64,000 nt of DNA from Paludibacter sp. Its GTDB lineage: Bacteria > Bacteroidota > Bacteroidia > Bacteroidales > Paludibacteraceae. A program made the position numbers and the translations under genes. Within the stretch, counting starts at the first letter, position 1, and each line of letters begins with the position of its first letter. Below, in pieces: positions 1 to 64,000 of this stretch. Where the stretch lies: assembly GCA_031292575.1 (NCBI GenBank), contig JARLGX010000006.1, positions 1 through 64,000 on the forward strand, read 5' to 3'. The notes below the pieces were generated by a model. That model saw only the letters and a program-made list of their open reading frames with translations. It was not told where the DNA came from and made no database searches.

Positions 1-241
1 ACTTTAGCTCATTTTCATATAAATCACAAATATAGAAATATATGGATATTAATTTTTGTTCTTTTTCTCTGGGAATCATACTTAGAATATTACTGCGAAT
101 TTTCTTCTAAGATAATGATTTTCAGAGAATTGAACAAACTATTTTACACTTATTTCCTTTATTATAAACACTTTAAACTAACAAAGAATTACGGAGTCTC
201 TACTCCTGATTCGCATAATTAATAATTTACAATTAATTATT
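1..241. other. AT-rich intergenic region at window edge
   Basis: No ORF or RNA gene is visible. A short hairpin (GGAGT, 4-nt loop, ACTCC) lies near 193-206. The last 40 bases are AT-rich and probably form the 5' untranslated region of the downstream DUF4861 gene. Confidence 0.4.
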
Positions 242-1372
242 ATGAAAAAAATTGGATTTATCATTTTAGCTTCCCTCCTGCTCATTACGGGTGCATTTGC
301 CCAACGAAAAATTGTTGTGTCAAACAGTTTGGGAATTGACAGAAAAAATGAACTGGTAGAGGTTAACGTATTGGCATTAAAATTACCGTTTGAGACAAAA
401 ACTTATGTATTGAAGAATAATCAAAACAAAGAAGTTGCTTATCAATTAATTTATAACAAAAATAAGAAACCTCAATCAATTCTTTTTCAAGCTGATGTGA
501 AAGCAAATGGCTCTACTATATATTCTTTAACGGAAGGAAAACCAGCTGTAGTTAAACCAAAAACCTTTGCAAGATTTGTTCCGGAACGCAAAGATGATTT
601 TGCATGGGAAAACGACATGGCCGCCTACAGAATGTACGGACCTGCCTTGGCAAACGAAAATCCGAGTAACGGAGTTGATTTTTGGTCGAAATCTACCGAA
701 AATCTAGTTGTAAATCAACGATACAGAGATGATATATATAATGGAATTTCGTATCACATTGACCATGGTATTGGACTTGATTTTTACAAAGTAGCACACA
801 CTTTAGGCTGTGGAGGAATAGCACCCTTTGTTGATGATAAATTATGGATTGGCGACCATTTTACAAGTTATAAAGTACTTGAAGTCGGACCATTACGATC
901 TAAGTTTAAGCTCATTTATGATTCGGTAAAAGTTGGTAATTCAATTTACACCGAGGAAATTACAATTACAACTTGTGCCGGTTCGTTGCTAAACAAAGGG
1001 GACGTAAAATATATTGGAGTTAATCAAAAAATGGAATTAGCTACCGGTATTTATTTACATGATAATAAAGGTGTATTAACACAAAATGTAGCAAATGGCA
1101 CTTCAGCTTATGCCGAAGAAGCTGTGTCGGACTATAATGTACCTGAGGGGCGCAATTATGTGGGCGTTTATATCCCGGCTAAAGTAAACAAAGCATTTAA
1201 AGCTGTTGAACATGGGTTGATGACAAGTTCTTACAAAGCTGGCGATACTTTTACTTATTATTTTGGCGGAGGCTGGAGCAGATGGCATTATCCTACTGAC
1301 GAATCGTGGTTTAATGCTGTGAATCAATTTGCCCAATGCATAAAAAATCCTTTAAAAATAACCATTAAATAG
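242..1372 (+). CDS. Exported DUF4861 family protein
   Basis: The 376-residue product starts with a signal peptide (MKKIGFIILASLLLITGAFAQ, probable cleavage after AFA), so it should be periplasmic or surface-located. The block RKDDFAWENDMAAYRMYGP, a third of the way in, is characteristic of DUF4861, a Bacteroidetes family often encoded near polysaccharide-degradation genes. The C-terminal part carries the GWSRWHYPTDESW-type ending seen in the family. No catalytic role is established for the family, and none is claimed. It stands alone here: no SusC/SusD or glycosidase gene is adjacent, and a terminator follows at once, so it is probably monocistronic. Confidence 0.85.
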   Translation: MKKIGFIILASLLLITGAFAQRKIVVSNSLGIDRKNELVEVNVLALKLPFETKTYVLKNNQNKEVAYQLIYNKNKKPQSILFQADVKANGSTIYSLTEGKPAVVKPKTFARFVPERKDDFAWENDMAAYRMYGPALANENPSNGVDFWSKSTENLVVNQRYRDDIYNGISYHIDHGIGLDFYKVAHTLGCGGIAPFVDDKLWIGDHFTSYKVLEVGPLRSKFKLIYDSVKVGNSIYTEEITITTCAGSLLNKGDVKYIGVNQKMELATGIYLHDNKGVLTQNVANGTSAYAEEAVSDYNVPEGRNYVGVYIPAKVNKAFKAVEHGLMTSSYKAGDTFTYYFGGGWSRWHYPTDESWFNAVNQFAQCIKNPLKITIK

Positions 1373-1396
1373 CTTATAATCTATATATTAGCTAAT

Positions 1397-1430
1397 AAAT
1401 CCTTGCTTTTATCATAAAGCAAGGATTTTT
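1397..1430 (+). terminator. Intrinsic terminator after DUF4861 gene
   Basis: A 13-bp perfect stem (AAATCCTTGCTTT / AAAGCAAGGATTT) with a 6-nt loop is followed by a T run. Confidence 0.85.
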
Positions 1431-1447
1431 TATTCATCTAAATTGCT

Positions 1448-1455
1448 TAATTTTG
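1448..1455 (+). promoter_or_regulatory. Putative -7 promoter element of tsaB
   Basis: TAATTTTG matches the Bacteroidetes -7 consensus TAnnTTTG and lies about 30 bases before the tsaB start codon, giving a short 5' leader. Confidence 0.5.
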
Positions 1456-1486
1456 CAATACTTTCATTTTCTATTTTAAAAATAAG

Positions 1487-2170
1487 ATGATTATACTTCA
1501 TATCGAAACTTCAACCAATGTATGTTCAGTTGCACTAAGTGAAAATGCCAACTGTCTGTTTTCCAAATCAAATGCCGATGGTATGAATCATGCAGCTTTG
1601 TTAAGTAGCTTTATTGCAGAAGCTCTGGCTGTATTGAAACCATATGATAAAAAACCTGATGCAGTGGCAGTAAGTAGCGGACCGGGCTCATACACCGGAT
1701 TACGAATTGGTGTTTCAACTGCCAAAGGCTTGTGTTATGGTTATGGAATTCCAATGATTGCTGTCAGTACACTCGAGGTATTGACAGTACAAGCTTTAAA
1801 TATTGTAAAAGAAAAAGGAAATGCTTTGTTTTGCCCCATGATTGATGCCCGACGCATGGAGGTTTATTCGGCATTTTATAATGAAATGAGTGAAATTTAC
1901 CGCGATATTGCTGCTGATATCATTACTCCTGATTCATATGCCGAAATACTTGTAAGTCAACCGGTTTACTTCTTTGGAAACGGAGCTGAAAAATGTAAAA
2001 CCACACTAATAAATTCCAATGCCCGTTTTATTGATAATTTAGTTCCGCTAGCCGAAAATATGATTTCGTTTGCTGAAAAGGCATTTGCCGAAAAGAAATT
2101 TGTGGATGTGGCTTATTTTGAACCATTTTACCTGAAAGAATTTCAGACAACAACGCCAAAAAAAATATAG
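1487..2170 (+). CDS. tsaB: tRNA N6-threonylcarbamoyladenosine biosynthesis protein TsaB
   Basis: The 227-residue protein begins IILHIETSTNVCSVAL, the ASKHA-fold N-terminus of TsaB, and carries the family block SGPGSYTGLRIGVSTAKGL around residues 65-83. TsaB is the inactive TsaD paralogue that scaffolds the TsaD-TsaB-TsaE complex, which transfers threonylcarbamoyl to A37 of ANN-decoding tRNAs in the cytosol. Length is typical for the family. The gene has its own likely promoter and lies between two terminators, so it appears monocistronic. Its stop codon is inside the palindrome that follows. Confidence 0.95.
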   Translation: MIILHIETSTNVCSVALSENANCLFSKSNADGMNHAALLSSFIAEALAVLKPYDKKPDAVAVSSGPGSYTGLRIGVSTAKGLCYGYGIPMIAVSTLEVLTVQALNIVKEKGNALFCPMIDARRMEVYSAFYNEMSEIYRDIAADIITPDSYAEILVSQPVYFFGNGAEKCKTTLINSNARFIDNLVPLAENMISFAEKAFAEKKFVDVAYFEPFYLKEFQTTTPKKI

Positions 2171-2194
2171 AGACGCTGTAAGCCAACGTCTCTA
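2168..2194. repeat. Palindromic TAGAGACG...CGTCTCTA element
   Basis: Inverted arms TAGAGACG (2168-2175) and CGTCTCTA (2187-2194) enclose an 11-nt loop. The element overlaps the tsaB stop codon and lies between convergent genes, so it may serve as a terminator for both strands. The arm sequence resembles dispersed REP-like palindromes (GTAGAGACG type). Confidence 0.5.
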
Positions 2195-2201
2195 CGTAAA
2201 A

Positions 2202-3605
2202 TTACAGTTCAAATTCCTGCCCCGATTCAGGTATTTCTATATCATGAAAACCTGCCTTCTTCAGTTCTTCACTGTATTTTTGTTGAACTTCATATTCACC
2301 ATGAACTAAGAATGTTTTCTTTATCTGCTTAGTATCCTGACAACTCAGGAAAGATTTCATTTCATTATAATCGCCATGACCTGAAAATGCTTCAATTTTT
2401 GCAATGCTTGCATTCACTTCGTGCATTTCTCCAAATATTGAAATGTACCGTAAGCCCGGTTCCTGTATTCTTGCACCTAATGAACTTGGCGTACAATAAC
2501 CTACTATCAAAATTGTATTTCTCCAATCCGATACATTATTGGCTACGTGATGTTTAATCCTTCCAGCTTCCAACATACCCGACGACGAAATAATTATGCA
2601 AGGTTTGTGATAATCGTTTAAGGCTTTCGACTCGTCCACATTTTTAATATAATGCAGGGAGTTGAATCCAAACGGATCGGGATCTGTTTTTAAAACTTGT
2701 TTTACATCATCATTCATACATTCAGGATGCAAACGGAATATCTCGGTAGCATTTACAGAAAGTGGACTATCAACAAATACTTCAATTTTAGGTAGTAGAT
2801 TTTTGTTAAACAAGTCGTTGAGCACAAAAACTATTTCCTGGGTGCGTCCAATGGAAAATGAAGGAATGATTAACTTACCACCTTTTGTCACACAGGTATC
2901 CAATACTATTTTCAATAAATCTTCTTCCGTGTCTTTATCTGCAGGATGTAACCTATCTCCATAAGTTGATTCGGTAATCAGGTAATCGCATTGTGGAAAA
3001 GCTGTTGGTGGATGAATAATTCGGTTATGCGGACGACCAATATCGCCCGTATAGGCTAAATGTACCTTCTCCCCATCTTCCAGCAATTCCAGATTTACCA
3101 CCGCCCCGCCAAGCATATGCCCGGTATTTGTAAACTTGACATTAATTTTATCATTAATCTGAAAACGGCGATCAAATGCAACTCCAATAAAAAGTTCCAT
3201 ACATTTTTCCGTATCATCCTGGTTATAAATAGGCTCAACTGGTGGAAGACCTTGTTTATCACGCTTTTTATTAAACCATTTTATATCCAGTTCCTGAATA
3301 TGACCACTATCAGCCAGCATGATAGCACAAAGGTCGCGGGTTGCATTGGTACAAATCACCGATCCCCGAAAACCAAGTTTATACATATAAGGAATAAGTC
3401 CTGAGTGATCGATATGTGCATGAGAAAGAATAAGATAATCGATGGAAGATGGTTCAAAACCCAAATTACGGTTCATTGCATCTGTTTCCAGTCCTTTTCC
3501 CTGAAACATACCACAATCGAGAAGAATACGTTTGCCTTCATTTGTGGTAATCAGGTGTTTGCTGCCGGTTACTTCGCGGGCAGCTCCAATAAATTTGATT
3601 TTCAT
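2202..3605 (-). CDS. MBL-fold beta-CASP ribonuclease
   Basis: The 467-residue protein has an N-terminal metallo-beta-lactamase domain with the zinc motif HAHIDHSG (about residue 62) and further metal or active-site blocks TGHMLGG, TGDIGR and TESTYGDR. A beta-CASP insert follows, with SFSIGRTQE and SSSGMLEAGRIKHH. The C-terminal RMMBL segment contains VFGEMHEVNA, SGHGDY and VHGEYE. This order is that of bacterial RNA-degrading beta-CASP enzymes of the TTHA0252 type, cytoplasmic exo/endonucleases acting on RNA. The gene appears monocistronic. Substrate specificity cannot be read from the sequence. Confidence 0.9.
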   Translation of the reverse strand: MKIKFIGAAREVTGSKHLITTNEGKRILLDCGMFQGKGLETDAMNRNLGFEPSSIDYLILSHAHIDHSGLIPYMYKLGFRGSVICTNATRDLCAIMLADSGHIQELDIKWFNKKRDKQGLPPVEPIYNQDDTEKCMELFIGVAFDRRFQINDKINVKFTNTGHMLGGAVVNLELLEDGEKVHLAYTGDIGRPHNRIIHPPTAFPQCDYLITESTYGDRLHPADKDTEEDLLKIVLDTCVTKGGKLIIPSFSIGRTQEIVFVLNDLFNKNLLPKIEVFVDSPLSVNATEIFRLHPECMNDDVKQVLKTDPDPFGFNSLHYIKNVDESKALNDYHKPCIIISSSGMLEAGRIKHHVANNVSDWRNTILIVGYCTPSSLGARIQEPGLRYISIFGEMHEVNASIAKIEAFSGHGDYNEMKSFLSCQDTKQIKKTFLVHGEYEVQQKYSEELKKAGFHDIEIPESGQEFEL

Positions 3606-3853
3606 GGTAGTGATTATTTATCTAAAATTATATTGTTTTTTTACACTCCAAAACTAATCATTTCATTTTACAATTCCAATTATTTCGTTAATCATTTACT
3701 TATATTCTAGTGTAGAATAAATTTCTCAATATTTTTTTATAACAAAAAGGGCTCAAAGCTTATGATTATACGAGATTTGAATGTAATAAATCCTAATTTT
3801 GCCATCTCTGCATTGCAAAATGGAAATATTGTACTAATTTTGTAACCTAATAA
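3606..3853. promoter_or_regulatory. Divergent promoter region with TAATTTTG at 3835-3842
   Basis: The region lies between divergent genes. On the + strand TAATTTTG occurs at 3794-3801 and 3835-3842; the second copy is only 12 bases from the ATG at 3854, so the ATPase message would be almost leaderless. No ORF is visible here. Confidence 0.4.
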
Positions 3854-5038
3854 ATGTATATGGAGGCGTTTTATAAAACACATATCTATTTAGTTGAACA
3901 CGTACAATCGCCCGTAAGGAGAATGCTTATGGATGAAATTGATTGGACGCATAGGTTGATTGGCATAAAAGGTAGTCGTGGTGTGGGAAAAACAACCTTC
4001 TTGCTTCAATATGCCAAAGAACATTTTGGAACTGACAGAAGTTGTTTATACATAAATTTCAATAATCTTTATTTTACTGAACATACACTGGTTGAATTTG
4101 CTGAAGAGTTTTGTGCTCAGGGTGGTAAAACATTACTGCTCGATCAAACTTTTAAGTATGAAAATTGGTCGAAAGAATTACGTGAATGTTACGACCGTTT
4201 CCCTGACCTGCATATTGTTTTTTCAGGTTCATCGGTTATGCGTCTGATTGAAGATAACACTGATTTACAGGGAATTATTGCATCTTACAATTTACGAGGA
4301 TTTTCATTTCGGGAATTCTTGAATTTACAGGCCGGAACTGATTTAAGATCATTCACCTTGGATGAAATTATGCAAAATCATGTTCAGATTTCACAAGATA
4401 TTTGCTCTAAGGTTCATCCGCTTGAATATTTTCAGGACTATTTACATCACGGTTATTATCCCTTTTTTCTGGAGGATCGCAATTTTTCAGAAAATCTGAT
4501 TAAAACCATGAATATGATGCTGGAAGTAGATATTTTACTCATTAAACAAATTGAGCTGAAATACCTTTCCAAAATACGCCGATTGCTTTATTTGATAATG
4601 AATTCTGCTCCTGCAGCTCCCAATGTAAGCCAATTGAGCAAAGAAATTGAGGTATCTCGTGCAACCATCATGAACTATATAAAATACTTGAAAGATGCCC
4701 GCTTGTTGAACATGCTGTATACCGATGGTGATGAATATCCGAAAAAACCAAATTTGGTTTATGTACACAACACGAATTTAATGTACACGATTAATTCTGG
4801 AAATGTAGATAAACTGGCCGAACAAAAAACTTTCTTTTACAATGCATTACACGTTCGCCATAAAGTAAACATTTGCAAATATCATTTAGATTTTTGTATA
4901 GACCAACAATTTCATTTCAAATGCGAAAGCAAACCTGAAACCGGAAAGCATTATTCGAAAGTGATTTATGCAGCCGATGAAATTGAAATTGGAAATAAAA
5001 ACACGATACCATTATGGTTGTTTGGGTTCCTTTATTGA
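3854..5038 (+). CDS. ATP-binding protein, AAA_14/DUF4143 type
   Basis: The 394-residue protein has a Walker A motif GSRGVGKTTFLL near residue 39 and a sensor-like stretch HIVFSGSSVM near residue 123, followed by the FSFREFLNL block typical of the AAA_14 family. A winged-helix-like middle segment (SQLSKEIEVSRATIMNYIKYLKDARLL) precedes a nuclease-like DUF4143 C-terminus. Proteins of this family are common, multi-copy ATPases in Bacteroidetes with no settled function; some are toxin-like or transposition-associated. The start could be the first ATG or the one two codons later. No partner gene is adjacent. Confidence 0.8.
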   Translation: MYMEAFYKTHIYLVEHVQSPVRRMLMDEIDWTHRLIGIKGSRGVGKTTFLLQYAKEHFGTDRSCLYINFNNLYFTEHTLVEFAEEFCAQGGKTLLLDQTFKYENWSKELRECYDRFPDLHIVFSGSSVMRLIEDNTDLQGIIASYNLRGFSFREFLNLQAGTDLRSFTLDEIMQNHVQISQDICSKVHPLEYFQDYLHHGYYPFFLEDRNFSENLIKTMNMMLEVDILLIKQIELKYLSKIRRLLYLIMNSAPAAPNVSQLSKEIEVSRATIMNYIKYLKDARLLNMLYTDGDEYPKKPNLVYVHNTNLMYTINSGNVDKLAEQKTFFYNALHVRHKVNICKYHLDFCIDQQFHFKCESKPETGKHYSKVIYAADEIEIGNKNTIPLWLFGFLY

Positions 5039-5164
5039 TAGAAACCTTGCCAATAATGAGAAGAATATAACAGATAAAAATTAAAAACAAATAATAAAAA
5101 TAACAATAACAACTTACCTCAGTTCCCCTTTAGGGATTAGGGGTTTAATAAAATTACTAACAAA

Positions 5165-8100
5165 ATGGCTAAATCTAAAAAATTTTTAACCTGTGATGGT
5201 AATCAAGCTGCTGCACATATTTCGTATATGTTCTCTGAAGTGGCAGCAATTTACCCAATTACACCATCATCAACTATGGCAGAATATGTTGACGAATGGG
5301 CTGCCAGTGGTCGCAAAAACATTTGGGGCGAAAAGGTTCAAGTACAGGAAATGCAATCTGAAGCTGGTGCTGCTGCCGCAATGCATGGATCACTTCAAGC
5401 CGGTGCGTTGACTACTACTTTCACAGCCTCACAAGGTCTGTTGCTGATGGTTCCAAATATGTATAAAGTTGCCGGAGAGTTACTTCCGGGTGTTTATCAC
5501 GTTTCGGCTCGTGCATTAGCTTCACATGCTCTTTCTATTTTTGGTGATCATCAGGATGTTATGGCTGTTCGTCAAACAGGATGTGCCATGTTTGCCACCG
5601 GTTCTGTACAGGAAGTTATGGATATGGCTGCAGTAGCACATTTGGCAGCTATCAAAACACGTGTTCCTTTTGTACACTTCTTCGATGGTTTCCGCACCTC
5701 GCACGAAATACAAAAAATAGAACAAATAGATCAGGAAGATTTGATTCCGTTAATTGACCAAGAAGCTTTACAAGCTTTCCGCAATCGTGCACTGAATTCA
5801 GAACATCCGGTTGCACGCGGTACAGCTCAAAACGGCGACGTTTACTTTCAGGCACGCGAAGCTTCAAATCCATTCTACGATGCAATTCCTGCTGTAGTTG
5901 AAGATTATCTTGAAAAATTAGCTGTCGTAACTGGTCGCAAATATGGGTTATTCGATTACTACGGAGCTGAAGATGCTGACAGGGTGGTTATTGCCATGGG
6001 TTCATCAACAGAAGCCATTCGCGAAGGTATCGACCACTTGAATGCTAAAGGTGAAAAAGTTGGTTTAATTTCTGTTCACTTATATCGTCCATTCTCAGCT
6101 AAACACTTCTTGGCTGCACTTCCAAAAACAGCAAAACGCATTTGCGTTCTTGACCGCACAAAAGAACCCGGTGCAACCGGCGAACCATTGTATCTTGATG
6201 TAAAAGATGTATTGTACGGCTCTGAAAATCAACCATTGGTTGTTGGAGGACGCTATGGTTTATCTTCAAAAGACTTTACTCCTGCCCAAGTACTTTCTGT
6301 TTACGAAAATCTTTCGTTACCAGAACCACGTAATCATTTTACGGTAGGTATTGTTGATGATGTAACTTTCACGTCCCTTCCGCTCAAAGAAGAAATTTCA
6401 TTGGGAGGTGCTGGAACATTTGAAGCTAAATTCTATGGTCTAGGTGCTGATGGTACAGTAGGTGCAAATAAAAACTCAATCAAAATTATTGGTGATAATA
6501 CTGATAAATATTGCCAGGCATATTTCGCTTATGATTCTAAAAAATCGGGTGGATTTACCTGTTCACACCTTCGTTTTGGTGAAACGCCAATTCGTTCCAC
6601 TTATTTGGTTACAACTCCCGACTTTGTGGCATGTCACGTGCAAGCATACCTGAAGCTATATGATGTTACTAAAGGATTGAAGAAAAACGGCACATTCCTG
6701 CTGAATACAATTTGGAATGCTGAAGAAGTAAAAAAGAATCTTCCTACTAACGTAAAAAAATACCTGGCAATTAATAACATAAGTCTTTATATTATTAATG
6801 CAACCAACATCGCGGAAGAAATTGGTTTGGGAAATCGCACCAACACCATTCTTCAATCGGCATTTTTCAAAATTGCCAACGTTGTGCCTTACGAATTGGC
6901 TGTTGAAAAAATGAAATATGCTATCAACAAATCGTATGGCAAAAAAGGAGAAGATGTTGTAAAGAAGAACTATGCAGCTGTCGATCGTGGTGGTGAATAT
7001 ACAAAGGTGGAAATTCCAATTGAATGGACTCTTTTGTTAGACGAAAATGATGCAAATAATGCTATAGTTCCTTCATTTATCAAAGACATTGTTCGCCCTA
7101 TCAATGCACAAGCAGGTGATGATCTTCCGGTTTCTGCTTTCAAAGGTCGTGAAGATGGAACATGGGAACAAGGCACTTCTAAATTTGAGAAACGTGGTAT
7201 TGCCTCATTTGTACCGGTTTGGAATTCTGAAAACTGTATTCAATGTAATCAATGTGCTTATGTTTGCCCTCACGCTGTTATCCGCCCGTTTATTTTGGAC
7301 GAAGCTGAGCAAGCAAAAGCTCCGTTTAAAGACACTTTGAAAGCTAATGGAAAACAATTTGCAGGCATGACATTCCGTATTCAGGTTGATGTGCTTGATT
7401 GTACCGGTTGTGGTAATTGTGCTGAGGTTTGTCCGGGTAATAAAGGCAACAAAGCTTTGAATATGACTCATATCGATTCACAATATCCAAATCAGGAAAA
7501 TTGGGAATTCTGCGCTACTGAAATTAAATCGAAACAAAATTTGGTAGACATAAAAGGTAATGTGAAAAACTCGCAATTGGCAACTCCACTCTTCGAATTC
7601 TCGGGTGCTTGTGCCGGTTGTGGCGAAACTCCTTATGTGAAACTTGTTTCTCAACTTTTTGGCGACCGTCAAATGGTGGCTAATGCCACTGGTTGTAGTT
7701 CAATTTATTCTAACTCTGCTCCTTCTACCCCATATACAACAAACGACGAAGGTCGCGGACCGGCTTGGGCTAACTCTTTGTTTGAAGATAATGCTGAATT
7801 TGGATTGGGTATGGTGTTTGCCAATGACAATATGCGCGAACGGTTAGTTCGATTGATGACTGAAGCTCTTGCAGCCGATTGTTGTTCGGACGAATTGAAA
7901 GGTTTATTTGCAGAATGGATTGAAAAACGCGAAATTGCCGAAGAAACTATAATTCTTGAACGTAAAATTACTCCGTTAGTAAAAGCCGGAACATGTTCAT
8001 ATTGCAAAGAAATTGCCAGTTTAACCCAATATCTTGTAAAACAATCGCAATGGATTATTGGTGGTGATGGTTGGGCTTATGATATCGGTTTTGGTGGTTT

Positions 8101-8698
8101 AGATCATGTTATTGCTTCAGGTAAAAACGTAAATATCCTTGTATTGGATACAGAAATTTACTCTAACACCGGAGGTCAGGCTTCTAAATCTACTCCGGTG
8201 GGTGCAGTTGCCAAATTTGCTGCTTCGGGTAAACGTGTTCGCAAAAAAGACTTAGGTATGATTGCCGCAACTTATGGGTATGTTTATGTAGCCCAGGTAG
8301 CTATGGGTGCTAACCAAGGTCAGACCTTGAAAGCAATTCGTGAAGCTGAAGCTTATGACGGACCATCAATTGTGATTGCATATTCACCTTGTATCAGTCA
8401 CGGACTTCGTGCAGGTATGGGAATGGCTCAGAACGAACAAGAACGTGCTGTAGAATGCGGATACTGGCATTTGTACCGTTACAATCCAGCTTTGGAAGCA
8501 GAAGGAAAGAACCCGATGACTTTAGATTCGAAAGAACCACAATGGGATAAATTCCAGGATTTCTTACAAGGTGAAGTTCGTTACACTTCGTTGATGAAAC
8601 AATTCCCTGCCGAAGCTAAAGAATTGTTTGTAGCAGCCGAAGAAAATGCCAAATGGCGTTATACAGGCTACAAGCGCATGGCCGATCAACAATTTTAA
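5165..8698 (+). CDS. nifJ: Pyruvate:ferredoxin (flavodoxin) oxidoreductase
   Basis: The 1177-residue homodimer-type enzyme oxidises pyruvate to acetyl-CoA and CO2, passing electrons to ferredoxin or flavodoxin in the cytosol of anaerobes. Domains in order: N-terminal pyruvate-binding domain (IYPITPSSTMAE, about residue 34), transketolase C-like domain, EKR/gamma-type domain, a two-[4Fe-4S] ferredoxin domain (CIQCNQCAYVCP near residue 688 and CTGCGNCAEVCP near 745), then the TPP domain with SGACAGCGE (about 812) and GDGWAYDIGFGG (about 966). The cysteines for all three clusters, including CSYCKE, are present. Length is normal for the single-chain form. A terminator follows directly. Confidence 0.97.
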   Translation: MAKSKKFLTCDGNQAAAHISYMFSEVAAIYPITPSSTMAEYVDEWAASGRKNIWGEKVQVQEMQSEAGAAAAMHGSLQAGALTTTFTASQGLLLMVPNMYKVAGELLPGVYHVSARALASHALSIFGDHQDVMAVRQTGCAMFATGSVQEVMDMAAVAHLAAIKTRVPFVHFFDGFRTSHEIQKIEQIDQEDLIPLIDQEALQAFRNRALNSEHPVARGTAQNGDVYFQAREASNPFYDAIPAVVEDYLEKLAVVTGRKYGLFDYYGAEDADRVVIAMGSSTEAIREGIDHLNAKGEKVGLISVHLYRPFSAKHFLAALPKTAKRICVLDRTKEPGATGEPLYLDVKDVLYGSENQPLVVGGRYGLSSKDFTPAQVLSVYENLSLPEPRNHFTVGIVDDVTFTSLPLKEEISLGGAGTFEAKFYGLGADGTVGANKNSIKIIGDNTDKYCQAYFAYDSKKSGGFTCSHLRFGETPIRSTYLVTTPDFVACHVQAYLKLYDVTKGLKKNGTFLLNTIWNAEEVKKNLPTNVKKYLAINNISLYIINATNIAEEIGLGNRTNTILQSAFFKIANVVPYELAVEKMKYAINKSYGKKGEDVVKKNYAAVDRGGEYTKVEIPIEWTLLLDENDANNAIVPSFIKDIVRPINAQAGDDLPVSAFKGREDGTWEQGTSKFEKRGIASFVPVWNSENCIQCNQCAYVCPHAVIRPFILDEAEQAKAPFKDTLKANGKQFAGMTFRIQVDVLDCTGCGNCAEVCPGNKGNKALNMTHIDSQYPNQENWEFCATEIKSKQNLVDIKGNVKNSQLATPLFEFSGACAGCGETPYVKLVSQLFGDRQMVANATGCSSIYSNSAPSTPYTTNDEGRGPAWANSLFEDNAEFGLGMVFANDNMRERLVRLMTEALAADCCSDELKGLFAEWIEKREIAEETIILERKITPLVKAGTCSYCKEIASLTQYLVKQSQWIIGGDGWAYDIGFGGLDHVIASGKNVNILVLDTEIYSNTGGQASKSTPVGAVAKFAASGKRVRKKDLGMIAATYGYVYVAQVAMGANQGQTLKAIREAEAYDGPSIVIAYSPCISHGLRAGMGMAQNEQERAVECGYWHLYRYNPALEAEGKNPMTLDSKEPQWDKFQDFLQGEVRYTSLMKQFPAEAKELFVAAEENAKWRYTGYKRMADQQF

Positions 8699-8728
8699 TT
8701 TGTTTAATGTTTAGAACTTTAGAATTCA

Positions 8729-8764
8729 AAAAAAAGACTGCTCAGATTTGGGCAGTCTTTTTTT
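8729..8764. terminator. Bidirectional terminator between nifJ and ndh
   Basis: AAAAAGACTGC and GCAGTCTTTTT form an 11-bp stem with A and T runs on both sides, placed between two convergent genes. Confidence 0.85.
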
Positions 8765-8766
8765 GA

Positions 8767-10062
8767 TTATTTGTCAATTACTTTCTCTTTCTTGTAATTG
8801 ATATTGGTAATTATTCGCAATGAAGTATCTTTGGTCATATAACTCCATGCCCAGTTGAAAAATATAATTATTTTATTGCGAACACTCAATATAAGCATTA
8901 GGTGCAAAAACATCCAAATATACCAGGCAATCGGACCTTTGAACTTAATAAACGGAAGTTCTACTACCGCCTTATGTTTCCCAATTGTGGCCATCATTCC
9001 CATATCATTGTATTCATATTCATTTAGCTCGGAGTTTTCATTTTTCAATGACTTTAGTATATTCTTACCTAAGTTTTTTGCCTGATTAATAGCTACATTT
9101 GCTACTTGCGGATGGCCTTTTGGATATTTAGGAGTTTCCATGTAAGCAACATCACCTACGGCATAGATATTATCAAAACGTTTCAATTTGTTATATCTGT
9201 CTACAATATACCTGCTTTTAAAAATATCATCAGGCTCCAAACCTTCAATAATATTCCCCGTAACTCCTGCTGCCCAAATCACATTTTTTGTATTTATCTT
9301 TTCTCCCGTATTAAGCACTGCAACGGTTCCATCGTAAGATTGAATCAAGGTCTCTGTTTTTACAATAACACCCATGTCTTCCAGGTATTTTCTGGAAGCA
9401 ACTTTCGATTCTTCACTCATGTTATTGAGTGTATTTTTACTTCCTTCGATAAGAATAATATTAAATTTTGAGAAATCAATATTATGATAATCTTTTGGTA
9501 ATACATCCTTCTTCAGTTCGGCAAATGCGCCCGAAAGTTCAACCCCTGTGGGTCCTGCACCAACAATAACTATATTCATCCAGGCTTGTTTATCCTCGGG
9601 TCGGGCAAAAATTTCTTTCTCAAAGCTAAAAAGAATCTTATTACGAATGTCTATCGATTCCTGAGTAGTTTTCATTGAGAATGCATTGTCGCTCATTTGT
9701 GCATTTCCAAAAAAATTTGTTTTACAACCGGTGGCAATGACCAGATGGTCGTAGGTGATTGTTCGATCATAGGCAGTCATAATTTTCTTGTCGACGGGAT
9801 TTATGCTGATAATATCAGCCATTCGGAAATCAACTGTTTTACTTTTCTGAAAAATTTTACGAAAAGGAAAAGAAATGCTCGATGGCTCGAGTCGACCTGT
9901 TGCCACTTGATAGAATAAGGGTTGAAATTGATGATGATTTTGTTTATCAACCAAAATTATTTTTAAACCTGATTTCATTAAAGTTGTGGCTAATTGTAAA
10001 CCCGCAAATCCACCTCCGATTATGACAACTTTGTCTCCTTTTTTTATTCCTAAATTACTCAT
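8767..10062 (-). CDS. ndh: Type II NADH:quinone oxidoreductase
   Basis: The 431-residue flavoprotein has an FAD-binding GGGFAGLQLA motif at its N-terminus, an NAD-binding GAGPTGVELSGAFAEL motif near residue 167 and the IYAVGDVA FAD block. A hydrophobic C-terminal stretch (AWYIWMFLHLMLILSV) should anchor it to the inner face of the membrane. NDH-2 enzymes oxidise NADH and reduce quinone without pumping protons. No other respiratory gene is adjacent. The NADH and quinone assignment comes from the family; other small-molecule acceptors are possible. Confidence 0.88.
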   Translation of the reverse strand: MSNLGIKKGDKVVIIGGGFAGLQLATTLMKSGLKIILVDKQNHHQFQPLFYQVATGRLEPSSISFPFRKIFQKSKTVDFRMADIISINPVDKKIMTAYDRTITYDHLVIATGCKTNFFGNAQMSDNAFSMKTTQESIDIRNKILFSFEKEIFARPEDKQAWMNIVIVGAGPTGVELSGAFAELKKDVLPKDYHNIDFSKFNIILIEGSKNTLNNMSEESKVASRKYLEDMGVIVKTETLIQSYDGTVAVLNTGEKINTKNVIWAAGVTGNIIEGLEPDDIFKSRYIVDRYNKLKRFDNIYAVGDVAYMETPKYPKGHPQVANVAINQAKNLGKNILKSLKNENSELNEYEYNDMGMMATIGKHKAVVELPFIKFKGPIAWYIWMFLHLMLILSVRNKIIIFFNWAWSYMTKDTSLRIITNINYKKEKVIDK

Positions 10063-10227
10063 TTTTAATTTTTTCGGGAAATTTATTTCACTTTATACAT
10101 CTAACAACAAAAATAGACAATAGTTGACTAATATAAATATTCGTCTCTTATTTATATGCTATTTTGAATATAATTGATTGTAAATAAAACAGATAAAGAT
10201 ATAAAAACTTATTTAAAATATTATCTC

Positions 10228-10235
10228 TATCTTTG
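10228..10235 (+). promoter_or_regulatory. -7 promoter element of rnpB
   Basis: TATCTTTG matches TAnnTTTG and ends 7 bases before the predicted 5' end of RNase P RNA, exactly where a -7 element should be. Confidence 0.7.
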
Positions 10236-10242
10236 TGGCAAA

Positions 10243-10598
10243 ATAGTAGGTCGGTTTGTCGCTTTTCCCTTGTGGAATGGAGGAAAGTCCGGGCAACGTA
10301 GAGAGCCATATTTCCTAACGGGAAGCTGTTTGTGAGAGCAGAGTAGCGTAACAGAAAATAACCGCTCCGACTTGTTGGAGTAAGGGTGAAAAGGTGAGGT
10401 AAAAGCTCACCGGGTCCACTGGCAACATTGGATGCCGTACGTCTTATGGGTTGCAAGATCACGTATACCGACGCATGTAGGGTTTCTCGCCCGATGTCGG
10501 GGGGTAGATCGCTAAAGGCAAATGGAAACATTTGTTCGAGATAAATGACAAACGCTTTGTGCAAACAAAGTACAGAACCCGGCTTACAGACCTGCTAT
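10243..10598 (+). ncRNA. rnpB: RNase P RNA, bacterial type A
   Basis: The signature GAGGAAAGTCCGGGC is present near 10277, with ACAGAA and the closing CCCGGCTTACAGACCTG near the 3' end. The 5' segment ATAGTAGGTC pairs with GACCTGCTAT at the 3' end (one G-U pair), forming helix P1. Length, about 356 nt, fits the family. A run of ten T residues follows. This RNA is the catalytic subunit that matures the 5' ends of tRNAs. Confidence 0.95.
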
Positions 10599-10641
10599 TT
10601 TTTTTTTGAAATTTCAGTCCAATAATATACCAAGATTCTTT

Positions 10642-11967
10642 ATGTCTAGACTTGTTGCAGCCATAGTTCGATTGTATAATTTCTTTCGATACGACATTTG
10701 GAAGATAACCGAATTAGAATTATCCCGAACCCGGCGCTTTGTTTATCGTTTATTCAAAACGATTATTCTGGCTACACGAGGATTTATTCAGGATGATTTA
10801 AATATCAAAGCTTCGGCACTCACCTACTCTATTTTATTAGCCATCATTCCTTTGTTCGCACTTATCATAGCAATTGGAAAAGGCTTTGGCGTAGAAAAAC
10901 TGATTGAAAATTCGCTACAGGATACTTTTATTGGTCAGGATGATATGACTGACATTGTAATGGGATTTATAGAAAGATATTTGCAAACCTCCCAACATGG
11001 TCTTTTTATTGGAATTGGTTTGTTTATATTGTTTTGGTCAGTTATGAGTTTTTTCAGAAAAGTTGAAAAGTCATTTAATAGCATTTGGCAAGTAAAAAAA
11101 TCAAGAACATTTATTCGCCAATTTACAACTTATTTTTCGGGAGTACTTATTATTCCATTGTTAATTGTTTTTTCCAGTGGACTTTCAATTTATGTTAGTG
11201 CCGCCCTAAAACAATCCTTTGTGTATGAGGTATTGAGTCCGCTATTGCGATTTGGTGTAAAATTTATTCCTTATATTATAAATTGGATTGTATTCACTAT
11301 TATGTATATAGTGATACCAAATACCAAAGTCCGGTTGCACAATGCCCTCACAGCCGGTATTATTGCAGGTACAGCCTATCAACTATTTCAAATGATATAT
11401 ATTGACAGCCAGGTTTACTTATCTCGCTATAATGTGGTGTACGGAAGTTTTGCTGCTATTCCTTTATTGCTACTTTGGCTACAAATTTCGTGTTTGATAG
11501 TGTTATTAGGTGCCGAAATTTCCTATGTTTCTCAAAATATACTCAATTTTGAATATGAAATTGACACAAAAAACATCAGTACCCGTTATAAAAATTTTTT
11601 AACTCTATTTATTACTTACGTTATTGTAAAACGATTTGAAGAACAAAAACCCGCACTTACATCTGGTCAAATTGCGGCAAAATATAAACTGCCGATTAGA
11701 ATAGTAACAATGCTTATTTCAGAGTTAGTAGATGTGTCAATCCTAATTGAAAGCTACAACGAAAATACAAAAGTAAAAACCTATTTGCCGGCATTTGACA
11801 TTAATTATCTTACGGTTAATATGCTATTTACAAGACTTGAAATGCAGGGTTCCGAAATGTTTTTGAGTAATAAGCATGAGCTATTAGATTCATTTTGGGA
11901 AAGAACATTGATTTTAAACCAACGATTCGAAAACCAATCCAGGGAAATTCTGGTAAAAGACATTTAG
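10642..11967 (+). CDS. YihY/virulence factor BrkB family membrane protein
   Basis: The protein has five to six membrane segments, the family block IKASALTYSILLAIIPLFALII and the late motif YGSFAAIPLLLLWLQISCLIVLLGAE. It is an inner-membrane protein of unknown role; the old name 'ribonuclease BN' is not supported. A soluble winged-helix-like C-terminal tail of about 120 residues follows the membrane region. The frame stays open to a TTG at 10606, but that start lies in the T run of rnpB, so the ATG at 10642 (MSRLVAAIVRLYNFF) is preferred, giving about 441 residues. The tight spacing to rnpB suggests read-through expression or a promoter within rnpB. Confidence 0.88.
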   Translation: MSRLVAAIVRLYNFFRYDIWKITELELSRTRRFVYRLFKTIILATRGFIQDDLNIKASALTYSILLAIIPLFALIIAIGKGFGVEKLIENSLQDTFIGQDDMTDIVMGFIERYLQTSQHGLFIGIGLFILFWSVMSFFRKVEKSFNSIWQVKKSRTFIRQFTTYFSGVLIIPLLIVFSSGLSIYVSAALKQSFVYEVLSPLLRFGVKFIPYIINWIVFTIMYIVIPNTKVRLHNALTAGIIAGTAYQLFQMIYIDSQVYLSRYNVVYGSFAAIPLLLLWLQISCLIVLLGAEISYVSQNILNFEYEIDTKNISTRYKNFLTLFITYVIVKRFEEQKPALTSGQIAAKYKLPIRIVTMLISELVDVSILIESYNENTKVKTYLPAFDINYLTVNMLFTRLEMQGSEMFLSNKHELLDSFWERTLILNQRFENQSREILVKDI

Positions 11968-11980
11968 TTCGATGACATAT

Positions 11981-12025
11981 AAAAAGAGCTATTACTAATG
12001 AAAGTAATAGCTCTTTGTTCTTTTT
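11981..12025. terminator. Bidirectional terminator between yihY-like gene and S9 peptidase
   Basis: A 14-bp perfect stem (AAAGAGCTATTACT / AGTAATAGCTCTTT) with flanking A and T runs lies between convergent genes. Confidence 0.85.
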
Positions 12026-12038
12026 GATTTTTAGTATT

Positions 12039-14108
12039 TTAGTAAGCTTCGTTTTTTACCATCTTGTTCACATCATAAGGAGCGGGGTCACCACCCAGGT
12101 ATTTATGAAACCAATCGAGATGGGCATCGTAATATAGCGGCATTGATTTGACCGTATTTGGCCAGTGTCCGTCATTTTTCAGAATAATCAAACGGGATGG
12201 AATTCCCAGGGTTTGAAGTGTAGTAAAATACTGAATGCTTTGTGTATAAGGAACACGGAAATCAAGCTGTCCGGTAATAATCAATGTTGGAGTTGCAAAA
12301 TTTTTTACATATTCTGATGGTGAAAATTTCTTATACAAATCCGAATTCCAGGGTTGTCCTTTCAAATCAAAGTTTGGAAACCAAATTTCTTCGGTCGATC
12401 CCCACATAGAACGTAAGTCATAAAGTCCCATCATAGAAGCCAAACATTTAAACCGCTTTGTGTTAGCCTGAAACCAGTTCATCATATAACCACCGTACGA
12501 CCAACCCATTGCTCCCATACGGGTAGAATCAATATATGATAAATTTGCAAGAGCATCAGTTACCTTCATCAAATCAAAAAAAGGTTTACCTCCCCAGTCT
12601 CCGGAAATTTCGCGCGTGTAATCCTGTCCATAGCCTGTTGATCCATGTGGATTAGCATAAGCTACTACATAACCGGCTCCCGGATAAACCTGCCAATCTC
12701 CTCTAAATGAATTCATCCACTGACTTTGCGGCCCTCCATGAACGTTTAACACCAACGGATATTTTTTAGTTGGATCAAAATTATGGGGTTTCACAATAAA
12801 AACTTCTTCTTTTATATTATCAGCACCATTCACCCACACCGTATCAACCGGACGAATATCAACCGTATTCTCCAATTCACGATTCAGGTCAGTCAACTCT
12901 GAAACTTTACCGTTAGACAGTTTCATCCTGTACAATTCAGTTGGTTTTTCGACTGAATTAGCAGCATAATAAAGATGCCCTTGGTTGTCAGTATCAAATC
13001 CGTAAATTGTTTTTTCACCTGTCACTGCTGTTATTTTCTTTGAAGCAATGTCAATCTGATAAACAGGTTGATTTCCTGTTACTTCAGCCTCAAAATATAT
13101 TGATTTGGAATCAGCATTCCATTTAAAATCATCAATCCAATTGTTGAACGACTCAGTAATGATTTTCGATTCACTAGTTTGCCTGTCGTACAAAGCAATT
13201 CGGAACAAATCAGATTCATACCCCGGAATAACTTGTTTTCGGTAAGCTATGTATTTTCCATCAGGCGAATAGATAGGTGAACCATCCCAGGCTTCATTAT
13301 CTTTCGTAATATTGACAGACTTTCCTCCGGTGACAGGCACTAAAAAAAGATCTGAATTAGTTGTGGCCTCAGGATGCACAGTATGGTTTGATACATAACA
13401 AAGCTCTTTACTGTCGGGAGAAAAATTATACCCAATACCGCCACCCAACATAAATGTAGGCGAAACAAATTCTCCTGGGGTAACATCAGTATACGATTTC
13501 TTTTCGATATTATAAATGATAATATGCGAAAATTTTCCTGCTGCATATTCAGTCCAGTGTCTGAAAAGTAAATGATCTGCCACATAAGCCTGCACAGGTC
13601 CGTTGTTGGCCAATGAATCGGTTAATGCATTGGATTTACTATCGGCTCCACATTCTGGGTAAACTTCTGAGGTAAAGGCTATCAATTTATTGTCTGGCGA
13701 AACAACTGGATCGGAGACTCCCATGGAGAAATTTGTAACTTGAATTGACTGACCCTTGTCAAATATATAATGAAATACCTGACTTGTACCTGATACAATT
13801 GATACATAATACAATCCCCTATTGTCGTTGGTCCAGTGAGGATCAAAAATGCTTTTTTCTCCATTGGTAATCTGCTTCATATTATTACCATTGGCATCCA
13901 TAACATAAATCTCCGTAGTAGATTTACCCTTAGGCATATCATCATTTGTAACTGTAAATGCCAAATGTTTTCCATCTGGAGAAATCACCGGTGCTCCAAC
14001 ATAATGTATCTTGTACAGATCGGCAATTCTAAAAGCTGTTTTTTGGGAAAAAATTGCTTCTGACGATACAAATAAGATAATCAAAAATAAATAAAAGCTT
14101 TTCTTCAT
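12039..14108 (-). CDS. Exported S9 family prolyl oligopeptidase
   Basis: The 689-residue protein has an N-terminal signal peptide (YLFLIILFVSSEAIFSQ), a WD40/PD40-like beta-propeller with several SPDGKHLAF-type repeats, and a C-terminal alpha/beta-hydrolase domain. The catalytic triad is visible as GWSYGGYMM (Ser, about residue 536), GQLDFRVPYTQS (Asp, about 614) and NDGHWP (His, about 645). The layout matches secreted dipeptidyl-peptidase/acylaminoacyl-peptidase enzymes of Bacteroidetes (DPP5-like), which trim oligopeptides in the periplasm. Exact specificity is not readable. The gene is monocistronic. Confidence 0.92.
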   Translation of the reverse strand: MKKSFYLFLIILFVSSEAIFSQKTAFRIADLYKIHYVGAPVISPDGKHLAFTVTNDDMPKGKSTTEIYVMDANGNNMKQITNGEKSIFDPHWTNDNRGLYYVSIVSGTSQVFHYIFDKGQSIQVTNFSMGVSDPVVSPDNKLIAFTSEVYPECGADSKSNALTDSLANNGPVQAYVADHLLFRHWTEYAAGKFSHIIIYNIEKKSYTDVTPGEFVSPTFMLGGGIGYNFSPDSKELCYVSNHTVHPEATTNSDLFLVPVTGGKSVNITKDNEAWDGSPIYSPDGKYIAYRKQVIPGYESDLFRIALYDRQTSESKIITESFNNWIDDFKWNADSKSIYFEAEVTGNQPVYQIDIASKKITAVTGEKTIYGFDTDNQGHLYYAANSVEKPTELYRMKLSNGKVSELTDLNRELENTVDIRPVDTVWVNGADNIKEEVFIVKPHNFDPTKKYPLVLNVHGGPQSQWMNSFRGDWQVYPGAGYVVAYANPHGSTGYGQDYTREISGDWGGKPFFDLMKVTDALANLSYIDSTRMGAMGWSYGGYMMNWFQANTKRFKCLASMMGLYDLRSMWGSTEEIWFPNFDLKGQPWNSDLYKKFSPSEYVKNFATPTLIITGQLDFRVPYTQSIQYFTTLQTLGIPSRLIILKNDGHWPNTVKSMPLYYDAHLDWFHKYLGGDPAPYDVNKMVKNEAY

Positions 14109-14369
14109 TGTTATTCGTTTTTATAAAAGAATAAAAGATAAAACGTTTAAAACAAACAAGATATCCTTCATTCAAATTGATATTATTGTTAATTTAATTT
14201 TCAAATCAAAATTAAAAACATGAATCTTCTACAAAAATAGCAATTTAACCTCAATTTAGACAATTACTTTTCGAATGAAACCCTTATTTAGCTTTAATAT
14301 ATATTTTTGTATATTTATTTAAATATTTTGCAAATATAAATTTACATGAAGTAGATATTGATAAAATAA
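14109..14369. other. AT-rich intergenic region upstream of S9 peptidase
   Basis: This AT-rich stretch contains the S9 peptidase promoter region on the - strand. I see no ORF, RNA gene or strong hairpin in it. Confidence 0.4.
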
Positions 14370-14406
14370 AAACAGGAGACAGCCTATTGCTAGACAGTCT
14401 CCTGTA
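14370..14406 (-). terminator. Terminator of the ffs-tRNA-Thr transcript
   Basis: ACAGGAGAC and GTCTCCTGT arms form a stem directly downstream of tRNA-Thr on the - strand, followed by a T-rich run on that strand. Confidence 0.75.
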
Positions 14407-14411
14407 TGGTG

Positions 14412-14485
14412 AGCCTCTTGTCGGATTCGAACCAACGACCCCGAGATTACAAATCACGTGCTCTGGCCAACTGAGCTAAAGAGGC
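14412..14485 (-). tRNA. tRNA-Thr (anticodon TGT)
   Basis: The 74-nt cloverleaf has a 7-bp acceptor stem (GCCTCTT / AAGAGGC), D-arm TAGCTCAGTTGGCCAGAGCA, anticodon loop TTTGTAA and T-loop GGTTCGAATCC. No 3' CCA is encoded. It lies 4 nt behind the SRP RNA and should be co-transcribed with it. Confidence 0.95.
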
Positions 14486-14489
14486 AAGT

Positions 14490-14586
14490 GGGTAAGCCCC
14501 CTACATCGCACCGCTACGACCTTTTACCCTTGCTGCGGTCAAGCCCTGGGGGAGTTCAAAGGGAGCTGGTCGTGTAGGACTTACCC
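14490..14586 (-). ncRNA. ffs: Small SRP RNA (4.5S RNA)
   Basis: On the - strand the RNA folds into one long hairpin: GGGTAAG pairs with CTTACCC at the ends, CCTACA with TGTAGG, and CGACC with GGTCG. The Ffh-binding region reads CCCAGG...GCAGCAAGGGTA, and the descending strand contains GGTGCGATGTAG, as in other bacterial 4.5S RNAs. Its apex reads GGCTTGACC instead of the usual GGAA tetraloop region. It is the RNA core of the signal recognition particle. The 3' end is only 4 nt from tRNA-Thr, so RNase P cleavage of the joint transcript probably defines it. Confidence 0.88.
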
Positions 14587-14590
14587 GGCA

Positions 14591-14598
14591 CAAAAGTA
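14591..14598 (-). promoter_or_regulatory. -7 promoter element of ffs
   Basis: On the - strand TACTTTTG lies 5-7 bases before the GGG that opens the SRP RNA stem. Confidence 0.65.
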
Positions 14599-14699
14599 CT
14601 GCTTTTTACTGAATTTACAATGCTCGATCAACATATTTTTTACATAAAGTCCCTACACGATTCATTTTCAGAAATCTATTAATAAAAAAACTTTCAAAA

Positions 14700-14729
14700 C
14701 AAAAAAAACCGGGACTTAAAAAGCCCCGG
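14700..14729 (-). terminator. Terminator of DUF4465 gene
   Basis: CCGGGGCTT, an AAA-size loop and AAGTCCCGG (one mismatch) are followed by eight T residues on the - strand. Confidence 0.85.
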
Positions 14730-14780
14730 CGAAAAGTATGAAATGCAAATATTATGGCAGATAAAGGCAGAAATTCATAC

Positions 14781-15497
14781 TTATTTTGTAGTTATTGTTT
14801 GAGTGAAATCAATATTATCTATGCACGCATAAGTAGGTGTATTAATCCAACCGGCCGTTTTATCAGTTGAATCAAAGGTAAAAGTAACTAAATCAACCTG
14901 CCCTAAAGCACTTAGGTCTACTTTTTCCCATGTTTTCAGAATTGTGCTTTTGCCATTTCTAAAATCCGCTAAATAAACATCAATGCTTCCGGTTTGTGCA
15001 TTTCCTTTGTAACCTTTTATAATAACTTTAAACCAATCACCCGATGCAAATTTTTTACTAAAATTGCTTCCATTTTTGATGTCGTGATATGCATAAGTGG
15101 AGTTAGTGATGTATAAACTCTTAATTGTATAATAATCGAAAGTTTTTGGAATTGAAATTGCCGCAGAATCATAAGCAATTGCAAATTTTTTAGAACCTAA
15201 CGCTCCTGAAGCGGCAATTACGCTGTATTGGTTTGCATAACCAGTTGTTACACTGTCAGTTTTAGATGAACATGAAAACCCAGTCCATGAAGCCCAACTG
15301 GCATTATAACTATTCATAAAAGTTGAATTTCCAGAAATAAAAGAACCAGTTAAGTCTGAACCATTCCAAATACTATCGGAATTCAACGTCACATTTTCAA
15401 AATCTACAACGGTAGTTTGTACATTATTTTCATTCTGACACGATGTAAATACAAGTCCAAATAGACTCACAGCTAAAATTAATTTACTAGTTTTCAT
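14781..15497 (-). CDS. DUF4465 lipoprotein, cobalamin-riboswitch controlled
   Basis: The 238-residue protein has a lipoprotein signal peptide with lipobox FTSC (MKTSKLILAVSLFGLVFTSC), so it should be lipid-anchored, possibly surface-exposed. The body contains the DUF4465 hallmarks: DFENVTLNSDSIWNGSD, WASWTGFSCSSKTD, NSTYAYHDIKNG and WEKVDLSALGQVD. The function of DUF4465 is not firmly established; family members occur at cobalamin-transport loci. Here the link to B12 is direct, because a complete cobalamin riboswitch precedes the gene on the same strand. No TonB receptor or BtuG-like gene is adjacent. A role in cobalamin capture is inferred. Confidence 0.85.
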   Translation of the reverse strand: MKTSKLILAVSLFGLVFTSCQNENNVQTTVVDFENVTLNSDSIWNGSDLTGSFISGNSTFMNSYNASWASWTGFSCSSKTDSVTTGYANQYSVIAASGALGSKKFAIAYDSAAISIPKTFDYYTIKSLYITNSTYAYHDIKNGSNFSKKFASGDWFKVIIKGYKGNAQTGSIDVYLADFRNGKSTILKTWEKVDLSALGQVDLVTFTFDSTDKTAGWINTPTYACIDNIDFTQTITTK

Positions 15498-15663
15498 TTT
15501 TTAAATTATTGATTATTAAATATATAAATTTGAATTGACAAAATACAAAATGTCAATGCTTGGATTAATAAATAATAACAATACAACATGAAGAATAAGT
15601 ACGCACGGATGTGTCCCAACTCTTTTTGCTATTAATCCCGAAAGCAAAAACAAAAAAAATAAA

Positions 15664-15908
15664 ATTGGCAGGTCTTCTGACTTACTCCCGTCTTTGAACG
15701 CCTTCCCGTATTCAGTTTGCAGCTATCAGTTTTCAGCTATCAGTTTTTTAAGACTGTATCTGTTCACTGTTCACTGTTCACCGAAAAAATCAGTGGCAAA
15801 AGTGTTGTTCAAAACGTTGAAATGGAGCTTACAGCAGCGGGTACTGTTCCGGAATTTGACCGGATTCCCTTTTATTGAAACAATGATGATTGTTTCAATA
15901 CCAAAATC
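15664..15908 (-). promoter_or_regulatory. Cobalamin riboswitch
   Basis: Read on the - strand, the B12 box AGTCAGAAGACCTGCC is at 15682-15667. The core elements are AAAAGGGAATCCGGT with its pairing partner TTCCGGAACAG, ACCCGCTGCTGTAAG, GCCACTG (15797-15791) and GGGAAGGCG. A perfect 10-bp hairpin (TTGAAACAAT / ATTGTTTCAA, 15898-15875) opens the 5' side. Between GCCACTG and GGGAAGGCG the aptamer carries an insert of 7-bp tandem repeats. The aptamer lies about 170 nt before the DUF4465 gene, with a GCAAAAA hairpin (about 15622-15655) as a possible expression platform. Riboswitches of this class lower expression when adenosylcobalamin or related cobalamins are abundant. Confidence 0.92.
15720..15780. 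repeat. Heptameric tandem repeats inside the riboswitch
   Basis: On the + strand AGCTATC AGTTTTC AGCTATC AGTTTTT (7-bp frame) is followed after a short gap by TGTTCAC three times in tandem. Both arrays lie in the peripheral loop of the cobalamin aptamer, outside its conserved core. Confidence 0.75.
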
Positions 15909-15913
15909 AGCTG

Positions 15914-15921
15914 CAAAAGTA
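15914..15921 (-). promoter_or_regulatory. -7 promoter element of riboswitch transcript
   Basis: On the - strand TACTTTTG lies just upstream of the riboswitch 5' hairpin, which places the start of transcription near 15908. Confidence 0.6.
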
Positions 15922-16196
15922 CAAAAAAAGATTATCAAGTATTCATCCACAAATATAAATTTTTGAACAAATTTTGTATATGATTGATTTTAAAATATTT
16001 AAACACTTAAAATGAATTTATTATAATAAAATGTAAATTATTACTACAACTACAATTTAAAGTCATTATTCAAGTTTAATCGATATTAACTATAGAAACT
16101 TATTATTTATTCTTCTAATGAATAAATTCAAATTTACACTAGCTAAACATAATCATATAAATAACAACAAAATATATATGCTAAAAAAAAATATCC
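15922..16196. other. AT-rich intergenic region
   Basis: This divergent, very AT-rich region lies between the riboswitch promoter and the next + strand gene. I see no ORF or stable hairpin. Confidence 0.4.
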
Positions 16197-16607
16197 ATGA
16201 AAAAAATTCTTTTTTTATTTATAACAGCATTAATAGTGGTATCGTGCGATGATACATCAAAAGATATTCAACTTAAAACATTAAATTTCACTGTTAATAA
16301 TACCAGTTGGATTGAAAACACTGACTCAGCCGGTTTAAACAGATATTACAGTTGTCATATTGCAATTCCCGAGATTACATCAACAGTATTTAGTGGAGGA
16401 ACAGTAACATCGTACATTGCATTTACTAATCCAAATTCGTTGGAAACACTCCCTTATGTCCGTCATTATCAAAATGCAGCAGGAGCATTGTGGACACAAA
16501 CAATTGATTTTGACTATTCAGTTGGTGGAGTAAATATTTATGTTACTAATTCCGACTTTGTTGTTGACCCACCTTCAACTATGAGTTTTAGATTTGTAAT
16601 TATCTAA
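16197..16607 (+). CDS. Small lipoprotein of unknown function
   Basis: The 136-residue product has a lipoprotein signal peptide (MKKILFLFITALIVVSCDD, lipobox VVSC), so it should be membrane-anchored outside the cytoplasm. The mature part is beta-rich and contains a WIENTDSAGLNRYYSCHIAIPEIT stretch that, in my recollection, resembles short Bacteroidetes lipoproteins without assigned role. It ends in MSFRFVII. It is monocistronic and followed by a strong terminator. No function is proposed. Confidence 0.7.
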   Translation: MKKILFLFITALIVVSCDDTSKDIQLKTLNFTVNNTSWIENTDSAGLNRYYSCHIAIPEITSTVFSGGTVTSYIAFTNPNSLETLPYVRHYQNAAGALWTQTIDFDYSVGGVNIYVTNSDFVVDPPSTMSFRFVII

Positions 16608-16627
16608 CAATAATTTAAGTGATATAA

Positions 16628-16670
16628 AAAAAGGTGCTCGAAATAAAATTCTGGCACCTTTTGTTTTTTT
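16628..16670 (+). terminator. Intrinsic terminator after small lipoprotein gene
   Basis: AAAGGTGC and GCACCTTT arms enclose a 16-nt loop and are followed by TTGTTTTTTT. Confidence 0.8.
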
Positions 16671-16712
16671 ACACTCCTTTGCATGTTTGTAGCAAAATAG
16701 AATAAAAAGCTG

Positions 16713-16720
16713 TATTTTTG
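16713..16720 (+). promoter_or_regulatory. -7 promoter element of methyltransferase gene
   Basis: TATTTTTG matches TAnnTTTG and lies 20 bases before the ATG at 16741. Confidence 0.5.
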
Positions 16721-16740
16721 AAACAAATTACAAAACTTAC

Positions 16741-17916
16741 ATGAACAAGGAAACCAGACAATTTATTACCGAAAACATCAATGCAGATATTCACCACCTG
16801 GCTCTGCAATCTGCACGTTTTCCACTTGTAGACATGCCTTTGGTTATCCGCCAAATTAATGGAAAACAGAAAATTAAATCAAAAGTTCCCTTGTTTTACA
16901 ATACCGAAGATGTTCTCTACCCTGCACAACTATCATTAGAGCAATCTTCGTCAGAATCAACAGCTAAATATAAATCAACTCTTTGCGAAGGCAAAACACT
17001 TACTGATCTCACAGGTGGATTTGGAGTAGATTGTTTCTTTATGTCCATAAACTTTGAAGATGTTAGTTATGTTGAACGCCAAGAAGAATTGTGCGTTTTG
17101 ACAACACATAATTTCAACATTCTGAAAAGAGATCACATTCGGATTATTAATTCTGATGCAGAGAAATATCTTTCAGAAATGGAACATGTTGACTGGATAT
17201 TTATTGATCCTGCACGAAGAAATTCAAGTGGCAATAAAGTTGTATTACTTTCGGATTGCGAACCAGATGTTTCAGTATTATCAACACTTTTGCTTGAAAA
17301 AGCCAGTCATGTAATGCTCAAACTTTCACCCATGATGGATATAACTGCTGCAGTTCGTGAATTACCAACTACTTCCGAGGTGCATATTGTAAGTACAGAT
17401 AATGAATGTAAGGAAATTTTACTTATACTGCAACAAACTGCACCCAAAAGTTTATTGATAAAAGCCGTAAATATTAATAAGAAAAATGAAAATCAGTTTT
17501 TTGAATATGATTTAAATGAAGAAATCAATGCCTCAGCTTCATATACTTCAAACATCGAAAGATATCTCTATGAACCTAATACATCACTAATGAAAAGTGG
17601 TGCATTCAAAATAATTTGTAGTAGATTTGACTTATATAAATTACACAATAATACACACTTATACACATCAACTAAATTATTACTTCAATTTCCAGGAAGA
17701 ATTTTTGAAGTTAAAAAAATGTGGGGAAACTCCAAAAATGAATTGAAAGAACTCACTGAAAAAACACCCAAAGCAAATATCAGTACGCGTAATTATCCTC
17801 AGACAGTGGACGAACTGAGAAAAAAACTAAAGATTAAAGAAGGTGGTGATATTTATTTATTTGCATGTACATTGGTCAATGAAAAAAAAGTGATTCTAGA
17901 ATGTAAGAAATGTTGA
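16741..17916 (+). CDS. Class I SAM-dependent methyltransferase, PG_1098/THUMP-like type
   Basis: The 391-residue protein carries the SAM-binding motif TDLTGGFGVDCFF near residue 85 and the catalytic-loop-like motif DWIFIDPARR near residue 152, then LLEKASHVMLKLSPMMDI. Its C-terminal third, ending in a THUMP-like domain, matches the Bacteroidetes PG_1098 family. The DPAR motif in place of DPPY suggests RNA or nucleic acid as substrate; the exact target is unknown. The gene has its own promoter and a single-gene layout. Confidence 0.85.
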   Translation: MNKETRQFITENINADIHHLALQSARFPLVDMPLVIRQINGKQKIKSKVPLFYNTEDVLYPAQLSLEQSSSESTAKYKSTLCEGKTLTDLTGGFGVDCFFMSINFEDVSYVERQEELCVLTTHNFNILKRDHIRIINSDAEKYLSEMEHVDWIFIDPARRNSSGNKVVLLSDCEPDVSVLSTLLLEKASHVMLKLSPMMDITAAVRELPTTSEVHIVSTDNECKEILLILQQTAPKSLLIKAVNINKKNENQFFEYDLNEEINASASYTSNIERYLYEPNTSLMKSGAFKIICSRFDLYKLHNNTHLYTSTKLLLQFPGRIFEVKKMWGNSKNELKELTEKTPKANISTRNYPQTVDELRKKLKIKEGGDIYLFACTLVNEKKVILECKKC

Positions 17917-17983
17917 TTACCAAACAGTTATTTGGGAAGCAAAATTGCTATAGCAATTGTTTTAAATATTATTTCTGTTTAAT

Positions 17984-19012
17984 TTATTGATATTGAATAT
18001 AAATGGGTTGTGGTTTCAATTTCATCAAATCAGCAGGAGTCAGCATGATATGTGGAGCTTTTCTCAGGTCATTTTTATAGAATAATTTGAATCCTGTAAA
18101 TTGTACAGGCTCTTTTCGTATATAAAGTAGATAAGTGCTGCGCTTAAGAACGGGTTCTCCCCAACCGTCCATATTCATAACTATTTGTACCTCGGGATGT
18201 AATATAATATTTTTATAGTTTCTAACCATACCTTGTGTAAAACGGTGAACTATGAGGATTTTAGGACTTAAGTTATTTTTTTTCACTAACTTAGCCAAAT
18301 AATCCGAACAAAAATTAATATCGCTTGCATCCATGGTTCCAATTTTATGTCCAGGTATGCTACCGTCCTTCATCGAAAATTCGGGATCAATAGCTAAATG
18401 CACCTGAGGCATTTTCAAATATTTTTCTAATAGTGGAACTTCATGTTGTACATTGCTCTGTGCTACTTGTATATCTAAAAAAACAATTGCGTTTCCCATT
18501 TTGGCAATTGCCAACGCCGAATCAATCTGAACATCGGGCATACGTTTACAGTACTTCCCATCTTTCATCGGGATACCCTGTCCAACTACAGCAATATAAT
18601 GAATAGCAGGCTGTACTGGGGTGGTTGGGTCAATTTTCTTCCATGCTGCTACCTCAACGTTTAATCTTTTCCAAACCTCCTTTGGCGGAAATTCACCCAA
18701 AATTCCCATTTTTTTTGAATAAAGATTGCCATAATAAGCTACTATTCTTTTGAAAGGAAGAATGGCTCCATTTAGTGGATAGGAATGTAGGTGATTAGGC
18801 CATAATCCTGTAGTATCGCCATTTGCCAAAGCTTTCAGCTTGTTCTGATAAGCAGTAGTGTCAATTGGTGTTATCTCTTTTTCCTGTATTTGTACAGACA
18901 ATTTCTCTTGAGTTTTTTTCCCTTTTTGTTGTTGGCATCCACTTAAGACAAAAAGAAATACAAAAGCTAATATAGATAGTTTGGTATTTATAGCTGATAA
19001 TTGATAGTTCAT
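17984..19012 (-). CDS. Exported lipoprotein of unknown function, probable TIM-barrel-like fold
   Basis: The chosen start (MNYQLSAINTKLSILAF) gives a lipoprotein signal with lipobox VLSGC; a longer frame runs to 19096 but overlaps the deacetylase gene. The first 13 codons derive from a 7-bp tandem repeat. The roughly 340-residue protein contains IVAYYGNLYSKKMGILGEF, AIVFLDIQVAQS, VHLAIDPEFSM and ILIVHRFTQGMV, an alternating strand-helix pattern with conserved acidic residues that suggests a glycosidase-like barrel. I do not recognise a named family with confidence. It is the last gene of a three-gene operon with a polysaccharide deacetylase and a serine hydrolase, so an envelope or exopolysaccharide role is inferred. 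Confidence 0.65.
   Translation of the reverse strand: MNYQLSAINTKLSILAFVFLFVLSGCQQQKGKKTQEKLSVQIQEKEITPIDTTAYQNKLKALANGDTTGLWPNHLHSYPLNGAILPFKRIVAYYGNLYSKKMGILGEFPPKEVWKRLNVEVAAWKKIDPTTPVQPAIHYIAVVGQGIPMKDGKYCKRMPDVQIDSALAIAKMGNAIVFLDIQVAQSNVQHEVPLLEKYLKMPQVHLAIDPEFSMKDGSIPGHKIGTMDASDINFCSDYLAKLVKKNNLSPKILIVHRFTQGMVRNYKNIILHPEVQIVMNMDGWGEPVLKRSTYLLYIRKEPVQFTGFKLFYKNDLRKAPHIMLTPADLMKLKPQPIYIQYQ
18973..19012. repeat. Heptameric repeat at the 5' end of the lipoprotein gene
   Basis: Read on the - strand after ATGA, units ACTATCA, ATTATCA, GCTATAA, ATACCAA and ACTATCT follow in a 7-bp frame. The repeat is translated as the polar start of the signal peptide. Confidence 0.6.
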
Positions 19013-19031
19013 AAAATTACTGATTTGTAGA

Positions 19032-19868
19032 TTATTTTTTTCCAAAACTTCGGTGCATTGCTTTAAGTAGTCCTTGTTGAGAACATTCCGAAACAATTAT
19101 TCGTCGAACTGTTTGTAAAGGTAAGATTGAATCACGTTTTGTTGAAAGTGAAAACGAGAGTTTGAAATATTTGCTCAGTTCCTCAGCACCCTTGTGATCA
19201 AACACACCATTCGGATACGCCCAGTATTCAACAGGTTTACCAACAATTTTTTCTAATTTTGTTTTAGGCTCTGCTACTTGTTTCAACCAATCGGTCGGGT
19301 CTTTATATTTGGTTACCATTGTATGATCCCAACTATGCAGTCCTATAGTGTGTCCTGCTTTTGCCAAACCAGCAATTTGTTCGGTTGTCATATAATTCTT
19401 TTTATTATACGTGATAGTCATGATAAAGAAAACGCCTTTGAACCCAAACTTTTCCATTACAGGAGCAGCAATCAGAGCATGTTCCACGCGCGAATCATCG
19501 AAGGTTATCATCACGGGTTTTTCGGGTAAAGTCTTATTGTAAACCAGATAGTTATACAATTGGGCAGGAGAAATAGAGTGATAACCGCTATCAGATAGTA
19601 TTTTCATGTGCGATGTAAATGTAGCCTGACTTACCCTGTAATCGCTTTTAGTCCCATCCGAAATGCGATGATAGCACAGAACAGGCACTTCCTGTTTGGC
19701 ATAAATTTGGGCAGCTGTATTCTTAGTTTGTTTTACTCCTGCACTGCCTTTTGTATCAACAGCAACGTTAGCAACTCCCGAACTTCCATTTGTTTTATTA
19801 GTATAGTTACAAGCAGTAACCACAAACATCAGCAGTATTGCACTGAGATAGATATATTTTTTGTTCAT
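19032..19868 (-). CDS. Polysaccharide deacetylase lipoprotein (NodB domain)
   Basis: The 278-residue protein has lipobox VVTAC (MNKKYIYLSAILLMFVVTAC). The NodB/carbohydrate esterase 4 motifs are present: VLCYHRIS, MITFDDSR (metal-binding FDD), TIGLHSWDHT (metal-binding HSxxH-type pattern) and VEYWAYPNGVFD. Such enzymes remove acetyl groups from N-acetylglucosamine in peptidoglycan or exopolysaccharide outside the cytoplasm. The gene lies 11 bp behind the serine hydrolase gene and 19 bp ahead of the unknown lipoprotein gene, so the three are almost certainly one operon. Confidence 0.9.
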   Translation of the reverse strand: MNKKYIYLSAILLMFVVTACNYTNKTNGSSGVANVAVDTKGSAGVKQTKNTAAQIYAKQEVPVLCYHRISDGTKSDYRVSQATFTSHMKILSDSGYHSISPAQLYNYLVYNKTLPEKPVMITFDDSRVEHALIAAPVMEKFGFKGVFFIMTITYNKKNYMTTEQIAGLAKAGHTIGLHSWDHTMVTKYKDPTDWLKQVAEPKTKLEKIVGKPVEYWAYPNGVFDHKGAEELSKYFKLSFSLSTKRDSILPLQTVRRIIVSECSQQGLLKAMHRSFGKK

Positions 19869-19879
19869 ATACGGTTTAA

Positions 19880-21283
19880 TTATTTGATTGATTGATAAAT
19901 TACTTCTTGAATTTTGGGCCTAATACTCATTTTAGCCAGTTTGTTTACTCCATCATTCGGATAAGTACGATTGCTTAAAAATACATATACCAATTTGTTA
20001 ATTGGATCTACCCAACAACATGTTCCGGTATAACCTGTATGCCCATAAACGGCAGACGGAGCAGAAGCACAACACGAACTGTGCAACGGATTAGCCGGAA
20101 TTGGTTTGTCAAAGCCAAGCCCACGTCTTCCACTTGCCGAAGTAGTTGTTGTGAAGAGTTTGCATGTTTCTGCGCTAAGGTAACGTTTTCCATCCAACTC
20201 TCCATTATTTAATAACATTTGATATACTGTTGCAACATCTCTGGCAGTAGCAAATAAACCGGCATTACCGGAAACTCCACCCAAAAAAGCTGCATCCGGA
20301 TCGTGAACATAACCTTGTATTACGCCGTTACGCAGAAAATCTCTTTTAAGAGTTGGTGCAATATCTTCCTTTTTATGCGTTCGTAAAGGCAGATATGTTA
20401 TATTGTTTAATTTCATTGGAGTATAAAATTCATTGTACAAAAATTCGTCCAGAGTACTACCGCTAATCGTTTCTGCAATTTCTTTCAACAATATAAAGTT
20501 TATACAACTATAAACATACGTTTTATTATTCAAGCGTGAATGGGCGATCATCTGCATTGCAGCCTCGTGAAAGCGTTTATGTAAATAAAAACTGTCAGAT
20601 ACTTGCAACGTATATTCACCTGAAGGAATTTTTGATACCCAGTTTTCCTTATATTTCAATGTATTGCTACGCAATTGAACTTTACACATCGTATCTTTTG
20701 TTGAAACTGAAAAAGTTGGCGTACTTTTTTTTTCAACTACCAAATTGTAAAATGGGAGCCCTGCCGGTAAACCTGATTCATGAAATAACAGCTCACTGAT
20801 TGTTATGTTTTCCTTATTTGTTCCTCGAAGAAAACTAAGATATGTAGAAGCTTTATCTGTCAGTTTGAGTTTTCCTTCATCGTAAAGTTTCATTATGGCA
20901 AGCAATGTTCCGGTAGTTTTCGAGAGAGAAGCCAGATCGTACATGGTAGTTGGCTTCACTTTTTCAACTGACTCGTAAGTATAGTTTCCAAAACACTTAT
21001 CGTAAATAGGTTTGCCATCTTTTAACACTAGCACCTGACAACCAGGAAAAGCTCTGGCCCGAATACCATCTTTAACAATAGAATCGATACGATTTAAGGT
21101 TTCATATCTAATCCCAATTTCTTTTTGTGTACTAAGCTTTTGAGCTGCCGGTCTTACTAAGTTTTCTTTTGATACTAAGTTCAGTTCAGATGTTTTAAGA
21201 TGTCCCGGAAAATTATTTCCAGCCTGATCCGTTACGGTTATTGAAAATAAAAAAACGAGTAATATAGTAATTTGTTTTTTCAT
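19880..21283 (-). CDS. Exported serine hydrolase, class C beta-lactamase/PBP-like
   Basis: The 467-residue product has an N-terminal signal (ITILLVFLFSITVTDQAG). The nucleophile motif is SLSK in YDLASLSKTTGTLLAIMK (about residue 125), and the third motif is HTG in YGHTGYTGT near the C-terminus. The second motif, normally Y-x-N or YSD in this group, appears as YSCIN (about residue 257). Relatives include esterases, D-aminopeptidases and the domain fused to GH3 glucosidases in Bacteroidetes. It is the first gene of the operon with the deacetylase and the unknown lipoprotein, which points to cell-wall or glycan remodelling. Confidence 0.88.
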   Translation of the reverse strand: MKKQITILLVFLFSITVTDQAGNNFPGHLKTSELNLVSKENLVRPAAQKLSTQKEIGIRYETLNRIDSIVKDGIRARAFPGCQVLVLKDGKPIYDKCFGNYTYESVEKVKPTTMYDLASLSKTTGTLLAIMKLYDEGKLKLTDKASTYLSFLRGTNKENITISELLFHESGLPAGLPFYNLVVEKKSTPTFSVSTKDTMCKVQLRSNTLKYKENWVSKIPSGEYTLQVSDSFYLHKRFHEAAMQMIAHSRLNNKTYVYSCINFILLKEIAETISGSTLDEFLYNEFYTPMKLNNITYLPLRTHKKEDIAPTLKRDFLRNGVIQGYVHDPDAAFLGGVSGNAGLFATARDVATVYQMLLNNGELDGKRYLSAETCKLFTTTTSASGRRGLGFDKPIPANPLHSSCCASAPSAVYGHTGYTGTCCWVDPINKLVYVFLSNRTYPNDGVNKLAKMSIRPKIQEVIYQSIK

Positions 21284-21494
21284 AATTAACTTTTGGCTTG
21301 GTTATTATCTGCGAATCTTGATGAATTAAACCTATTTTAGTTCACAATTTAGCTAACGTACAACATCCTGTTTAATTGTCTGTTTTACATCCTTAATATA
21401 ACTAACAATGAAATTAATAGCATTTTTGTGATAATTATTATTTGTTATTGATTTTCAAATAGTTGCTTACTCTTTCGAGCTTTTTGAAAAAAAT
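21284..21494. other. Intergenic region between Tex and serine hydrolase genes
   Basis: The region holds the presumed promoter of the three-gene exported-enzyme operon (- strand). I see no strong terminator for tex outside its T-poor 3' end and no ORF. Confidence 0.3.
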
Positions 21495-23636
21495 TTAAAT
21501 TAATTTCAACTGCACCCGTTTTCGAATTGCATCCACTTCCATAATCCGTACTTTTACATGCTGATGCACCGATACTACTTCGGCGGGATTGCTGATATAA
21601 CGGTCGGCCATATTCGAAACGTGAACCAAGCCGTTTTCTTTAATGCCTATATCCACAAATGCACCGAAGTTAGTAATATTAGTTACAATGCCCGGCAGTT
21701 CCATGCCAATTTTAAGATCGGTTATTGTCTTCACATTGGCATCGAACTCAAAAATCTGAATGGCATTACGCGGATCTCGTCCCGGTTTTTCCAGCTCTAG
21801 TAAGATATCATTCAAGGTGGGCAATCCCACTTTTGGAGTAATGTATTTATGTAAATCAATGTTTTTCTTGAGCTCTTTATTTTGGATAAGTTCTTTTAAA
21901 TCCACTTTCAGGTCTTTAGCCATAGCTTCCACAATGCCATAACTCTCAGGATGAACAGCCGAATTGTCAAGCAAATGTTCTGCATCGGGAATCCGGAGAA
22001 ATCCTGCACACTGCTCAAAGGTCTTAGCGCCCATTTTAGGAACTTTCATCAACTGTTTACGACTTTTGAACGCTCCATTTTCTGTCCGGAAATCCACAAT
22101 ATTCTGCGCCAATTGCGGACCAAGCCCCGAAATATAGGTTAATAAATGCTTACTGGCGGTATTGAGGTTCACTCCCACCCGATTCACCGCATTCTCCACC
22201 GTTTGGTCCAGCGCTTTCTTTAGTTGCAACTGATCCACATCGTGCTGGTATTGACCTACACCAATAGATTTTGGGTCAATTTTTACCAGTTCTGCCAGCG
22301 GATCCATGAGCCTTCGACCAATGGAAACAGCACCACGCACCGTTACATCATAATCGGGAAATTCATCGCGGGCAATTTTAGAAGCAGAATAAATGGAAGC
22401 ACCATTTTCGCTTACCACAAAGAGCTTCACTTCGCGGTCGAAGCGCGTATTTTGGATAAACTGCTCGGTTTCACGTCCTGCCGTTCCATTACCAATAGCC
22501 ACAGCCTGAATATCATAGGCTTCCACCATTTTCTGCACTTTGCGCATGGCTTGCGAAGTTTCATTTACCGGCGGATGTGGGTAAATGGTTTCGTTGTGCA
22601 GCAAATTTCCCTGTGCATCCAGGCAAACTATCTTGCAACCTGTACGGAAACCGGGATCAATACCCAATACCCGTTTTTGTCCCAATGGTGGTGCTAGTAA
22701 TAGTTGACGGAGATTCTCGGCAAAAACGCGTATGGCTTCGGTATCGGCTTTGGCTTTACTTTCAGCTGCAAATTCAGTTTCAATGCTGGGTTTCAACAAA
22801 CGTTTGTAAGCGTCTGTCACAGCATCAGCCACTTGTTCGGATGCCTCCGTTTCGCCTTTTACAAATATCCGGTCGAGTTTTTCCAGGCAATGATCATCTT
22901 CCGGCGAAACATTTATACGTAAAAAACCTTCAGATTCACCCCGGCGCATAGCCAGTAACCTGTGTGACGAACAACGGGCTAGCTTCTCACTCATATCAAA
23001 ATAGTCGCGATATTTTTGGGCTTCTTCCTCTTTTCCTTTTATCAATTTGGATGTAATAATGGCTTCACGACTAAATATAATTCGGATAGAATTACGGGCA
23101 GCTTCACTCTCATTGATCCATTCGGCTATAATATCGCGTGCTCCACTCAATGCATCGTCTGTAGTTTCCACTTTACCTTTGACAAACTGCTGTGCCAAAC
23201 GTTCCACATCGTTCGATTGTTGTTTCATCAACATTTTGGCAAGCGGTTCTAACCCCTTCTCACGTGCAATCTCAGCTCTTGTACGGCGCTTTGGCTTGTA
23301 TGGCAGGTAAATGTCTTCTAGTTCAGTAATATTCCAGCAATTGTCAATTCTTGCTTTCAATTCTTCTGTCAGTTTGTCTTGTTCTTCAATGGATTTAAGC
23401 ACAGCAATTTTACGCTTGGCCAATTCAATCAATTTATCGTATTGATCTTTGGTATCGCCCAACTGCACTTCGTCCATTCCGTCGGTCATTTCTTTGCGAT
23501 AGCGACTTATAAACGGAATGGTCGCACCTTCATTGAACAACTCAATGGCATGACGTATTTGTTTTTCAGTAAGTTGAAGCGAAGAAGCAATAATCGAAAT
23601 AAATTTAGCTGGGATAGTTGTATTCTCGGTAGACAT
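21495..23636 (-). CDS. tex: RNA-binding transcriptional accessory protein Tex
   Basis: The protein of about 713 residues carries a Tex N-terminal helical domain (LQLTEKQIRHAIELFNEGATIPFISRYRKE), a YqgF/RNase H-like domain (VLGIDPGFRTGCKIV), a helix-hairpin-helix region (LLTYISGLGPQLAQNIVDFR) and a C-terminal S1 domain (LPGIVTNITNFGAFVDIG). Tex binds nucleic acid and RNA polymerase-associated complexes; its precise role is unclear. The frame is open upstream to 23726, but MSTENTT at 23636 matches the usual start, and the extra 30 codons would run through a palindromic repeat. Confidence 0.95.
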   Translation of the reverse strand: MSTENTTIPAKFISIIASSLQLTEKQIRHAIELFNEGATIPFISRYRKEMTDGMDEVQLGDTKDQYDKLIELAKRKIAVLKSIEEQDKLTEELKARIDNCWNITELEDIYLPYKPKRRTRAEIAREKGLEPLAKMLMKQQSNDVERLAQQFVKGKVETTDDALSGARDIIAEWINESEAARNSIRIIFSREAIITSKLIKGKEEEAQKYRDYFDMSEKLARCSSHRLLAMRRGESEGFLRINVSPEDDHCLEKLDRIFVKGETEASEQVADAVTDAYKRLLKPSIETEFAAESKAKADTEAIRVFAENLRQLLLAPPLGQKRVLGIDPGFRTGCKIVCLDAQGNLLHNETIYPHPPVNETSQAMRKVQKMVEAYDIQAVAIGNGTAGRETEQFIQNTRFDREVKLFVVSENGASIYSASKIARDEFPDYDVTVRGAVSIGRRLMDPLAELVKIDPKSIGVGQYQHDVDQLQLKKALDQTVENAVNRVGVNLNTASKHLLTYISGLGPQLAQNIVDFRTENGAFKSRKQLMKVPKMGAKTFEQCAGFLRIPDAEHLLDNSAVHPESYGIVEAMAKDLKVDLKELIQNKELKKNIDLHKYITPKVGLPTLNDILLELEKPGRDPRNAIQIFEFDANVKTITDLKIGMELPGIVTNITNFGAFVDIGIKENGLVHVSNMADRYISNPAEVVSVHQHVKVRIMEVDAIRKRVQLKLI

Positions 23637-23658
23637 ATTATTATTTGTTTCACGTAGG

Positions 23659-23676
23659 GACAGGTCGCAACCTGTC
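23659..23676. repeat. Palindrome GACAGGT-CGCA-ACCTGTC
   Basis: Two perfect 7-bp arms and a 4-nt loop lie between holA and tex, preceded by CGTAGG. The sequence resembles dispersed GTAGGGACAGGTCGC-type palindromes seen in many genomes. Confidence 0.5.
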
Positions 23677-23725
23677 ATTTCATTTTGTTTTTGATTATTT
23701 GTTGAGACTATGCATTGTCTGTACA

Positions 23726-24742
23726 TTAATGCAATATCTTAAATATCAGTTCCTTCATTAAATCACCCTCGTCAGTACTTGGATTATCAATACCTTTATA
23801 TCGAGCATCAGTTTCACGAATAAATGAAATAATATTCATCGTTTTCCAGGCTCCAAAGCTCTGGGCTGCTTTTTGGTAATCTTTTACAAAATAGGGATTT
23901 ATCTTGAGTTCGGAAGCAACAACTCCCTGGCTTTTGTCTGATAGGTAATGATATATCATCAAATCACTGAAAAACTTGAAAAGTTGAGATAAAACCATAA
24001 CCAGCGGATTGGCTTTTTTATTTTCAGCAAAATAACGAATAATACGATTTGCTTTCAATACATCTTTATTAATCAATGCTACCTGCAACTCAAACACATT
24101 GAAATCTTTACTAATTCCGATATTTTTTTCTACCAGTTCGGGTGTAATACTTTTGAAATCAGCTGGTTTTGTTAAAATTAATTTGTCAAGCTCATTCACT
24201 AGTTTACTCAAATCAGTTCCAAGAAAGTCCGAAATCATGGCTACAGCCTTGTCATCAATTGCAACATTCTTCGCTTTGCAATACTTAGTTATCCAACTGC
24301 TTACTTCATAGTCGCGCAGTTTTACCGACTCATAAACCGTGGCTATCTTAGAAATTTCCTGAAACCATTTTTTTCGTTTATCAGGCGTTCCATATTTATA
24401 GCAGAATACTAATATTGTGGACTTTAATGGATTGGACAGATAATGAAGCAAATTATCCCATTCTTTAATCAATTGAGCCTCTTTTACAATCAGCACCTGA
24501 TAAGCACCCATCATGGGATAGCGTTTGGCAGCGTTAATTACTGCACTAATATCCACATCTTTACCATATAAAATAGACATATCAAACTCTTTCTCAGTTT
24601 TATCCAAGACATTTTTCTGGATAAAATCGGATAATACATCAATATAATAAGGTTCTTCTCCCATTAAAAAATATATGGGACTATACTCCTTCTTTCGAAG
24701 GTCGGTCAGAATTTGTTCGTATGTAGTTTCTTGCTTAGCCAC
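23726..24742 (-). CDS. holA: DNA polymerase III subunit delta
   Basis: The 338-residue protein begins with PIYFLMGEEPYYIDVLSDFI, the AAA+-like domain of the clamp-loader delta subunit, and continues with DMSILYGKDVDISAVINAAKRYPMMG and LLHYLSNPLKSTILVFCYKYG. A central LSKLVNELDKL block and the helical collar region end the protein. Delta opens the beta sliding clamp during replication. The gene lies upstream of tex on the same strand with a 90-bp gap containing the palindrome. Confidence 0.95.
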   Translation of the reverse strand: MAKQETTYEQILTDLRKKEYSPIYFLMGEEPYYIDVLSDFIQKNVLDKTEKEFDMSILYGKDVDISAVINAAKRYPMMGAYQVLIVKEAQLIKEWDNLLHYLSNPLKSTILVFCYKYGTPDKRKKWFQEISKIATVYESVKLRDYEVSSWITKYCKAKNVAIDDKAVAMISDFLGTDLSKLVNELDKLILTKPADFKSITPELVEKNIGISKDFNVFELQVALINKDVLKANRIIRYFAENKKANPLVMVLSQLFKFFSDLMIYHYLSDKSQGVVASELKINPYFVKDYQKAAQSFGAWKTMNIISFIRETDARYKGIDNPSTDEGDLMKELIFKILH

Positions 24743-24792
24743 TTTTAGTTTTCTATTATCAATAAATCAATTATTTGTTGACTGATTACTTT

Positions 24793-25566
24793 TTATTCAA
24801 AACGTAAATGCTTGATAGTTCTACTGTTATTAATTAATGAGGATAACGACTTTACACCTATTTTAATGTGTTCTTCCACAAAACTAACAGTCACTTTTTG
24901 ATCGCTCTCAGTAGTTTTAATACCATCTTCTTGCAACGGCATATCTGAAACCAACAACAAAGCACCAATTGGAATACTGTTATAAAAACCAACAGAAAAA
25001 AGTGTTGCAGTTTCCATATCTACAGCCTGAGCATGTGTTTTACGCAAATAATCTTTAAAGTTCTCATCATGTTCCCATACACGACGGTTAGTGGTATAAA
25101 CAGTTCCTGTCCAATAATCCTTGCCAAAGTCACGAATGTTTGAAGAAACAGCTCGCTGAAGGCTAAATGCAGGAAGAGCAGGTATTTCGGGCGGAAAGTA
25201 ATCGTTCGAAGTTCCTTCGCCACGAATAGCGGCACTTGGCAATATATAGTCTCCCAATTTGTTTTTATCTTTCAATCCTCCGCATTTACCTAAAAACAAA
25301 ACTGCTTTTGGCTGAACTGCCGACAGAATATCCATAATAATAGCTGCATTTGGGCTTCCCATGCCAAAATTGATAATGGTAATACCATTTGCTGAAGCAT
25401 TTGGCATATTTCCATCCCGACCTACAACCGGTACATTAAACCATTCAGCAAAAAGTTCTACATAATTATTGAAATTAGTAAGTAATATATAATCTGTAAA
25501 TTCATTGAGAGGACGTTTTGTGTAGCGTGGAAGCCAGTTTTCTACAATTTCTTTTTTTGTTTTCAT
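24793..25566 (-). CDS. amn: AMP nucleosidase
   Basis: The 257-residue product begins MKTKKEIVENWLPRYT, as expected for the short Bacteroidetes AMP nucleosidase, so the ATG at 25566 is chosen over upstream in-frame starts that overlap the divergent gene. Purine-phosphorylase-fold motifs include NFGMGSPNAAIIMDIL, VLFLGKCGGLKD, IRGEGTSNDYFPPE and QAVDMETATLF (nucleoside-binding Met-Glu). The enzyme hydrolyses AMP to adenine and ribose 5-phosphate, tuning adenylate pools. It is separated by only about 100 bp from the divergent HsdR_N gene, so they share a promoter region. Confidence 0.9.
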   Translation of the reverse strand: MKTKKEIVENWLPRYTKRPLNEFTDYILLTNFNNYVELFAEWFNVPVVGRDGNMPNASANGITIINFGMGSPNAAIIMDILSAVQPKAVLFLGKCGGLKDKNKLGDYILPSAAIRGEGTSNDYFPPEIPALPAFSLQRAVSSNIRDFGKDYWTGTVYTTNRRVWEHDENFKDYLRKTHAQAVDMETATLFSVGFYNSIPIGALLLVSDMPLQEDGIKTTESDQKVTVSFVEEHIKIGVKSLSSLINNSRTIKHLRFE

Positions 25567-25664
25567 TACTATCAATATTATAGTTTGTTTTTGTAACTTC
25601 GCCATCAGTTTTTCGATCAAGAAGTGATAGCTCAGAAAAAAATTGGAAACAAAAATACTAAAAA

Positions 25665-26123
25665 ATGTTGCAATTAAACCTACCAAAGTACAATTTTCGA
25701 ATAAAAAAACAAGAAGAAAAATTACTCATTTTCGATAATCAGCGTAAAAGATATGTTTCACTCACTCCTGAAGAATGGGTTCGGCAACATTTTATAAAGT
25801 TTTTAATTGAAGCGAAAGGATATCCTGCAGCTTATCTAGCAATAGAAAAGCAATTAAGTTTGAATGGGATGAAAAAGCGATGTGATGCTGTACTGTACGA
25901 TAATAATGCTAAACCCGTAATGATTATTGAATTTAAAGCGCCAAATGTGCCTATTTCTCAAGCCACTTTTGATCAGGTTGCAGTTTATAATAGCAAATTG
26001 AATGTAGAATTCTTCATAATCAGCAACGGAATCGAGCATTTTTGCTGTAAAGTGAACGCAAAAACAGCCCGATATGAGTTTTTTTCTGAAATTCCTGATT
26101 TTTATTTAATAATTAATCGATAA
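25665..26123 (+). CDS. Orphan HsdR N-terminal domain nuclease-like protein
   Basis: The 152-residue protein matches the N-terminal domain of type I restriction enzyme R proteins (HSDR_N). A PD-(D/E)xK-like core is visible: RCDAVLYDNN, then MIIEFKAP (E-x-K), followed by QVAVYNSKLNVEFFIISNGIEHFC. There is no helicase domain and no HsdM or HsdS gene nearby. Stand-alone HSDR_N proteins of this size are widespread in Bacteroidetes, so this is a conserved solo protein of unknown role, not a truncated restriction system. Confidence 0.8.
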   Translation: MLQLNLPKYNFRIKKQEEKLLIFDNQRKRYVSLTPEEWVRQHFIKFLIEAKGYPAAYLAIEKQLSLNGMKKRCDAVLYDNNAKPVMIIEFKAPNVPISQATFDQVAVYNSKLNVEFFIISNGIEHFCCKVNAKTARYEFFSEIPDFYLIINR

Positions 26124-26248
26124 ATTTAACATCTACACAACACTGACAAACAGATCATTAACTAAAAAATATGTTGTAAAACAGTTAAATTACATTATTG
26201 AGATGAAGATTTAACATGAAACATGCTGTTTTTATGTTGTAAAACATA

Positions 26249-26256
26249 TAATTTTG
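26249..26256 (+). promoter_or_regulatory. -7 promoter element of short transcript
   Basis: TAATTTTG matches TAnnTTTG. It is preceded by two near-copies of TATGTTGTAAAACA (about 26169 and 26233), which may be regulator sites. Confidence 0.5.
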
Positions 26257-26262
26257 CATCGT

Positions 26263-26340
26263 CAATCAGAGAACATTTGATATGACAAAATCTAATACAA
26301 AGAATTCCCTATAAAATCACAGGGTATTCTTTGTTTTTTA
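26263..26340 (+). ncRNA. Candidate short RNA or attenuated leader
   Basis: A promoter-like TAATTTTG is followed within 80 bases by a very strong terminator: 13 of 14 bases of ACAAAGAATTCCCT (26297-26310) pair with AGGGTATTCTTTGT (26321-26334), then a T run. A 10-codon ORF (26282-26314, MTKSNTKNSL) ends inside the terminator. The unit lies about 50 bases before a + strand gene, so it may be an independent sRNA or a leader attenuator. No known RNA family is recognised. Confidence 0.45.
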
Positions 26341-26389
26341 TTAATAAGCAGAAGGTATAAAAAAGATTGTATATTTAAAATTTTAAGTT

Positions 26390-26776
26390 ATGAAAAAGAT
26401 TTTAGTTTTAGTTTTGGTAATGGTTGCAACTTCAACCTTTACATTTGCGATTAATCCAAGTGATTATGGGGTATTTTACAAACTGAATAATAAATCAACT
26501 TTCACGAGTTTGATGAATTATTTAGGGGCTGACAAAGGACAGGCAAATTATCTTAAAGAAGTTTTCAATGTAACAGCTGACGAATTACAAAATGCATCAA
26601 AAACAGGTAATGATAAATTTGCCGATAATGTAGTAAATTATAATTTATACAATACAAAATGTATTTTATCAGATAATCAATACAGAATGTATTTGAAAAT
26701 TATTAATTTATCAGTAAATAATGTAAATGACGATTTGTTAGACAAAAATAACTTAGTTTCTGATATTAACAAATAA
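26390..26776 (+). CDS. Small secreted protein of unknown function
   Basis: The 128-residue product has an N-terminal signal peptide (KKILVLVLVMVATSTFTFA), so it is exported. The mature part is helical and ends with LSDNQYRMYLKIINLSVNNV, a pattern I have seen in short Bacteroidetes proteins of unknown role. A promoter-terminator unit lies directly upstream and may control read-through into it. No catalytic residues stand out. Confidence 0.7.
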   Translation: MKKILVLVLVMVATSTFTFAINPSDYGVFYKLNNKSTFTSLMNYLGADKGQANYLKEVFNVTADELQNASKTGNDKFADNVVNYNLYNTKCILSDNQYRMYLKIINLSVNNVNDDLLDKNNLVSDINK

Positions 26777-26797
26777 ACCTGTATTTAAAGTAAAAGG

Positions 26798-26830
26798 GTG
26801 TTTCAAAATTTTGAAACACACTTTTTTTAT
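26798..26830. terminator. Bidirectional terminator
   Basis: GTGTTTCAAAATTTTGAAACAC is a 22-bp perfect palindrome with a T run on the + side, placed between convergent genes. Confidence 0.8.
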
Positions 26831-27519
26831 TTTCTATTCAATCGTTCAATTACTTTTTCGTTTTTTAATTCTCGTAGTGCATCGTTGGCTATCCAACGTG
26901 CAGATTTTGATTCTTGTTTTATGATATTTTCAGCCGTTTCTATTGCTCTCAGTCTTAACACCTCATTTCGCTTACCAATCTGCCGTAAAGCCCAGTTTAC
27001 TGCTTTTCTTACAAAATTTCTATTATCACAAGCTTCACGTTCAATTATTCCAAGAAAATAGTAAAACAATTCATTTTCAACATCTTTATGATGCACAGCC
27101 TGCTCGCACATCAATACAAAAGCTGTACGTTTTACAAATTCTTCTGATCGTGTTGAATATTCGTCAATCTTTTGAAGTGCAAATTGAGTATTACCTAATA
27201 AACCACAACATTGATCACAAATATCCCATGAATCAAAATCAGATACCCACTTATCAAACTGCTTTTCAGTGACTAACTCTGGACTTTCAATCATGGAGGC
27301 CAATAAACGAGCTTCGTGAACTTCAGTATTCCAGAGTTTCAGAGCTAAATCGTGGTTTTTGCCTATTTTCTTTGCTAATTGCCTTATTAATGGTATTTTA
27401 ACGCCAAGAGCTTTAGAATCTTCTATTCCAAAATGTGATAATTTAGTGAAATGATCCAATGTGGCGAGCAGTTTTAGCTCACCAATCACATCATTTATTG
27501 AATAATCCATACTCTTCAA
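26827..27519 (-). CDS. DNA alkylation repair protein, AlkD-like
   Basis: The 230-residue all-helical protein shows HEAT-like repeats and the AlkD family blocks LWNTEVHEARLLASMI, VSDFDSWDICDQCC, FVKRTAFVLM and NFVRKAVNWALRQIGKRN. AlkD enzymes excise N3- and N7-alkylpurines without base flipping. Trp and Asp in SDFDSWD, needed for activity in AlkD, are present. It starts only 9 bp after the small 54-residue ORF and is probably the last gene of the operon headed by the SQR-like gene. Confidence 0.9.
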   Translation of the reverse strand: MKSMDYSINDVIGELKLLATLDHFTKLSHFGIEDSKALGVKIPLIRQLAKKIGKNHDLALKLWNTEVHEARLLASMIESPELVTEKQFDKWVSDFDSWDICDQCCGLLGNTQFALQKIDEYSTRSEEFVKRTAFVLMCEQAVHHKDVENELFYYFLGIIEREACDNRNFVRKAVNWALRQIGKRNEVLRLRAIETAENIIKQESKSARWIANDALRELKNEKVIERLNRK

Positions 27520-27528
27520 AGGTAAAAT

Positions 27529-27693
27529 TTAAGAGTGACCGCCTACCACAATTCGCATTATTTTCAAATTGAGTAAAAAGAACCGGAAAATTTGAAAAAT
27601 AAAGGATTTACGCCAGAATTTTGTCCAGCGTGTTGGTTCAGTAGCAAAGGATAATTCACTGTATGGTATTGTTTTTTCAGTTTCAGTTTTCAT
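27529..27693 (-). CDS. 54-residue protein downstream of SQR-like gene
   Basis: The ORF starts with ATG at 27693 and encodes MKTETEKTIPYSELSFATEP, then TRWTKFWRKSFIFQIFRFFL and LNLKIMRIVVGGHS. It has a polar N-terminal half and an amphipathic, aromatic, basic C-terminal half that could lie on a membrane surface. It is placed 39 bp after the SQR-like gene and 9 bp before alkD on the same strand, filling an otherwise empty gap. Function is unknown; the position suggests a partner of the flavoprotein. Confidence 0.65.
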   Translation of the reverse strand: MKTETEKTIPYSELSFATEPTRWTKFWRKSFIFQIFRFFLLNLKIMRIVVGGHS

Positions 27694-27732
27694 AATAACT
27701 ATTTATAATATTTATATTCAAAGTATTTTAAA

Positions 27733-29190
27733 TTATTCGGGTATCATCCACCAGAATGGTTTTGCTTTCGCTTTGTATAAAAACATATAATGCATAAATA
27801 ATTTCATCCAATGCCCAGCCAAGCCTATTTCACCGACGGTATAACCAATATCCCTTCCCCATTTCGGATATTTTTTCCAATCCTGAACAATGGGATAAAC
27901 AGTCATTACAGCTGCCTGACCATGCCTGATTCCATATCCGGCTGATACTACACATGCCGCGCCCATCTTTGACATCGATGCTTTGTGTTTATGGTCTTTT
28001 GTTCCAGTTAAAATTTTATCAGCAATGTTCTCTGCAACAATTCGTCCAATTACTCCTGAAGGCATACCGGTTCGTGGCGGAGTAGGGTTAATTTGAGTTC
28101 CATTCTTGCTTTTCATTGGTTTTGACATTGCATGAGGAGGAGCAAAAGCAATTCCAGCAGCATAAATATTATCGTACAAAGGTGATTTATATACCGATGG
28201 CCAATCTGCTGCATCCCATTCTTCGTAAGGCTTTGGAGTATAATCGGCATCTACTTTCATCATTCCATTTGCAACAAAAATTGTTGAAGTGATATCCTCT
28301 TCTGATTTACTATAAGCTTTCATTCCGGAACCCGCAAAACTAGGTATTAACATAGCAAAGTCAAATTCTTTAGTATGATACTCACCATCAAGAGTTTCGT
28401 AATATGCAAGTCCTTCTTCTACCTTTGAAACACCGGCACCCAAAATCCAATTTATATTATATTCTTTGAAAATTGATTCCGCGAAAATTTTTGTTGGAGT
28501 AATGTAGCCCCCTCGCTTAACATAAGCTCCACCCATGCCAAAGTCGCCAAGTTCGTATTCATTTGAAATCCAAGTTATTTCCGCTAAATGATTTAATTTT
28601 CTCTTATTTATTTCAAAAGCAATATTAAGTGAATATTCAAATGCAGCACCCTGACATGTAGCTAAAGGATGCCCGGTGCCAATTAGAAGGCGCTGTTTTT
28701 CACCTTTTTCCATCTTAGACAAACATATTTGTAAATTTTCCCATGCACGGGATGCATGTTGATAAGTACAAACTGAATCTGTGAATTTTTCAGGTCCTAA
28801 TCCTTCAGTCGCATTAAAGTTCAATTTTGGTCCGGTTGCATTAATCAAATAATCGTATTCTACATTTTCTTGTGTATCTTTTTTATCTCCAATTAAATAC
28901 TCAATAGTAACATAGGGCTTTACAACGTTCTTATCTCCATCGGGATGTATCGAAATTGCAACAGCCTGCCTATAAGTAATCCCTAGTCTTTTATACACCG
29001 GAGCTAACTCAAATTTCACTTGTTTAGGAGTCATCAAACCTACCCCAATCCAAATATTGGATGGAACCCATTGATAATTACTATTGGGGCTTATCACTTC
29101 AACTTCGTGATTTTTTCCCAACCTTCTTTTTGCAATTAATGCTGCAGTATGTCCTGATATACCTGCACCCAAGATTAACACTTTTGCCAT
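27733..29190 (-). CDS. FAD-dependent oxidoreductase, sulfide:quinone oxidoreductase-like
   Basis: The 485-residue flavoprotein begins KVLILGAGISGHTAALIAKR (FAD-binding Rossmann motif). It resembles sulfide:quinone oxidoreductases: conserved cysteines appear in SVCTYQHA, in HPLATCQGAAFEY and in KMGAACVVSAGYG, and the C-terminus (WMKLFMHYMFLYKAKAKPFWW) is an amphipathic membrane anchor. SQR oxidises sulfide at a three-cysteine site and reduces quinone. The sulfide assignment is inferred from these cysteines; another sulfur or quinone substrate is possible. The small ORF downstream is likely co-expressed. Confidence 0.75.
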   Translation of the reverse strand: MAKVLILGAGISGHTAALIAKRRLGKNHEVEVISPNSNYQWVPSNIWIGVGLMTPKQVKFELAPVYKRLGITYRQAVAISIHPDGDKNVVKPYVTIEYLIGDKKDTQENVEYDYLINATGPKLNFNATEGLGPEKFTDSVCTYQHASRAWENLQICLSKMEKGEKQRLLIGTGHPLATCQGAAFEYSLNIAFEINKRKLNHLAEITWISNEYELGDFGMGGAYVKRGGYITPTKIFAESIFKEYNINWILGAGVSKVEEGLAYYETLDGEYHTKEFDFAMLIPSFAGSGMKAYSKSEEDITSTIFVANGMMKVDADYTPKPYEEWDAADWPSVYKSPLYDNIYAAGIAFAPPHAMSKPMKSKNGTQINPTPPRTGMPSGVIGRIVAENIADKILTGTKDHKHKASMSKMGAACVVSAGYGIRHGQAAVMTVYPIVQDWKKYPKWGRDIGYTVGEIGLAGHWMKLFMHYMFLYKAKAKPFWWMIPE

Positions 29191-29359
29191 AGATTTGATA
29201 TTTAGTATTGATTAAGTTTAAAATTTTCAATTAATGCACTAGGAATTTTACTTATATATAGTTGGGATTAAATTGAAATAATTTCATTTTAAAAATAAGA
29301 ACAAATATAGGAGAATATTTCTTATTTCGGAGCAAAAAAAGATAAAATTCAGTTGTTTA

Positions 29360-30463
29360 CTAATAAAGATGAGAATTATTCAATCTTTTTTTAGTGTTTC
29401 TGTCAAAAATTATCAAAGCTAAACTATCATTAGCATTCAAAGAATATTTAGAAGGGTTTGACAAAAAATCTGGTGTTGGTATTAAATGGTATTGGTAAGC
29501 TCCATCTAATACTCCTCTATAAACATAAACCGGCAAATAGGAGGTATTAATGATCTGTTTAGTATGTAAATCAATATCTACCTTTACCATAATGCCTCCG
29601 TTAGTATTCAAGTTTCGTTGATTTGAAATGAAATTTCCAAGTGAGTAGAAAACAGGAACACAAATGCTATCTTTTCCATATAAAATTTCGGAATTCTGAA
29701 CCACATGTGGATGTGAGCCAATAATAAGGTTAACACCATGCTTAACAAGAAAATTAGCTAAATTTCGCTGATGTTTATTGGCAAGTAATTCATTCTCAGT
29801 ACCCCAGTGAACTGTCACAATTTTTAAATCTGCTCCTTTATCGTTTGCTTTCTTTAAATCAGCAAGTATTTCCAGCGTATCAATATAATTTACGCTGTTC
29901 GGTTTTGAAGCTAAAATCTCATTGGTTCCATATGTACAATTCAAAAAGGCTAGTTTGATACCTTTCGATTCAACAATTAGTGGATAAGTACTATCACGCT
30001 GATTTTTATTTATGTAACTTCCAATATGAAGCAATTTACGCTTTTGTATCTGATAAATAGTTCGTTGTAAACCATATTTTCCTCTATCTAAAACGTGATT
30101 ATTTGCATTAAGAAGTAAACCAAAGCCTGCATATTTTAATGCATCAAGCATTTCATCTGGGCAAGAAAAATTTGGATATCCAGTATATGGTTTTCCTGAA
30201 GTTGTTCCCTCAAAGTTGGCTATTGCCAAATTTACTTTTTCAATATAAGGCTTTATTTTGCTAAAGCAAATATTAAAATTGTAATTATAAGTTTTAGAAT
30301 TATATGCCACATTAAATTGAGGTAAATGGCACATCACGTCACCGGCAAAAAAAAGTGAAATTGTATTATTACTATTTTTAGAATTGTATTTTACAAGTTC
30401 TTCATTTTCAGCACTCAATGAAAATAAAAGCAATAAAATTAGCGATACAATATATTTCTTCAT
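29360..30463 (-). CDS. Exported CapA family metallophosphatase-like protein
   Basis: The 367-residue protein has a signal peptide (KKYIVSLILLLLFSLSA) and the CapA/PgsA fold motifs: FFAGDVMCH (metal-binding Asp), NFEGTTSG, LNANNHVLDRG (Asn-His), VTVHWGTEN and IIGSHPHVVQ (His), then YSLGNFISNQ. Family members act in poly-gamma-glutamate or capsule formation or are phosphatase-like enzymes of unknown substrate. No capB/capC gene is present, so a specific poly-gamma-glutamate role is not supported. It appears monocistronic. Confidence 0.88.
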   Translation of the reverse strand: MKKYIVSLILLLLFSLSAENEELVKYNSKNSNNTISLFFAGDVMCHLPQFNVAYNSKTYNYNFNICFSKIKPYIEKVNLAIANFEGTTSGKPYTGYPNFSCPDEMLDALKYAGFGLLLNANNHVLDRGKYGLQRTIYQIQKRKLLHIGSYINKNQRDSTYPLIVESKGIKLAFLNCTYGTNEILASKPNSVNYIDTLEILADLKKANDKGADLKIVTVHWGTENELLANKHQRNLANFLVKHGVNLIIGSHPHVVQNSEILYGKDSICVPVFYSLGNFISNQRNLNTNGGIMVKVDIDLHTKQIINTSYLPVYVYRGVLDGAYQYHLIPTPDFLSNPSKYSLNANDSLALIIFDRNTKKRLNNSHLY

Positions 30464-30604
30464 AGAGCATAAGTATGTATTGAAAAAAATATATTTAAAA
30501 AATCAAGTTAAATACTTGTTTTTAAAATTAAATAAGCAATTCCTTCGCTTTAATCTATGGTATATATATGCTTAATTTCAATCCACTAATTTATTATTAC
30601 TCTT

Positions 30605-31516
30605 TTAAACCTCCAATGCTCCAACAATATCTCTTACAGATTGAAAACCATGGCGATCCAAATAATCATTGATGCCTTCAATTACTTTAATAGAAACAGT
30701 TGGATCAATAAAATTTGCAGTTCCTATTTGTATTGCCGTGGCTCCAGCCAACATAAACTCAATAGCATCCGCTGCATTCATTATACCCCCTAAACCAATT
30801 ACCGGAATTTTTACTGCCTGAGCCACTTGCCAAACCATTCTCAGTGCAATAGGTTTTACGGCCGGACCTGAAAGTCCTCCAGTAATAGTTGATAAAATTG
30901 GTTTTCTTTTTTCAGCATTTATTGCCATACCCAATAGTGTATTGATTAATGATACTGAATCAGCACCTTCAGCTTCAACTGCCAGAGCAATTTCTGAAAT
31001 ATCAGTCACATTTGGCGAAAGTTTTACAATTAATTCGTTTTTATACACTCTTCGCACTTCTTTAACTACCTGAGCAGCAGATAAACAAGTTGTTCCAAAA
31101 GCCATACCACCCTCTTTTACATTAGGGCATGATATGTTTAATTCAATTGCAGGGATATTTTCGAGATAATTAAGCTTTTCTGCTGTTTCTATATAATCTT
31201 CAATAGTTGATCCGGATACATTCACAATTATATTTGTATCGATGTGCTTTATTTCAGGGTAAATATGATTTATAAAGTAATCAACACCCTTATTTTGCAG
31301 TCCCACAGCATTTAACATCCCTGATGGAGTCTCTGCCATACGAGGATATGGGTTTCCCTGACGTTCACGAATAGTAGTTCCTTTTACAAATATACCGCCA
31401 ATTCGCGATATATCCATGAAGTCTGAATACTCTGTACCATAACCAAATGTGCCCGATGCGGTCATCACCGGATTTTTCAGTTGTAATTTACCGATATTGA
31501 TATTTAAATTTCCCAT
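30605..31516 (-). CDS. pyrD: Dihydroorotate dehydrogenase B, catalytic subunit
   Basis: The 303-residue FMN protein contains [25 protein letters not shown], the class 1B catalytic cysteine in [13 protein letters not shown] (about residue 130), VKLSPNVTD and [16 protein letters not shown] (FMN phosphate site). It oxidises dihydroorotate to orotate in pyrimidine synthesis, as a complex with PyrK. Its start overlaps the pyrK 3' end by 13 bp, which suggests translational coupling. Confidence 0.97.
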
Positions 31517-32283
31517 TTCAGCTTTGTAATATTAAAAACAGGTCCTTCAGTACACACACACACATGTCCTTCTATTGTATCAGTAACACAACATAAACAT
31601 GCTCCAATTCCGCAAGCCATAGTATTTTCTAACGACACTTCGCAATTTGCACTTGTTTTAAGCGCATAGTTAGCTACGGCTTTCATCATTGGTGTTGGTC
31701 CGCAAGTATAAATATAATCGAAATTAGAGCTGTTTAAAACCGAATGTTGAGTTACAAAACCATGTTCTCCATAACTTCCATCTTCAGTAGTAGTAAATAC
31801 ATTGCCTAATCGTTCATATTCACAAAGCTGCAATAAATCGGCCTTAGAACGAGCACCGAGCAAGAAATTTACTTCAAATCCAATCTTTTTTAAATGAGCA
31901 CCTAAATATAGTAAGGGTGCAACACCACAACCTCCACCTACTAAAAGAACTTTTGAATCTATATTCGAGGGCGTACTGAAGCTATTTCCAAGTGGAATCA
32001 ACATGTTTAAACTTTTCCCTTCTTCTATTTCGGCCATTTTCTTTGTACCATCTCCAACAACTTGAATTAACAACCACAACTCATTTAATTCATAATCAAC
32101 ATAATGAATTGATATTGGTCGTCGTAAAAAAGTTGTAGCAGACCCGTCAACACGCACTTCGGCAAATTGACCTGGTAATATTTCGGGAAGTTTTTCGGGC
32201 GAAGTAAGAATAAGAAGTGAATATTGATCACTCAATTGCTTGTTTTCCTTTATAATCAAATCAAGCATGTATTTCTTCATCAT
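31504..32283 (-). CDS. pyrK: Dihydroorotate dehydrogenase electron transfer subunit
   Basis: The 259-residue protein has a ferredoxin-reductase-like FAD domain ([14 protein letters not shown]), an NAD domain ([26 protein letters not shown]) and a C-terminal [2Fe-2S] site formed by cysteines in [11 protein letters not shown] and [11 protein letters not shown]. It passes electrons from PyrD to NAD+. It is the first gene of the pyrK-pyrD operon. The start is either of two adjacent Met codons. Confidence 0.96.
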
Positions 32284-32429
32284 TTATAAAATATTGTGTA
32301 TCAATAAAATAAAACTACTGATACAGGTGAGGAAAAACAGATATAATGTGATGCAAAATTACAAAATTTTCCTGACACAGCAGTCAAATAAAATATATAA
32401 AGGTTTAAATGTTTCCAATTATTTAAAAT

Positions 32430-32918
32430 TCATTTCGATTCAAATTCCTGAAAGGTATTATCAGTATAATACACTATAATTTTACTTACTGATTTTGAAT
32501 TTATGCCTGAATTAGGAATATTAAGCGGAATATTCGGTTCTAAAGGAGAGATTACAGGAATTTCAGACAGCGGAGTTGTTTTTTGCTGGATGAATGTGGA
32601 TGAAGATGTCTTTTTATCATCGTTATTTGGCTCTAAAGTAATTGATTTTGAAGTATTTTCATCAATCGAATCGAATAAAGTGGGTGTCTGAGATTGTTTT
32701 TCAGTGCGATACATTGATCCAACACCTAAAATAAGCCAATCTGAACTCACTGTTCGGAATCGGTTAAGTATTTTTTTTAGTACATCTAAACTTGGATTAT
32801 TTCTACCATTTAAAATATGTGATAGAGTAGAGCCTTGAATACCAATTTCGGTTGCAAACACAGCTGAATTCATTTCTTCTTTCAACATAATTTTTTCAAT
32901 TCTTTCCTTTTCGTCCAT
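32430..32918 (-). CDS. XRE-family helix-turn-helix regulator
   Basis: The protein of about 162 residues starts at MDEKERIEKIM (32918); the frame is open to 32996 but that would cover the operator. The HTH domain is SAVFATEIGIQGSTLSHILNGRNNPSLDVLKKILNRF (helices 2-3 inside). A Ser/Thr/Pro-rich linker is followed by the short C-terminal block SKIIVYYTDNTFQEF common in Bacteroidetes regulators of this kind. A perfect inverted repeat overlaps its own -7 element, so autoregulation is likely. Other targets are unknown. Confidence 0.82.
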   Translation of the reverse strand: MDEKERIEKIMLKEEMNSAVFATEIGIQGSTLSHILNGRNNPSLDVLKKILNRFRTVSSDWLILGVGSMYRTEKQSQTPTLFDSIDENTSKSITLEPNNDDKKTSSSTFIQQKTTPLSEIPVISPLEPNIPLNIPNSGINSKSVSKIIVYYTDNTFQEFESK

Positions 32919-32961
32919 AATATACGATATTTCTGTGAAGAATACATTTATAATTACTTTA

Positions 32962-32988
32962 CAAAGATATGTGAAAAGATTCACATAT
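32962..32988 (-). promoter_or_regulatory. Promoter and operator-like inverted repeat of the HTH gene
   Basis: On the - strand TATCTTTG (32969-32962) matches the -7 consensus and lies 44 bases upstream of the start codon. It overlaps a perfect 9-bp inverted repeat, ATATGTGAA (32967-32975) and TTCACATAT (32980-32988) with a 4-bp spacer. Binding of a dimeric regulator there would block the promoter. Confidence 0.65.
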
Positions 32989-33797
32989 GCAATCATATTA
33001 CAACTGTAAATGTGTATATGCGTGAATGTACATTTGTAATATTAAGACTGGATATATTTTCAGATAGATATTTATAGCTAATACCAATGAATAAAGTATT
33101 TATAGGTAAATATTAAATAATTATTTAATTAAAGTAATTTGATATATAAATATATCTATATATACTGATTATATGTAATATACATATAATATTACTTATA
33201 AGTGATACATTATATCCCTATTTTTTACTCTTGTAAATATTAGTATAAACAATTAAATTATATTTATAGTTTAAGTTACTGATTATATTGAACTTATGTG
33301 TAATTATATTATTATATTTTATGTATTACTATTGTATCTTATACTTAGTATTATTATTTATCTTTGTAAATTATAATACAAAACATTTGTAATAAACTTA
33401 TTTATATTTAATAATTACTTTTGTGATATGAGTAGGTCTATTTGTGAACTATAAACAATATTACATATGTGAACATATTCAGTATTGGAAATATTTCAAA
33501 CACAAAAAATAAATTGAATATTATCTAACAATATTGAACTTTGTACAATTAAGAATTACTCTATGTTTTTGTGATAATCAGAATAATTATAAAATATCTG
33601 CATAATATGTAAAATATCCTCTATAATTACATTAAACGTGTAGATTCTAACTAAAATTTCAGATAGAATAATTTTGAATACTAATAAATATTAATTAAAT
33701 CCCTTAAGATCAATTATTTAAGTCTATTTTCGGCTAATGAGAATTAAATATTTAAACTTAAGTAGTGGTTGGTACTGATAAATTGAATTTTAAGCAT
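32989..33797. other. AT-rich gene-free region
   Basis: About 0.8 kb of extremely AT-rich DNA shows no ORF of 60 codons in any frame and no recognisable RNA fold. TGTGAA half-sites like those in the HTH operator recur at 33443-33448 and 33468-33473, with TTTGTGAT at 33420 and 33567. Promoter-like TAnnTTTG elements occur on the + strand near 33359, 33417 and 33669. It may be a decayed gene, a regulatory region or an architectural site; nothing decides between these. Confidence 0.5.
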
Positions 33798-33834
33798 AAA
33801 AAAAAGAGTTCGAAAATAATTTCGAACTCTTTTA
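33798..33834 (-). terminator. Terminator of the hisA-to-zinc-ribbon gene group
   Basis: A 14-bp stem (AAAAGAGTTCGAAA / TTTCGAACTCTTTT) with a 4-nt loop and flanking A/T runs lies just after the last gene of the group on the - strand. Confidence 0.85.
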
Positions 33835-33860
33835 GAGAAAAAAGTATAATAAAATATTTC

Positions 33861-34634
33861 TTAATCTTCTGATACTGGAGCTACCCCTGCTAACTCTTGA
33901 TCAACTAAAATACGACCGCAATATTCGCAAACAATAATTTTTTTGCGAAGACGAATATCTAACTGACGTTGAGCTGGAATTTTATTAAAACACCCGCCAC
34001 AAGCATCGCGTTGTACATAAACAACTGCTAAACCATTACGTGCGTTTTTACGAATACGCTTAAATGCAGTTACTAGTCGAGGTTCAATAAATGATTCAAC
34101 TTCCTTAGCATGCTCGCGCAATTTTTCTTCTTCTTGTTTAGTTTCCGAAACAATTTCGTTCAACTCGCCTTTTTTCTGTTCTAAATCAAGTTTACGTTCG
34201 GCTAAGTGCTCAGCTGTTACCTTTTGGTCTACTTGCTTGGTTTCCTGGGCAGCAGTAAATTCACGAATACGTTTTTCGCAAAGCTCAATTTCCAATGATT
34301 GAAATTCGATTTCTTTCGAAAGATTGTCATATTCACGGTTATTGCGCACATTATCTTGTTGTTCTTTGTATTTTGCAATTTTCATGCGAGATTCTTCTAT
34401 CTCAATTTTTTTACTTGCAATAATGGAAATAATTTCCGCAATTTCAGTTTCAAAATTTTCCATACGGGTATTTAAACCGATAATCTCGTCTTCTAAATCC
34501 TGAACCTCTAAAGGAAGCTCACCACGTAAAATTTTAATTTCATCTATTTGGGAAACCGCTTTTTGAAGTTCATAAAGTGCTTTGAGCTTTTCTTCAACGG
34601 TAATTTCTTTTTCTGCTTTTAATTCTGTAGCCAT
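33861..34634 (-). CDS. Coiled-coil protein with C-terminal zinc ribbon
   Basis: The 257-residue protein is a long antiparallel coiled coil (residues about 10-190, rich in Glu, Lys and Arg) followed by a C4 zinc ribbon with CGGCFNKI and CEYCGRIL. This is the bacterial zinc-ribbon family (DUF164/C4-type, Rv2229c- and CT398-like). Some members are linked to secretion or flagella in other phyla; here no such partner is present. The start is 6 bp after the Nif3-like gene, and the two genes are conserved neighbours in Bacteroidetes. Confidence 0.88.
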   Translation of the reverse strand: MATELKAEKEITVEEKLKALYELQKAVSQIDEIKILRGELPLEVQDLEDEIIGLNTRMENFETEIAEIISIIASKKIEIEESRMKIAKYKEQQDNVRNNREYDNLSKEIEFQSLEIELCEKRIREFTAAQETKQVDQKVTAEHLAERKLDLEQKKGELNEIVSETKQEEEKLREHAKEVESFIEPRLVTAFKRIRKNARNGLAVVYVQRDACGGCFNKIPAQRQLDIRLRKKIIVCEYCGRILVDQELAGVAPVSED

Positions 34635-34639
34635 ATTGA

Positions 34640-35734
34640 TTACAAATAATTTATGGGGTTGGTTTTACTGTCTGAAATTTGGACTGCAAATGTAGGCATT
34701 TTTTTTGTAATTATCTCGAAAAAAATGTCTTTTGTGAACTGTTCACTTTCAAAATGCCCAATATCGGCTATCAAAATTTGCTTTTGAGCTTCAAAAAATT
34801 CATGATATTTGAAATCGCCTGAAATATATATATCCGCTTTAGCATTAATAGCATCTTGCAAAAATGAACTTCCCGAACCACCACACAATGCAACTCGTTT
34901 AATTTTTTTATCTAACAAACTTGTATGCCGAATAGTTGGATTATCGAAAATGGACTTGATACGATTCAAAAATACTAACTCATCTTCAACCTCTTCCAAC
35001 TCACCCACAACCCCGGCTCCTACTTGATTCCAAGAGTTTTGCAATGGAATAAAATCATAAGCCGGCTCTTCGTAAGGATGTGTTTTCAGTAAAGCATTGA
35101 GAACATGGTATTTCCGATAATGTGGAAGAACAACTTCGATTCGAGTTTCAGGCTCTGAATGTAATTCATCAAAATTACCTACAAATGGTTGTGCATTCTC
35201 GTTCGCGCGAAAAGTTCCTATACCTTCGGCGTTAAAACTACAGTAGTCATAATTTCCAATTTGTCCTGCTCCGGCTTCGAACAAAGCTTGCCTAACTCCA
35301 TACGAATGAAGTTTTGGCACAAAACTAATTAACTTCAGTAAGAGATTCTGTTTTGGTTGAAGAATCTGAATGTTTTTCAATCCTATTTTTTCAGCCATTT
35401 TCCCGCTAACACCAGATAAAACATTATCTAAATTAGTGTGAGCTGCATAAATAGCTATATCATTTTTAATGGCAATAGCCACACAGCGTTGCACCTCATT
35501 TTGACCCGTAAGTTTTTTTATTCCACTGAATATCAAAGGATGGTGTGAAACTATAAGATTGCATTTTTTTTGAAGTGCTTCAGAAATTACTTCCTCGGTA
35601 ATATCGATACAAATCAAAACAGATGTAACTTCCATTTGTGAGTCACCAACAAGAAGTCCGGCATTGTCATAACTTTCCTGTAATGCCAATGGAGCAACTT
35701 CTTCAATTAATTCACAAATAGATTCTACAATCAT
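34640..35734 (-). CDS. Nif3-like dinuclear metal-centre hexameric protein
   Basis: The 364-residue protein has the DUF34/NIF3 metal ligands in SHHPLIF, AAHTNLDN and ADIGHFESE, with a PII-like insert between the two halves (KYHVLNALLKTHPYEEPAYDF). Length fits the long bacterial form. Family members are metal-binding, possibly GTP cyclohydrolase I-like or metal-chaperone proteins; function is not settled. It is followed directly by the zinc-ribbon gene. Confidence 0.92.
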   Translation of the reverse strand: MIVESICELIEEVAPLALQESYDNAGLLVGDSQMEVTSVLICIDITEEVISEALQKKCNLIVSHHPLIFSGIKKLTGQNEVQRCVAIAIKNDIAIYAAHTNLDNVLSGVSGKMAEKIGLKNIQILQPKQNLLLKLISFVPKLHSYGVRQALFEAGAGQIGNYDYCSFNAEGIGTFRANENAQPFVGNFDELHSEPETRIEVVLPHYRKYHVLNALLKTHPYEEPAYDFIPLQNSWNQVGAGVVGELEEVEDELVFLNRIKSIFDNPTIRHTSLLDKKIKRVALCGGSGSSFLQDAINAKADIYISGDFKYHEFFEAQKQILIADIGHFESEQFTKDIFFEIITKKMPTFAVQISDSKTNPINYL

Positions 35735-35773
35735 ATTATTCTTATTTCCAAATAATTAATTCAAAATAATCAA

Positions 35774-36193
35774 TTATTCTGCAACAGTTTCTTCCACATT
35801 TTCTTCGGTCACAAACTCAGTAATCTGAGCATTAATCAGAATATTGTACCACGACAATAATTTACGAATATCACTTGGATATACGCGATCCCGGTCATAA
35901 TCCGGAAGAATTTCCAACATATATTTGCGAAGTTTGTCATTATCGGCTTTTGGATCAATAGAACAAACCGAACCGCTTTCTTTTAGTTTTAAACTTTCGA
36001 GTACTTGTCCCAATGGAACTTCAGCAGTTTCAGTAAAAATAGCGATATCGCCCAACGACACAACTTTATCTTTTGTATAAGCAGGGAATCGTTTCCCATC
36101 AATTAACGATTCTACAATCAACATATTTTTACCTTGCGATACAAGTTTGAAAAGTCCGGGTTTACCGGTTACTGATAAAATTTCTTTCAACAT
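35774..36193 (-). CDS. DUF5606 family protein
   Basis: The 139-residue protein begins MLKEILSVTGKPGLFKLVSQGKN and contains VESLIDGKRFPAYTKDKVVSLGDIAIF, the hallmark of DUF5606, a small Bacteroidetes-specific cytoplasmic family of unknown function. The C-terminus is acidic. It lies 39 bp ahead of the Nif3-like gene on the same strand and may be co-transcribed with it. Confidence 0.88.
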   Translation of the reverse strand: MLKEILSVTGKPGLFKLVSQGKNMLIVESLIDGKRFPAYTKDKVVSLGDIAIFTETAEVPLGQVLESLKLKESGSVCSIDPKADNDKLRKYMLEILPDYDRDRVYPSDIRKLLSWYNILINAQITEFVTEENVEETVAE

Positions 36194-36319
36194 AAATTAT
36201 TTATAATTAATTAGTTACAATTGACAATTAAAATATTTATCTTTAACATCGCTTGTAAAATTACTATTATTTTGGCTGACAAATATACAATTAATTGTCA
36301 ATTTTCCAATTTTAAATTG
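36194..36319. repeat. Short 7-8 bp periodic AT repeats between hisA and DUF5606 genes
   Basis: TTACAATTGACAATTAAA near 36214-36231 and its near inverse CAATTAATTGTCAATTTTCC near 36288-36307 repeat an AATTGACA-type unit in opposite orientations. They may belong to the same class of short tandem repeats as those at 15.7 kb and 53.8 kb. Confidence 0.4.
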
Positions 36320-37048
36320 TTAGTTTTTTATTATAAACTTACTTAGTTCATCCATTTTAATTCTTCCTTCGTAAATTGCTTTTCCTATAATAACAGCATG
36401 AACATCAGCTTCATGTAGCAATTCAATATCATGAATTGAACCAACTCCTCCGCTCGCAATCAGATATATCTCGGGTTGTTCTTTAAGCATTTTTTTGTAA
36501 AGTTCAATAGCAGGACCTTGCAACATACCATCTTTGCTTATATCGGTGCAAATTACTTTGCTTATACCTTGCTGCATATAATTTTTTACAAAAGGGAATA
36601 AATTCAAATCAGTTGTTTCCAGCCAACCGCCGACAGCTATTTTTTCATCTTTCACATCTGCTCCAAGAATAATTTTCTCTCCACCGAATTGCTTAATCCA
36701 AGAAGAAAAAACATCCGGATTTTTAACTGCTATGCTCCCACCAGTTATCATACTGGCTCCACATTCAAAAGCAATCCGTAAATCTATATCCGATTTCAGT
36801 CCGCCACCAAAATCAACAATTAAATTAGTATGAGAAGTAATTCTTTCAAGCACAATATGATTCACAATATGGTGAGCTTTAGCTCCATCCAAATCTACCA
36901 AATGTAAACGACGAATACCTGAATCTGCAAACATTTTTGCAACTTCCAGCGGGTTTTTATTGTAAATGGTTTTCTGATCATAATTACCTTGCGACAACCG
37001 AACACATTTTCCATCAATCAAATCGATGGCAGGAATAATTTCAATCAC
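36320..37048 (-). CDS. hisA: Phosphoribosylformimino-AICAR ribotide isomerase
   Basis: The 242-residue TIM barrel starts [28 protein letters not shown] (catalytic Asp in PAIDL). It also shows [16 protein letters not shown], the second-half Asp in [14 protein letters not shown] and [12 protein letters not shown]. HisA isomerises ProFAR to PRFAR in histidine synthesis. It is the only his gene in the window, so the his pathway is split in this genome. Confidence 0.97.
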
Positions 37049-37243
37049 TTTTTAGTTTTGATTTATAGTTATTAAATTTCTTTTTTATTACTTTTTAAAA
37101 GATAAACAAAAGTACTGAAAAAGGAAGGAAACAACAAATAGTTTCATTTACACTGAGAATAAATCTAAATCATTTTTATATTTAAAAATCTTCTCATATG
37201 CTAAATAAGTAGTTAGTTTATATTTTTGTTAATGTAAAATGAA

Positions 37244-37251
37244 TATATTTG
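37244..37251 (+). promoter_or_regulatory. -7 promoter element of M50 protease gene
   Basis: TATATTTG matches TAnnTTTG and lies 30 bases before the ATG at 37282. Confidence 0.55.
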
Positions 37252-37281
37252 CACTCATCTTTAAAAAGTTATTGATAAATT

Positions 37282-37926
37282 ATGGGATTAGACTTAGCAG
37301 AAATTTTAAAAATCGCACCAGCAGCAATTATTGGATTAACTGTTCATGAGTTTTCTCATGCTTATGCTGCTTTTAAGCTTGGTGACAATACGGCAAAGAA
37401 TGAAGGCAGATTAACTTTAAACCCCTTAAAACATATAGATTGGTTAGGTTTTTTTCTAATTGTAATTGCTGGATTCGGATGGGCAAAACCTGTAACATTC
37501 AATCCTGACAACCTAAAAAATAAGCACAAAGATGAAATTCTAATATCTATTGCAGGTCCGATAAGCAATTTTTTAATTGCTATATTTTTCTTTTCTATAG
37601 CCCGATTTTTATATTTTATGGATTATTTTCATACATCCGCATTTGGCTTGGGAATTGTTAACCTAATTATTATTTGGGGTGTGATTAATTTCAGTCTATT
37701 TGTTTTTAATTTAATTCCTATACCGCCTTTGGATGGGTCTCATGTTTATCTTGCTTTTTTAAAGGATATTAACCCTAAATTAATGATGAATATGTATAAA
37801 TGGGGCACACTATTTTTGTTAATAATTATAATTGCTGAGAGTAAATTCAATATAAATATTTTGCATATTTCTGATTTTGTAAACGGGCTCACCTCATTTT
37901 TTATTAAATTAATGGCATTTCATTAA
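37282..37926 (+). CDS. Site-2 protease family membrane metalloprotease (M50)
   Basis: The 214-residue membrane protein has the zinc motif HEFSHA (about residue 23) in the first membrane segment, NPLKHIDWLG, and the third ligand region NLIPIPPLDGSHV (about 147, NPxPPLDG-like). There are four to five hydrophobic segments and no PDZ domain. This is the short Rip/YwhC-like branch of M50 intramembrane proteases; substrates are unknown. The gene is flanked by a promoter and a bidirectional terminator. Confidence 0.92.
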   Translation: MGLDLAEILKIAPAAIIGLTVHEFSHAYAAFKLGDNTAKNEGRLTLNPLKHIDWLGFFLIVIAGFGWAKPVTFNPDNLKNKHKDEILISIAGPISNFLIAIFFFSIARFLYFMDYFHTSAFGLGIVNLIIIWGVINFSLFVFNLIPIPPLDGSHVYLAFLKDINPKLMMNMYKWGTLFLLIIIIAESKFNINILHISDFVNGLTSFFIKLMAFH

Positions 37927-37971
37927 ATAATAAAACGTTTCCTTTTAATAAAATTGATTCTATAGTAAACT

Positions 37972-38008
37972 AAAAAAGACAGATTTTGCTTCAAAATCTG
38001 TCTTTTTT
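37972..38008. terminator. Bidirectional terminator between M50 and cupin genes
   Basis: A 17-bp perfect stem (AAAAAAGACAGATTTTG and its complement) with a CTT loop lies between convergent genes. Confidence 0.9.
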
Positions 38009-38029
38009 AGTTATGTTTTTTTATATCTA

Positions 38030-38365
38030 TCACAAAAAATCTTCACGAACAGGGCTAAAAGTATCAATTAAAATACCATCTTCAAGACATTTAACCCCAT
38101 GAATAACATTCGGCTCCATGTAAAGTCCATCTCCTGCTTTTACTGTTTTTGTGTTTTCACCTATTTGAAATTCAAAAACTCCACTTACAACGTAACTACA
38201 TTGACTGTGAATATGCGAGTGCGCATAACCAATTCCTCCAGCTTTGAATTCAATTTTCACCATCATGATTTGGTCATCATACCCTAATATCTGGCGGCGC
38301 ATCCCATCATTTACCAAAAACCAATCTTCCGTGTTAGTTAAGACAAAATTTTTACTATTTAGCAT
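38030..38365 (-). CDS. Small cupin domain protein
   Basis: The 111-residue single-domain cupin carries the first metal motif in YAHSHIHSQCSYVVSGVFEF and the second in GDGLYMEPNVIHGV. Proteins of this form are often KdgF-like (uronate ring-opening) or sensors of small carbohydrates. The signature is compatible with KdgF, but no pectin or alginate gene is near, so only the cupin fold is claimed. It follows the PurF-like gene by 21 bp and may be co-transcribed. Confidence 0.82.
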   Translation of the reverse strand: MLNSKNFVLTNTEDWFLVNDGMRRQILGYDDQIMMVKIEFKAGGIGYAHSHIHSQCSYVVSGVFEFQIGENTKTVKAGDGLYMEPNVIHGVKCLEDGILIDTFSPVREDFL

Positions 38366-38386
38366 TTTAAATTGTTATTTTATAAA

Positions 38387-40186
38387 TTAATTTTGATCCC
38401 TTCCTTCGTAAAAATTTATAAAAGCTTGATTTACTAATCGATTACCACCCGGAGTAGGATAATTTCCTGAGAAATACCAATCGCCAGAATGATTTGGACA
38501 TGCTTTGTGCAAGCCTTCTATGGTTTGATAAACCAATTCCACTGGGCAATCTACTTCTGAAGGTGTTAGCATTTTGGCAATCATATTTGAAACTTGATCT
38601 TGAGTAAAAGGTTCATAAATTTCTGTAACATAATTAATTATTTGTTCTTTTGGCAATTTCTCCTGCGCTTTAGATTTACGATAAACTTCATCAATTATGT
38701 TCTGTTTACCGGTTTCTTTCAATAATTCTATAGCAGCCCTGAATGCACAAAACTCATTCATACTTGCCATATCTATGCCATAATAATCCGGATAACGAAC
38801 TTGAGGTGACGATGAAACGATAACAATTTTTTTTGGTTCTAATCTGTTCAAAATCTTTAAAATACTTTGTTTCAAGGTTGTACCACGCACAATTGAATCA
38901 TCAATGGCAACCAGATTATCTACTTTACCACGTCGGATTGAACCGTAGGTTATATCATAAACGTGAGTTGCTAAGTCATCCCTTTCGTTATTATTCGAAA
39001 TAAATGTTCGTAATTTAATATCCTTAATTAGCACTTTTTCTACTCGTATGTGTTCATGCGTTGCAGCTTTTATTCCATCTTTCATGCCGTAAAAAGCAAC
39101 TTCAGCAGTATTTGGAATGAATGAAAAAACAGTGTTTTCCATATCATTATCAATTGCTTTCAAAATTGGAGCAGTCAGCGACTCACCCAGCTTTTTTCTT
39201 TCGCGATATATATCTAAATCGCTACCTCTCGAAAAATAAATTCGCTCGAAAGAACAAGGTGCAATTTCAGCTGCCGCAGGACGGATTGTTTCAAAACGGA
39301 AAGTACCGTCTTTTTTTATGATTATTGCTTCACCTGGTTTTAATTCATGTACATCTTCTTCTTTTACATTCATAGCTGTTTGAATTACCGGACGCTCCGA
39401 TGCAACGACAATTGCTTCGCCATCAGCGTAATAAAAAGCAGTTCGAATACCTTTAGGATCGCGAAACACAAATGAGTCACCATGCCCTAACATACCACAA
39501 ATCACATAACCTCCATCCCAATTTTTTTCAGATTTGCGAATAAAAGATGCAATATCCAAATTCTCTTCAATTTTTTTTGTAATAATTAAATCATTGGAAT
39601 AACGCATTTTAATTTTATCGTACTCTTTTTGGACTTCTTGATCAAGCTGAAAACCAAGAGATTCCAACATTAAGAAAGTGTCTCCCTTATCACGCGGATG
39701 TTGTCCTTTAAGTGTTAAGTGATCAAATAATTCATCAACGTTGGTAAGATTAAAATTACCGGCAAGTAGCATGGTTCTGTTTTTCCAGTTATGACGTCTC
39801 AGAAAAGGATGAATATAGGATAATCCGCTTTTCCCGGTTGTGCTATATCGTAAGTGTCCTAAGTAAAGCTCACCTGCAAAAGAAAAATCTTCTTTACATT
39901 TTATTGAGTTTGTAAATTCTTGATTTACAACGGTTGACATATTAGCGTGAATTTTGGCAAATATATCCTGAATTGCATTTTTCCCTTCAATTCTTTCACG
40001 CCAAATATATTCTTCACCCGGCGGCATATCAAGTTTTACAGTAGCTAAACCGGCACCTTCCTGTCCACGGTTGTGTTGTTTTTCCATGAGCAAGTACATT
40101 TTTTGCAAACCATATTGCCATGTTCCGTATTTCTCTTGATAATAATCCAACGGCTTTAAAAGCCTGATCATTGCAATTCCACACAT
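38387..40186 (-). CDS. Long amidophosphoribosyltransferase-like protein (PurF paralogue)
   Basis: The 599-residue protein starts MCGIAMIRLLKPLDYYQEKYG: Cys2 is the class II glutaminase nucleophile. HNRGQEGAGLATVKL and LGHLRYSTTG follow, and the phosphoribosyltransferase domain has a canonical PRPP loop, VAIDDSIVRGTTLKQS (about residue 430). It is about 100 residues longer than typical PurF, with an insert in the glutaminase half and a C-terminal extension. It may make phosphoribosylamine for purine synthesis or be a specialised paralogue; it lies next to glmS, another class II amidotransferase. Confidence 0.85.
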   Translation of the reverse strand: MCGIAMIRLLKPLDYYQEKYGTWQYGLQKMYLLMEKQHNRGQEGAGLATVKLDMPPGEEYIWRERIEGKNAIQDIFAKIHANMSTVVNQEFTNSIKCKEDFSFAGELYLGHLRYSTTGKSGLSYIHPFLRRHNWKNRTMLLAGNFNLTNVDELFDHLTLKGQHPRDKGDTFLMLESLGFQLDQEVQKEYDKIKMRYSNDLIITKKIEENLDIASFIRKSEKNWDGGYVICGMLGHGDSFVFRDPKGIRTAFYYADGEAIVVASERPVIQTAMNVKEEDVHELKPGEAIIIKKDGTFRFETIRPAAAEIAPCSFERIYFSRGSDLDIYRERKKLGESLTAPILKAIDNDMENTVFSFIPNTAEVAFYGMKDGIKAATHEHIRVEKVLIKDIKLRTFISNNNERDDLATHVYDITYGSIRRGKVDNLVAIDDSIVRGTTLKQSILKILNRLEPKKIVIVSSSPQVRYPDYYGIDMASMNEFCAFRAAIELLKETGKQNIIDEVYRKSKAQEKLPKEQIINYVTEIYEPFTQDQVSNMIAKMLTPSEVDCPVELVYQTIEGLHKACPNHSGDWYFSGNYPTPGGNRLVNQAFINFYEGRDQN

Positions 40187-40267
40187 ATCTTATAATATTG
40201 AATAGTAAAAATTATTAAACTGAAATTATTGATTTTGCAAAAAAATTCACACGTAACTGTATAACAA

Positions 40268-40300
40268 ATAAAAAACCCCAACGTTTTACGCAGGGGTTAT
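40268..40300 (-). terminator. Terminator of glmS
   Basis: On the - strand AACCCC and GGGGTT arms are followed by a TTTTTT run directly after the glmS stop codon. Confidence 0.75.
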
Positions 40301-40307
40301 TTTTACA

Positions 40308-42149
40308 TTATTCTACAGTTACTGATTTAGCCAAATTACGCGGTTGGTCAACGTCACAACCCTTAACAACAGCTATATGATAAGCCAGCAATTGCAATGG
40401 AATGGCGGCCAATAAAGGCACCAAACACTCAACAGTATCTGGAATGCTAATTGTATAATCCGACAAATTACTTACTACTACATCACCTTCGGTAACAATT
40501 GAAATAATTTTTCCTTTACGAGCTTTTATTTCCTGAATATTACTAACTACTTTTTCATACATACCAGCACTTGGAGCAATAACTACCACAGGCATTTCCT
40601 GACTAATCAATGCAATAGGTCCATGTTTCATTTCTGCAGCGGGGTAACCTTCGGCATGGATATATGAAATTTCTTTCAGTTTCAAGGCACCTTCCAGAGC
40701 TACAGGGAAGTTATAGCCACGACCTAAATAAATGAAGTTCTGTGCATACGTGAAAGTTTTTGAAAATTCAGCAATTACAGTGTCCTGTTTCAAAATACTT
40801 TTAATTTTTTCAGGAATTCTGGCTAATTCATACACTATTTTCAGGTAATCTTCTTCAGGAAGAGTACCTTTTTCTTTCCCAATCATCATTGCCAACATCG
40901 TCAGAACAGTAACCTGAGCTGTAAACGCTTTTGTTGAAGCAACACCAATTTCGGGTCCGGCATGCGTGTAACAGCCTGAATGAGTGTTACGTGGGATAGA
41001 CGAACCAACCACATTACAAATGCCAAAAATAAAGGCACCTTTCGATTTTGCTAATTCCACGGCAGCCAGTGTATCGGCTGTTTCACCAGATTGTGAAATC
41101 GCAATAACAATATCATCCTGGTTAATTACTGGTTTACGATATCGAAACTCCGATGAATATTCTACCTCTACCGGAATGCGGGCAAATTCTTCAATAGCAT
41201 ATTTCCCAATCAAACCAGCATGCCACGAAGTACCACAAGCTGTAATGATAATGCGTTTTGCTTTTAAAAACTTTTCTTTATTATCGATAAAACCGGCAAG
41301 TGTAATATGATTTTCATCAATATTAACACGACCTCGCATACTGTCGCTCAATGTTTTTGGTTGTTCAAAAATTTCTTTTATCATGAAATGAGGAAATCCA
41401 CCTTTCTCTAACTGACTCAAGGTCATTTCGAGTTTTTTAATCTCAGGTGTTTTTTCAACGTTACCTATTGTTTTAATTTTCAACTGCTTGCCACGTTGGA
41501 GAGTTACAACTTCCTCTTCACCTATATAAACTACCTGATCGGTAAATTCAACAATAGGTGTAGCATCTGAAGCTAAAAAGAACTCATCCTCCCCAATACC
41601 AACAACTAAAGGACTACCTTTACGGGCAGCTACTATTATATCAGGATGGCCTTTTTCGATAATTGCGATGGCATAAGCACCAACTACCTGATTAAGTGCT
41701 AACTGTACAGCAGTTGTCAAATCAACATTATTTGATTTTTTTATGTATTCAATCAACTGAACCAAAACTTCGGTATCTGTTTGACTTGAAAATGTAAATC
41801 CATGTTTTTTCAGACCCTCTTTAAGAATGGCATAATTTTCAATAATACCATTGTGAATCATTGCCAATTCTTCTGATTGAGAATAATGTGGGTGAGCATT
41901 CACCTGATTAGGTTCACCATGAGTTGCCCAACGTGTGTGTGCAATACCAATTGTTCCTTCAATATCCTTTTGTTCTGCAAACTGAATTAAGTCAGAAACT
42001 TTCCCTTTTGCTTTATAAACATTTAATTTGTCGCCATGAATTAACGCAATCCCAGCACTGTCATATCCTCTATATTCAAGTCGTTGAAGACCTTTTATAA
42101 GAATGGGATAAGCTTGTTTGTTACCAATATAACCTACAATTCCACACAT
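40308..42149 (-). CDS. glmS: Glutamine--fructose-6-phosphate aminotransferase (isomerizing)
   Basis: The 613-residue enzyme has the N-terminal glutaminase (MCGIVGYIGNKQAYP, Cys2 nucleophile; YRGYDSAGIA; HTRWATHGEPN) and two SIS domains (TACGTSWHAGLIGKY, ISQSGETADTLAA, YLGRGYNFPVALEGALKLKEI). It ends DQPRNLAKSVTVE as the family does. It makes glucosamine 6-phosphate for peptidoglycan and lipopolysaccharide. A glmS ribozyme is not visible upstream: the 130-bp gap to dapL is short and unstructured. Confidence 0.98.
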   Translation of the reverse strand: MCGIVGYIGNKQAYPILIKGLQRLEYRGYDSAGIALIHGDKLNVYKAKGKVSDLIQFAEQKDIEGTIGIAHTRWATHGEPNQVNAHPHYSQSEELAMIHNGIIENYAILKEGLKKHGFTFSSQTDTEVLVQLIEYIKKSNNVDLTTAVQLALNQVVGAYAIAIIEKGHPDIIVAARKGSPLVVGIGEDEFFLASDATPIVEFTDQVVYIGEEEVVTLQRGKQLKIKTIGNVEKTPEIKKLEMTLSQLEKGGFPHFMIKEIFEQPKTLSDSMRGRVNIDENHITLAGFIDNKEKFLKAKRIIITACGTSWHAGLIGKYAIEEFARIPVEVEYSSEFRYRKPVINQDDIVIAISQSGETADTLAAVELAKSKGAFIFGICNVVGSSIPRNTHSGCYTHAGPEIGVASTKAFTAQVTVLTMLAMMIGKEKGTLPEEDYLKIVYELARIPEKIKSILKQDTVIAEFSKTFTYAQNFIYLGRGYNFPVALEGALKLKEISYIHAEGYPAAEMKHGPIALISQEMPVVVIAPSAGMYEKVVSNIQEIKARKGKIISIVTEGDVVVSNLSDYTISIPDTVECLVPLLAAIPLQLLAYHIAVVKGCDVDQPRNLAKSVTVE

Positions 42150-42280
42150 ATTCTTTGTTTGTTAAACTCCAAAAATACCAAATTATATTTTGAAGTGGTT
42201 TGATTATTTTGAGTTGTTATAAATTTGATTTAAATAATATCAAAACGGATATTAACAAAATGTTGTTCAATTTAATTTCT

Positions 42281-43507
42281 TTAAATTCCTTTTCTTAACC
42301 GTTCTAAAGCGAGCAAAGTATCCTCTCTGCTGCTAAAACCTGTAAATCTCATATACCCTTCGCCTGATGATCCAAAAACTACGCCAGGAGTTCCAATTAT
42401 ATGATTCTCATATAACAATTGATGAAAAAATTTCCAGGACGATTGATTATATGCTGTTTTGAACCAAACATAAGGTGAACTTATTCCTCCATATACGTCA
42501 AATCCGATGGATAATAATTCAGTTCTGATTAAAGAAGCATTTGTCAAATAATAGTTTACAAGTTCTTGCGTTTCGGCTTTTCCTTTTCTTGAATATATTG
42601 CTTCAGCACCACGTTGTACAATATATGAAACACCATTTGTATAATTTGCATTCCTACGGCTCCAAAGTTTAATTAATGGCACTTCTTCTCCATATTTTGT
42701 ATAGACCAGCAATTCTTGTGGAAAAACGGAATAACCACAACGTAATCCTGTAAAGCCAGCAGTTTTTGAATAACTCCGAATTTCTATTGCAACTTTTTTT
42801 GCACCCTTAATTTCATAAATACTTCGGGGTACATCTGGCTCATTTACATAAGCCTGATAGGCTGCATCATACACGATAATACTTTGATGTTCAATAGCAT
42901 AATCAACCCAACGTTTCAACTCAACTTTATTCATTACAGTTCCGGTTGGATTATTTGGATTGCATAAATAAATAACATCCACCTTTTCTGAAGGTAATTC
43001 TGGTGTAAATCCCGTTTCTTCCGAACAACGTAAATATACCACGTTGCTCCATTTCTGATCATCATTCAGTACGCCTGCGCGACCGCTCATAATCGTTGCA
43101 TTTTCATACACCGGGTAAACCGGATCCGCAATAGCAATGATATTATCACGGCCTAAAACATGTCCGATATTTCCAATATCCGATTTAGCTCCATCGTTAA
43201 CAAAAATGCTCTCTTTGTCGAGAAAAACCCCGATTGATCGATACTCTTTTAAAATTTTTTCAATGAGAAAATCATAGCCTTGTGGTGGACTATAACCTCT
43301 AAACGTCTCAACTTTAGACATTTCGTCAATAGCTTTGTGCATAGCTTGAACCACTTCATTGGGTAATGGACGAGACACATCACCTACTCCTAAACGAATG
43401 ATTTTAGCATTGGGATGTAATACTTTGAAGGCGTTAACTTGCTTCTCTATTTCATCAAAAACATAGATTTCGGGAGTTTTTAAATAGTTCTCGTTCGCTA
43501 ATGCCAT
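42281..43507 (-). CDS. dapL: LL-diaminopimelate aminotransferase
   Basis: The 408-residue class I/II aminotransferase starts at MALANENYLKTPEIYVFDEI; an upstream ATG (43561) would add residues without homology. Key blocks are RLGVGDVSRPLP, FRGYSPPQGYDFL, YLCNPNNPTGTV, the PLP lysine in SYSKTAGFTGLRCGYSV (about residue 251) and RFTGFSSREDT. DapL converts tetrahydrodipicolinate directly to LL-diaminopimelate for lysine and peptidoglycan, bypassing the succinylase route. It is followed by glmS, another cell-wall precursor gene. Confidence 0.96.
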   Translation of the reverse strand: MALANENYLKTPEIYVFDEIEKQVNAFKVLHPNAKIIRLGVGDVSRPLPNEVVQAMHKAIDEMSKVETFRGYSPPQGYDFLIEKILKEYRSIGVFLDKESIFVNDGAKSDIGNIGHVLGRDNIIAIADPVYPVYENATIMSGRAGVLNDDQKWSNVVYLRCSEETGFTPELPSEKVDVIYLCNPNNPTGTVMNKVELKRWVDYAIEHQSIIVYDAAYQAYVNEPDVPRSIYEIKGAKKVAIEIRSYSKTAGFTGLRCGYSVFPQELLVYTKYGEEVPLIKLWSRRNANYTNGVSYIVQRGAEAIYSRKGKAETQELVNYYLTNASLIRTELLSIGFDVYGGISSPYVWFKTAYNQSSWKFFHQLLYENHIIGTPGVVFGSSGEGYMRFTGFSSREDTLLALERLRKGI

Positions 43508-43735
43508 TCTGAGAAAAGTTAATATAAATGAGGTTGAAAAGCTTTCAGAAATAAAATGCAAAATTGCGCTTTTTTTTCCATTAATAAAAATATTTTAATC
43601 AAAAAGATTTAAATAATAATAGATTTTGAAACTTTGATTTTAAAAATACAATTACAATTATTTAAACTTAAACTATAAATTTTTTTATACAAAAGTGATT
43701 GATTTGCAATAATTTATTTGAATATTTTATTCATT

Positions 43736-44737
43736 TTAAATATCATTGGTCATATTTATAATTGTTCTTCCTTTCAATTTTCCTTCCAATATTAAATCTA
43801 TTCTGGATTTTAATTCATTAAGTGAGATTTCAGAATAAATATCAAACAAGTTATCTGGCTTCCATTCTTTTGCCAATTTTTCCCAAAGTGACTGACGAAG
43901 AGCTAATGGATAATTTTGAGCGGAAATACCAATCAATGAAATTCCACGAAGAATAAAGGGAAAAACAGTCATGTTCAATTCGGTAGATGAAACACTTCCA
44001 CAAGTTGTAACTGCACCTAATGGGTTAAGAGTTTTAAGAATATTTTCCAAAATAGGGCCTCCAACAGTATCAATTGCTCCAGCATATTTTGCTGAGAGCA
44101 TTGGTCTTTTATCTTCATTTTGAAATTCTTCTCTTGAAATTATTTCATGAGCACCAAGATGTCTTAGAAATTCATATTCCGACTCCTTACCAGAAACTGC
44201 AACAGTCTGATAGCCAAGCATTGAAAGCAACATTAAAGCAACAGACCCGACCCCACCGGTTGCACCTGTAACTATTATTTTCCCATCAGCAGGTTTAACA
44301 AGATCGTGTAAACGCAATAAAGAAATACCAGCAGTAAAACCCGCAGTTCCTATTATCATTGACTCTTTTAATGTTAGACCAACAGGGAGTTTAATCACCC
44401 ATTCAGCTGGAACACGAATATATTGACCAAAACCTCCCGAAGTGTTCATCCCTAAATCATAACCAGTTACAATTACTTCATCTCCAATTTTATATGCAGC
44501 ATTTTCGGAAAATTCAACAACTCCTGCCGCATCGATACCTGGTGTGTGAGGATATTTTTTAGTAACACCTTTGTTTCCAGTGGCCGAGAGTGCATCTTTG
44601 TAATTGATTGATGAATAATGAACTCTTATTAGTATGTCACCAACAGGCAGATTGTTTGTAGTTAAAGTTTGAATGGTTTGGGTGAACTTACCATTAAGTT
44701 CTTCTACTACAAATGCATTGTATGTAATGTTTCTCAT
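43736..44737 (-). CDS. YhdH/AcuI-type NADPH-dependent reductase
   Basis: The 333-residue medium-chain dehydrogenase/reductase starts at MRNITYNAFVVEE; the longer frame to 44779 runs into a terminator hairpin. It has SINYKDALSATGNKGVTKKYP (zinc-free family hallmark), PGIDAAGVV, the NADP-binding GATGGVGSVALMLL and DTVGGPILENIL. Relatives are acryloyl-CoA reductases (AcuI) and YhdH quinone reductases. The acrylyl-CoA role is inferred from the family; no propionate-pathway gene is adjacent. The gene stands alone. Confidence 0.88.
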   Translation of the reverse strand: MRNITYNAFVVEELNGKFTQTIQTLTTNNLPVGDILIRVHYSSINYKDALSATGNKGVTKKYPHTPGIDAAGVVEFSENAAYKIGDEVIVTGYDLGMNTSGGFGQYIRVPAEWVIKLPVGLTLKESMIIGTAGFTAGISLLRLHDLVKPADGKIIVTGATGGVGSVALMLLSMLGYQTVAVSGKESEYEFLRHLGAHEIISREEFQNEDKRPMLSAKYAGAIDTVGGPILENILKTLNPLGAVTTCGSVSSTELNMTVFPFILRGISLIGISAQNYPLALRQSLWEKLAKEWKPDNLFDIYSEISLNELKSRIDLILEGKLKGRTIINMTNDI

Positions 44738-44762
44738 ATTTATTAAAAATTCAGAGTATAAA

Positions 44763-44794
44763 CAAAAACGTTGAAGCAAAAAACTTCAACGTTT
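44763..44794 (-). terminator. Terminator of bactofilin gene
   Basis: AAACGTTGAAG and CTTCAACGTTT form an 11-bp stem followed by TTTGTTT on the - strand, between the bactofilin and YhdH-like genes. Confidence 0.8.
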
Positions 44795-44832
44795 ATATGA
44801 AAAATTATTAAAAAAATTATCAGTACAAATTT

Positions 44833-45204
44833 TTATTCTACTGTTGGCGAACTTACCGAATCATCTTTCATTGAACATGTTCCATTGAAGACTGCATTTG
44901 GTTCAACCATTAAAATTTTTGTTTTTACTTCTCCTTTAATTACAGCAGAACTTCTCAAAGACAATGTTTCAGTTACCACAATGTCTCCTTCAACTGTACC
45001 AATTATTTCTGCATTTACGCAAGAAATTGAGCCTTTTAAAAATCCTTTCTGTCCAATAACTACTTTCCCGTTACAAGTTATCATTCCTTCTACTTCACCA
45101 TCAATTCGGAAATCACTATCGGCAAATATTTTTCCAACAATCTTACTACCATTGGTCAGCGCATTATACATCGCACCGGTATTTACTACTACTTCTTTAG
45201 CCAT
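44833..45204 (-). CDS. Bactofilin
   Basis: The 123-residue protein is a DUF583/bactofilin: after a short N-terminal tail (TGAMYNALTNGSKIVGKI) it has the repeated right-handed beta-helix pattern FRIDGEVEGMITCNGKVVIGQKG, ISCVNAEIIGTVEGDI and LRSSAVIKGEV. Bactofilins polymerise without nucleotide and scaffold cell-shape and peptidoglycan enzymes at the membrane. No M23 peptidase is adjacent, which is the common partner elsewhere. Confidence 0.94.
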   Translation of the reverse strand: MAKEVVVNTGAMYNALTNGSKIVGKIFADSDFRIDGEVEGMITCNGKVVIGQKGFLKGSISCVNAEIIGTVEGDIVVTETLSLRSSAVIKGEVKTKILMVEPNAVFNGTCSMKDDSVSSPTVE

Positions 45205-45223
45205 GACTTTATGTTAACATTAA

Positions 45224-45241
45224 TTTGAACGTTCAAAATTA
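45224..45241 (-). promoter_or_regulatory. Bactofilin promoter with overlapping palindrome
   Basis: On the - strand TAATTTTG (45241-45234) fits the -7 consensus and lies 30 bases before the start codon. It overlaps a perfect 14-bp palindrome TTTGAACGTTCAAA (45224-45237), a possible operator. Confidence 0.5.
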
Positions 45242-45422
45242 CGATTTTCTTTCTGAATAAAAAAACAATAAATTAAAAATGTTGGAGTTTGCTCATAACA
45301 AAGAATAAAATTGAAATTATAACGTTAGAAATTACCAATAGATTCATATTGCAATGTGAAAAAAATCAATTACTTTTGTTTTGATATTTAAATAAAAAAG
45401 TACATTTTACCATAATTCAGCT

Positions 45423-46400
45423 ATGCTAATAAACCAAACAAATAAAGAAAAGTTTTATGCTTTGTGTGAAGAAGATAAAACAATTCCTTTATTTATGCAA
45501 GCATGGTGGATGGATGCTGTTTGTAATTATGAAAATTGGGATGTACTTATTTATGAAAAAAACGGCAAAATTCAAGGTGTACTAGTTTATCATTTTATTA
45601 AAAAACTGGGATTTAAAATAATTATACAGCCTCAACTAACACAATTCAATGGAATTTGGATAAATTATAAAGAAAACTTATCTGAAAATGAAAAAATTCG
45701 TTTCGAAAAAGAAGTAATGACTAATTTGATTAAACAATTAGAAAAATTAAAATTTAGTTACTACGATCAGAATTTTCATCCATCAATAACCAACTGGCTT
45801 CCATTCTTTTGGAAAGGATTTTCACAAACAACACGGTATACTTATCAAATCCAGGATATTTCAGATGTTGAAAAATGTTTTGAGCAATTTACTTATGCAA
45901 AAAAAAAACAAATTTCAAAAGCTAAAAAAAACCTATTCATTGACTTTGAACTTACTGGTGAAGAATTTTACAATGAATTACAGCAAAATTTAAAAAATTC
46001 AAATAAGAAAGTGTTTTATTCCAAAAACTTATTTCTTACACTATATAGAGAATGTTTATTGCGAAAACAAGGAATTATTATTGCAGCACGCGATGATGAA
46101 AAAAAAATTCACGCTGCAAATTTCATTGTTTGGGATAATAACTGTTCATACAATCTTATTTCAACCTTAAATCAAGAATTTAGATCATCTGGGGCATCCA
46201 CACTTATCATTTTTGAAGCAATAAAATTACGTTCGACTCAAACAAAAATATTTGATTTTGAAGGCAGTATGCACGAAAATATTGAAAATTCTTTTCGTCA
46301 ATTTGGTTCAATTCAAAAACCTTATTTCAGAATAAGAAAACATAATTCTATAACATTTAAGGCATTCTTACAATTAAGAAAATGGTTATATTCGAAATAA
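45423..46400 (+). CDS. GNAT-fold acetyltransferase/FemAB-like protein
   Basis: The 325-residue protein has the FemAB-like/Acetyltransf_6 (BioF2-like) double-GNAT layout: an N-terminal PLFMQAWWMDAVC segment, KKQISKAKKNLFIDFE in the middle and a C-terminal GNAT block IIAARDDEKKIHAANFIVWD with FDFEGSMHENIENSFRQFG near the end. Relatives attach amino acids or acyl groups to wall or surface-glycan precursors. It is the first of three + strand genes for a surface polysaccharide. Substrate unknown. Confidence 0.8.
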   Translation: MLINQTNKEKFYALCEEDKTIPLFMQAWWMDAVCNYENWDVLIYEKNGKIQGVLVYHFIKKLGFKIIIQPQLTQFNGIWINYKENLSENEKIRFEKEVMTNLIKQLEKLKFSYYDQNFHPSITNWLPFFWKGFSQTTRYTYQIQDISDVEKCFEQFTYAKKKQISKAKKNLFIDFELTGEEFYNELQQNLKNSNKKVFYSKNLFLTLYRECLLRKQGIIIAARDDEKKIHAANFIVWDNNCSYNLISTLNQEFRSSGASTLIIFEAIKLRSTQTKIFDFEGSMHENIENSFRQFGSIQKPYFRIRKHNSITFKAFLQLRKWLYSK

Positions 46401-46526
46401 AGTTCTTAAACCACAACACATTCATTTTGAATTGATTTCAAAAAAATTTACGCACATATATTAGTAATTTTAATGCAAAAAAAATTACAAACGATATTTT
46501 TCAACAAACTGTATTAAAATTTTTTC

Positions 46527-47654
46527 ATGCAAAAAAAAATAGCATTTTTGAATACAGCACATCTACCATTAGATGATCGCGTTTATTATCATCAAGCAAA
46601 ATGTCTATCTAACGCTGGGGTTGACGTGCAAATTATATCAACAAAAACAGACAAAAATACGCGTACAAAAAACATAACAATAAATGCATTTAACGACAAA
46701 AATTTATCTTTAAAATCAACTTCTTCTAAAATTATCAAAATTTTGAAGGAGTTTTCACCAGATACTATTATTTGTGACACACCTTTAGCTGTTTTTGCCT
46801 CTCTCAGATATAAAAAAACTAAAAAAGTAAGAATTATTTATGATGTAACTGAATGGTATCCTGCAAAAAAAAATTTATCAAAAAAACATGGAATTAAAAA
46901 GCTTTACAAATTTTTAATTCTAAGTAGTCTGAATTTTGTTGCTGGTTTAAAATCGGATAGCTATATTTTTGGTGAATACTATAAATCACTACCATTTCGC
47001 ATTCTTTTCTTTTGGAAAAGCTTTATTTTCACTCCTTATTATCCAAATATCAATTATATTCAAAATTATCCGTTTGAGAAAATTTGTAATGAGGTTAATC
47101 TGCTTTATAGTGGAATTGTTAATTCAGACAAAGGAATTGATTCAGTAGTCAAAGCCACAAATCAGGCAGCGATTCAATGTCCAAATATCCTGTTCAATTT
47201 ACAAATTATTGGCAGCTTTCCATCAGATAAAGATAAAATTTATTTCGAGAATATTAGCGCGCAAATGTGCAGGAATGTTCATCTAAATATCAAAGCCAAT
47301 TTAGACTTTACGGATTTTTGTTCAGAAATTGGACGTGCACATATATTTTTCGATTTAAGGAAAAAAGATCTCGAAAATAATCTATGCCTACCAATAAAAT
47401 TGTTTTATTATTTAGCGTGTGGCAGACCTGTAATTTACTCTAATCTACACTCAATCCGAAAGGAAATTGAAGAATTCAATTTCGGATTATTAGTCGATCC
47501 AAACGATGCAAAGTCTATCGCTAATTACATCGAAAAGTGTATTAGTAATCCGGAATTTTACGAACATGTATGTATGAATGCTTACGAAATTTCTAGAAAT
47601 AAATATAACTGGGATAATATTAAAAATGAATTTAAATCATTTATTTACTTATAA
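46527..47654 (+). CDS. Glycosyltransferase, GT4-like
   Basis: The 375-residue protein starts KKIAFLNTAHLPLDDRVYYHQAKCLSNAGV, the N-terminal Rossmann domain typical of family 4 transferases (DDRVYYHQA). The C-terminal domain has LLYSGIVNSDKGIDSVVKA and LPIKLFYYLACGRPVIYSN, matching the nucleotide-sugar site, although the usual EAxxxG-type glutamate is not obvious. It would build a surface polysaccharide at the inner membrane face. It lies 30 bp ahead of the flippase gene, so the two are probably one operon. Confidence 0.85.
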   Translation: MQKKIAFLNTAHLPLDDRVYYHQAKCLSNAGVDVQIISTKTDKNTRTKNITINAFNDKNLSLKSTSSKIIKILKEFSPDTIICDTPLAVFASLRYKKTKKVRIIYDVTEWYPAKKNLSKKHGIKKLYKFLILSSLNFVAGLKSDSYIFGEYYKSLPFRILFFWKSFIFTPYYPNINYIQNYPFEKICNEVNLLYSGIVNSDKGIDSVVKATNQAAIQCPNILFNLQIIGSFPSDKDKIYFENISAQMCRNVHLNIKANLDFTDFCSEIGRAHIFFDLRKKDLENNLCLPIKLFYYLACGRPVIYSNLHSIRKEIEEFNFGLLVDPNDAKSIANYIEKCISNPEFYEHVCMNAYEISRNKYNWDNIKNEFKSFIYL

Positions 47655-47683
47655 ACTCACTTCATTATTTCAAAAAGCCAATA

Positions 47684-48955
47684 ATGCTAATTCGATCCGA
47701 AATAACAAATATTTTCAAAAACATCCATCAAAAGGGATTTTTCCATTTGTTGTCGGCCAATTTACTCATTCAAGTCGTTTCTTTTGCTTCGCAACTATTT
47801 GTTGCAGGAATATTATCGCCAGATGATATTGGTCGTATAAAAATTATCCAAACTTACTTGTCCATTTTTTCGATTGTTGCGGGGATGGGATTTAATGCGT
47901 CTACACTTAAGCTTTGCTCAGAAAACAGAACCAATGAAGAAAAAAATTCACTTTTTCAATCTGCATTATTTTTTACAATTTTATCCACATTAAGTCTCTA
48001 TATAATCATACTATTTTTAAATTTTCTTAGAATTTTCTCATCAGACAAGCTCATCCAATGGCTCATTCCCCTTGGACTATTTCCTTTATTCAGCAATTCA
48101 ATATTTATGGTTTTTGTTTCATTTTTTCAGGCAACAAAAAAAATCAAATTAATATCAAACCTTACAATATCAAATAAGTTAATATCAATAGTTGCAATAC
48201 TGATTTTAACATCCTGGTATGGAATCAAAGGGTATTATGTGGCTTATAACTTAAGTTTTATCTTAATGCTCATCATTAGTTTTCGAATCTATACATCTCA
48301 TTTCGATTTTAAAATTAATACATCTAAAAGTTTTTTGAACTTTTCACAACATTGGAAATATGCAAAAACATCTATGTTTGCATATTTGTTTTCAGAAATT
48401 TCTGCTTATGTTGATATCCTTTTTTTAAATTTCTTTGTAAAAGACATGCATCAAATTGGATTTTATAGCTTTGCATTAACATTAACAGTTTTATTAAAAT
48501 TAATTCCTACTACAGTACAACAAATTACAATACCATATTTTTCTTCATTATCACAACAAAAAAATGAATTTACAACTGCATTTAACCGCTATAATAAAAT
48601 GCTTTATCTGATAATCATACTAACGTTACTTGCAGCTTTAGCTTTTGCACCATTATTACTCCATCTAATCTTTGTGGGAAAATATGACCCCTCAATGCAA
48701 TTCTTTCCATATCTGGCTATAGGTTGGAGTTTGCGTTTATCGGCACAACTTCAAAATGGTGCAATTTTCGGATTAGGAAAGCTTCATTATAACGTTTATA
48801 CTAGCTCTATAACGCTTATATTCAACATAGTAACCATTAGTATATTCCTTTATTTTTTAGGGATTACAGGCGCAGCTTACGCTTCTATTTTTGGGGGTAT
48901 AGTATTTGCAGTTTGTTCTAGATATTTTTTCAGTAAAGCAAAAGCCGAGATGTAA
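47684..48955 (+). CDS. Polysaccharide flippase (MOP superfamily, Wzx-like)
   Basis: The 423-residue protein has about 12 hydrophobic segments and the family N-terminus FFHLLSANLLIQVVSFASQLFVAGILSPDDIGRIKIIQ. Such proteins flip lipid-linked oligosaccharides across the inner membrane. It is paired with the glycosyltransferase just upstream. No polymerase (Wzy), initiating sugar-phosphate transferase or nucleotide-sugar genes occur in the window, so the pathway is only partly encoded here. Confidence 0.9.
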   Translation: MLIRSEITNIFKNIHQKGFFHLLSANLLIQVVSFASQLFVAGILSPDDIGRIKIIQTYLSIFSIVAGMGFNASTLKLCSENRTNEEKNSLFQSALFFTILSTLSLYIIILFLNFLRIFSSDKLIQWLIPLGLFPLFSNSIFMVFVSFFQATKKIKLISNLTISNKLISIVAILILTSWYGIKGYYVAYNLSFILMLIISFRIYTSHFDFKINTSKSFLNFSQHWKYAKTSMFAYLFSEISAYVDILFLNFFVKDMHQIGFYSFALTLTVLLKLIPTTVQQITIPYFSSLSQQKNEFTTAFNRYNKMLYLIIILTLLAALAFAPLLLHLIFVGKYDPSMQFFPYLAIGWSLRLSAQLQNGAIFGLGKLHYNVYTSSITLIFNIVTISIFLYFLGITGAAYASIFGGIVFAVCSRYFFSKAKAEM

Positions 48956-48976
48956 TATAATTTAAAACTCACAACC

Positions 48977-49345
48977 ATGAAAAGCCAATCACTAACTCAA
49001 ACTATTCAAGTACAAGAAAATCAAACAGCTTCGCAATATGGTTCAGGCTTACTACCCGTGTATGCCACTCCTGCTTTGATTGCGTTAATGGAAAATACAG
49101 CAATGCAGCTTATTGAGCCTCCCGAAGGAAGTTCAAGTGTGGGTATTTCGATAAATATGCAACATTTGAAAGCTAGTCCTATCGGCGCTGAAATTACGTG
49201 TAAAGCAACAATTATTTCAAATGAAGGTAGAAAGTATATTTTTAAAATTGAAGCAACCGATAAATTGGGAGATTTAATTGGAGAATGCATTCACGAACGG
49301 GTTGTTGTAAACATTGAAAAGTTTTTGAGTAAGATTAAACTATAG
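48977..49345 (+). CDS. Hotdog-fold thioesterase, FlK-like
   Basis: The 122-residue protein matches the fluoroacetyl-CoA thioesterase-like hotdog family: VYATPALIALMENTAMQLIE carries the catalytic Thr/Glu-type helix (ENTA), SVGISINMQHLKASPIG is the hotdog strand, and GECIHERVVVN ends the fold. It should hydrolyse a small acyl-CoA in the cytosol; the substrate is not known. It lies 21 bp behind the flippase gene but is probably functionally unrelated to it. Confidence 0.88.
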   Translation: MKSQSLTQTIQVQENQTASQYGSGLLPVYATPALIALMENTAMQLIEPPEGSSSVGISINMQHLKASPIGAEITCKATIISNEGRKYIFKIEATDKLGDLIGECIHERVVVNIEKFLSKIKL

Positions 49346-49411
49346 TAACTTTGTCATATTAAAAAAGCGTTAAAGTTTTAAGGAAGCAAGAATGTGTAAA
49401 AGAATTTAGAT

Positions 49412-49419
49412 TACCTTTG
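49412..49419 (+). promoter_or_regulatory. -7 promoter element of Mg2+ operon leader
   Basis: TACCTTTG matches TAnnTTTG and places transcription start near 49426, giving a leader of about 136 nt before the ATG at 49562. Confidence 0.6.
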
Positions 49420-49425
49420 TGCCGA

Positions 49426-49561
49426 AATTAAAAAAACAATCCAAAATGGACGACGACCCTGCGATACGAAATTTAGTAAAAATCATCCTGATTTAAAAGG
49501 TCGTCTGAACGTATCAATCCCTCAGTCAGCCTTCTATATCTACAAAAAAAAGGAGGTGACA
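49426..49561 (+). promoter_or_regulatory. Structured leader of Mg2+ operon
   Basis: The leader contains two long-range complementarities that interlock: GACGACC (49452-49458) with GGTCGTC (49499-49505), and GATACG (49463-49468) with CGTATC (49510-49515). This order allows either an H-type pseudoknot or two alternative helices. It encloses a 16-codon ORF and ends in AGGAGG (49551-49556). It does not match the M-box or yybP-ykoY riboswitch signatures known to me. A cis-regulatory role is inferred. Confidence 0.45.
49446..49496 (+). CDS. Candidate leader peptide MDDDPAIRNLVKIILI
   Basis: The 16-codon ORF lies about 20 nt after the predicted transcription start and before the soluble MgtE-domain gene. 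Its N-terminus, Met-Asp-Asp-Asp-Pro, is of the type that destabilises translating ribosomes when Mg2+ is low; MgtL of Escherichia coli (MEPDPTPLP...) is the known example. The Asp codons form one arm of a leader helix. No clear Shine-Dalgarno precedes it, which is normal for Bacteroidetes. A chance ORF of this size cannot be excluded. Confidence 0.35.
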   Translation: MDDDPAIRNLVKIILI

Positions 49562-50857
49562 ATGACATCACAAATCACATTTTACTTAAGCCAAATCAAT
49601 GGCTGTAAAATCTATGACATGAACGGAATACGTTTAGGGAAAGTCATGGACGTAATTGTAAATACAACTCAACAAGGGCAACCTCACGAAGAAGCTTTCA
49701 GGCCGGTTATTATTGGACTTAAAACCAAAATAAAAGGAGAAATCTGTTATCTGAATTTTGAGTTTATTAAAATTGAAAGTAAACGAAAAAACTTTATTTT
49801 TAAATGTTCTCAACTTGATTTCTTACCCGAATCAAAGATAGAAAATTGTTTACCACTTGTCAAAAATATCCTTGATCGTCAAATAGTTGACATCAATGGT
49901 AGAAAACTTGTACGAGTAAACGATATACGATTGGTATCAATCCCCTCTGGCACTTTTGCTATTGCTGTTGACATTGGAACTGAAGGTCTATTTCGTAGAT
50001 TAGGAATAGCTGATTTTGTAAATGACATACTAAATATAGTAAAACTTAATTTGCCAACACAATATATATTGTGGGATGATGTTGAAGCCTTAGATAGCTC
50101 AAATTTTAACATAAAGCTTTCTCATTCTACAAATAAACTTCAACTTCTACATCCTTCCGACTTAGCTGACATTATTGAAGAAATGGGATCTAAATCCCGA
50201 AAAACGGTTTTTGAATCGCTCGATGAAGAAAAGGCTGCTGATGTATTGGAAGAAATGGAACCTTATGCTCAAGCACAAATTATCGAAAGCTTATCGATTG
50301 GAAAAGCTGCCGATTTACTGGAAAAAATGCCTGCTGATGAGGTAGCCGATTTACTTGATGAACTTGAAGATGAAAAAGTAGAATTACTTTTGAACGAAAT
50401 GGAAAAGGAATCTTCAGAGGAAGTTCGTGAGTTACTCGAATATGAAGATAAAGAAGTAGGAAGCTTAATGACAACAGATTATCTTTCTTTCCGCGAGGGC
50501 ATGACCATAGAAGAAACGCTGAACGAATTGCGCCGTCAAAAACCAGAAGCCGATACAATATACTCTTTGTTTATAACGAATGAAGAAGAAAAATTAATTG
50601 CAACTGTCACATTGAGAGATCTTGTAATATCCTCACCTACAATGACTTTATCAGAAATTATGAATAAACAATTTATTCGCGTGTTTGATGAAGATAAGAT
50701 AAATACACTTGCTGAAATTATTTCTAAATACGATTTATTAGCTATTCCTGTAACCGATGCAGAGAATACATTGATGGGCATGGTTGTAATTGATGATATT
50801 GTAGAAGATTTAATGTTAAAAGGAAAAACAAAGAAAGGAGGTCGGTCGTGGCGTTAA
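49562..50857 (+). CDS. Soluble PRC-barrel/MgtE-N/CBS protein, partner of NRAMP-type transporter
   Basis: The protein of about 431 residues starts with two PRC-barrel-like units (INGCKIYDMNGIRLGKVMDV at residue 12; RQIVDINGRKLVRVNDIRLV near 106), then an MgtE N-terminal superhelix (LHPSDLADIIEEMGSK, EEKAADVLEEMEPYAQA, LEKMPADEVADLLDELEDE) and a CBS pair (LMTTDYLSFREGMTIEETL...). The MgtE membrane domain is missing. In MgtE these parts form the cytosolic Mg2+ sensor that gates the channel. The gene overlaps the transporter gene by 10 bp, so the two products probably form a split sensor-transporter. The ATG at 49562 has AGGAGG 5 bases upstream; a GTG lies two codons earlier. Confidence 0.85.
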   Translation: MTSQITFYLSQINGCKIYDMNGIRLGKVMDVIVNTTQQGQPHEEAFRPVIIGLKTKIKGEICYLNFEFIKIESKRKNFIFKCSQLDFLPESKIENCLPLVKNILDRQIVDINGRKLVRVNDIRLVSIPSGTFAIAVDIGTEGLFRRLGIADFVNDILNIVKLNLPTQYILWDDVEALDSSNFNIKLSHSTNKLQLLHPSDLADIIEEMGSKSRKTVFESLDEEKAADVLEEMEPYAQAQIIESLSIGKAADLLEKMPADEVADLLDELEDEKVELLLNEMEKESSEEVRELLEYEDKEVGSLMTTDYLSFREGMTIEETLNELRRQKPEADTIYSLFITNEEEKLIATVTLRDLVISSPTMTLSEIMNKQFIRVFDEDKINTLAEIISKYDLLAIPVTDAENTLMGMVVIDDIVEDLMLKGKTKKGGRSWR

Positions 50858-52110
50858 TTAAATACTCAGAATTTAGCAAGAGAAGAAAAAATATTTGGCG
50901 AACCCTTTTAATCTTTCTTGCAATTTTAGGTCCGGGCATTATAACTGGAAGCGTTGATAACGATGCAGGTGGAATAACTACTTATTCTGTAGCCGGTGCT
51001 TTGTATGGTTATAATTTACTTTGGACTATGTTTCCTGCTTTTTTAGTACTGGTTGTTGTTCAGGAAATGAATGCTCGTATGGGAATTGTAACCGGCAAAG
51101 GATTGGCCGATTTGATTCGCGAAAATGCCGGAGTGAAAATTACTTTCTTTATTTTTGTAGGATTATTAATTGCAGATATTGGTAATACTACCACTGAATT
51201 TGCAGGGGTTGCAGGCAGTATGCAGGTATTCAACATAAGTAAATATATAAGTGTACCAATTTCAGCATTACTTGTTTGGTGGTTAGTAGTAAAAGGAACT
51301 TACAAAATTAGTGAACGTGTTTTTCTAATTTTCAGCGCATTTTTACTTGTATATGTAGTTTCAGCATTTTTAGGCAAACCCCATTGGCATGAAATTGGTC
51401 GGGCAATGATTAAACCTGAAATTGAATATACAAAAGATTATTTAGTCATTGTGATTGGAATAATTGGGACAACTATTGCACCTTGGATGCAATTTTATAT
51501 GCAATCGGCTGTTATCGAGAAAGGCTTAAAAATTACCGATTACAAATATACACTTTGGGACGTAATTATTGGAAGTGTAATTACCGTTGTTGTTGCATTC
51601 TTTATTATTGTTGCCTGTGCTTCAACACTTCATGTAAATGGAATTACCATTAACGAGGCGAAAGATGCTGCTATGGCTTTAAAACCCCTCGCCGGCGATT
51701 TAGCATCAGTAACTTTTGCTTTCGGATTGTTTATAGCCTCCATCTTTTCAGCTACTATTTTGCCTGTTGCTACAGCTTTTTATGTTTGTGAAGCATTTGG
51801 ATTTGAAGCTGGAATTGACAAGAAGTGGAAAGAAGCCCCTCAATTTTATTGGTTATTCACATTTATCATTATTATTGGAGCATCTATAATACTAATTCCT
51901 AACGCTCCACTAATTTTAATCACCTTGTGGTCGCAAGTTGCAAATGGAGTATTACTCCCCGTGGTTTTAATTTGCATGATTTTAATTGTGAATAACAAAG
52001 AAGTAATGGGAAAATATGTAAATAAACCTTTACAAAATATTTTCGGGTGGTTCACAATTTCTGTATTAATAGGACTCACCATCGCACTTTTTGCTTCTTC
52101 ATTCTTCTAA
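50848..52110 (+). CDS. NRAMP-related transporter, probable Mg2+ type (NRMT-like)
   Basis: The 420-residue protein has about 11 hydrophobic segments and NRAMP-type sequence, for example LGPGIITGSVDNDAGGITTY in segment 1 and RMGIVTGKGLADLIRENAG after segment 2. The canonical DPGN is replaced by DNDA, and the segment-6 A-x-x-MPH motif is replaced by GTTIAPWMQFYMQS, losing the metal-binding methionine and the histidine. NRAMP-related Mg2+ transporters differ from Mn2+/Fe2+ NRAMPs in this way. It starts with GTG, 7 bases after AGGAGG, inside the end of the sensor gene. Mg2+ is favoured as substrate by both the motif changes and the MgtE-type partner. Confidence 0.88.
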   Translation: MALIKYSEFSKRRKNIWRTLLIFLAILGPGIITGSVDNDAGGITTYSVAGALYGYNLLWTMFPAFLVLVVVQEMNARMGIVTGKGLADLIRENAGVKITFFIFVGLLIADIGNTTTEFAGVAGSMQVFNISKYISVPISALLVWWLVVKGTYKISERVFLIFSAFLLVYVVSAFLGKPHWHEIGRAMIKPEIEYTKDYLVIVIGIIGTTIAPWMQFYMQSAVIEKGLKITDYKYTLWDVIIGSVITVVVAFFIIVACASTLHVNGITINEAKDAAMALKPLAGDLASVTFAFGLFIASIFSATILPVATAFYVCEAFGFEAGIDKKWKEAPQFYWLFTFIIIIGASIILIPNAPLILITLWSQVANGVLLPVVLICMILIVNNKEVMGKYVNKPLQNIFGWFTISVLIGLTIALFASSFF

Positions 52111-52137
52111 AATATAAATAGCTGATTTAATATAAAC

Positions 52138-52195
52138 TGAGGTCGATTTTAATAAATAATTTTTTAAAATTAATAATCGACCTCAAGTTTTGTTC
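52138..52195 (+). terminator. Terminator of the Mg2+ operon
   Basis: TGAGGTCGATT (52138-52148) and AATCGACCTCA (52175-52185) form an 11-bp stem with an AT-rich extension inside, followed by a T-rich stretch. Confidence 0.7.
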
Positions 52196-52295
52196 CTCTT
52201 TTAAATATAACAATGAATAATACTTCTTTCAATCAGAATTTAGTTTTTTATATTACTTCAATTGCTATATCTACAATCACTTGAAATAAACCAAT

Positions 52296-53612
52296 ATGAA
52301 AAAGTTTAATATCACTACTATAATACTCATTATAAGTAGCTTACAAATCTATGCACAACAAGCCACAGATTCATTAAAAGATGAAAGATTTACAGTCCAT
52401 GGCCAATCCACTTTTATTTCTCAGTATAAACCAACATTCTCAGCAAAATATAGTGGTACAAACAGCTTAGTCACTCGGCAAGAGTCACAAATATCAACAA
52501 CGTTCACACTATTTCTTGGAGCTAGGTTATGGAAAGGTGCCAGTGCTTTTTTCAATCCCGAAGTTGCAGGAGGTTCAGGTTTAAGTGGCTCAGTTGGTGT
52601 TGGTGCTTCCACAAATGGTGAAACATATAGAATTGGGAATCCATCACCTACATTTGAATTGGCTCGTCTCTATTTTACTCAAATTTTAACTTTAAATAAT
52701 GAGTATAAATATCATGAGAGTGATCAAAATACTCTTTCAGGGAAAGTGCCAACTAACTACCTTGCACTTACAATAGGTAAAATTTGTGTTTCTGATTTTT
52801 TCGACAAAAACAAATACAGTCATGATCCGAGAACTCAGTTTATGAGTTGGGCATTGATGAGTAATGGTGCTTGGGATTTTCCGGCCAACACAAGAGGTTA
52901 CACTCCAAGCATCGTTTTAGAATGGGTTACGCCCAATAATGAGTTACGTTACGATTTCTCATTATTACCTACGGTAGCGAATGGAATGGCTATGAACTGG
53001 GATGTTAATAAAGCTGGATCGCACACAATAGAATATACCCATAATTACAACCTTTCAGGTAAAAATGGAACTGTAAGATTATTCACATTTCTCAATTATG
53101 GCAATATGGGAAATTATAATGAGAGTTTAGCACTCAATTCTACATCTCCCGACATTATAAATACAAGAAAATATGGACGCACTAAATATGGATTTGGTCT
53201 TAATGCTGAACAAGCCATAAATAGTGATTTGGGAGTTTTTTTTAGAGCAGGTTGGAATGATGGGAATAATGAAACGTGGGCATTTACAGAAATAGATCGT
53301 ACAGTTAGTTTAGGACTTTCGGCTACAGGTAATCGTTGGAACAGACCAAATGACAATGTAGGTTTAGCACATGTTATTTCGGGAATATCAACTCCGCATC
53401 TCAACTATTTAAAAGCAGGCGGTATGGGCTTTGAATTGGGTGATGGCAACCTGAACTATTCTCTGGAAAATCTTACTGAATTTTATTATTCGTTTCAAAT
53501 GTCAAGTAATATATCATTATCGGCTGCATATCAGCACATTATAAATCCTGGGTATAATAAAGACAGGGGCCCTGTTGATGTTCTTTCTGTTCGATTACAC
53601 TTACAAATATAA
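52296..53612 (+). CDS. Carbohydrate porin, OprB family-like
   Basis: The 438-residue outer-membrane protein has a signal peptide (FNITTIILIISSLQIYAQ). The OprB-like blocks are FTVHGQSTFISQYKPTFSAKY, WKGASAFFNPEVAGGSGLS, TNYLALTIGKICVSDFFD, FMSWALMSNGAWDFPANTRG and, near the end, ISLSAAYQHIINPGYNKDRGP. Beta-strands alternate throughout and the protein ends in a strand (VRLHLQI). It should form a passive outer-membrane channel; the sugar preference is unknown. It is monocistronic. Confidence 0.85.
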   Translation: MKKFNITTIILIISSLQIYAQQATDSLKDERFTVHGQSTFISQYKPTFSAKYSGTNSLVTRQESQISTTFTLFLGARLWKGASAFFNPEVAGGSGLSGSVGVGASTNGETYRIGNPSPTFELARLYFTQILTLNNEYKYHESDQNTLSGKVPTNYLALTIGKICVSDFFDKNKYSHDPRTQFMSWALMSNGAWDFPANTRGYTPSIVLEWVTPNNELRYDFSLLPTVANGMAMNWDVNKAGSHTIEYTHNYNLSGKNGTVRLFTFLNYGNMGNYNESLALNSTSPDIINTRKYGRTKYGFGLNAEQAINSDLGVFFRAGWNDGNNETWAFTEIDRTVSLGLSATGNRWNRPNDNVGLAHVISGISTPHLNYLKAGGMGFELGDGNLNYSLENLTEFYYSFQMSSNISLSAAYQHIINPGYNKDRGPVDVLSVRLHLQI

Positions 53613-53628
53613 TTGGTCCGCTAAAAAT

Positions 53629-53668
53629 AAAAGAGATTCTAACCAAAGTTAAAATCTCTTTTTGTTTT
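53629..53668 (+). terminator. Terminator of porin gene
   Basis: AAAAGAGATT and AATCTCTTTT arms flank a 14-nt loop and are followed by TTTGTTTTTG. Confidence 0.8.
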
Positions 53669-53672
53669 TGAG

Positions 53673-53745
53673 AGCGGAAGACGGGACTCAAACCCGCGAC
53701 CCTCAGCTTGGAAGGCTAATGCTCTATCAACTGAGCTACTTCCGC
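53673..53745 (-). tRNA. tRNA-Gly (anticodon TCC)
   Basis: The 73-nt cloverleaf has acceptor stem GCGGAAG / CTTCCGC, D-arm TAGCTCAGTTGATAGAGCA, anticodon loop CTTCCAA and T-loop GGTTTGAGTCC. CCA is not encoded. It lies downstream of tRNA-Tyr on the same strand. Confidence 0.96.
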
Positions 53746-53754
53746 AATTGTAAT

Positions 53755-53842
53755 GTGCTAATAAACTAATATGTCAATTTGCAAATAAAATTTATTTGCA
53801 TTATCAATATTGGCACATTAGCACATTGATAAATTGACGTAT
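53755..53842. repeat. Inverted pair of 8-bp periodic repeats between tRNA genes
   Basis: On the + strand ATTGGCAC, ATTAGCAC, ATTGATAA and ATTGACGT follow one another in an 8-bp frame near the right end. The left part is the reverse complement of ATTGACAT, ATTAGTTT, ATTAGCAC and ATTACAAT. A hairpin GCAAATAAA/TTTATTTGC sits between them. The arrangement allows a long cruciform between tRNA-Gly and tRNA-Tyr. Confidence 0.65.
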
Positions 53843-53849
53843 TCTTTTG

Positions 53850-53932
53850 TGGGCAGTGAAGGATTCGAACCTCCGAAGTCGAAAGACAGCTGAGTTACAG
53901 TCAGCCCCAGTTGGCCACTTTGGTAACTGCCC
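53850..53932 (-). tRNA. tRNA-Tyr (anticodon GTA)
   Basis: The 83-nt class II tRNA has acceptor stem GGGCAGT / ACTGCCC, D-arm with GTGGCCAACTGGGGC, anticodon loop CTGTAAC, a long variable arm (TGTCTTTCGACTTCG region) and T-loop GGTTCGAATCC. CCA is not encoded. It should be transcribed first in a Tyr-Gly unit. Confidence 0.95.
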
Positions 53933-53953
53933 ATTATTTTTCCAAAAGCAGTG

Positions 53954-53961
53954 CAAAGATA
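53954..53961 (-). promoter_or_regulatory. -7 promoter element of tRNA-Tyr/tRNA-Gly unit
   Basis: On the - strand TATCTTTG lies about 22 bases before tRNA-Tyr, between it and the ribH stop codon. Confidence 0.6.
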
Positions 53962-53977
53962 GGCTTAAAAATCTAAA

Positions 53978-54472
53978 CTACCAAAGAATATTTGCCATTT
54001 TTATGGCTGTTGTGGCTGCTTCTACGCCTTTATTTCCATGTATTCCACTCGACCGATCGAGTGCTTGTTGTAAGGTATTGGTTGTGAGAACGCCAAAAAT
54101 AACTGGACAAGAATTTGCTCGTAGATTTAATTCTGTTATCCCTGAAGTGACACTTTGACACACATAATCGAAATGTGGTGTGTCACCCTGAATAACACAT
54201 CCAAGAACTATTATTGCATTATACTTTTCCGAACTCATTAATTGTTTTGCTGCAAATGTCAATTCAAATGTTCCCGGTACATGAACAACATTTATATTAT
54301 CTTCTTTAACTCCCACCAATACTAACGTGTCTATAGCACCCTGAAGCATTGTATGTGTAATTTTAGGATTCCAATCGGCAACGGCAATTGAATAATGCTG
54401 GTTCGAAACTGTTTCCTTATCAGGCATTAACTCTGCATTGTATTCGGATAGATTTTGATATTTAGTAGCCAT
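53978..54472 (-). CDS. ribH: 6,7-dimethyl-8-ribityllumazine synthase
   Basis: The 164-residue protein shows VADWNPKITHTMLQGAID, VVHVPGTFELTFAAKQL (catalytic region), IVLGCVIQGDTPHFDYVCQ and NTLQQALDRSSGIHGNKG. It condenses 5-amino-6-ribitylaminouracil with dihydroxybutanone phosphate and assembles into large capsids or pentamers. It is the only riboflavin gene in the window. No FMN riboswitch is visible upstream; a terminator separates it from the TPR gene. Confidence 0.97.
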   Translation of the reverse strand: MATKYQNLSEYNAELMPDKETVSNQHYSIAVADWNPKITHTMLQGAIDTLVLVGVKEDNINVVHVPGTFELTFAAKQLMSSEKYNAIIVLGCVIQGDTPHFDYVCQSVTSGITELNLRANSCPVIFGVLTTNTLQQALDRSSGIHGNKGVEAATTAIKMANILW

Positions 54473-54497
54473 ATTTTTATAAATTATTGTAGGTGTA

Positions 54498-54533
54498 TTA
54501 AAAAAGCTACTTCCTTTTACTGAAGCAGCTTTT
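54498..54533 (-). terminator. Terminator of TPR protein gene
   Basis: On the - strand AAAAGCTGCTTC pairs with GAAGTAGCTTTT (one mismatch) and is followed by a T run. Confidence 0.75.
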
Positions 54534-54558
54534 CATTTATTGATCGTTGTTTCAAAAA

Positions 54559-55236
54559 CTATTTTTGAACACGTGCAAGATATTTGTCAATATCAACAGC
54601 CTCAGCGCTTTTCGGATATTTATCTTTTATCTTAGTGTATTCTTTTTCTGCTTTTTCTGGTTGGTTAAGTGATTCATACACCAGACCTGCTTTTTTCAAA
54701 TATATAGGACTTATTACTGCGTTATCTTTATCAGCAGCTTTATCAAAATAGCCTATAGCTTTTGAAGTTTGACCCAATTCCACATAACAATCACCGATTA
54801 ATCCAATAACTGAAGTAGCAAAATAAGAGTCATCAGCACTATATTGAGTTAGGTATTTAATCGCATTATCATATTGTCCTAATTTATAATAACAGATACC
54901 TGCATAAGCACCTGCAAGTTTACCAGAGGCAGTGATTCCATATTCCGATGTAATTTCTTTAAAACCGACAGATTCTATTCCATTACCTTCAAGTGCAACA
55001 CGGAATGAATCTTTTGCGAAAAAGGCCTGGGCTTTATACATTTCATTTTCAGCTGCTACTTCTCTTGGTTGCAAATAAAAATTACGAAATGACAAGGCTA
55101 ATAATACAATAAGTACAACTGCACCAACTCCAAATATTATCTGTTTTTGGTATTTTTCAATAAACGCTTCTGTAGAAGTTAACGCATGCTCCACATTTAC
55201 TAATTCGTCGTGTTTTTTTTCCTCTTTTTTCGACAT
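54559..55236 (-). CDS. Membrane-anchored tetratricopeptide repeat protein
   Basis: The 225-residue protein has a charged N-terminal tail, one membrane segment (IIFGVGAVVLIVLLALSF, residues about 34-51) and TPR-like repeats, for example GICYYKLGQYDNAIKYLTQY, IGDCYVELGQTSKAIGYFDKA and AGLVYESLNQPEKAEKEYTK. The layout is like YfgM-type ancillary factors of the Sec translocon, with the repeats outside the cytoplasm. A specific partner is not known. It may be the upstream gene of ribH, but a terminator lies between. Confidence 0.85.
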   Translation of the reverse strand: MSKKEEKKHDELVNVEHALTSTEAFIEKYQKQIIFGVGAVVLIVLLALSFRNFYLQPREVAAENEMYKAQAFFAKDSFRVALEGNGIESVGFKEITSEYGITASGKLAGAYAGICYYKLGQYDNAIKYLTQYSADDSYFATSVIGLIGDCYVELGQTSKAIGYFDKAADKDNAVISPIYLKKAGLVYESLNQPEKAEKEYTKIKDKYPKSAEAVDIDKYLARVQK

Positions 55237-55442
55237 AAAATTATATTATTAATTTCTTTTTGTTAATTCGGTTTTTTAATCAGAATTGCAAAAGTAGATA
55301 TTTTCTTTTAGATAACGAAATTTTAGCTTGTGTTTTTTTAAACCGCATTTTAAAAGATGGCTTAGACGTTAAAATACCATACAAAGTTGCATTTTAACTC
55401 TATAATATTGTTTAAAACCGAATACTTTCGAAAATAATGCTA

Positions 55443-55450
55443 TATATTTG
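55443..55450 (+). promoter_or_regulatory. -7 promoter element of structured RNA
   Basis: TATATTTG matches TAnnTTTG and places a transcription start near 55457, just before the first arm of the long closing stem. Confidence 0.6.
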
Positions 55451-55456
55451 CAGCAT

Positions 55457-55642
55457 AGAAAAGCTAACCGCATTGTTCTGAGATTGGAAAACTCAACGTT
55501 AAAAAAATTAACGAGTAATGTTCGGTTTTTAATGGCGGGCTGCGCCTCCGGGTATCCTTTATGGACGGCAGATTACAACGAGAACCAACACCTCAAATCC
55601 TATTTATAGGAGTTTTCTCAACTAACGGCAATGCGGTTTTTT
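55457..55642 (+). ncRNA. Structured RNA, candidate 6S RNA
   Basis: The transcript of about 185 nt is closed by a perfect 10-bp stem, AACCGCATTG (55466-55475) with CAATGCGGTT (55629-55638), and T residues follow. Inside, GAAAAC (55487-55492) pairs with GTTTTC (55612-55617). A central bubble then carries small hairpins on both sides (CGTTAA/TTAACG at 55497-55513; TCCTA/TAGGA at 55598-55611). A terminal domain starts with GTAAT/ATTAC. Length, long closing stem and central bubble are those of 6S RNA, which mimics an open promoter and binds RNA polymerase. Identity as 6S is inferred. Confidence 0.55.
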
Positions 55643-58600
55643 CACCTACCTACCTCTGATAAAATTTTCCATGCTGTTTCAACTGTTTTGACATCTGAAA
55701 ACACTACAGAACGTCTCATATTTTTTTCACGCAATTGGCATCTACGCGGATGAGTGGTCATATATTGTAACAAACTTCCGAAAACTTCTGAATGATAATA
55801 AGGCGATTGCGGATTTGAAACCAGGAAGGCTGACATTGATTCATTTTTTAGTACCAATTTTTCAATTCCAAACCGCATGGCCAGCCAACGTAATCGGACT
55901 ACTAAAATCAGACTTTGACCTTCAGGCGGAATTTTTCCAAATCGGTCTTCCAACCGTTTTTCAAACTCAATTAATCCTGACTCAGTTTCAATATTATCCA
56001 ATTCACGATATAAACTGATTCGTTCCGAAACATTTTCGATATAATTTGCAGAGAACAGCACTTCTAAATCTGAATCAATCTGACAATCAGTTACAAATGC
56101 TGTTGTTGATTCACTTTCTATGCGTTCGTCAGCGTATAAATCGGCAAATTCTTCATCTTTCAATTCATGAACTGCTTCATTAAGAATTTTTTGATATGTT
56201 TCGTAGCCCAAATCGGCAATAAAACCGCTTTGCTCTGCCCCAAGCATATTTCCGGCTCCACGAATGTCTAAATCTTGCATCGCAATATTAAATCCACTTC
56301 CTAATTCGGCAAAAGTTTCTATCGCTTGCAAACGTCGGCGAGCTTCAGGAGTTAAAAGACTCATTTCTGGAGCTATTAAATAGCAAAAAGCTTTACGGTT
56401 ACTGCGTCCTACCCTACCTCTTAACTGGTGCAAATCACTTAATCCGAAATTATGAGCGTTATTTATGATAATTGTATTGACACTTGGAATATCAATTCCA
56501 GATTCAATAATGGTTGTTGCAACTAATACATCATATTCATAATCTATAAAATCAACGATTACTTCTTCTAGTTTATCTGCAGGCATTTGTCCATGACCAA
56601 CTGCTACCCTACAACCGGGAACTAGCCTTTTGATCATGTTTTCAATTACATAAATATTCTGAATGCGATTGTTTACAAAGAAAACTTGTCCGTTACGGTT
56701 CATTTCTATCTGAATTGCTTCACGAATTACATCTTCATCAAATAAATGTATTTCTGTCTGAACAGGGTAACGGTTTGGTGGAGGAGTATTTATTATGGAT
56801 AAATCGCGAGCGCCCATTAATGAAAACTGCAAAGTTCGGGGAATGGGAGTTGCAGTCATTGTAAGCGTATCCACATTCACTTTCATTTCTTTTAATTTTT
56901 CCTTAACAGTTACGCCGAATTTTTGTTCTTCGTCAATAATAAGAAGACCCAAATCGTTAAATTTTACCGATTTCCCTACCAGTTTATGAGTACCGATCAC
57001 AATATCTACCTGACCTTTTGTAAGTCTTTCAAGTACATCACTTGTTTGTTTACTTGTTCTTGCCCTACTAAGATATTCAATTGTGCAAGGGAAGTCTTTT
57101 AATCGCTCTTTAAACGTGTTATAATGCTGCAAGGCAAGCACAGTTGTTGGCACTAGCACTGCAACTTGTTTGCTGTCAGTCACTGCCTTAAAGGCGGCTC
57201 TGATTGCTATTTCAGTTTTACCAAAACCAACATCTCCGCATACCAACCGGTCCATTGGCAGGGAAGATTCCATATCTTTTTTTACATCTGCAGTAGATTT
57301 TACCTGATCGGGAGTGTCTTCGTAAATAAAAGATGCTTCGAGCTCCTGTTGCAAATAACTATCCGGCGAAAATTGAAAACCTTGTTCCGCTTTTCGTTTG
57401 GCATAGAGTTTAATCAGTTCACGGGCTATATCTTTTACTTTGGTCTTTGTACGCTCTTTCAGTCGTTCCCAGGCACCTGACCCTAATTTATTTATTCTGG
57501 GCGATTCACCTTCTTTTCCTTTGTATTTTGATATGCGATGCAGCGCGTGGATACTTACAAATATAATGTCGTCATCTTTGTAGACGAGCTTCACCATTTC
57601 TTGCATTTTTCCGTTTACATTTGTTCTTACCAGTCCACCAAAAGTACCAACTCCATGATCCACATGAACCATATAATCACCTACCTGAAACTGGTTTAAC
57701 TCTTTAAGAGTCATAACCACTTTACCTAAACGAGTTTTATCGGTTTTAAGCTGGAATTTATGAAAACGGTCGAATATCTGATGATCGGTGTAACACAACA
57801 ATGATAAATCATGATCGATAAAACCTTCGTGCAACGTATTTTTAATAGGTTGAAATGGAATTGCATCTCCACGATCTTTAAATATCGCTGCAATCCGGTC
57901 AGTTTGTTTTGCGCTATCACTTAGTATATAAAGTTTATATCCATCGTTTATCCATTTTGTAAGATTTTCACTCACCAAATCAAAATTTTTATGAAAAATA
58001 GGTTGTGGCGATGTATTAAATGAAATTGTAGTTTTATGTTGAAAATGAGCTTTTTCACCCCATTCCATCTTGCGAAATAATTGAATTTGATCCATAAACT
58101 GGTCACCAGTAATTTGCGTTTTAGCCAAATGAGGAGTTTTATGTTCCACCTCATTCGCTTTCACCAATGCTTCATTGTACAACTGATTAATGCGTTCACG
58201 TACAAATGAAACATTAGAAAAACTAAACCAGGTATTTGCAGGTGTAAATTCAAAAAGTGAGACATGAGGAGAGGCAGTGTCAAGCTGTAAATCAGGAATG
58301 ATGATGATTTCAGTCTTCTTTTCTTGCGAAAGTTGGGTTTCAATGTCAAAAATACGGATAGATTCGACTTCATCACCAAAAAAATCACATCGATATGGCA
58401 ATTCGTTGGCAAATGAAAATATATCTACAATACTACCCCGCACCGAAAACTGCCCTGGCTCATAAACAAAGTCAACCCGCTCAAAATGGTACTCTGTGAG
58501 CATTTCCACGATGAAGTCAATACTCAAATTTTCCCCAACATGCATTCTTAACATCCGGCTTTGCATACTTTTGGCCGAAACAACTTTTTGCATCAACGAT

Positions 58601-58977
58601 TCAGGTGAAGTTACAATTACACACGGATGTTTGGTGTTGGCCAACTGATTCAATACTTCTGTACGAAGTATTTCATTCGATGTGTCCAACTGTGATAATT
58701 TAATTGCTCTTTTAAAAGACGATGGATAGTAAAAAACATCTTCAATTGAGAGCAACTGTTTTAAATCATTATAAAGATAAGCAGCTTCATCGGGGTCATC
58801 CATAACCAAAATATGGGTATTGGGATGTGCTTTAAAAAGCGAAGCAACTGCAATAGCAGATGATGAGCCACTCAAACCGGAAATTTTTAAATTCGGTTCG
58901 AGTGAAGAAGCCCAGTTTACAAGTGCTTTAACTTGTGGATGGTGAGCATAAAGTTGTTGAAAATCGGAAAGAATCAA
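55642..58977 (-). CDS. mfd: Transcription-repair coupling factor
   Basis: The 1111-residue protein has the UvrB-like N-terminal module (VYEPGQFSVRGSIVDIFSF), the RNA polymerase-interacting domain (FQVGDYMVHVDHGVGTFGG, about residue 430), RecG-like translocase motors with Walker A CGDVGFGKTEIAIRAAF (about 580), LLIIDEEQKFGV and TATPIPRTL, LRGRVGRSNRKAFCYL (motif VI), and the C-terminal TRCF domain. Mfd removes stalled polymerase and recruits UvrA. Its stop codon abuts the end of the convergent structured RNA. Confidence 0.98.
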   Translation of the reverse strand: MILSDFQQLYAHHPQVKALVNWASSLEPNLKISGLSGSSSAIAVASLFKAHPNTHILVMDDPDEAAYLYNDLKQLLSIEDVFYYPSSFKRAIKLSQLDTSNEILRTEVLNQLANTKHPCVIVTSPESLMQKVVSAKSMQSRMLRMHVGENLSIDFIVEMLTEYHFERVDFVYEPGQFSVRGSIVDIFSFANELPYRCDFFGDEVESIRIFDIETQLSQEKKTEIIIIPDLQLDTASPHVSLFEFTPANTWFSFSNVSFVRERINQLYNEALVKANEVEHKTPHLAKTQITGDQFMDQIQLFRKMEWGEKAHFQHKTTISFNTSPQPIFHKNFDLVSENLTKWINDGYKLYILSDSAKQTDRIAAIFKDRGDAIPFQPIKNTLHEGFIDHDLSLLCYTDHQIFDRFHKFQLKTDKTRLGKVVMTLKELNQFQVGDYMVHVDHGVGTFGGLVRTNVNGKMQEMVKLVYKDDDIIFVSIHALHRISKYKGKEGESPRINKLGSGAWERLKERTKTKVKDIARELIKLYAKRKAEQGFQFSPDSYLQQELEASFIYEDTPDQVKSTADVKKDMESSLPMDRLVCGDVGFGKTEIAIRAAFKAVTDSKQVAVLVPTTVLALQHYNTFKERLKDFPCTIEYLSRARTSKQTSDVLERLTKGQVDIVIGTHKLVGKSVKFNDLGLLIIDEEQKFGVTVKEKLKEMKVNVDTLTMTATPIPRTLQFSLMGARDLSIINTPPPNRYPVQTEIHLFDEDVIREAIQIEMNRNGQVFFVNNRIQNIYVIENMIKRLVPGCRVAVGHGQMPADKLEEVIVDFIDYEYDVLVATTIIESGIDIPSVNTIIINNAHNFGLSDLHQLRGRVGRSNRKAFCYLIAPEMSLLTPEARRRLQAIETFAELGSGFNIAMQDLDIRGAGNMLGAEQSGFIADLGYETYQKILNEAVHELKDEEFADLYADERIESESTTAFVTDCQIDSDLEVLFSANYIENVSERISLYRELDNIETESGLIEFEKRLEDRFGKIPPEGQSLILVVRLRWLAMRFGIEKLVLKNESMSAFLVSNPQSPYYHSEVFGSLLQYMTTHPRRCQLREKNMRRSVVFSDVKTVETAWKILSEVGR

Positions 58978-59774
58978 TGTTTCGTTTTATAACTGTTTAT
59001 TTTTTAAACTTAAATCCTCTGGCAGTTTCAATTCTTTTGAATAATGACAGACTTTAAATCAATTTATATGTGTGTATTTTCAAACAAAGCACTGAATTTA
59101 ATTACCTTAAATAATATCATCAGGCAATAACATGAGTTGTTATGAATCTATTAGCAGGTCAGGCATCTATTTTTTATAAATTCTACAAAAGAAATCTATG
59201 TATAATTCTTTATAGAAAGCTTCAGTAAAAATTTAGGCAAAGGTAGTCTTTTTTTGATTAAACTGAAATGTACGAAAGTTTAGATTAATGGATGGAATCT
59301 GTTTAATTGTTATATTACTGTTTCATTTGACCCAACAGGTATTAAAAAGAAAATATATTTTTTAATTACATATATTTTATCCTTAACATAGCAATTTAGA
59401 TAATAAATTTCAATTAATAATCAAAAACAGTCCAGTTAACTAATTATTTCTAAAATTCTTATTTAAATAATTTCAAATCGAAACTTTAGTATAAATTTTT
59501 GTTTTTAAAAACAAAAACCTGTCATTTTTAAACAACAAATTGTTGATAAATATTCATGAATTTGACATTACTCTTAACAAGAAATGTGTTACATTTGTCC
59601 AAACTACTAATAAAATCAAAACTAAGTTTAATTGGTTTAACAATTAATTGATTAAAAAAATAAACTTATATCAATTAAAAGGCCGCAAAACAGTTATTTC
59701 AAGAACAAATAATATCTATTCTTTTTAAAATAATTATCAATTAAATACTAAGTAATAACAAAAAAAACTATTTT
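58978..59774. other. Long AT-rich region upstream of TonB receptor gene
   Basis: About 0.8 kb carries no convincing ORF. TACATTTG at 59590-59597 fits the -7 consensus on the + strand, about 180 bases before the receptor start, so a long 5' leader is likely. TTTGACATT at 59561 may be its upstream promoter element, although the spacing is wide. The leader ends in a poly-A tract before the ATG. No known riboswitch is recognised. Confidence 0.4.
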
Positions 59775-62700
59775 ATGATTAAACAAATTAAGTTTTTAGT
59801 ATTTGCATTATTGTTGTTTTTTACCTCAACGATGATTGCACAGGTAACTACATCCGGTATTTACGGAAAAGTGAGTTCAAATGGTGAACCAATTATTGGT
59901 GCTACTGTAATTGCTACACACACTCCCTCGGGAACTACTTATGGAGCTGTAACGAACGAAAAAGGACGCTATTTTATCCAGGGTATGCGTGTAGGTGGTC
60001 CATACACGATTGTAATTTCTTATATCGGTTACAATAAAGTTGAGTTTACTGATGTTCAACTTGGACTTGGTGAAACATCAACTTACGATGCATTATTAAA
60101 GGAATCTGCAAGACAACTTGGCGAAGTAATTATTAAGGGCAACTCAGGAGTTAAAAATGCTGCGGGAGGTGCTGCAAGCAACTTTAATGAACAACAAATC
60201 ACCAATAGTCCTACCATTGACCGTAGTATCTACGACATTGCTAAGATGTCACCATTAGTTTCCATATCCAAAATCGGAGGTATCTCTATTGCAGGTTCAA
60301 ATAACCGTTACAATTCTTTCCAGATTGACGGTATGGTAAGTAATGACGTATTCGGACTTGCGGGTTCGGGCACTAACGGTGGACAAACAAGTGCCAATCC
60401 TATTTCTCTGGATGCTATTCAGGAAATTCAGGTAGTTATTGCTCCATTCGATGTTCGTCAAAGCGGTTTTACCGGTGGTGGTATTAATGCAATCACTAAA
60501 TCAGGTACTAACAAGTTTAAAGGGTCTGCTTATGGTTATTACACTGACCAAAACATGTACAGTAACTGGAGTCAGGTAAAAGATACTGTTTCAAAATTGA
60601 CTCAGGAATCGACAAAAACAATCGGTTTCACATTTGGCGGACCGATTATTAAAGATAAGTTATTCTTCTTCGCAAGTGCTGAATACAAATACGATTCTTA
60701 TCCTTCAAGCTATTATCCGGGATATATTCCTGCCTATATTTCGACAGCCGAAGCAAAAACTATTGACGACAGATATTCCTCAGTTACCGGTTTTAACGAC
60801 ACTTACGGGAGAAGAAACCTTAACACGCAAGGATTGTCACTTTTAGGACGTATTGACTGGAACATAAATCAAAATAATAAATTTTCATTTCGTTACCAAT
60901 TAAATGATTCTTACAAAGATATTAATGGTTCGGGTGGTACAAGTTTTTATTTTAATAACAGCGGATACAGAATGATTGACAAAACAAATTCATTTGTTGC
61001 TGAATTAAATTCACATATCAACAATTCGTTGTACAACGAGGCCCGTGCTGGAGTTACTTTTGTACGTGACAACAGAGAAGTACCTTACCAAGGTCCAACG
61101 GTAACTATTAATAATCTCGGTGGTACATATAACTCAACTACCAACTCATGGAGCACAGGAAAATACAGTGCCAATATAGGGACAGAATACTCTTCGGGTG
61201 CCAATGTGTTGAATCAGGATATTTATACCATTGAAGACAACTTGTCGTGGTACAAGGGTGACCACACCTTCACTTTTGGTACTCACAACGAGCTTTATAA
61301 TATGTACAACCTGTTTATTCAGGCAAGTAACGGTGCTTATACTTTCAATTCTTTGAACGATTTTCTGGCTAATAACACAAAACAATTTGTTTACAATTAT
61401 TCTGATTATGCCCTCACAGGTAGCTACAAATGGGCAGCTACAGTTAAAGCAGGAGAATTTGGAGCGTATGCTCAGGACAAATGGAATATATCAAACAATT
61501 TAAACGTAACTTATGGCGTTCGGTTTGATTTACCAATGGCTTTCAATTCGCCAAGCGTGGATTCGACATTTAATGCAAGCAGTTATGCTACAACTTATGG
61601 TGTGAAAGTGGGTGAAGTTCCATCTCCGAAAATCATGATTTCACCACGCATTGGATTCCGTTGGTATACCGACGATAGCCATAATACATTGCTTCGTGGT
61701 GGAACAGGACTGTTTACCGGACGTGTGCCTTTTGTATGGTTGTCAAACGTATGGAGCAATACCGGAATGGAAATGAAAGGTACTACTATTAACACAAGTG
61801 CACCTTCATTTGCAACTTATTGGAATAATCCGATTGGCGCCATGCAATCGGCAACAGGTACAGCTTCGAAACCAACAATTAATACGGTATCGAAAGACTT
61901 TAAATATCCACAAGTATTCCGTTCAAATTTAGCTTTAGAACAAGTATTGCCGGGTGATGTAAAAATGACATTGGAAGGATTATTCTCCAAAACAATGAAT
62001 AATGTTTTGTTCCAAAACTTGGCGCTGACCGACAACGGTAAAAAAGTGTATGCAGTAAGTACCGATGATGCAAATTCAGCTACTACTTATTTCTCGAGAA
62101 ATGCAGGCAGCTATTATGCAATTATTAATTTAAAAAACACCAATAAAGGGTACACTTACTCTTTAAGTAGCAAATTTGAAAAGAGCTTCAATTTTGGTCT
62201 TGACCTGATGGCAAGTTATACATTTGGTCATGCTTATTCGGTTAACGATGGAACTAGTTCTGTAGCTTATTCCAACTGGAAATACAACTACTCAATCAAC
62301 CCAAATGATCCGAACGAACTATCTTATTCTATATTCGATGTTCCAAACAGGGTATTGGCTTCTGCTACCTATACTACTCCTAAATATGCTAATGGACGTT
62401 TGGCTACGGTAGTGTCATTGATTTACAATGGATCGAACGGTATGCGTTACAGTTTGACCATGAATGAATCTGCCGATTTCAACAACGACGGACAGTATGG
62501 TAATTCGCAACTTTATATTCCAACAATTGCAGAATTGGATAAAATGACATTTGTTTCTCCGACTGACAAAACAAGTTTTGCTAACTGGATTGCAAACGAT
62601 TCTTATGCCAAAGATCATCGCGGAATGTATGCTCCACGTTATTCGAACAGTGCTCCATGGGAAAATCATTTTGACCTTCATTTGGCCGAAGATTTCTTCT

Positions 62701-62948
62701 ACCTGAAGAACAAAGGTGAAAAAATCTCCCTCACATTTGATATTATGAACATTGGTAATATGATTAACCACAATTGGGGAACGGTTTATTCAAGCACTTA
62801 TAATGTAACTCCGCTTAAAGTAACCAAACTTACCGCTGATGCAAATGGGAATCAGGTTCCTACTTATTCCTATCAGAGTACTCAAGTGTACGTAAGCGAT
62901 TTCTTAAGCCGTTGGCATGGTCAAATTGGTCTGAGAGTAACATTCTAA
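59775..62948 (+). CDS. TonB-dependent receptor, Oar-like
   Basis: The 1057-residue outer-membrane protein has a signal peptide (FLVFALLLFFTSTMIAQ) and a carboxypeptidase-regulatory-like domain (SGIYGKVSSNGEPIIGATVIA, residues about 27-105). A plug follows (NEQQITNSPTIDRSIYDIAK, FDVRQSGFTGGGINAITKSGT), then a beta-barrel ending in aromatic GQIGLRVTF. This is the Oar-like branch of TonB receptors, typically without a SusD partner; none is adjacent. Substrate is unknown; such receptors are abundant and sometimes linked to peptides or proteins. The gene is monocistronic. Confidence 0.92.
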   Translation: MIKQIKFLVFALLLFFTSTMIAQVTTSGIYGKVSSNGEPIIGATVIATHTPSGTTYGAVTNEKGRYFIQGMRVGGPYTIVISYIGYNKVEFTDVQLGLGETSTYDALLKESARQLGEVIIKGNSGVKNAAGGAASNFNEQQITNSPTIDRSIYDIAKMSPLVSISKIGGISIAGSNNRYNSFQIDGMVSNDVFGLAGSGTNGGQTSANPISLDAIQEIQVVIAPFDVRQSGFTGGGINAITKSGTNKFKGSAYGYYTDQNMYSNWSQVKDTVSKLTQESTKTIGFTFGGPIIKDKLFFFASAEYKYDSYPSSYYPGYIPAYISTAEAKTIDDRYSSVTGFNDTYGRRNLNTQGLSLLGRIDWNINQNNKFSFRYQLNDSYKDINGSGGTSFYFNNSGYRMIDKTNSFVAELNSHINNSLYNEARAGVTFVRDNREVPYQGPTVTINNLGGTYNSTTNSWSTGKYSANIGTEYSSGANVLNQDIYTIEDNLSWYKGDHTFTFGTHNELYNMYNLFIQASNGAYTFNSLNDFLANNTKQFVYNYSDYALTGSYKWAATVKAGEFGAYAQDKWNISNNLNVTYGVRFDLPMAFNSPSVDSTFNASSYATTYGVKVGEVPSPKIMISPRIGFRWYTDDSHNTLLRGGTGLFTGRVPFVWLSNVWSNTGMEMKGTTINTSAPSFATYWNNPIGAMQSATGTASKPTINTVSKDFKYPQVFRSNLALEQVLPGDVKMTLEGLFSKTMNNVLFQNLALTDNGKKVYAVSTDDANSATTYFSRNAGSYYAIINLKNTNKGYTYSLSSKFEKSFNFGLDLMASYTFGHAYSVNDGTSSVAYSNWKYNYSINPNDPNELSYSIFDVPNRVLASATYTTPKYANGRLATVVSLIYNGSNGMRYSLTMNESADFNNDGQYGNSQLYIPTIAELDKMTFVSPTDKTSFANWIANDSYAKDHRGMYAPRYSNSAPWENHFDLHLAEDFFYLKNKGEKISLTFDIMNIGNMINHNWGTVYSSTYNVTPLKVTKLTADANGNQVPTYSYQSTQVYVSDFLSRWHGQIGLRVTF

Positions 62949-62969
62949 CAAAAACCAATAAATCATTTT

Positions 62970-63004
62970 AAAGGAGAGTGTCATTTGGCATTCTCCTTTT
63001 TTTT
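62970..63004 (+). terminator. Terminator of TonB receptor gene
   Basis: AAGGAGA and TCTCCTT arms with further TG/CA pairing are followed by eight T residues. Confidence 0.85.
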
Positions 63005-63033
63005 AATTAGTCGTTTTTCCTTTCATCACAATC

Positions 63034-63074
63034 AAAAAAAATCCCCTCGTGGTTTCATTACCATGAGGGGATTT
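63034..63074 (-). terminator. Terminator of the following - strand gene
   Basis: AAATCCCCTCATGGT (- strand) pairs with ACCACGAGGGGATTT, one mismatch-like position in 15, followed by a T run on the - strand. Confidence 0.85.
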
Positions 63075-63079
63075 CTAAT

Positions 63080-63802
63080 TTATGTGGCAGGCGTTTCGGG
63101 CGTATTGGTGTTTCCACTTTTCCCTGTTCCTATTCGTTTGAGGATAGTGGTCATTGTATAATCGCTGAGCTTGGTAGCATCTACTCCTTTATAAAGTGCT
63201 TTTCCGGTATCGGTTATAAACACGTTCATATCCCAAAGTTCATTAAAAGCAGCAATGTTCTCGTCGGTATGCCGATTTCGTTCCGTAATTTTAAAGTTTT
63301 GTTCGTTACCCAAACTCTCCATATCGTCGGCCAGTTGGCTCATCTCGGCTATCAAAGCCGGTTTTAGTCCTTTACTCTGAAGCACTGCCGCATTGTTATT
63401 CACACCTACCAGCAAGCGACGGATTTGAGCCACTATGCCTTCAGAATTTCCAGTTTCAATACTGTCACGTACAAGTTTTGTTCCAATAGATTTTGCACTA
63501 ACAGTCATTTGTCCATCAGCCATATCCAGATATACATCGAGTTTATTAAGCATTACTCGCAGTGATTTGGCTTTGTTGCCAATCTGATCGGTAAGAGTTT
63601 TAATCTCTTTGGTCAATACATTCGACGAAATCAATTGATTGCATTGAGTAGTTTTTGCAACCAGACCTGTTACATAATTTTCGGAAAAAACATCCGAAAA
63701 ATCGGCAAAATCAATCAAATCGGCTCGTAAACGCAAAGCAAGATAACCGGCTATGGCAGGTACATCTTCCAGTTTACACGTAAATTTTCTTTTTTCATTC
63801 AT
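63080..63802 (-). CDS. Helical protein of unknown function
   Basis: The 240-residue protein has no signal peptide and is mostly alpha-helical, with segments such as LTDQIGNKAKSLRVMLNKLDVYLD, GIVAQIRRLLVGVNNNAAVLQ and ALIAEMSQLADDMESLGNEQ. The C-terminus (GTGKSGNTNTPETPAT) is a disordered tail. It resembles Bacteroidetes hypothetical proteins, often multi-copy, for which no function is known; I cannot name the family with confidence. It lies between the TonB receptor and an insertion sequence and is monocistronic. Confidence 0.75.
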   Translation of the reverse strand: MNEKRKFTCKLEDVPAIAGYLALRLRADLIDFADFSDVFSENYVTGLVAKTTQCNQLISSNVLTKEIKTLTDQIGNKAKSLRVMLNKLDVYLDMADGQMTVSAKSIGTKLVRDSIETGNSEGIVAQIRRLLVGVNNNAAVLQSKGLKPALIAEMSQLADDMESLGNEQNFKITERNRHTDENIAAFNELWDMNVFITDTGKALYKGVDATKLSDYTMTTILKRIGTGKSGNTNTPETPAT

Positions 63803-63871
63803 AGGCTATAAATTTTAAATTAAACATTATTGAAATTGAGATTATTCTGTCTTTATAAAGTATTATCTTCA

Positions 63872-64000
63872 GGGTCTATTCAATAAACTGTGTCAGAAAA
63901 GGATAATTAATTGATATTCCATCTTTGTTCAAAGATAATAATAAATTGTGCCATGATTTGCTTCCATCCAGCAATAGGATTATTATTTTCAAGTATTTTT
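63872..64000 (-). mobile_element. End of an IS256-type insertion sequence
   Basis: A sequence starting GGGTCTATTCAATAAACTGT (63872) and continuing GTCAGAAAAGG looks like a terminal inverted repeat of an IS256-family element. Directly inside it is the C-terminus of a transposase reading inwards. The other end lies beyond the window, so completeness cannot be judged. Confidence 0.6.
63907..64000 (-). CDS. Transposase C-terminus, IS256 family (partial)
   Basis: On the - strand the last 30 codons read KILENNNPIAGWKQIMAQF followed by IIIFEQRWNIN and a stop codon (63909-63907). The pattern of a tryptophan, then QxMxQFxIxFExR, matches the C-termini of IS256/Mutator-type transposases. The gene is cut by the window edge, so the start and the catalytic DDE residues are not visible. 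Confidence 0.6.
   Translation of the reverse strand, partial: KILENNNPIAGWKQIMAQFIIIFEQRWNIN

Follow-up and report, generated by a model that had tools for sequence, protein, structure and literature searches.

Gene Content of the Locus

The DNA analyzed here, referred to as the window, is a stretch of 64,000 nucleotides from a Paludibacter sp. genome of 3.46 Mb (99.6% complete). Its forward strand carries a promoter box of the TAnnTTTG type, TACCTTTG (49412–49419, recognized by its sequence), located 26 nt before the ATG of a 16-codon leader ORF, MDDDPAIRNLVKIILI (49446–49496). The leader ORF opens with the codons ATG GAC GAC GAC CCT GCG and ends with TAA (49494–49496). The next gene (49562–50857, forward strand) encodes a protein of 431 amino acids with PRC-barrel, MgtE_N and CBS domains assigned by Pfam, the soluble MgtE-like partner of the transporter; hereafter, it is called the sensor gene. 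Its ATG at 49562, assigned from the MTSQ stretch conserved among relatives, is preceded by AAGGAGG and lies 65 nt past the leader stop codon. The sensor gene overlaps by 10 nt with a gene of 420 codons (50848–52110, forward strand; Pfam Nramp), which starts with GTG preceded by AAAGGAGG and encodes an NRMT-type Nramp transporter. A preliminary description of this DNA had reported a promoter-like sequence, a 16-codon ORF starting with Met-Asp-Asp-Asp-Pro, and sensor and transporter genes, all of which were confirmed at 49412–52110; it did not mention competing hairpins after the stop codon, the burial of the Shine-Dalgarno site in one of them or how far the regulon extends.

The clade of the transporter was named NrmT by Shin et al. 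2014 (PMC4072509), who describe most of its members as adjoining a MgtE-like partner gene. Among solved structures, the best match to the window protein is 7qia (E 3.5e-110), described as EleNRMT, a Mg2+ transporter (PMC8806188), and the best MntH match has an E-value of 2.1e-26; a stretch NDAGG is common to the window protein and EleNRMT. By similarity search rather than by a tree, the protein is more distant from MntH than from a solved NRMT that transports Mg2+, and it has the MgtE-like partner gene adjoining it. We regard it as a probable Mg2+ importer.

No matches to CorA or to the MgtE channel domain were found in the window's own genome. Some NrmT genes are preceded by M-boxes, according to the same study (PMC4072509). 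A covariance-model search for the M-box (RF00380) produced no matches in the window and its own genome, and was positive in the controls, B. subtilis and L. lactis.

The operon is flanked by two genes: the one immediately before the leader (48977–49345) encodes a FlK-family (fluoroacetyl-CoA-specific thioesterase) protein, and the one that directly follows the NRMT gene (52296–53612) encodes an OprB-type porin. Rfam families found elsewhere in the window are a cobalamin riboswitch (15650–15920, reverse strand), RNase P RNA (10243–10602, forward), Bacteroidales small SRP RNA (14486–14593, reverse) and Bacteroidales-1 (6S) RNA (55466–55644, forward).

Conservation of the Leader ORF

An ORF of 16 codons is short, which speaks for its being a chance occurrence. 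The two strands of the window contain 136 TAnnTTTG boxes, and a short ORF follows 15–40 nt downstream in 18 cases. Two of these promoter-proximal ORFs start with MD, and an acidic residue at position 3 with a nearby Pro is found solely in the leader ORF. The other MD-start ORF (43330) is antisense to an ORF that looks aminotransferase-like by eye.

Upstream regions of orthologous sensor genes were collected from several sources. A family search and named contigs supplied 23 distinct regions (tblastn E-values no higher than 1e-60) after removal of 5 duplicates, 247 genomes of the order contributed 24, and 395 genomes of the class contributed 6. An M-D-x-x-P ORF of 12–23 codons is present in 48 of these 53 regions, M-D-x-x-P being itself the selection rule of the count. 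No such ORF was recognized in the remaining five (L039, L040, L043, L052 and L071). In L012 and L015, two TAA codons are flagged within the sensor-gene match.

Since the motif itself selected the 48 ORFs, a second count was made regardless of the motif. In 40 of the 49 box-bearing regions, an M-D-x-x-P ORF starts at the first ATG downstream of the last TAnnTTTG box, and in four more this ATG opens an ORF running in frame into M-D-x-x-P, giving 44/49 in total; neither is the case in L052, L064, L065, L068 and L071. The distance between box and ATG is mostly 24–29 nt in orthologous leaders.

Among 40 distinct leader ORFs, in which Asp2 and Pro5 are part of the selection, codon 3 encodes Asp or Glu in 34 and codon 4 encodes Gly or Asp in 37. 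Codon usage drifts within these ORFs (GGA/GGC/GGT/GGG for Gly, GAC/GAT for Asp, CCT/CCG for Pro), and entropy at codons 2–5 peaks at the third position. Beyond codon 6, the peptide is variable. All but one of the 11 Paludibacter leaders start with MDDDP, the exception being MDGDP, and MDEGP and MDDGP are the most frequent starts outside the genus. The preliminary description had proposed testing whether orthologous leaders keep a short acidic/Pro ORF while its DNA drifts; they do, with the ORF in 48/53 leaders and codons 2–5 varying most at the third position. Given this recurrence, the leaders at 42/50 CorA genes described below and the single such ORF among the 18 in the window, a chance ORF is extremely improbable.

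Competing Hairpins and the Shine-Dalgarno Site

The region between the leader start and the sensor gene contains four segments, all on the forward strand. Segment 1 (GACGACC, 49452–49458) covers codons 3–5 and is predicted by folding to pair with GGTCGTC at 49499–49505. The latter lies within segment 2 (49497–49508), the 5′ arm of the antisequestor hairpin 2:3, which resembles a Shine-Dalgarno site. Segment 3 (49522–49535) provides both the 3′ arm of hairpin 2:3 (49522–49533) and the 5′ arm of the sequestor hairpin 3:4 (49525–49535), so the two hairpins are mutually exclusive. Segment 4, AGGAGGTGAC (49551–49560), is the Shine-Dalgarno site of the sensor gene and the 3′ arm of 3:4. The leader stop codon directly abuts segment 2, and in several of the longer leader ORFs segment 2 lies at the ORF end. 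In 43/48 leaders, the bases that sequester the Shine-Dalgarno site have partners close to the leader stop codon in an alternative fold. In two Paludibacter relatives that lack the MD ORF as well as the promoter box, apparent remnants of segments 2–4 precede the sensor gene (L040:1960–2066 and L043:3895–4000).

Pairing was evaluated by an own-versus-others duplex test, an alignment-free comparison of segment energies within the same leader and between leaders, using non-overlapping windows. Applied to 26 lineage representatives chosen by hand from the 48 leaders, it gave z −7.0 for 2:3 and −5.8 for 3:4, with 0/5000 permutations as good in either case, and the control pairings 1:3, 2:4 and 1:4 were null in the same set. 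Against dinucleotide shuffles, the region of 2:3 has a mean z-score of −1.8 and that of 3:4 one of −2.5.

An alignment of 10 Paludibacter leaders shows 97.0% of cells paired in 3:4, with one doubly changed pair (U-A/C-G, 4 versus 6 of 10 rows), and 88.9% in 2:3, with two doubly changed pairs. Slid versions of the same alignment reach at most 81.8% and 59.6%, respectively, below the real values. The covariation score was matched by 4/500 shuffles for 3:4 and by 5/500 for 2:3; the number of pairs with a double change is not above shuffles (464/500 and 51/500, respectively). A buried Shine-Dalgarno site is found in 47/48 leaders, with a maximum of 43 among shuffles, and this count is weak evidence, since shuffles average 36.7/48.

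The strong covariation of hairpins 2:3 and 3:4 could also be expected if the RNA element itself sensed Mg2+ or another ligand, the short ORF being incidental or overlapping. We consider this improbable, as the start of the ORF is conserved as codons, usually no other ATG lies between the promoter box and that of the ORF, and its stop codon abuts segment 2. In addition, no conserved aptamer-like core is seen by eye in the alignment between codon 6 and segment 2, the window's own genome lacks an M-box match, and no Rfam family scores above cut-off in the leader, a loose search yielding two weak viral RNA matches (E 0.71 and 2.4). A leader ORF that is translated constitutively, coupling translation or guarding the mRNA without sensing anything, is a still less probable option: if there were no switch, it would be difficult to see why 26 lineages and the CorA leaders should have retained two hairpins that exclude each other.

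Segment 1 and segment 2 form a helix of 7 pairs in the window, and 92.9% of its cells are paired in the 10 Paludibacter rows, with one compensatory double change that is no better than shuffles (106/500). This 1:2 helix looked at first like a universal part of the leader, but the cross-lineage duplex test did not support this, giving z −1.2 across the 26 lineages and −1.65 with other windows (253/5000); in CorA leaders it is borderline (z −1.9, 174/5000). In Paludibacter, the extra helix may provide an OFF state for untranslated mRNA.

Minimum-energy folding alone is ambiguous (z −2.15). In the window, 3:4 (−10.5 kcal/mol) is more stable than 2:3 (−8.6 kcal/mol), and equilibrium folding leaves the Shine-Dalgarno site paired, with a mean unpaired probability of 0.06, even with segment 1 masked. 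Hence, a switch would have to be kinetic, with 2:3 forming first. With the final 24 nt of the ORF added, the 2:3 stretch equals or exceeds 3:4 in stability in 37/48 NRMT leaders (by 0.5 in the window) and in 25/32 CorA leaders.

Bacteroidota mostly do not use Shine-Dalgarno sites. The AGGAGG of the sensor gene is the only GGAGG or AGGAG before the first ATG among the 39 window ORFs of at least 200 amino acids, a count that leaves out the GTG-start Nramp gene with its AAAGGAGG. The switch would therefore target a Shine-Dalgarno sequence although such sites seem to be hardly used in this genome. Mutually exclusive mRNA structures, a feature of acidic Mg2+ leaders, are found here at the level of pairing, and their control would be exerted through leader translation. 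A further feature of such leaders is Mg2+-dependent, bL31-sensitive destabilization of the ribosome.

Acidic Leaders before CorA, MgtE and Porin Genes

The 247 order genomes were scanned with the pattern TTTG-N18..48-ATGGAYGANGGNCCNG, the looser of two, giving 29 placements, spread over 26 genomes, compared with 3 for the reversed-pattern control. Nineteen are located at NRMT operons, six in probable coding sequence and four before other genes. Those set aside as coding comprise L078, L094, L096 and L099, which resemble the antisense match in an rsmI-like gene of the window's own genome (L077; names assigned by eye), and L097 and L100, which also lack a promoter box. Three of the four non-NRMT placements precede a CorA channel gene (L085, L086 and L089) and one precedes a gene for an OprB porin (L091). 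The L091 porin is 49% identical to the window porin (52296–53612) and has its own MDEGP leader, so porins of this family may let Mg2+ pass the outer membrane. The strict promoter-plus-MD[DE]GP pattern yielded no matches in 395 phylum genomes, being too strict, as the window itself combines TACCTTTG with MDDDP. The NRMT operon is present in only 7/395 genomes of the class sample.

A CorA search of the order genomes returned 50 of the 247, with one match each (E up to 1e-40), and all 50 upstream regions were read. An acidic MD leader ORF (ATGGAY), defined by Asp2 plus Asp, Glu or Gly at codon 3, precedes 42/50 CorA genes; codon 3 encodes Asp in 32, Glu in 9 and Gly in 1 of them. Examples are MDEGPYHSKNKY, MDDYHPDS and MDDSNPRTYSS... 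In 33/42, the ORF starts 15–32 nt after a TAnnTTTG box. A Pro is located within the first seven residues in 31/42 and is missing in 11/42. No such leader was recognized at the other eight CorA loci (L111, L112, L122, L149–L152 and L156).

The duplex test of 32 of the 42 CorA leaders, with relatives not thinned, gave z −8.6 for 2:3 and −8.5 for 3:4 (0/5000 each), with 1:3 and 2:4 null. Leaders dropped beforehand had long spacing or weak relation (L107–L109, L148, L154 and L155) or no recognized Shine-Dalgarno site (L116, L117, L136 and L145).

For MgtE, 36 loci were read, namely the best 30 of the listed matches and L018–L023. An acidic MD leader is found at nine of them, with L021 lacking a Pro near the start; 25 are without a counted leader, and two are unresolved. 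L179 (ORF overlapping the gene start) and L183 (31-codon ORF) were left uncounted. The MgtE proteins of Bacteroidales (L018–L023, L157–L186) seemingly fall into leader-bearing and leaderless types differing in their N-termini: by eye, most of the nine leader-bearing proteins share similar N-termini (e.g., IKIHFQEL), and the leaderless ones are often FELTKEY-like.

Outside the order, five CorA matches were obtained in 67 class genomes; the 260 nt inspected upstream of each contain no separate MD leader. At three corA genes outside the order (L188, L189 and L191), an M-[D/E]-D-D ORF seemingly overlaps the start of corA out of frame, which may be another form of acidic leader or due to chance.

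Short leader ORFs are thus found before NRMT, CorA and MgtE genes, the NRMT being assigned as a probable Mg2+ transporter by sequence. Acidic and Pro residues lie in their first few codons and are kept at the amino-acid level, Pro being missing in the 11/42 CorA leaders mentioned above. Leaders of the same kind before CorA, some MgtE and one porin point to Mg2+ rather than to a single operon, which supports the tie to Mg2+ made in the preliminary description.

The same attenuator build could nevertheless respond to another signal, such as Mn2+, charged tRNA (Asp, Pro), EF-P or the general translation rate, as the identity of the signal cannot be read from the DNA. A NrmT of Acidobacterium capsulatum, which lacks an M-box, carried Mn2+ and not Mg2+ (PMC4072509), and the Salmonella leader ORFs mgtM and mgtP are described as responding to ATP and charged tRNA-Pro (PMC8092293). 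However, similar leaders precede the classic Mg2+ channels CorA and MgtE, and the MntH-type paralog of the window's own genome has no ATGGAY ORF within 220 nt upstream. Moreover, two or three acidic codons with one Pro do not constitute a run of control codons. We consider another signal unlikely, albeit the most serious of the alternatives to Mg2+ sensing by the leader ribosome.

Comparison with Known Leader Peptides

Destabilization of the ribosome by an acidic nascent chain as a means of Mg2+ sensing has been described for Proteobacteria (PMC8092293, PMC11282234, PMC11552253). The closest parallel is mgtQ, an 8-codon ORF before mgtB of Salmonella with Asp2, Glu5 and a 1:2/3:4 versus 2:3 layout (PMC8092293). 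Both mgtQ and the window leader are short ORFs with an acidic start, mgtQ having acidic residues at positions 2 and 5 plus one Pro (PMC8092293). In mgtQ, 3:4 holds the Shine-Dalgarno site of the gene for a Mg2+ transporter and 2:3 releases it, and the window agrees with this by pairing. When the ribosome fails on the mgtQ leader, translation of the transporter is switched on (PMC8092293), and the window leader may act likewise. Unlike mgtQ, which is located between two operon genes (mgtC and mgtB), the window leader is promoter-proximal and precedes the PRC-MgtE_N-CBS gene. Moreover, mgtQ is described for Enterobacteria before mgtB (with a mgtQ-like ORF mentioned for Brucella), whereas the leaders reported here belong to Bacteroidota and precede NRMT, CorA, MgtE and porin genes. 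The 1:2 helix seems not to be generally kept in the Bacteroidota leaders.

MgtL, the leader peptide of mgtA in E. coli and Salmonella, contains an EPDP motif with Glu2 and Asp4, and its expression is inverse to that of the transporter (PMC11282234, PMC11552253). It shares with the window leader an acidic/Pro start and two exclusive mRNA folds; the inverse expression known for MgtL would be expected here as well. However, MgtL acts by Rho-dependent termination, whereas the window has a conserved Shine-Dalgarno sequestor, and beyond acid and Pro no sequence relation to MgtL as described in these sources is seen. EPDP at residues 2–5, the MgtL motif (PMC11282234), was found in none of the first-ATG ORFs of the 49 regions in the rule-free count, the other counts having demanded Asp2.

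Another leader ORF, corL, precedes corA of E. coli and Salmonella and is expressed inversely to it (PMC11552253), resembling the arrangement at the CorA genes of Bacteroidales; it differs in being Rho-based, in having fewer acidic and Pro residues than MgtL and in belonging to Enterobacteria (PMC11552253). The M-box (RF00380) before Clostridium NrmT likewise places an NRMT gene with a MgtE-like partner under Mg2+ control (PMC4072509), but it is an RNA aptamer without a peptide and has no match in the genome of the window.

Descent from MgtL or mgtQ is not claimed; by analogy, the window leader appears to function in the same manner. In attenuators of the trp/erm type, the position of the ribosome selects 2:3 or 3:4, as in the switch proposed here. 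They differ in relying on a run of control codons or on drug binding, neither of which is present in the window leader.

Proposed Mechanism

By comparison across relatives, the acidic/Pro start, the stop codon at segment 2, the exclusive hairpins and the attachment to several families of Mg2+ importers are conserved. A response to Mg2+ and ribosome failure at the acidic/Pro start we infer. We consider it likely that the locus carries a translational attenuator worked by the leader peptide, in which low Mg2+ makes the leader ribosome fail and the importer is produced, and that the same device acts on CorA, the MgtE class and OprB.

We hypothesize that transcription begins just past TACCTTTG and that ribosomes start on the 16-codon leader. 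With sufficient Mg2+, the ribosome would reach the stop codon and cover or melt segment 2; this would free segment 3 to form 3:4 with the Shine-Dalgarno site, so that neither sensor nor transporter would be made. At low Mg2+, the ribosome would be destabilized at Met-Asp-Asp-Asp-Pro, by drop-off or stalling, and would never reach segment 2. Hairpin 2:3 would form first during transcription, leaving the Shine-Dalgarno site open and allowing the importer to be made.

Since the leader ORF and the two competing hairpins are conserved in distant relatives and before unrelated importers, it is probable that a ribosome faltering before the end of the peptide is what triggers magnesium uptake in these bacteria. 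Control of CorA, the MgtE class and at least one OprB porin by the same device would constitute a leader-peptide Mg2+ regulon in Bacteroidales. On balance, we lean towards the view that Mg2+ import in Bacteroidales is organized as such a nascent-peptide regulon, in which M-D-[D/E]-... leaders, mostly with Pro, and a Shine-Dalgarno sequestor would control NRMT, CorA, the MgtE class and a porin in place of the M-box, with the ribosome serving as the Mg2+ sensor.

Novelty and Biological Meaning

A literature search covering main texts and few subscription papers found no paper on the Bacteroidales leader. The parts seen of a B. thetaiotaomicron transcriptome paper mention sORFs in long 5′ UTRs in general terms (PMC7366714), and a uORF tool paper (PMC10219788) contains none of the looked-for terms. 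The principle is known; apparently new, within the scope of this search, are the peptide, the phylum, the reach over NRMT, CorA, MgtE and porin genes, and the promoter-proximal form with a Shine-Dalgarno sequestor.

If the proposed mechanism is true, it would be a second case of its kind, in a distant phylum and before four unrelated gene families, suggesting that ribosome stability is a general cellular gauge of Mg2+, a claim that comparison could then put to the test. It would also explain how Mg2+ import is controlled in a Bacteroidales genome without an M-box, and such leaders may provide simple reporters for Mg2+ status.
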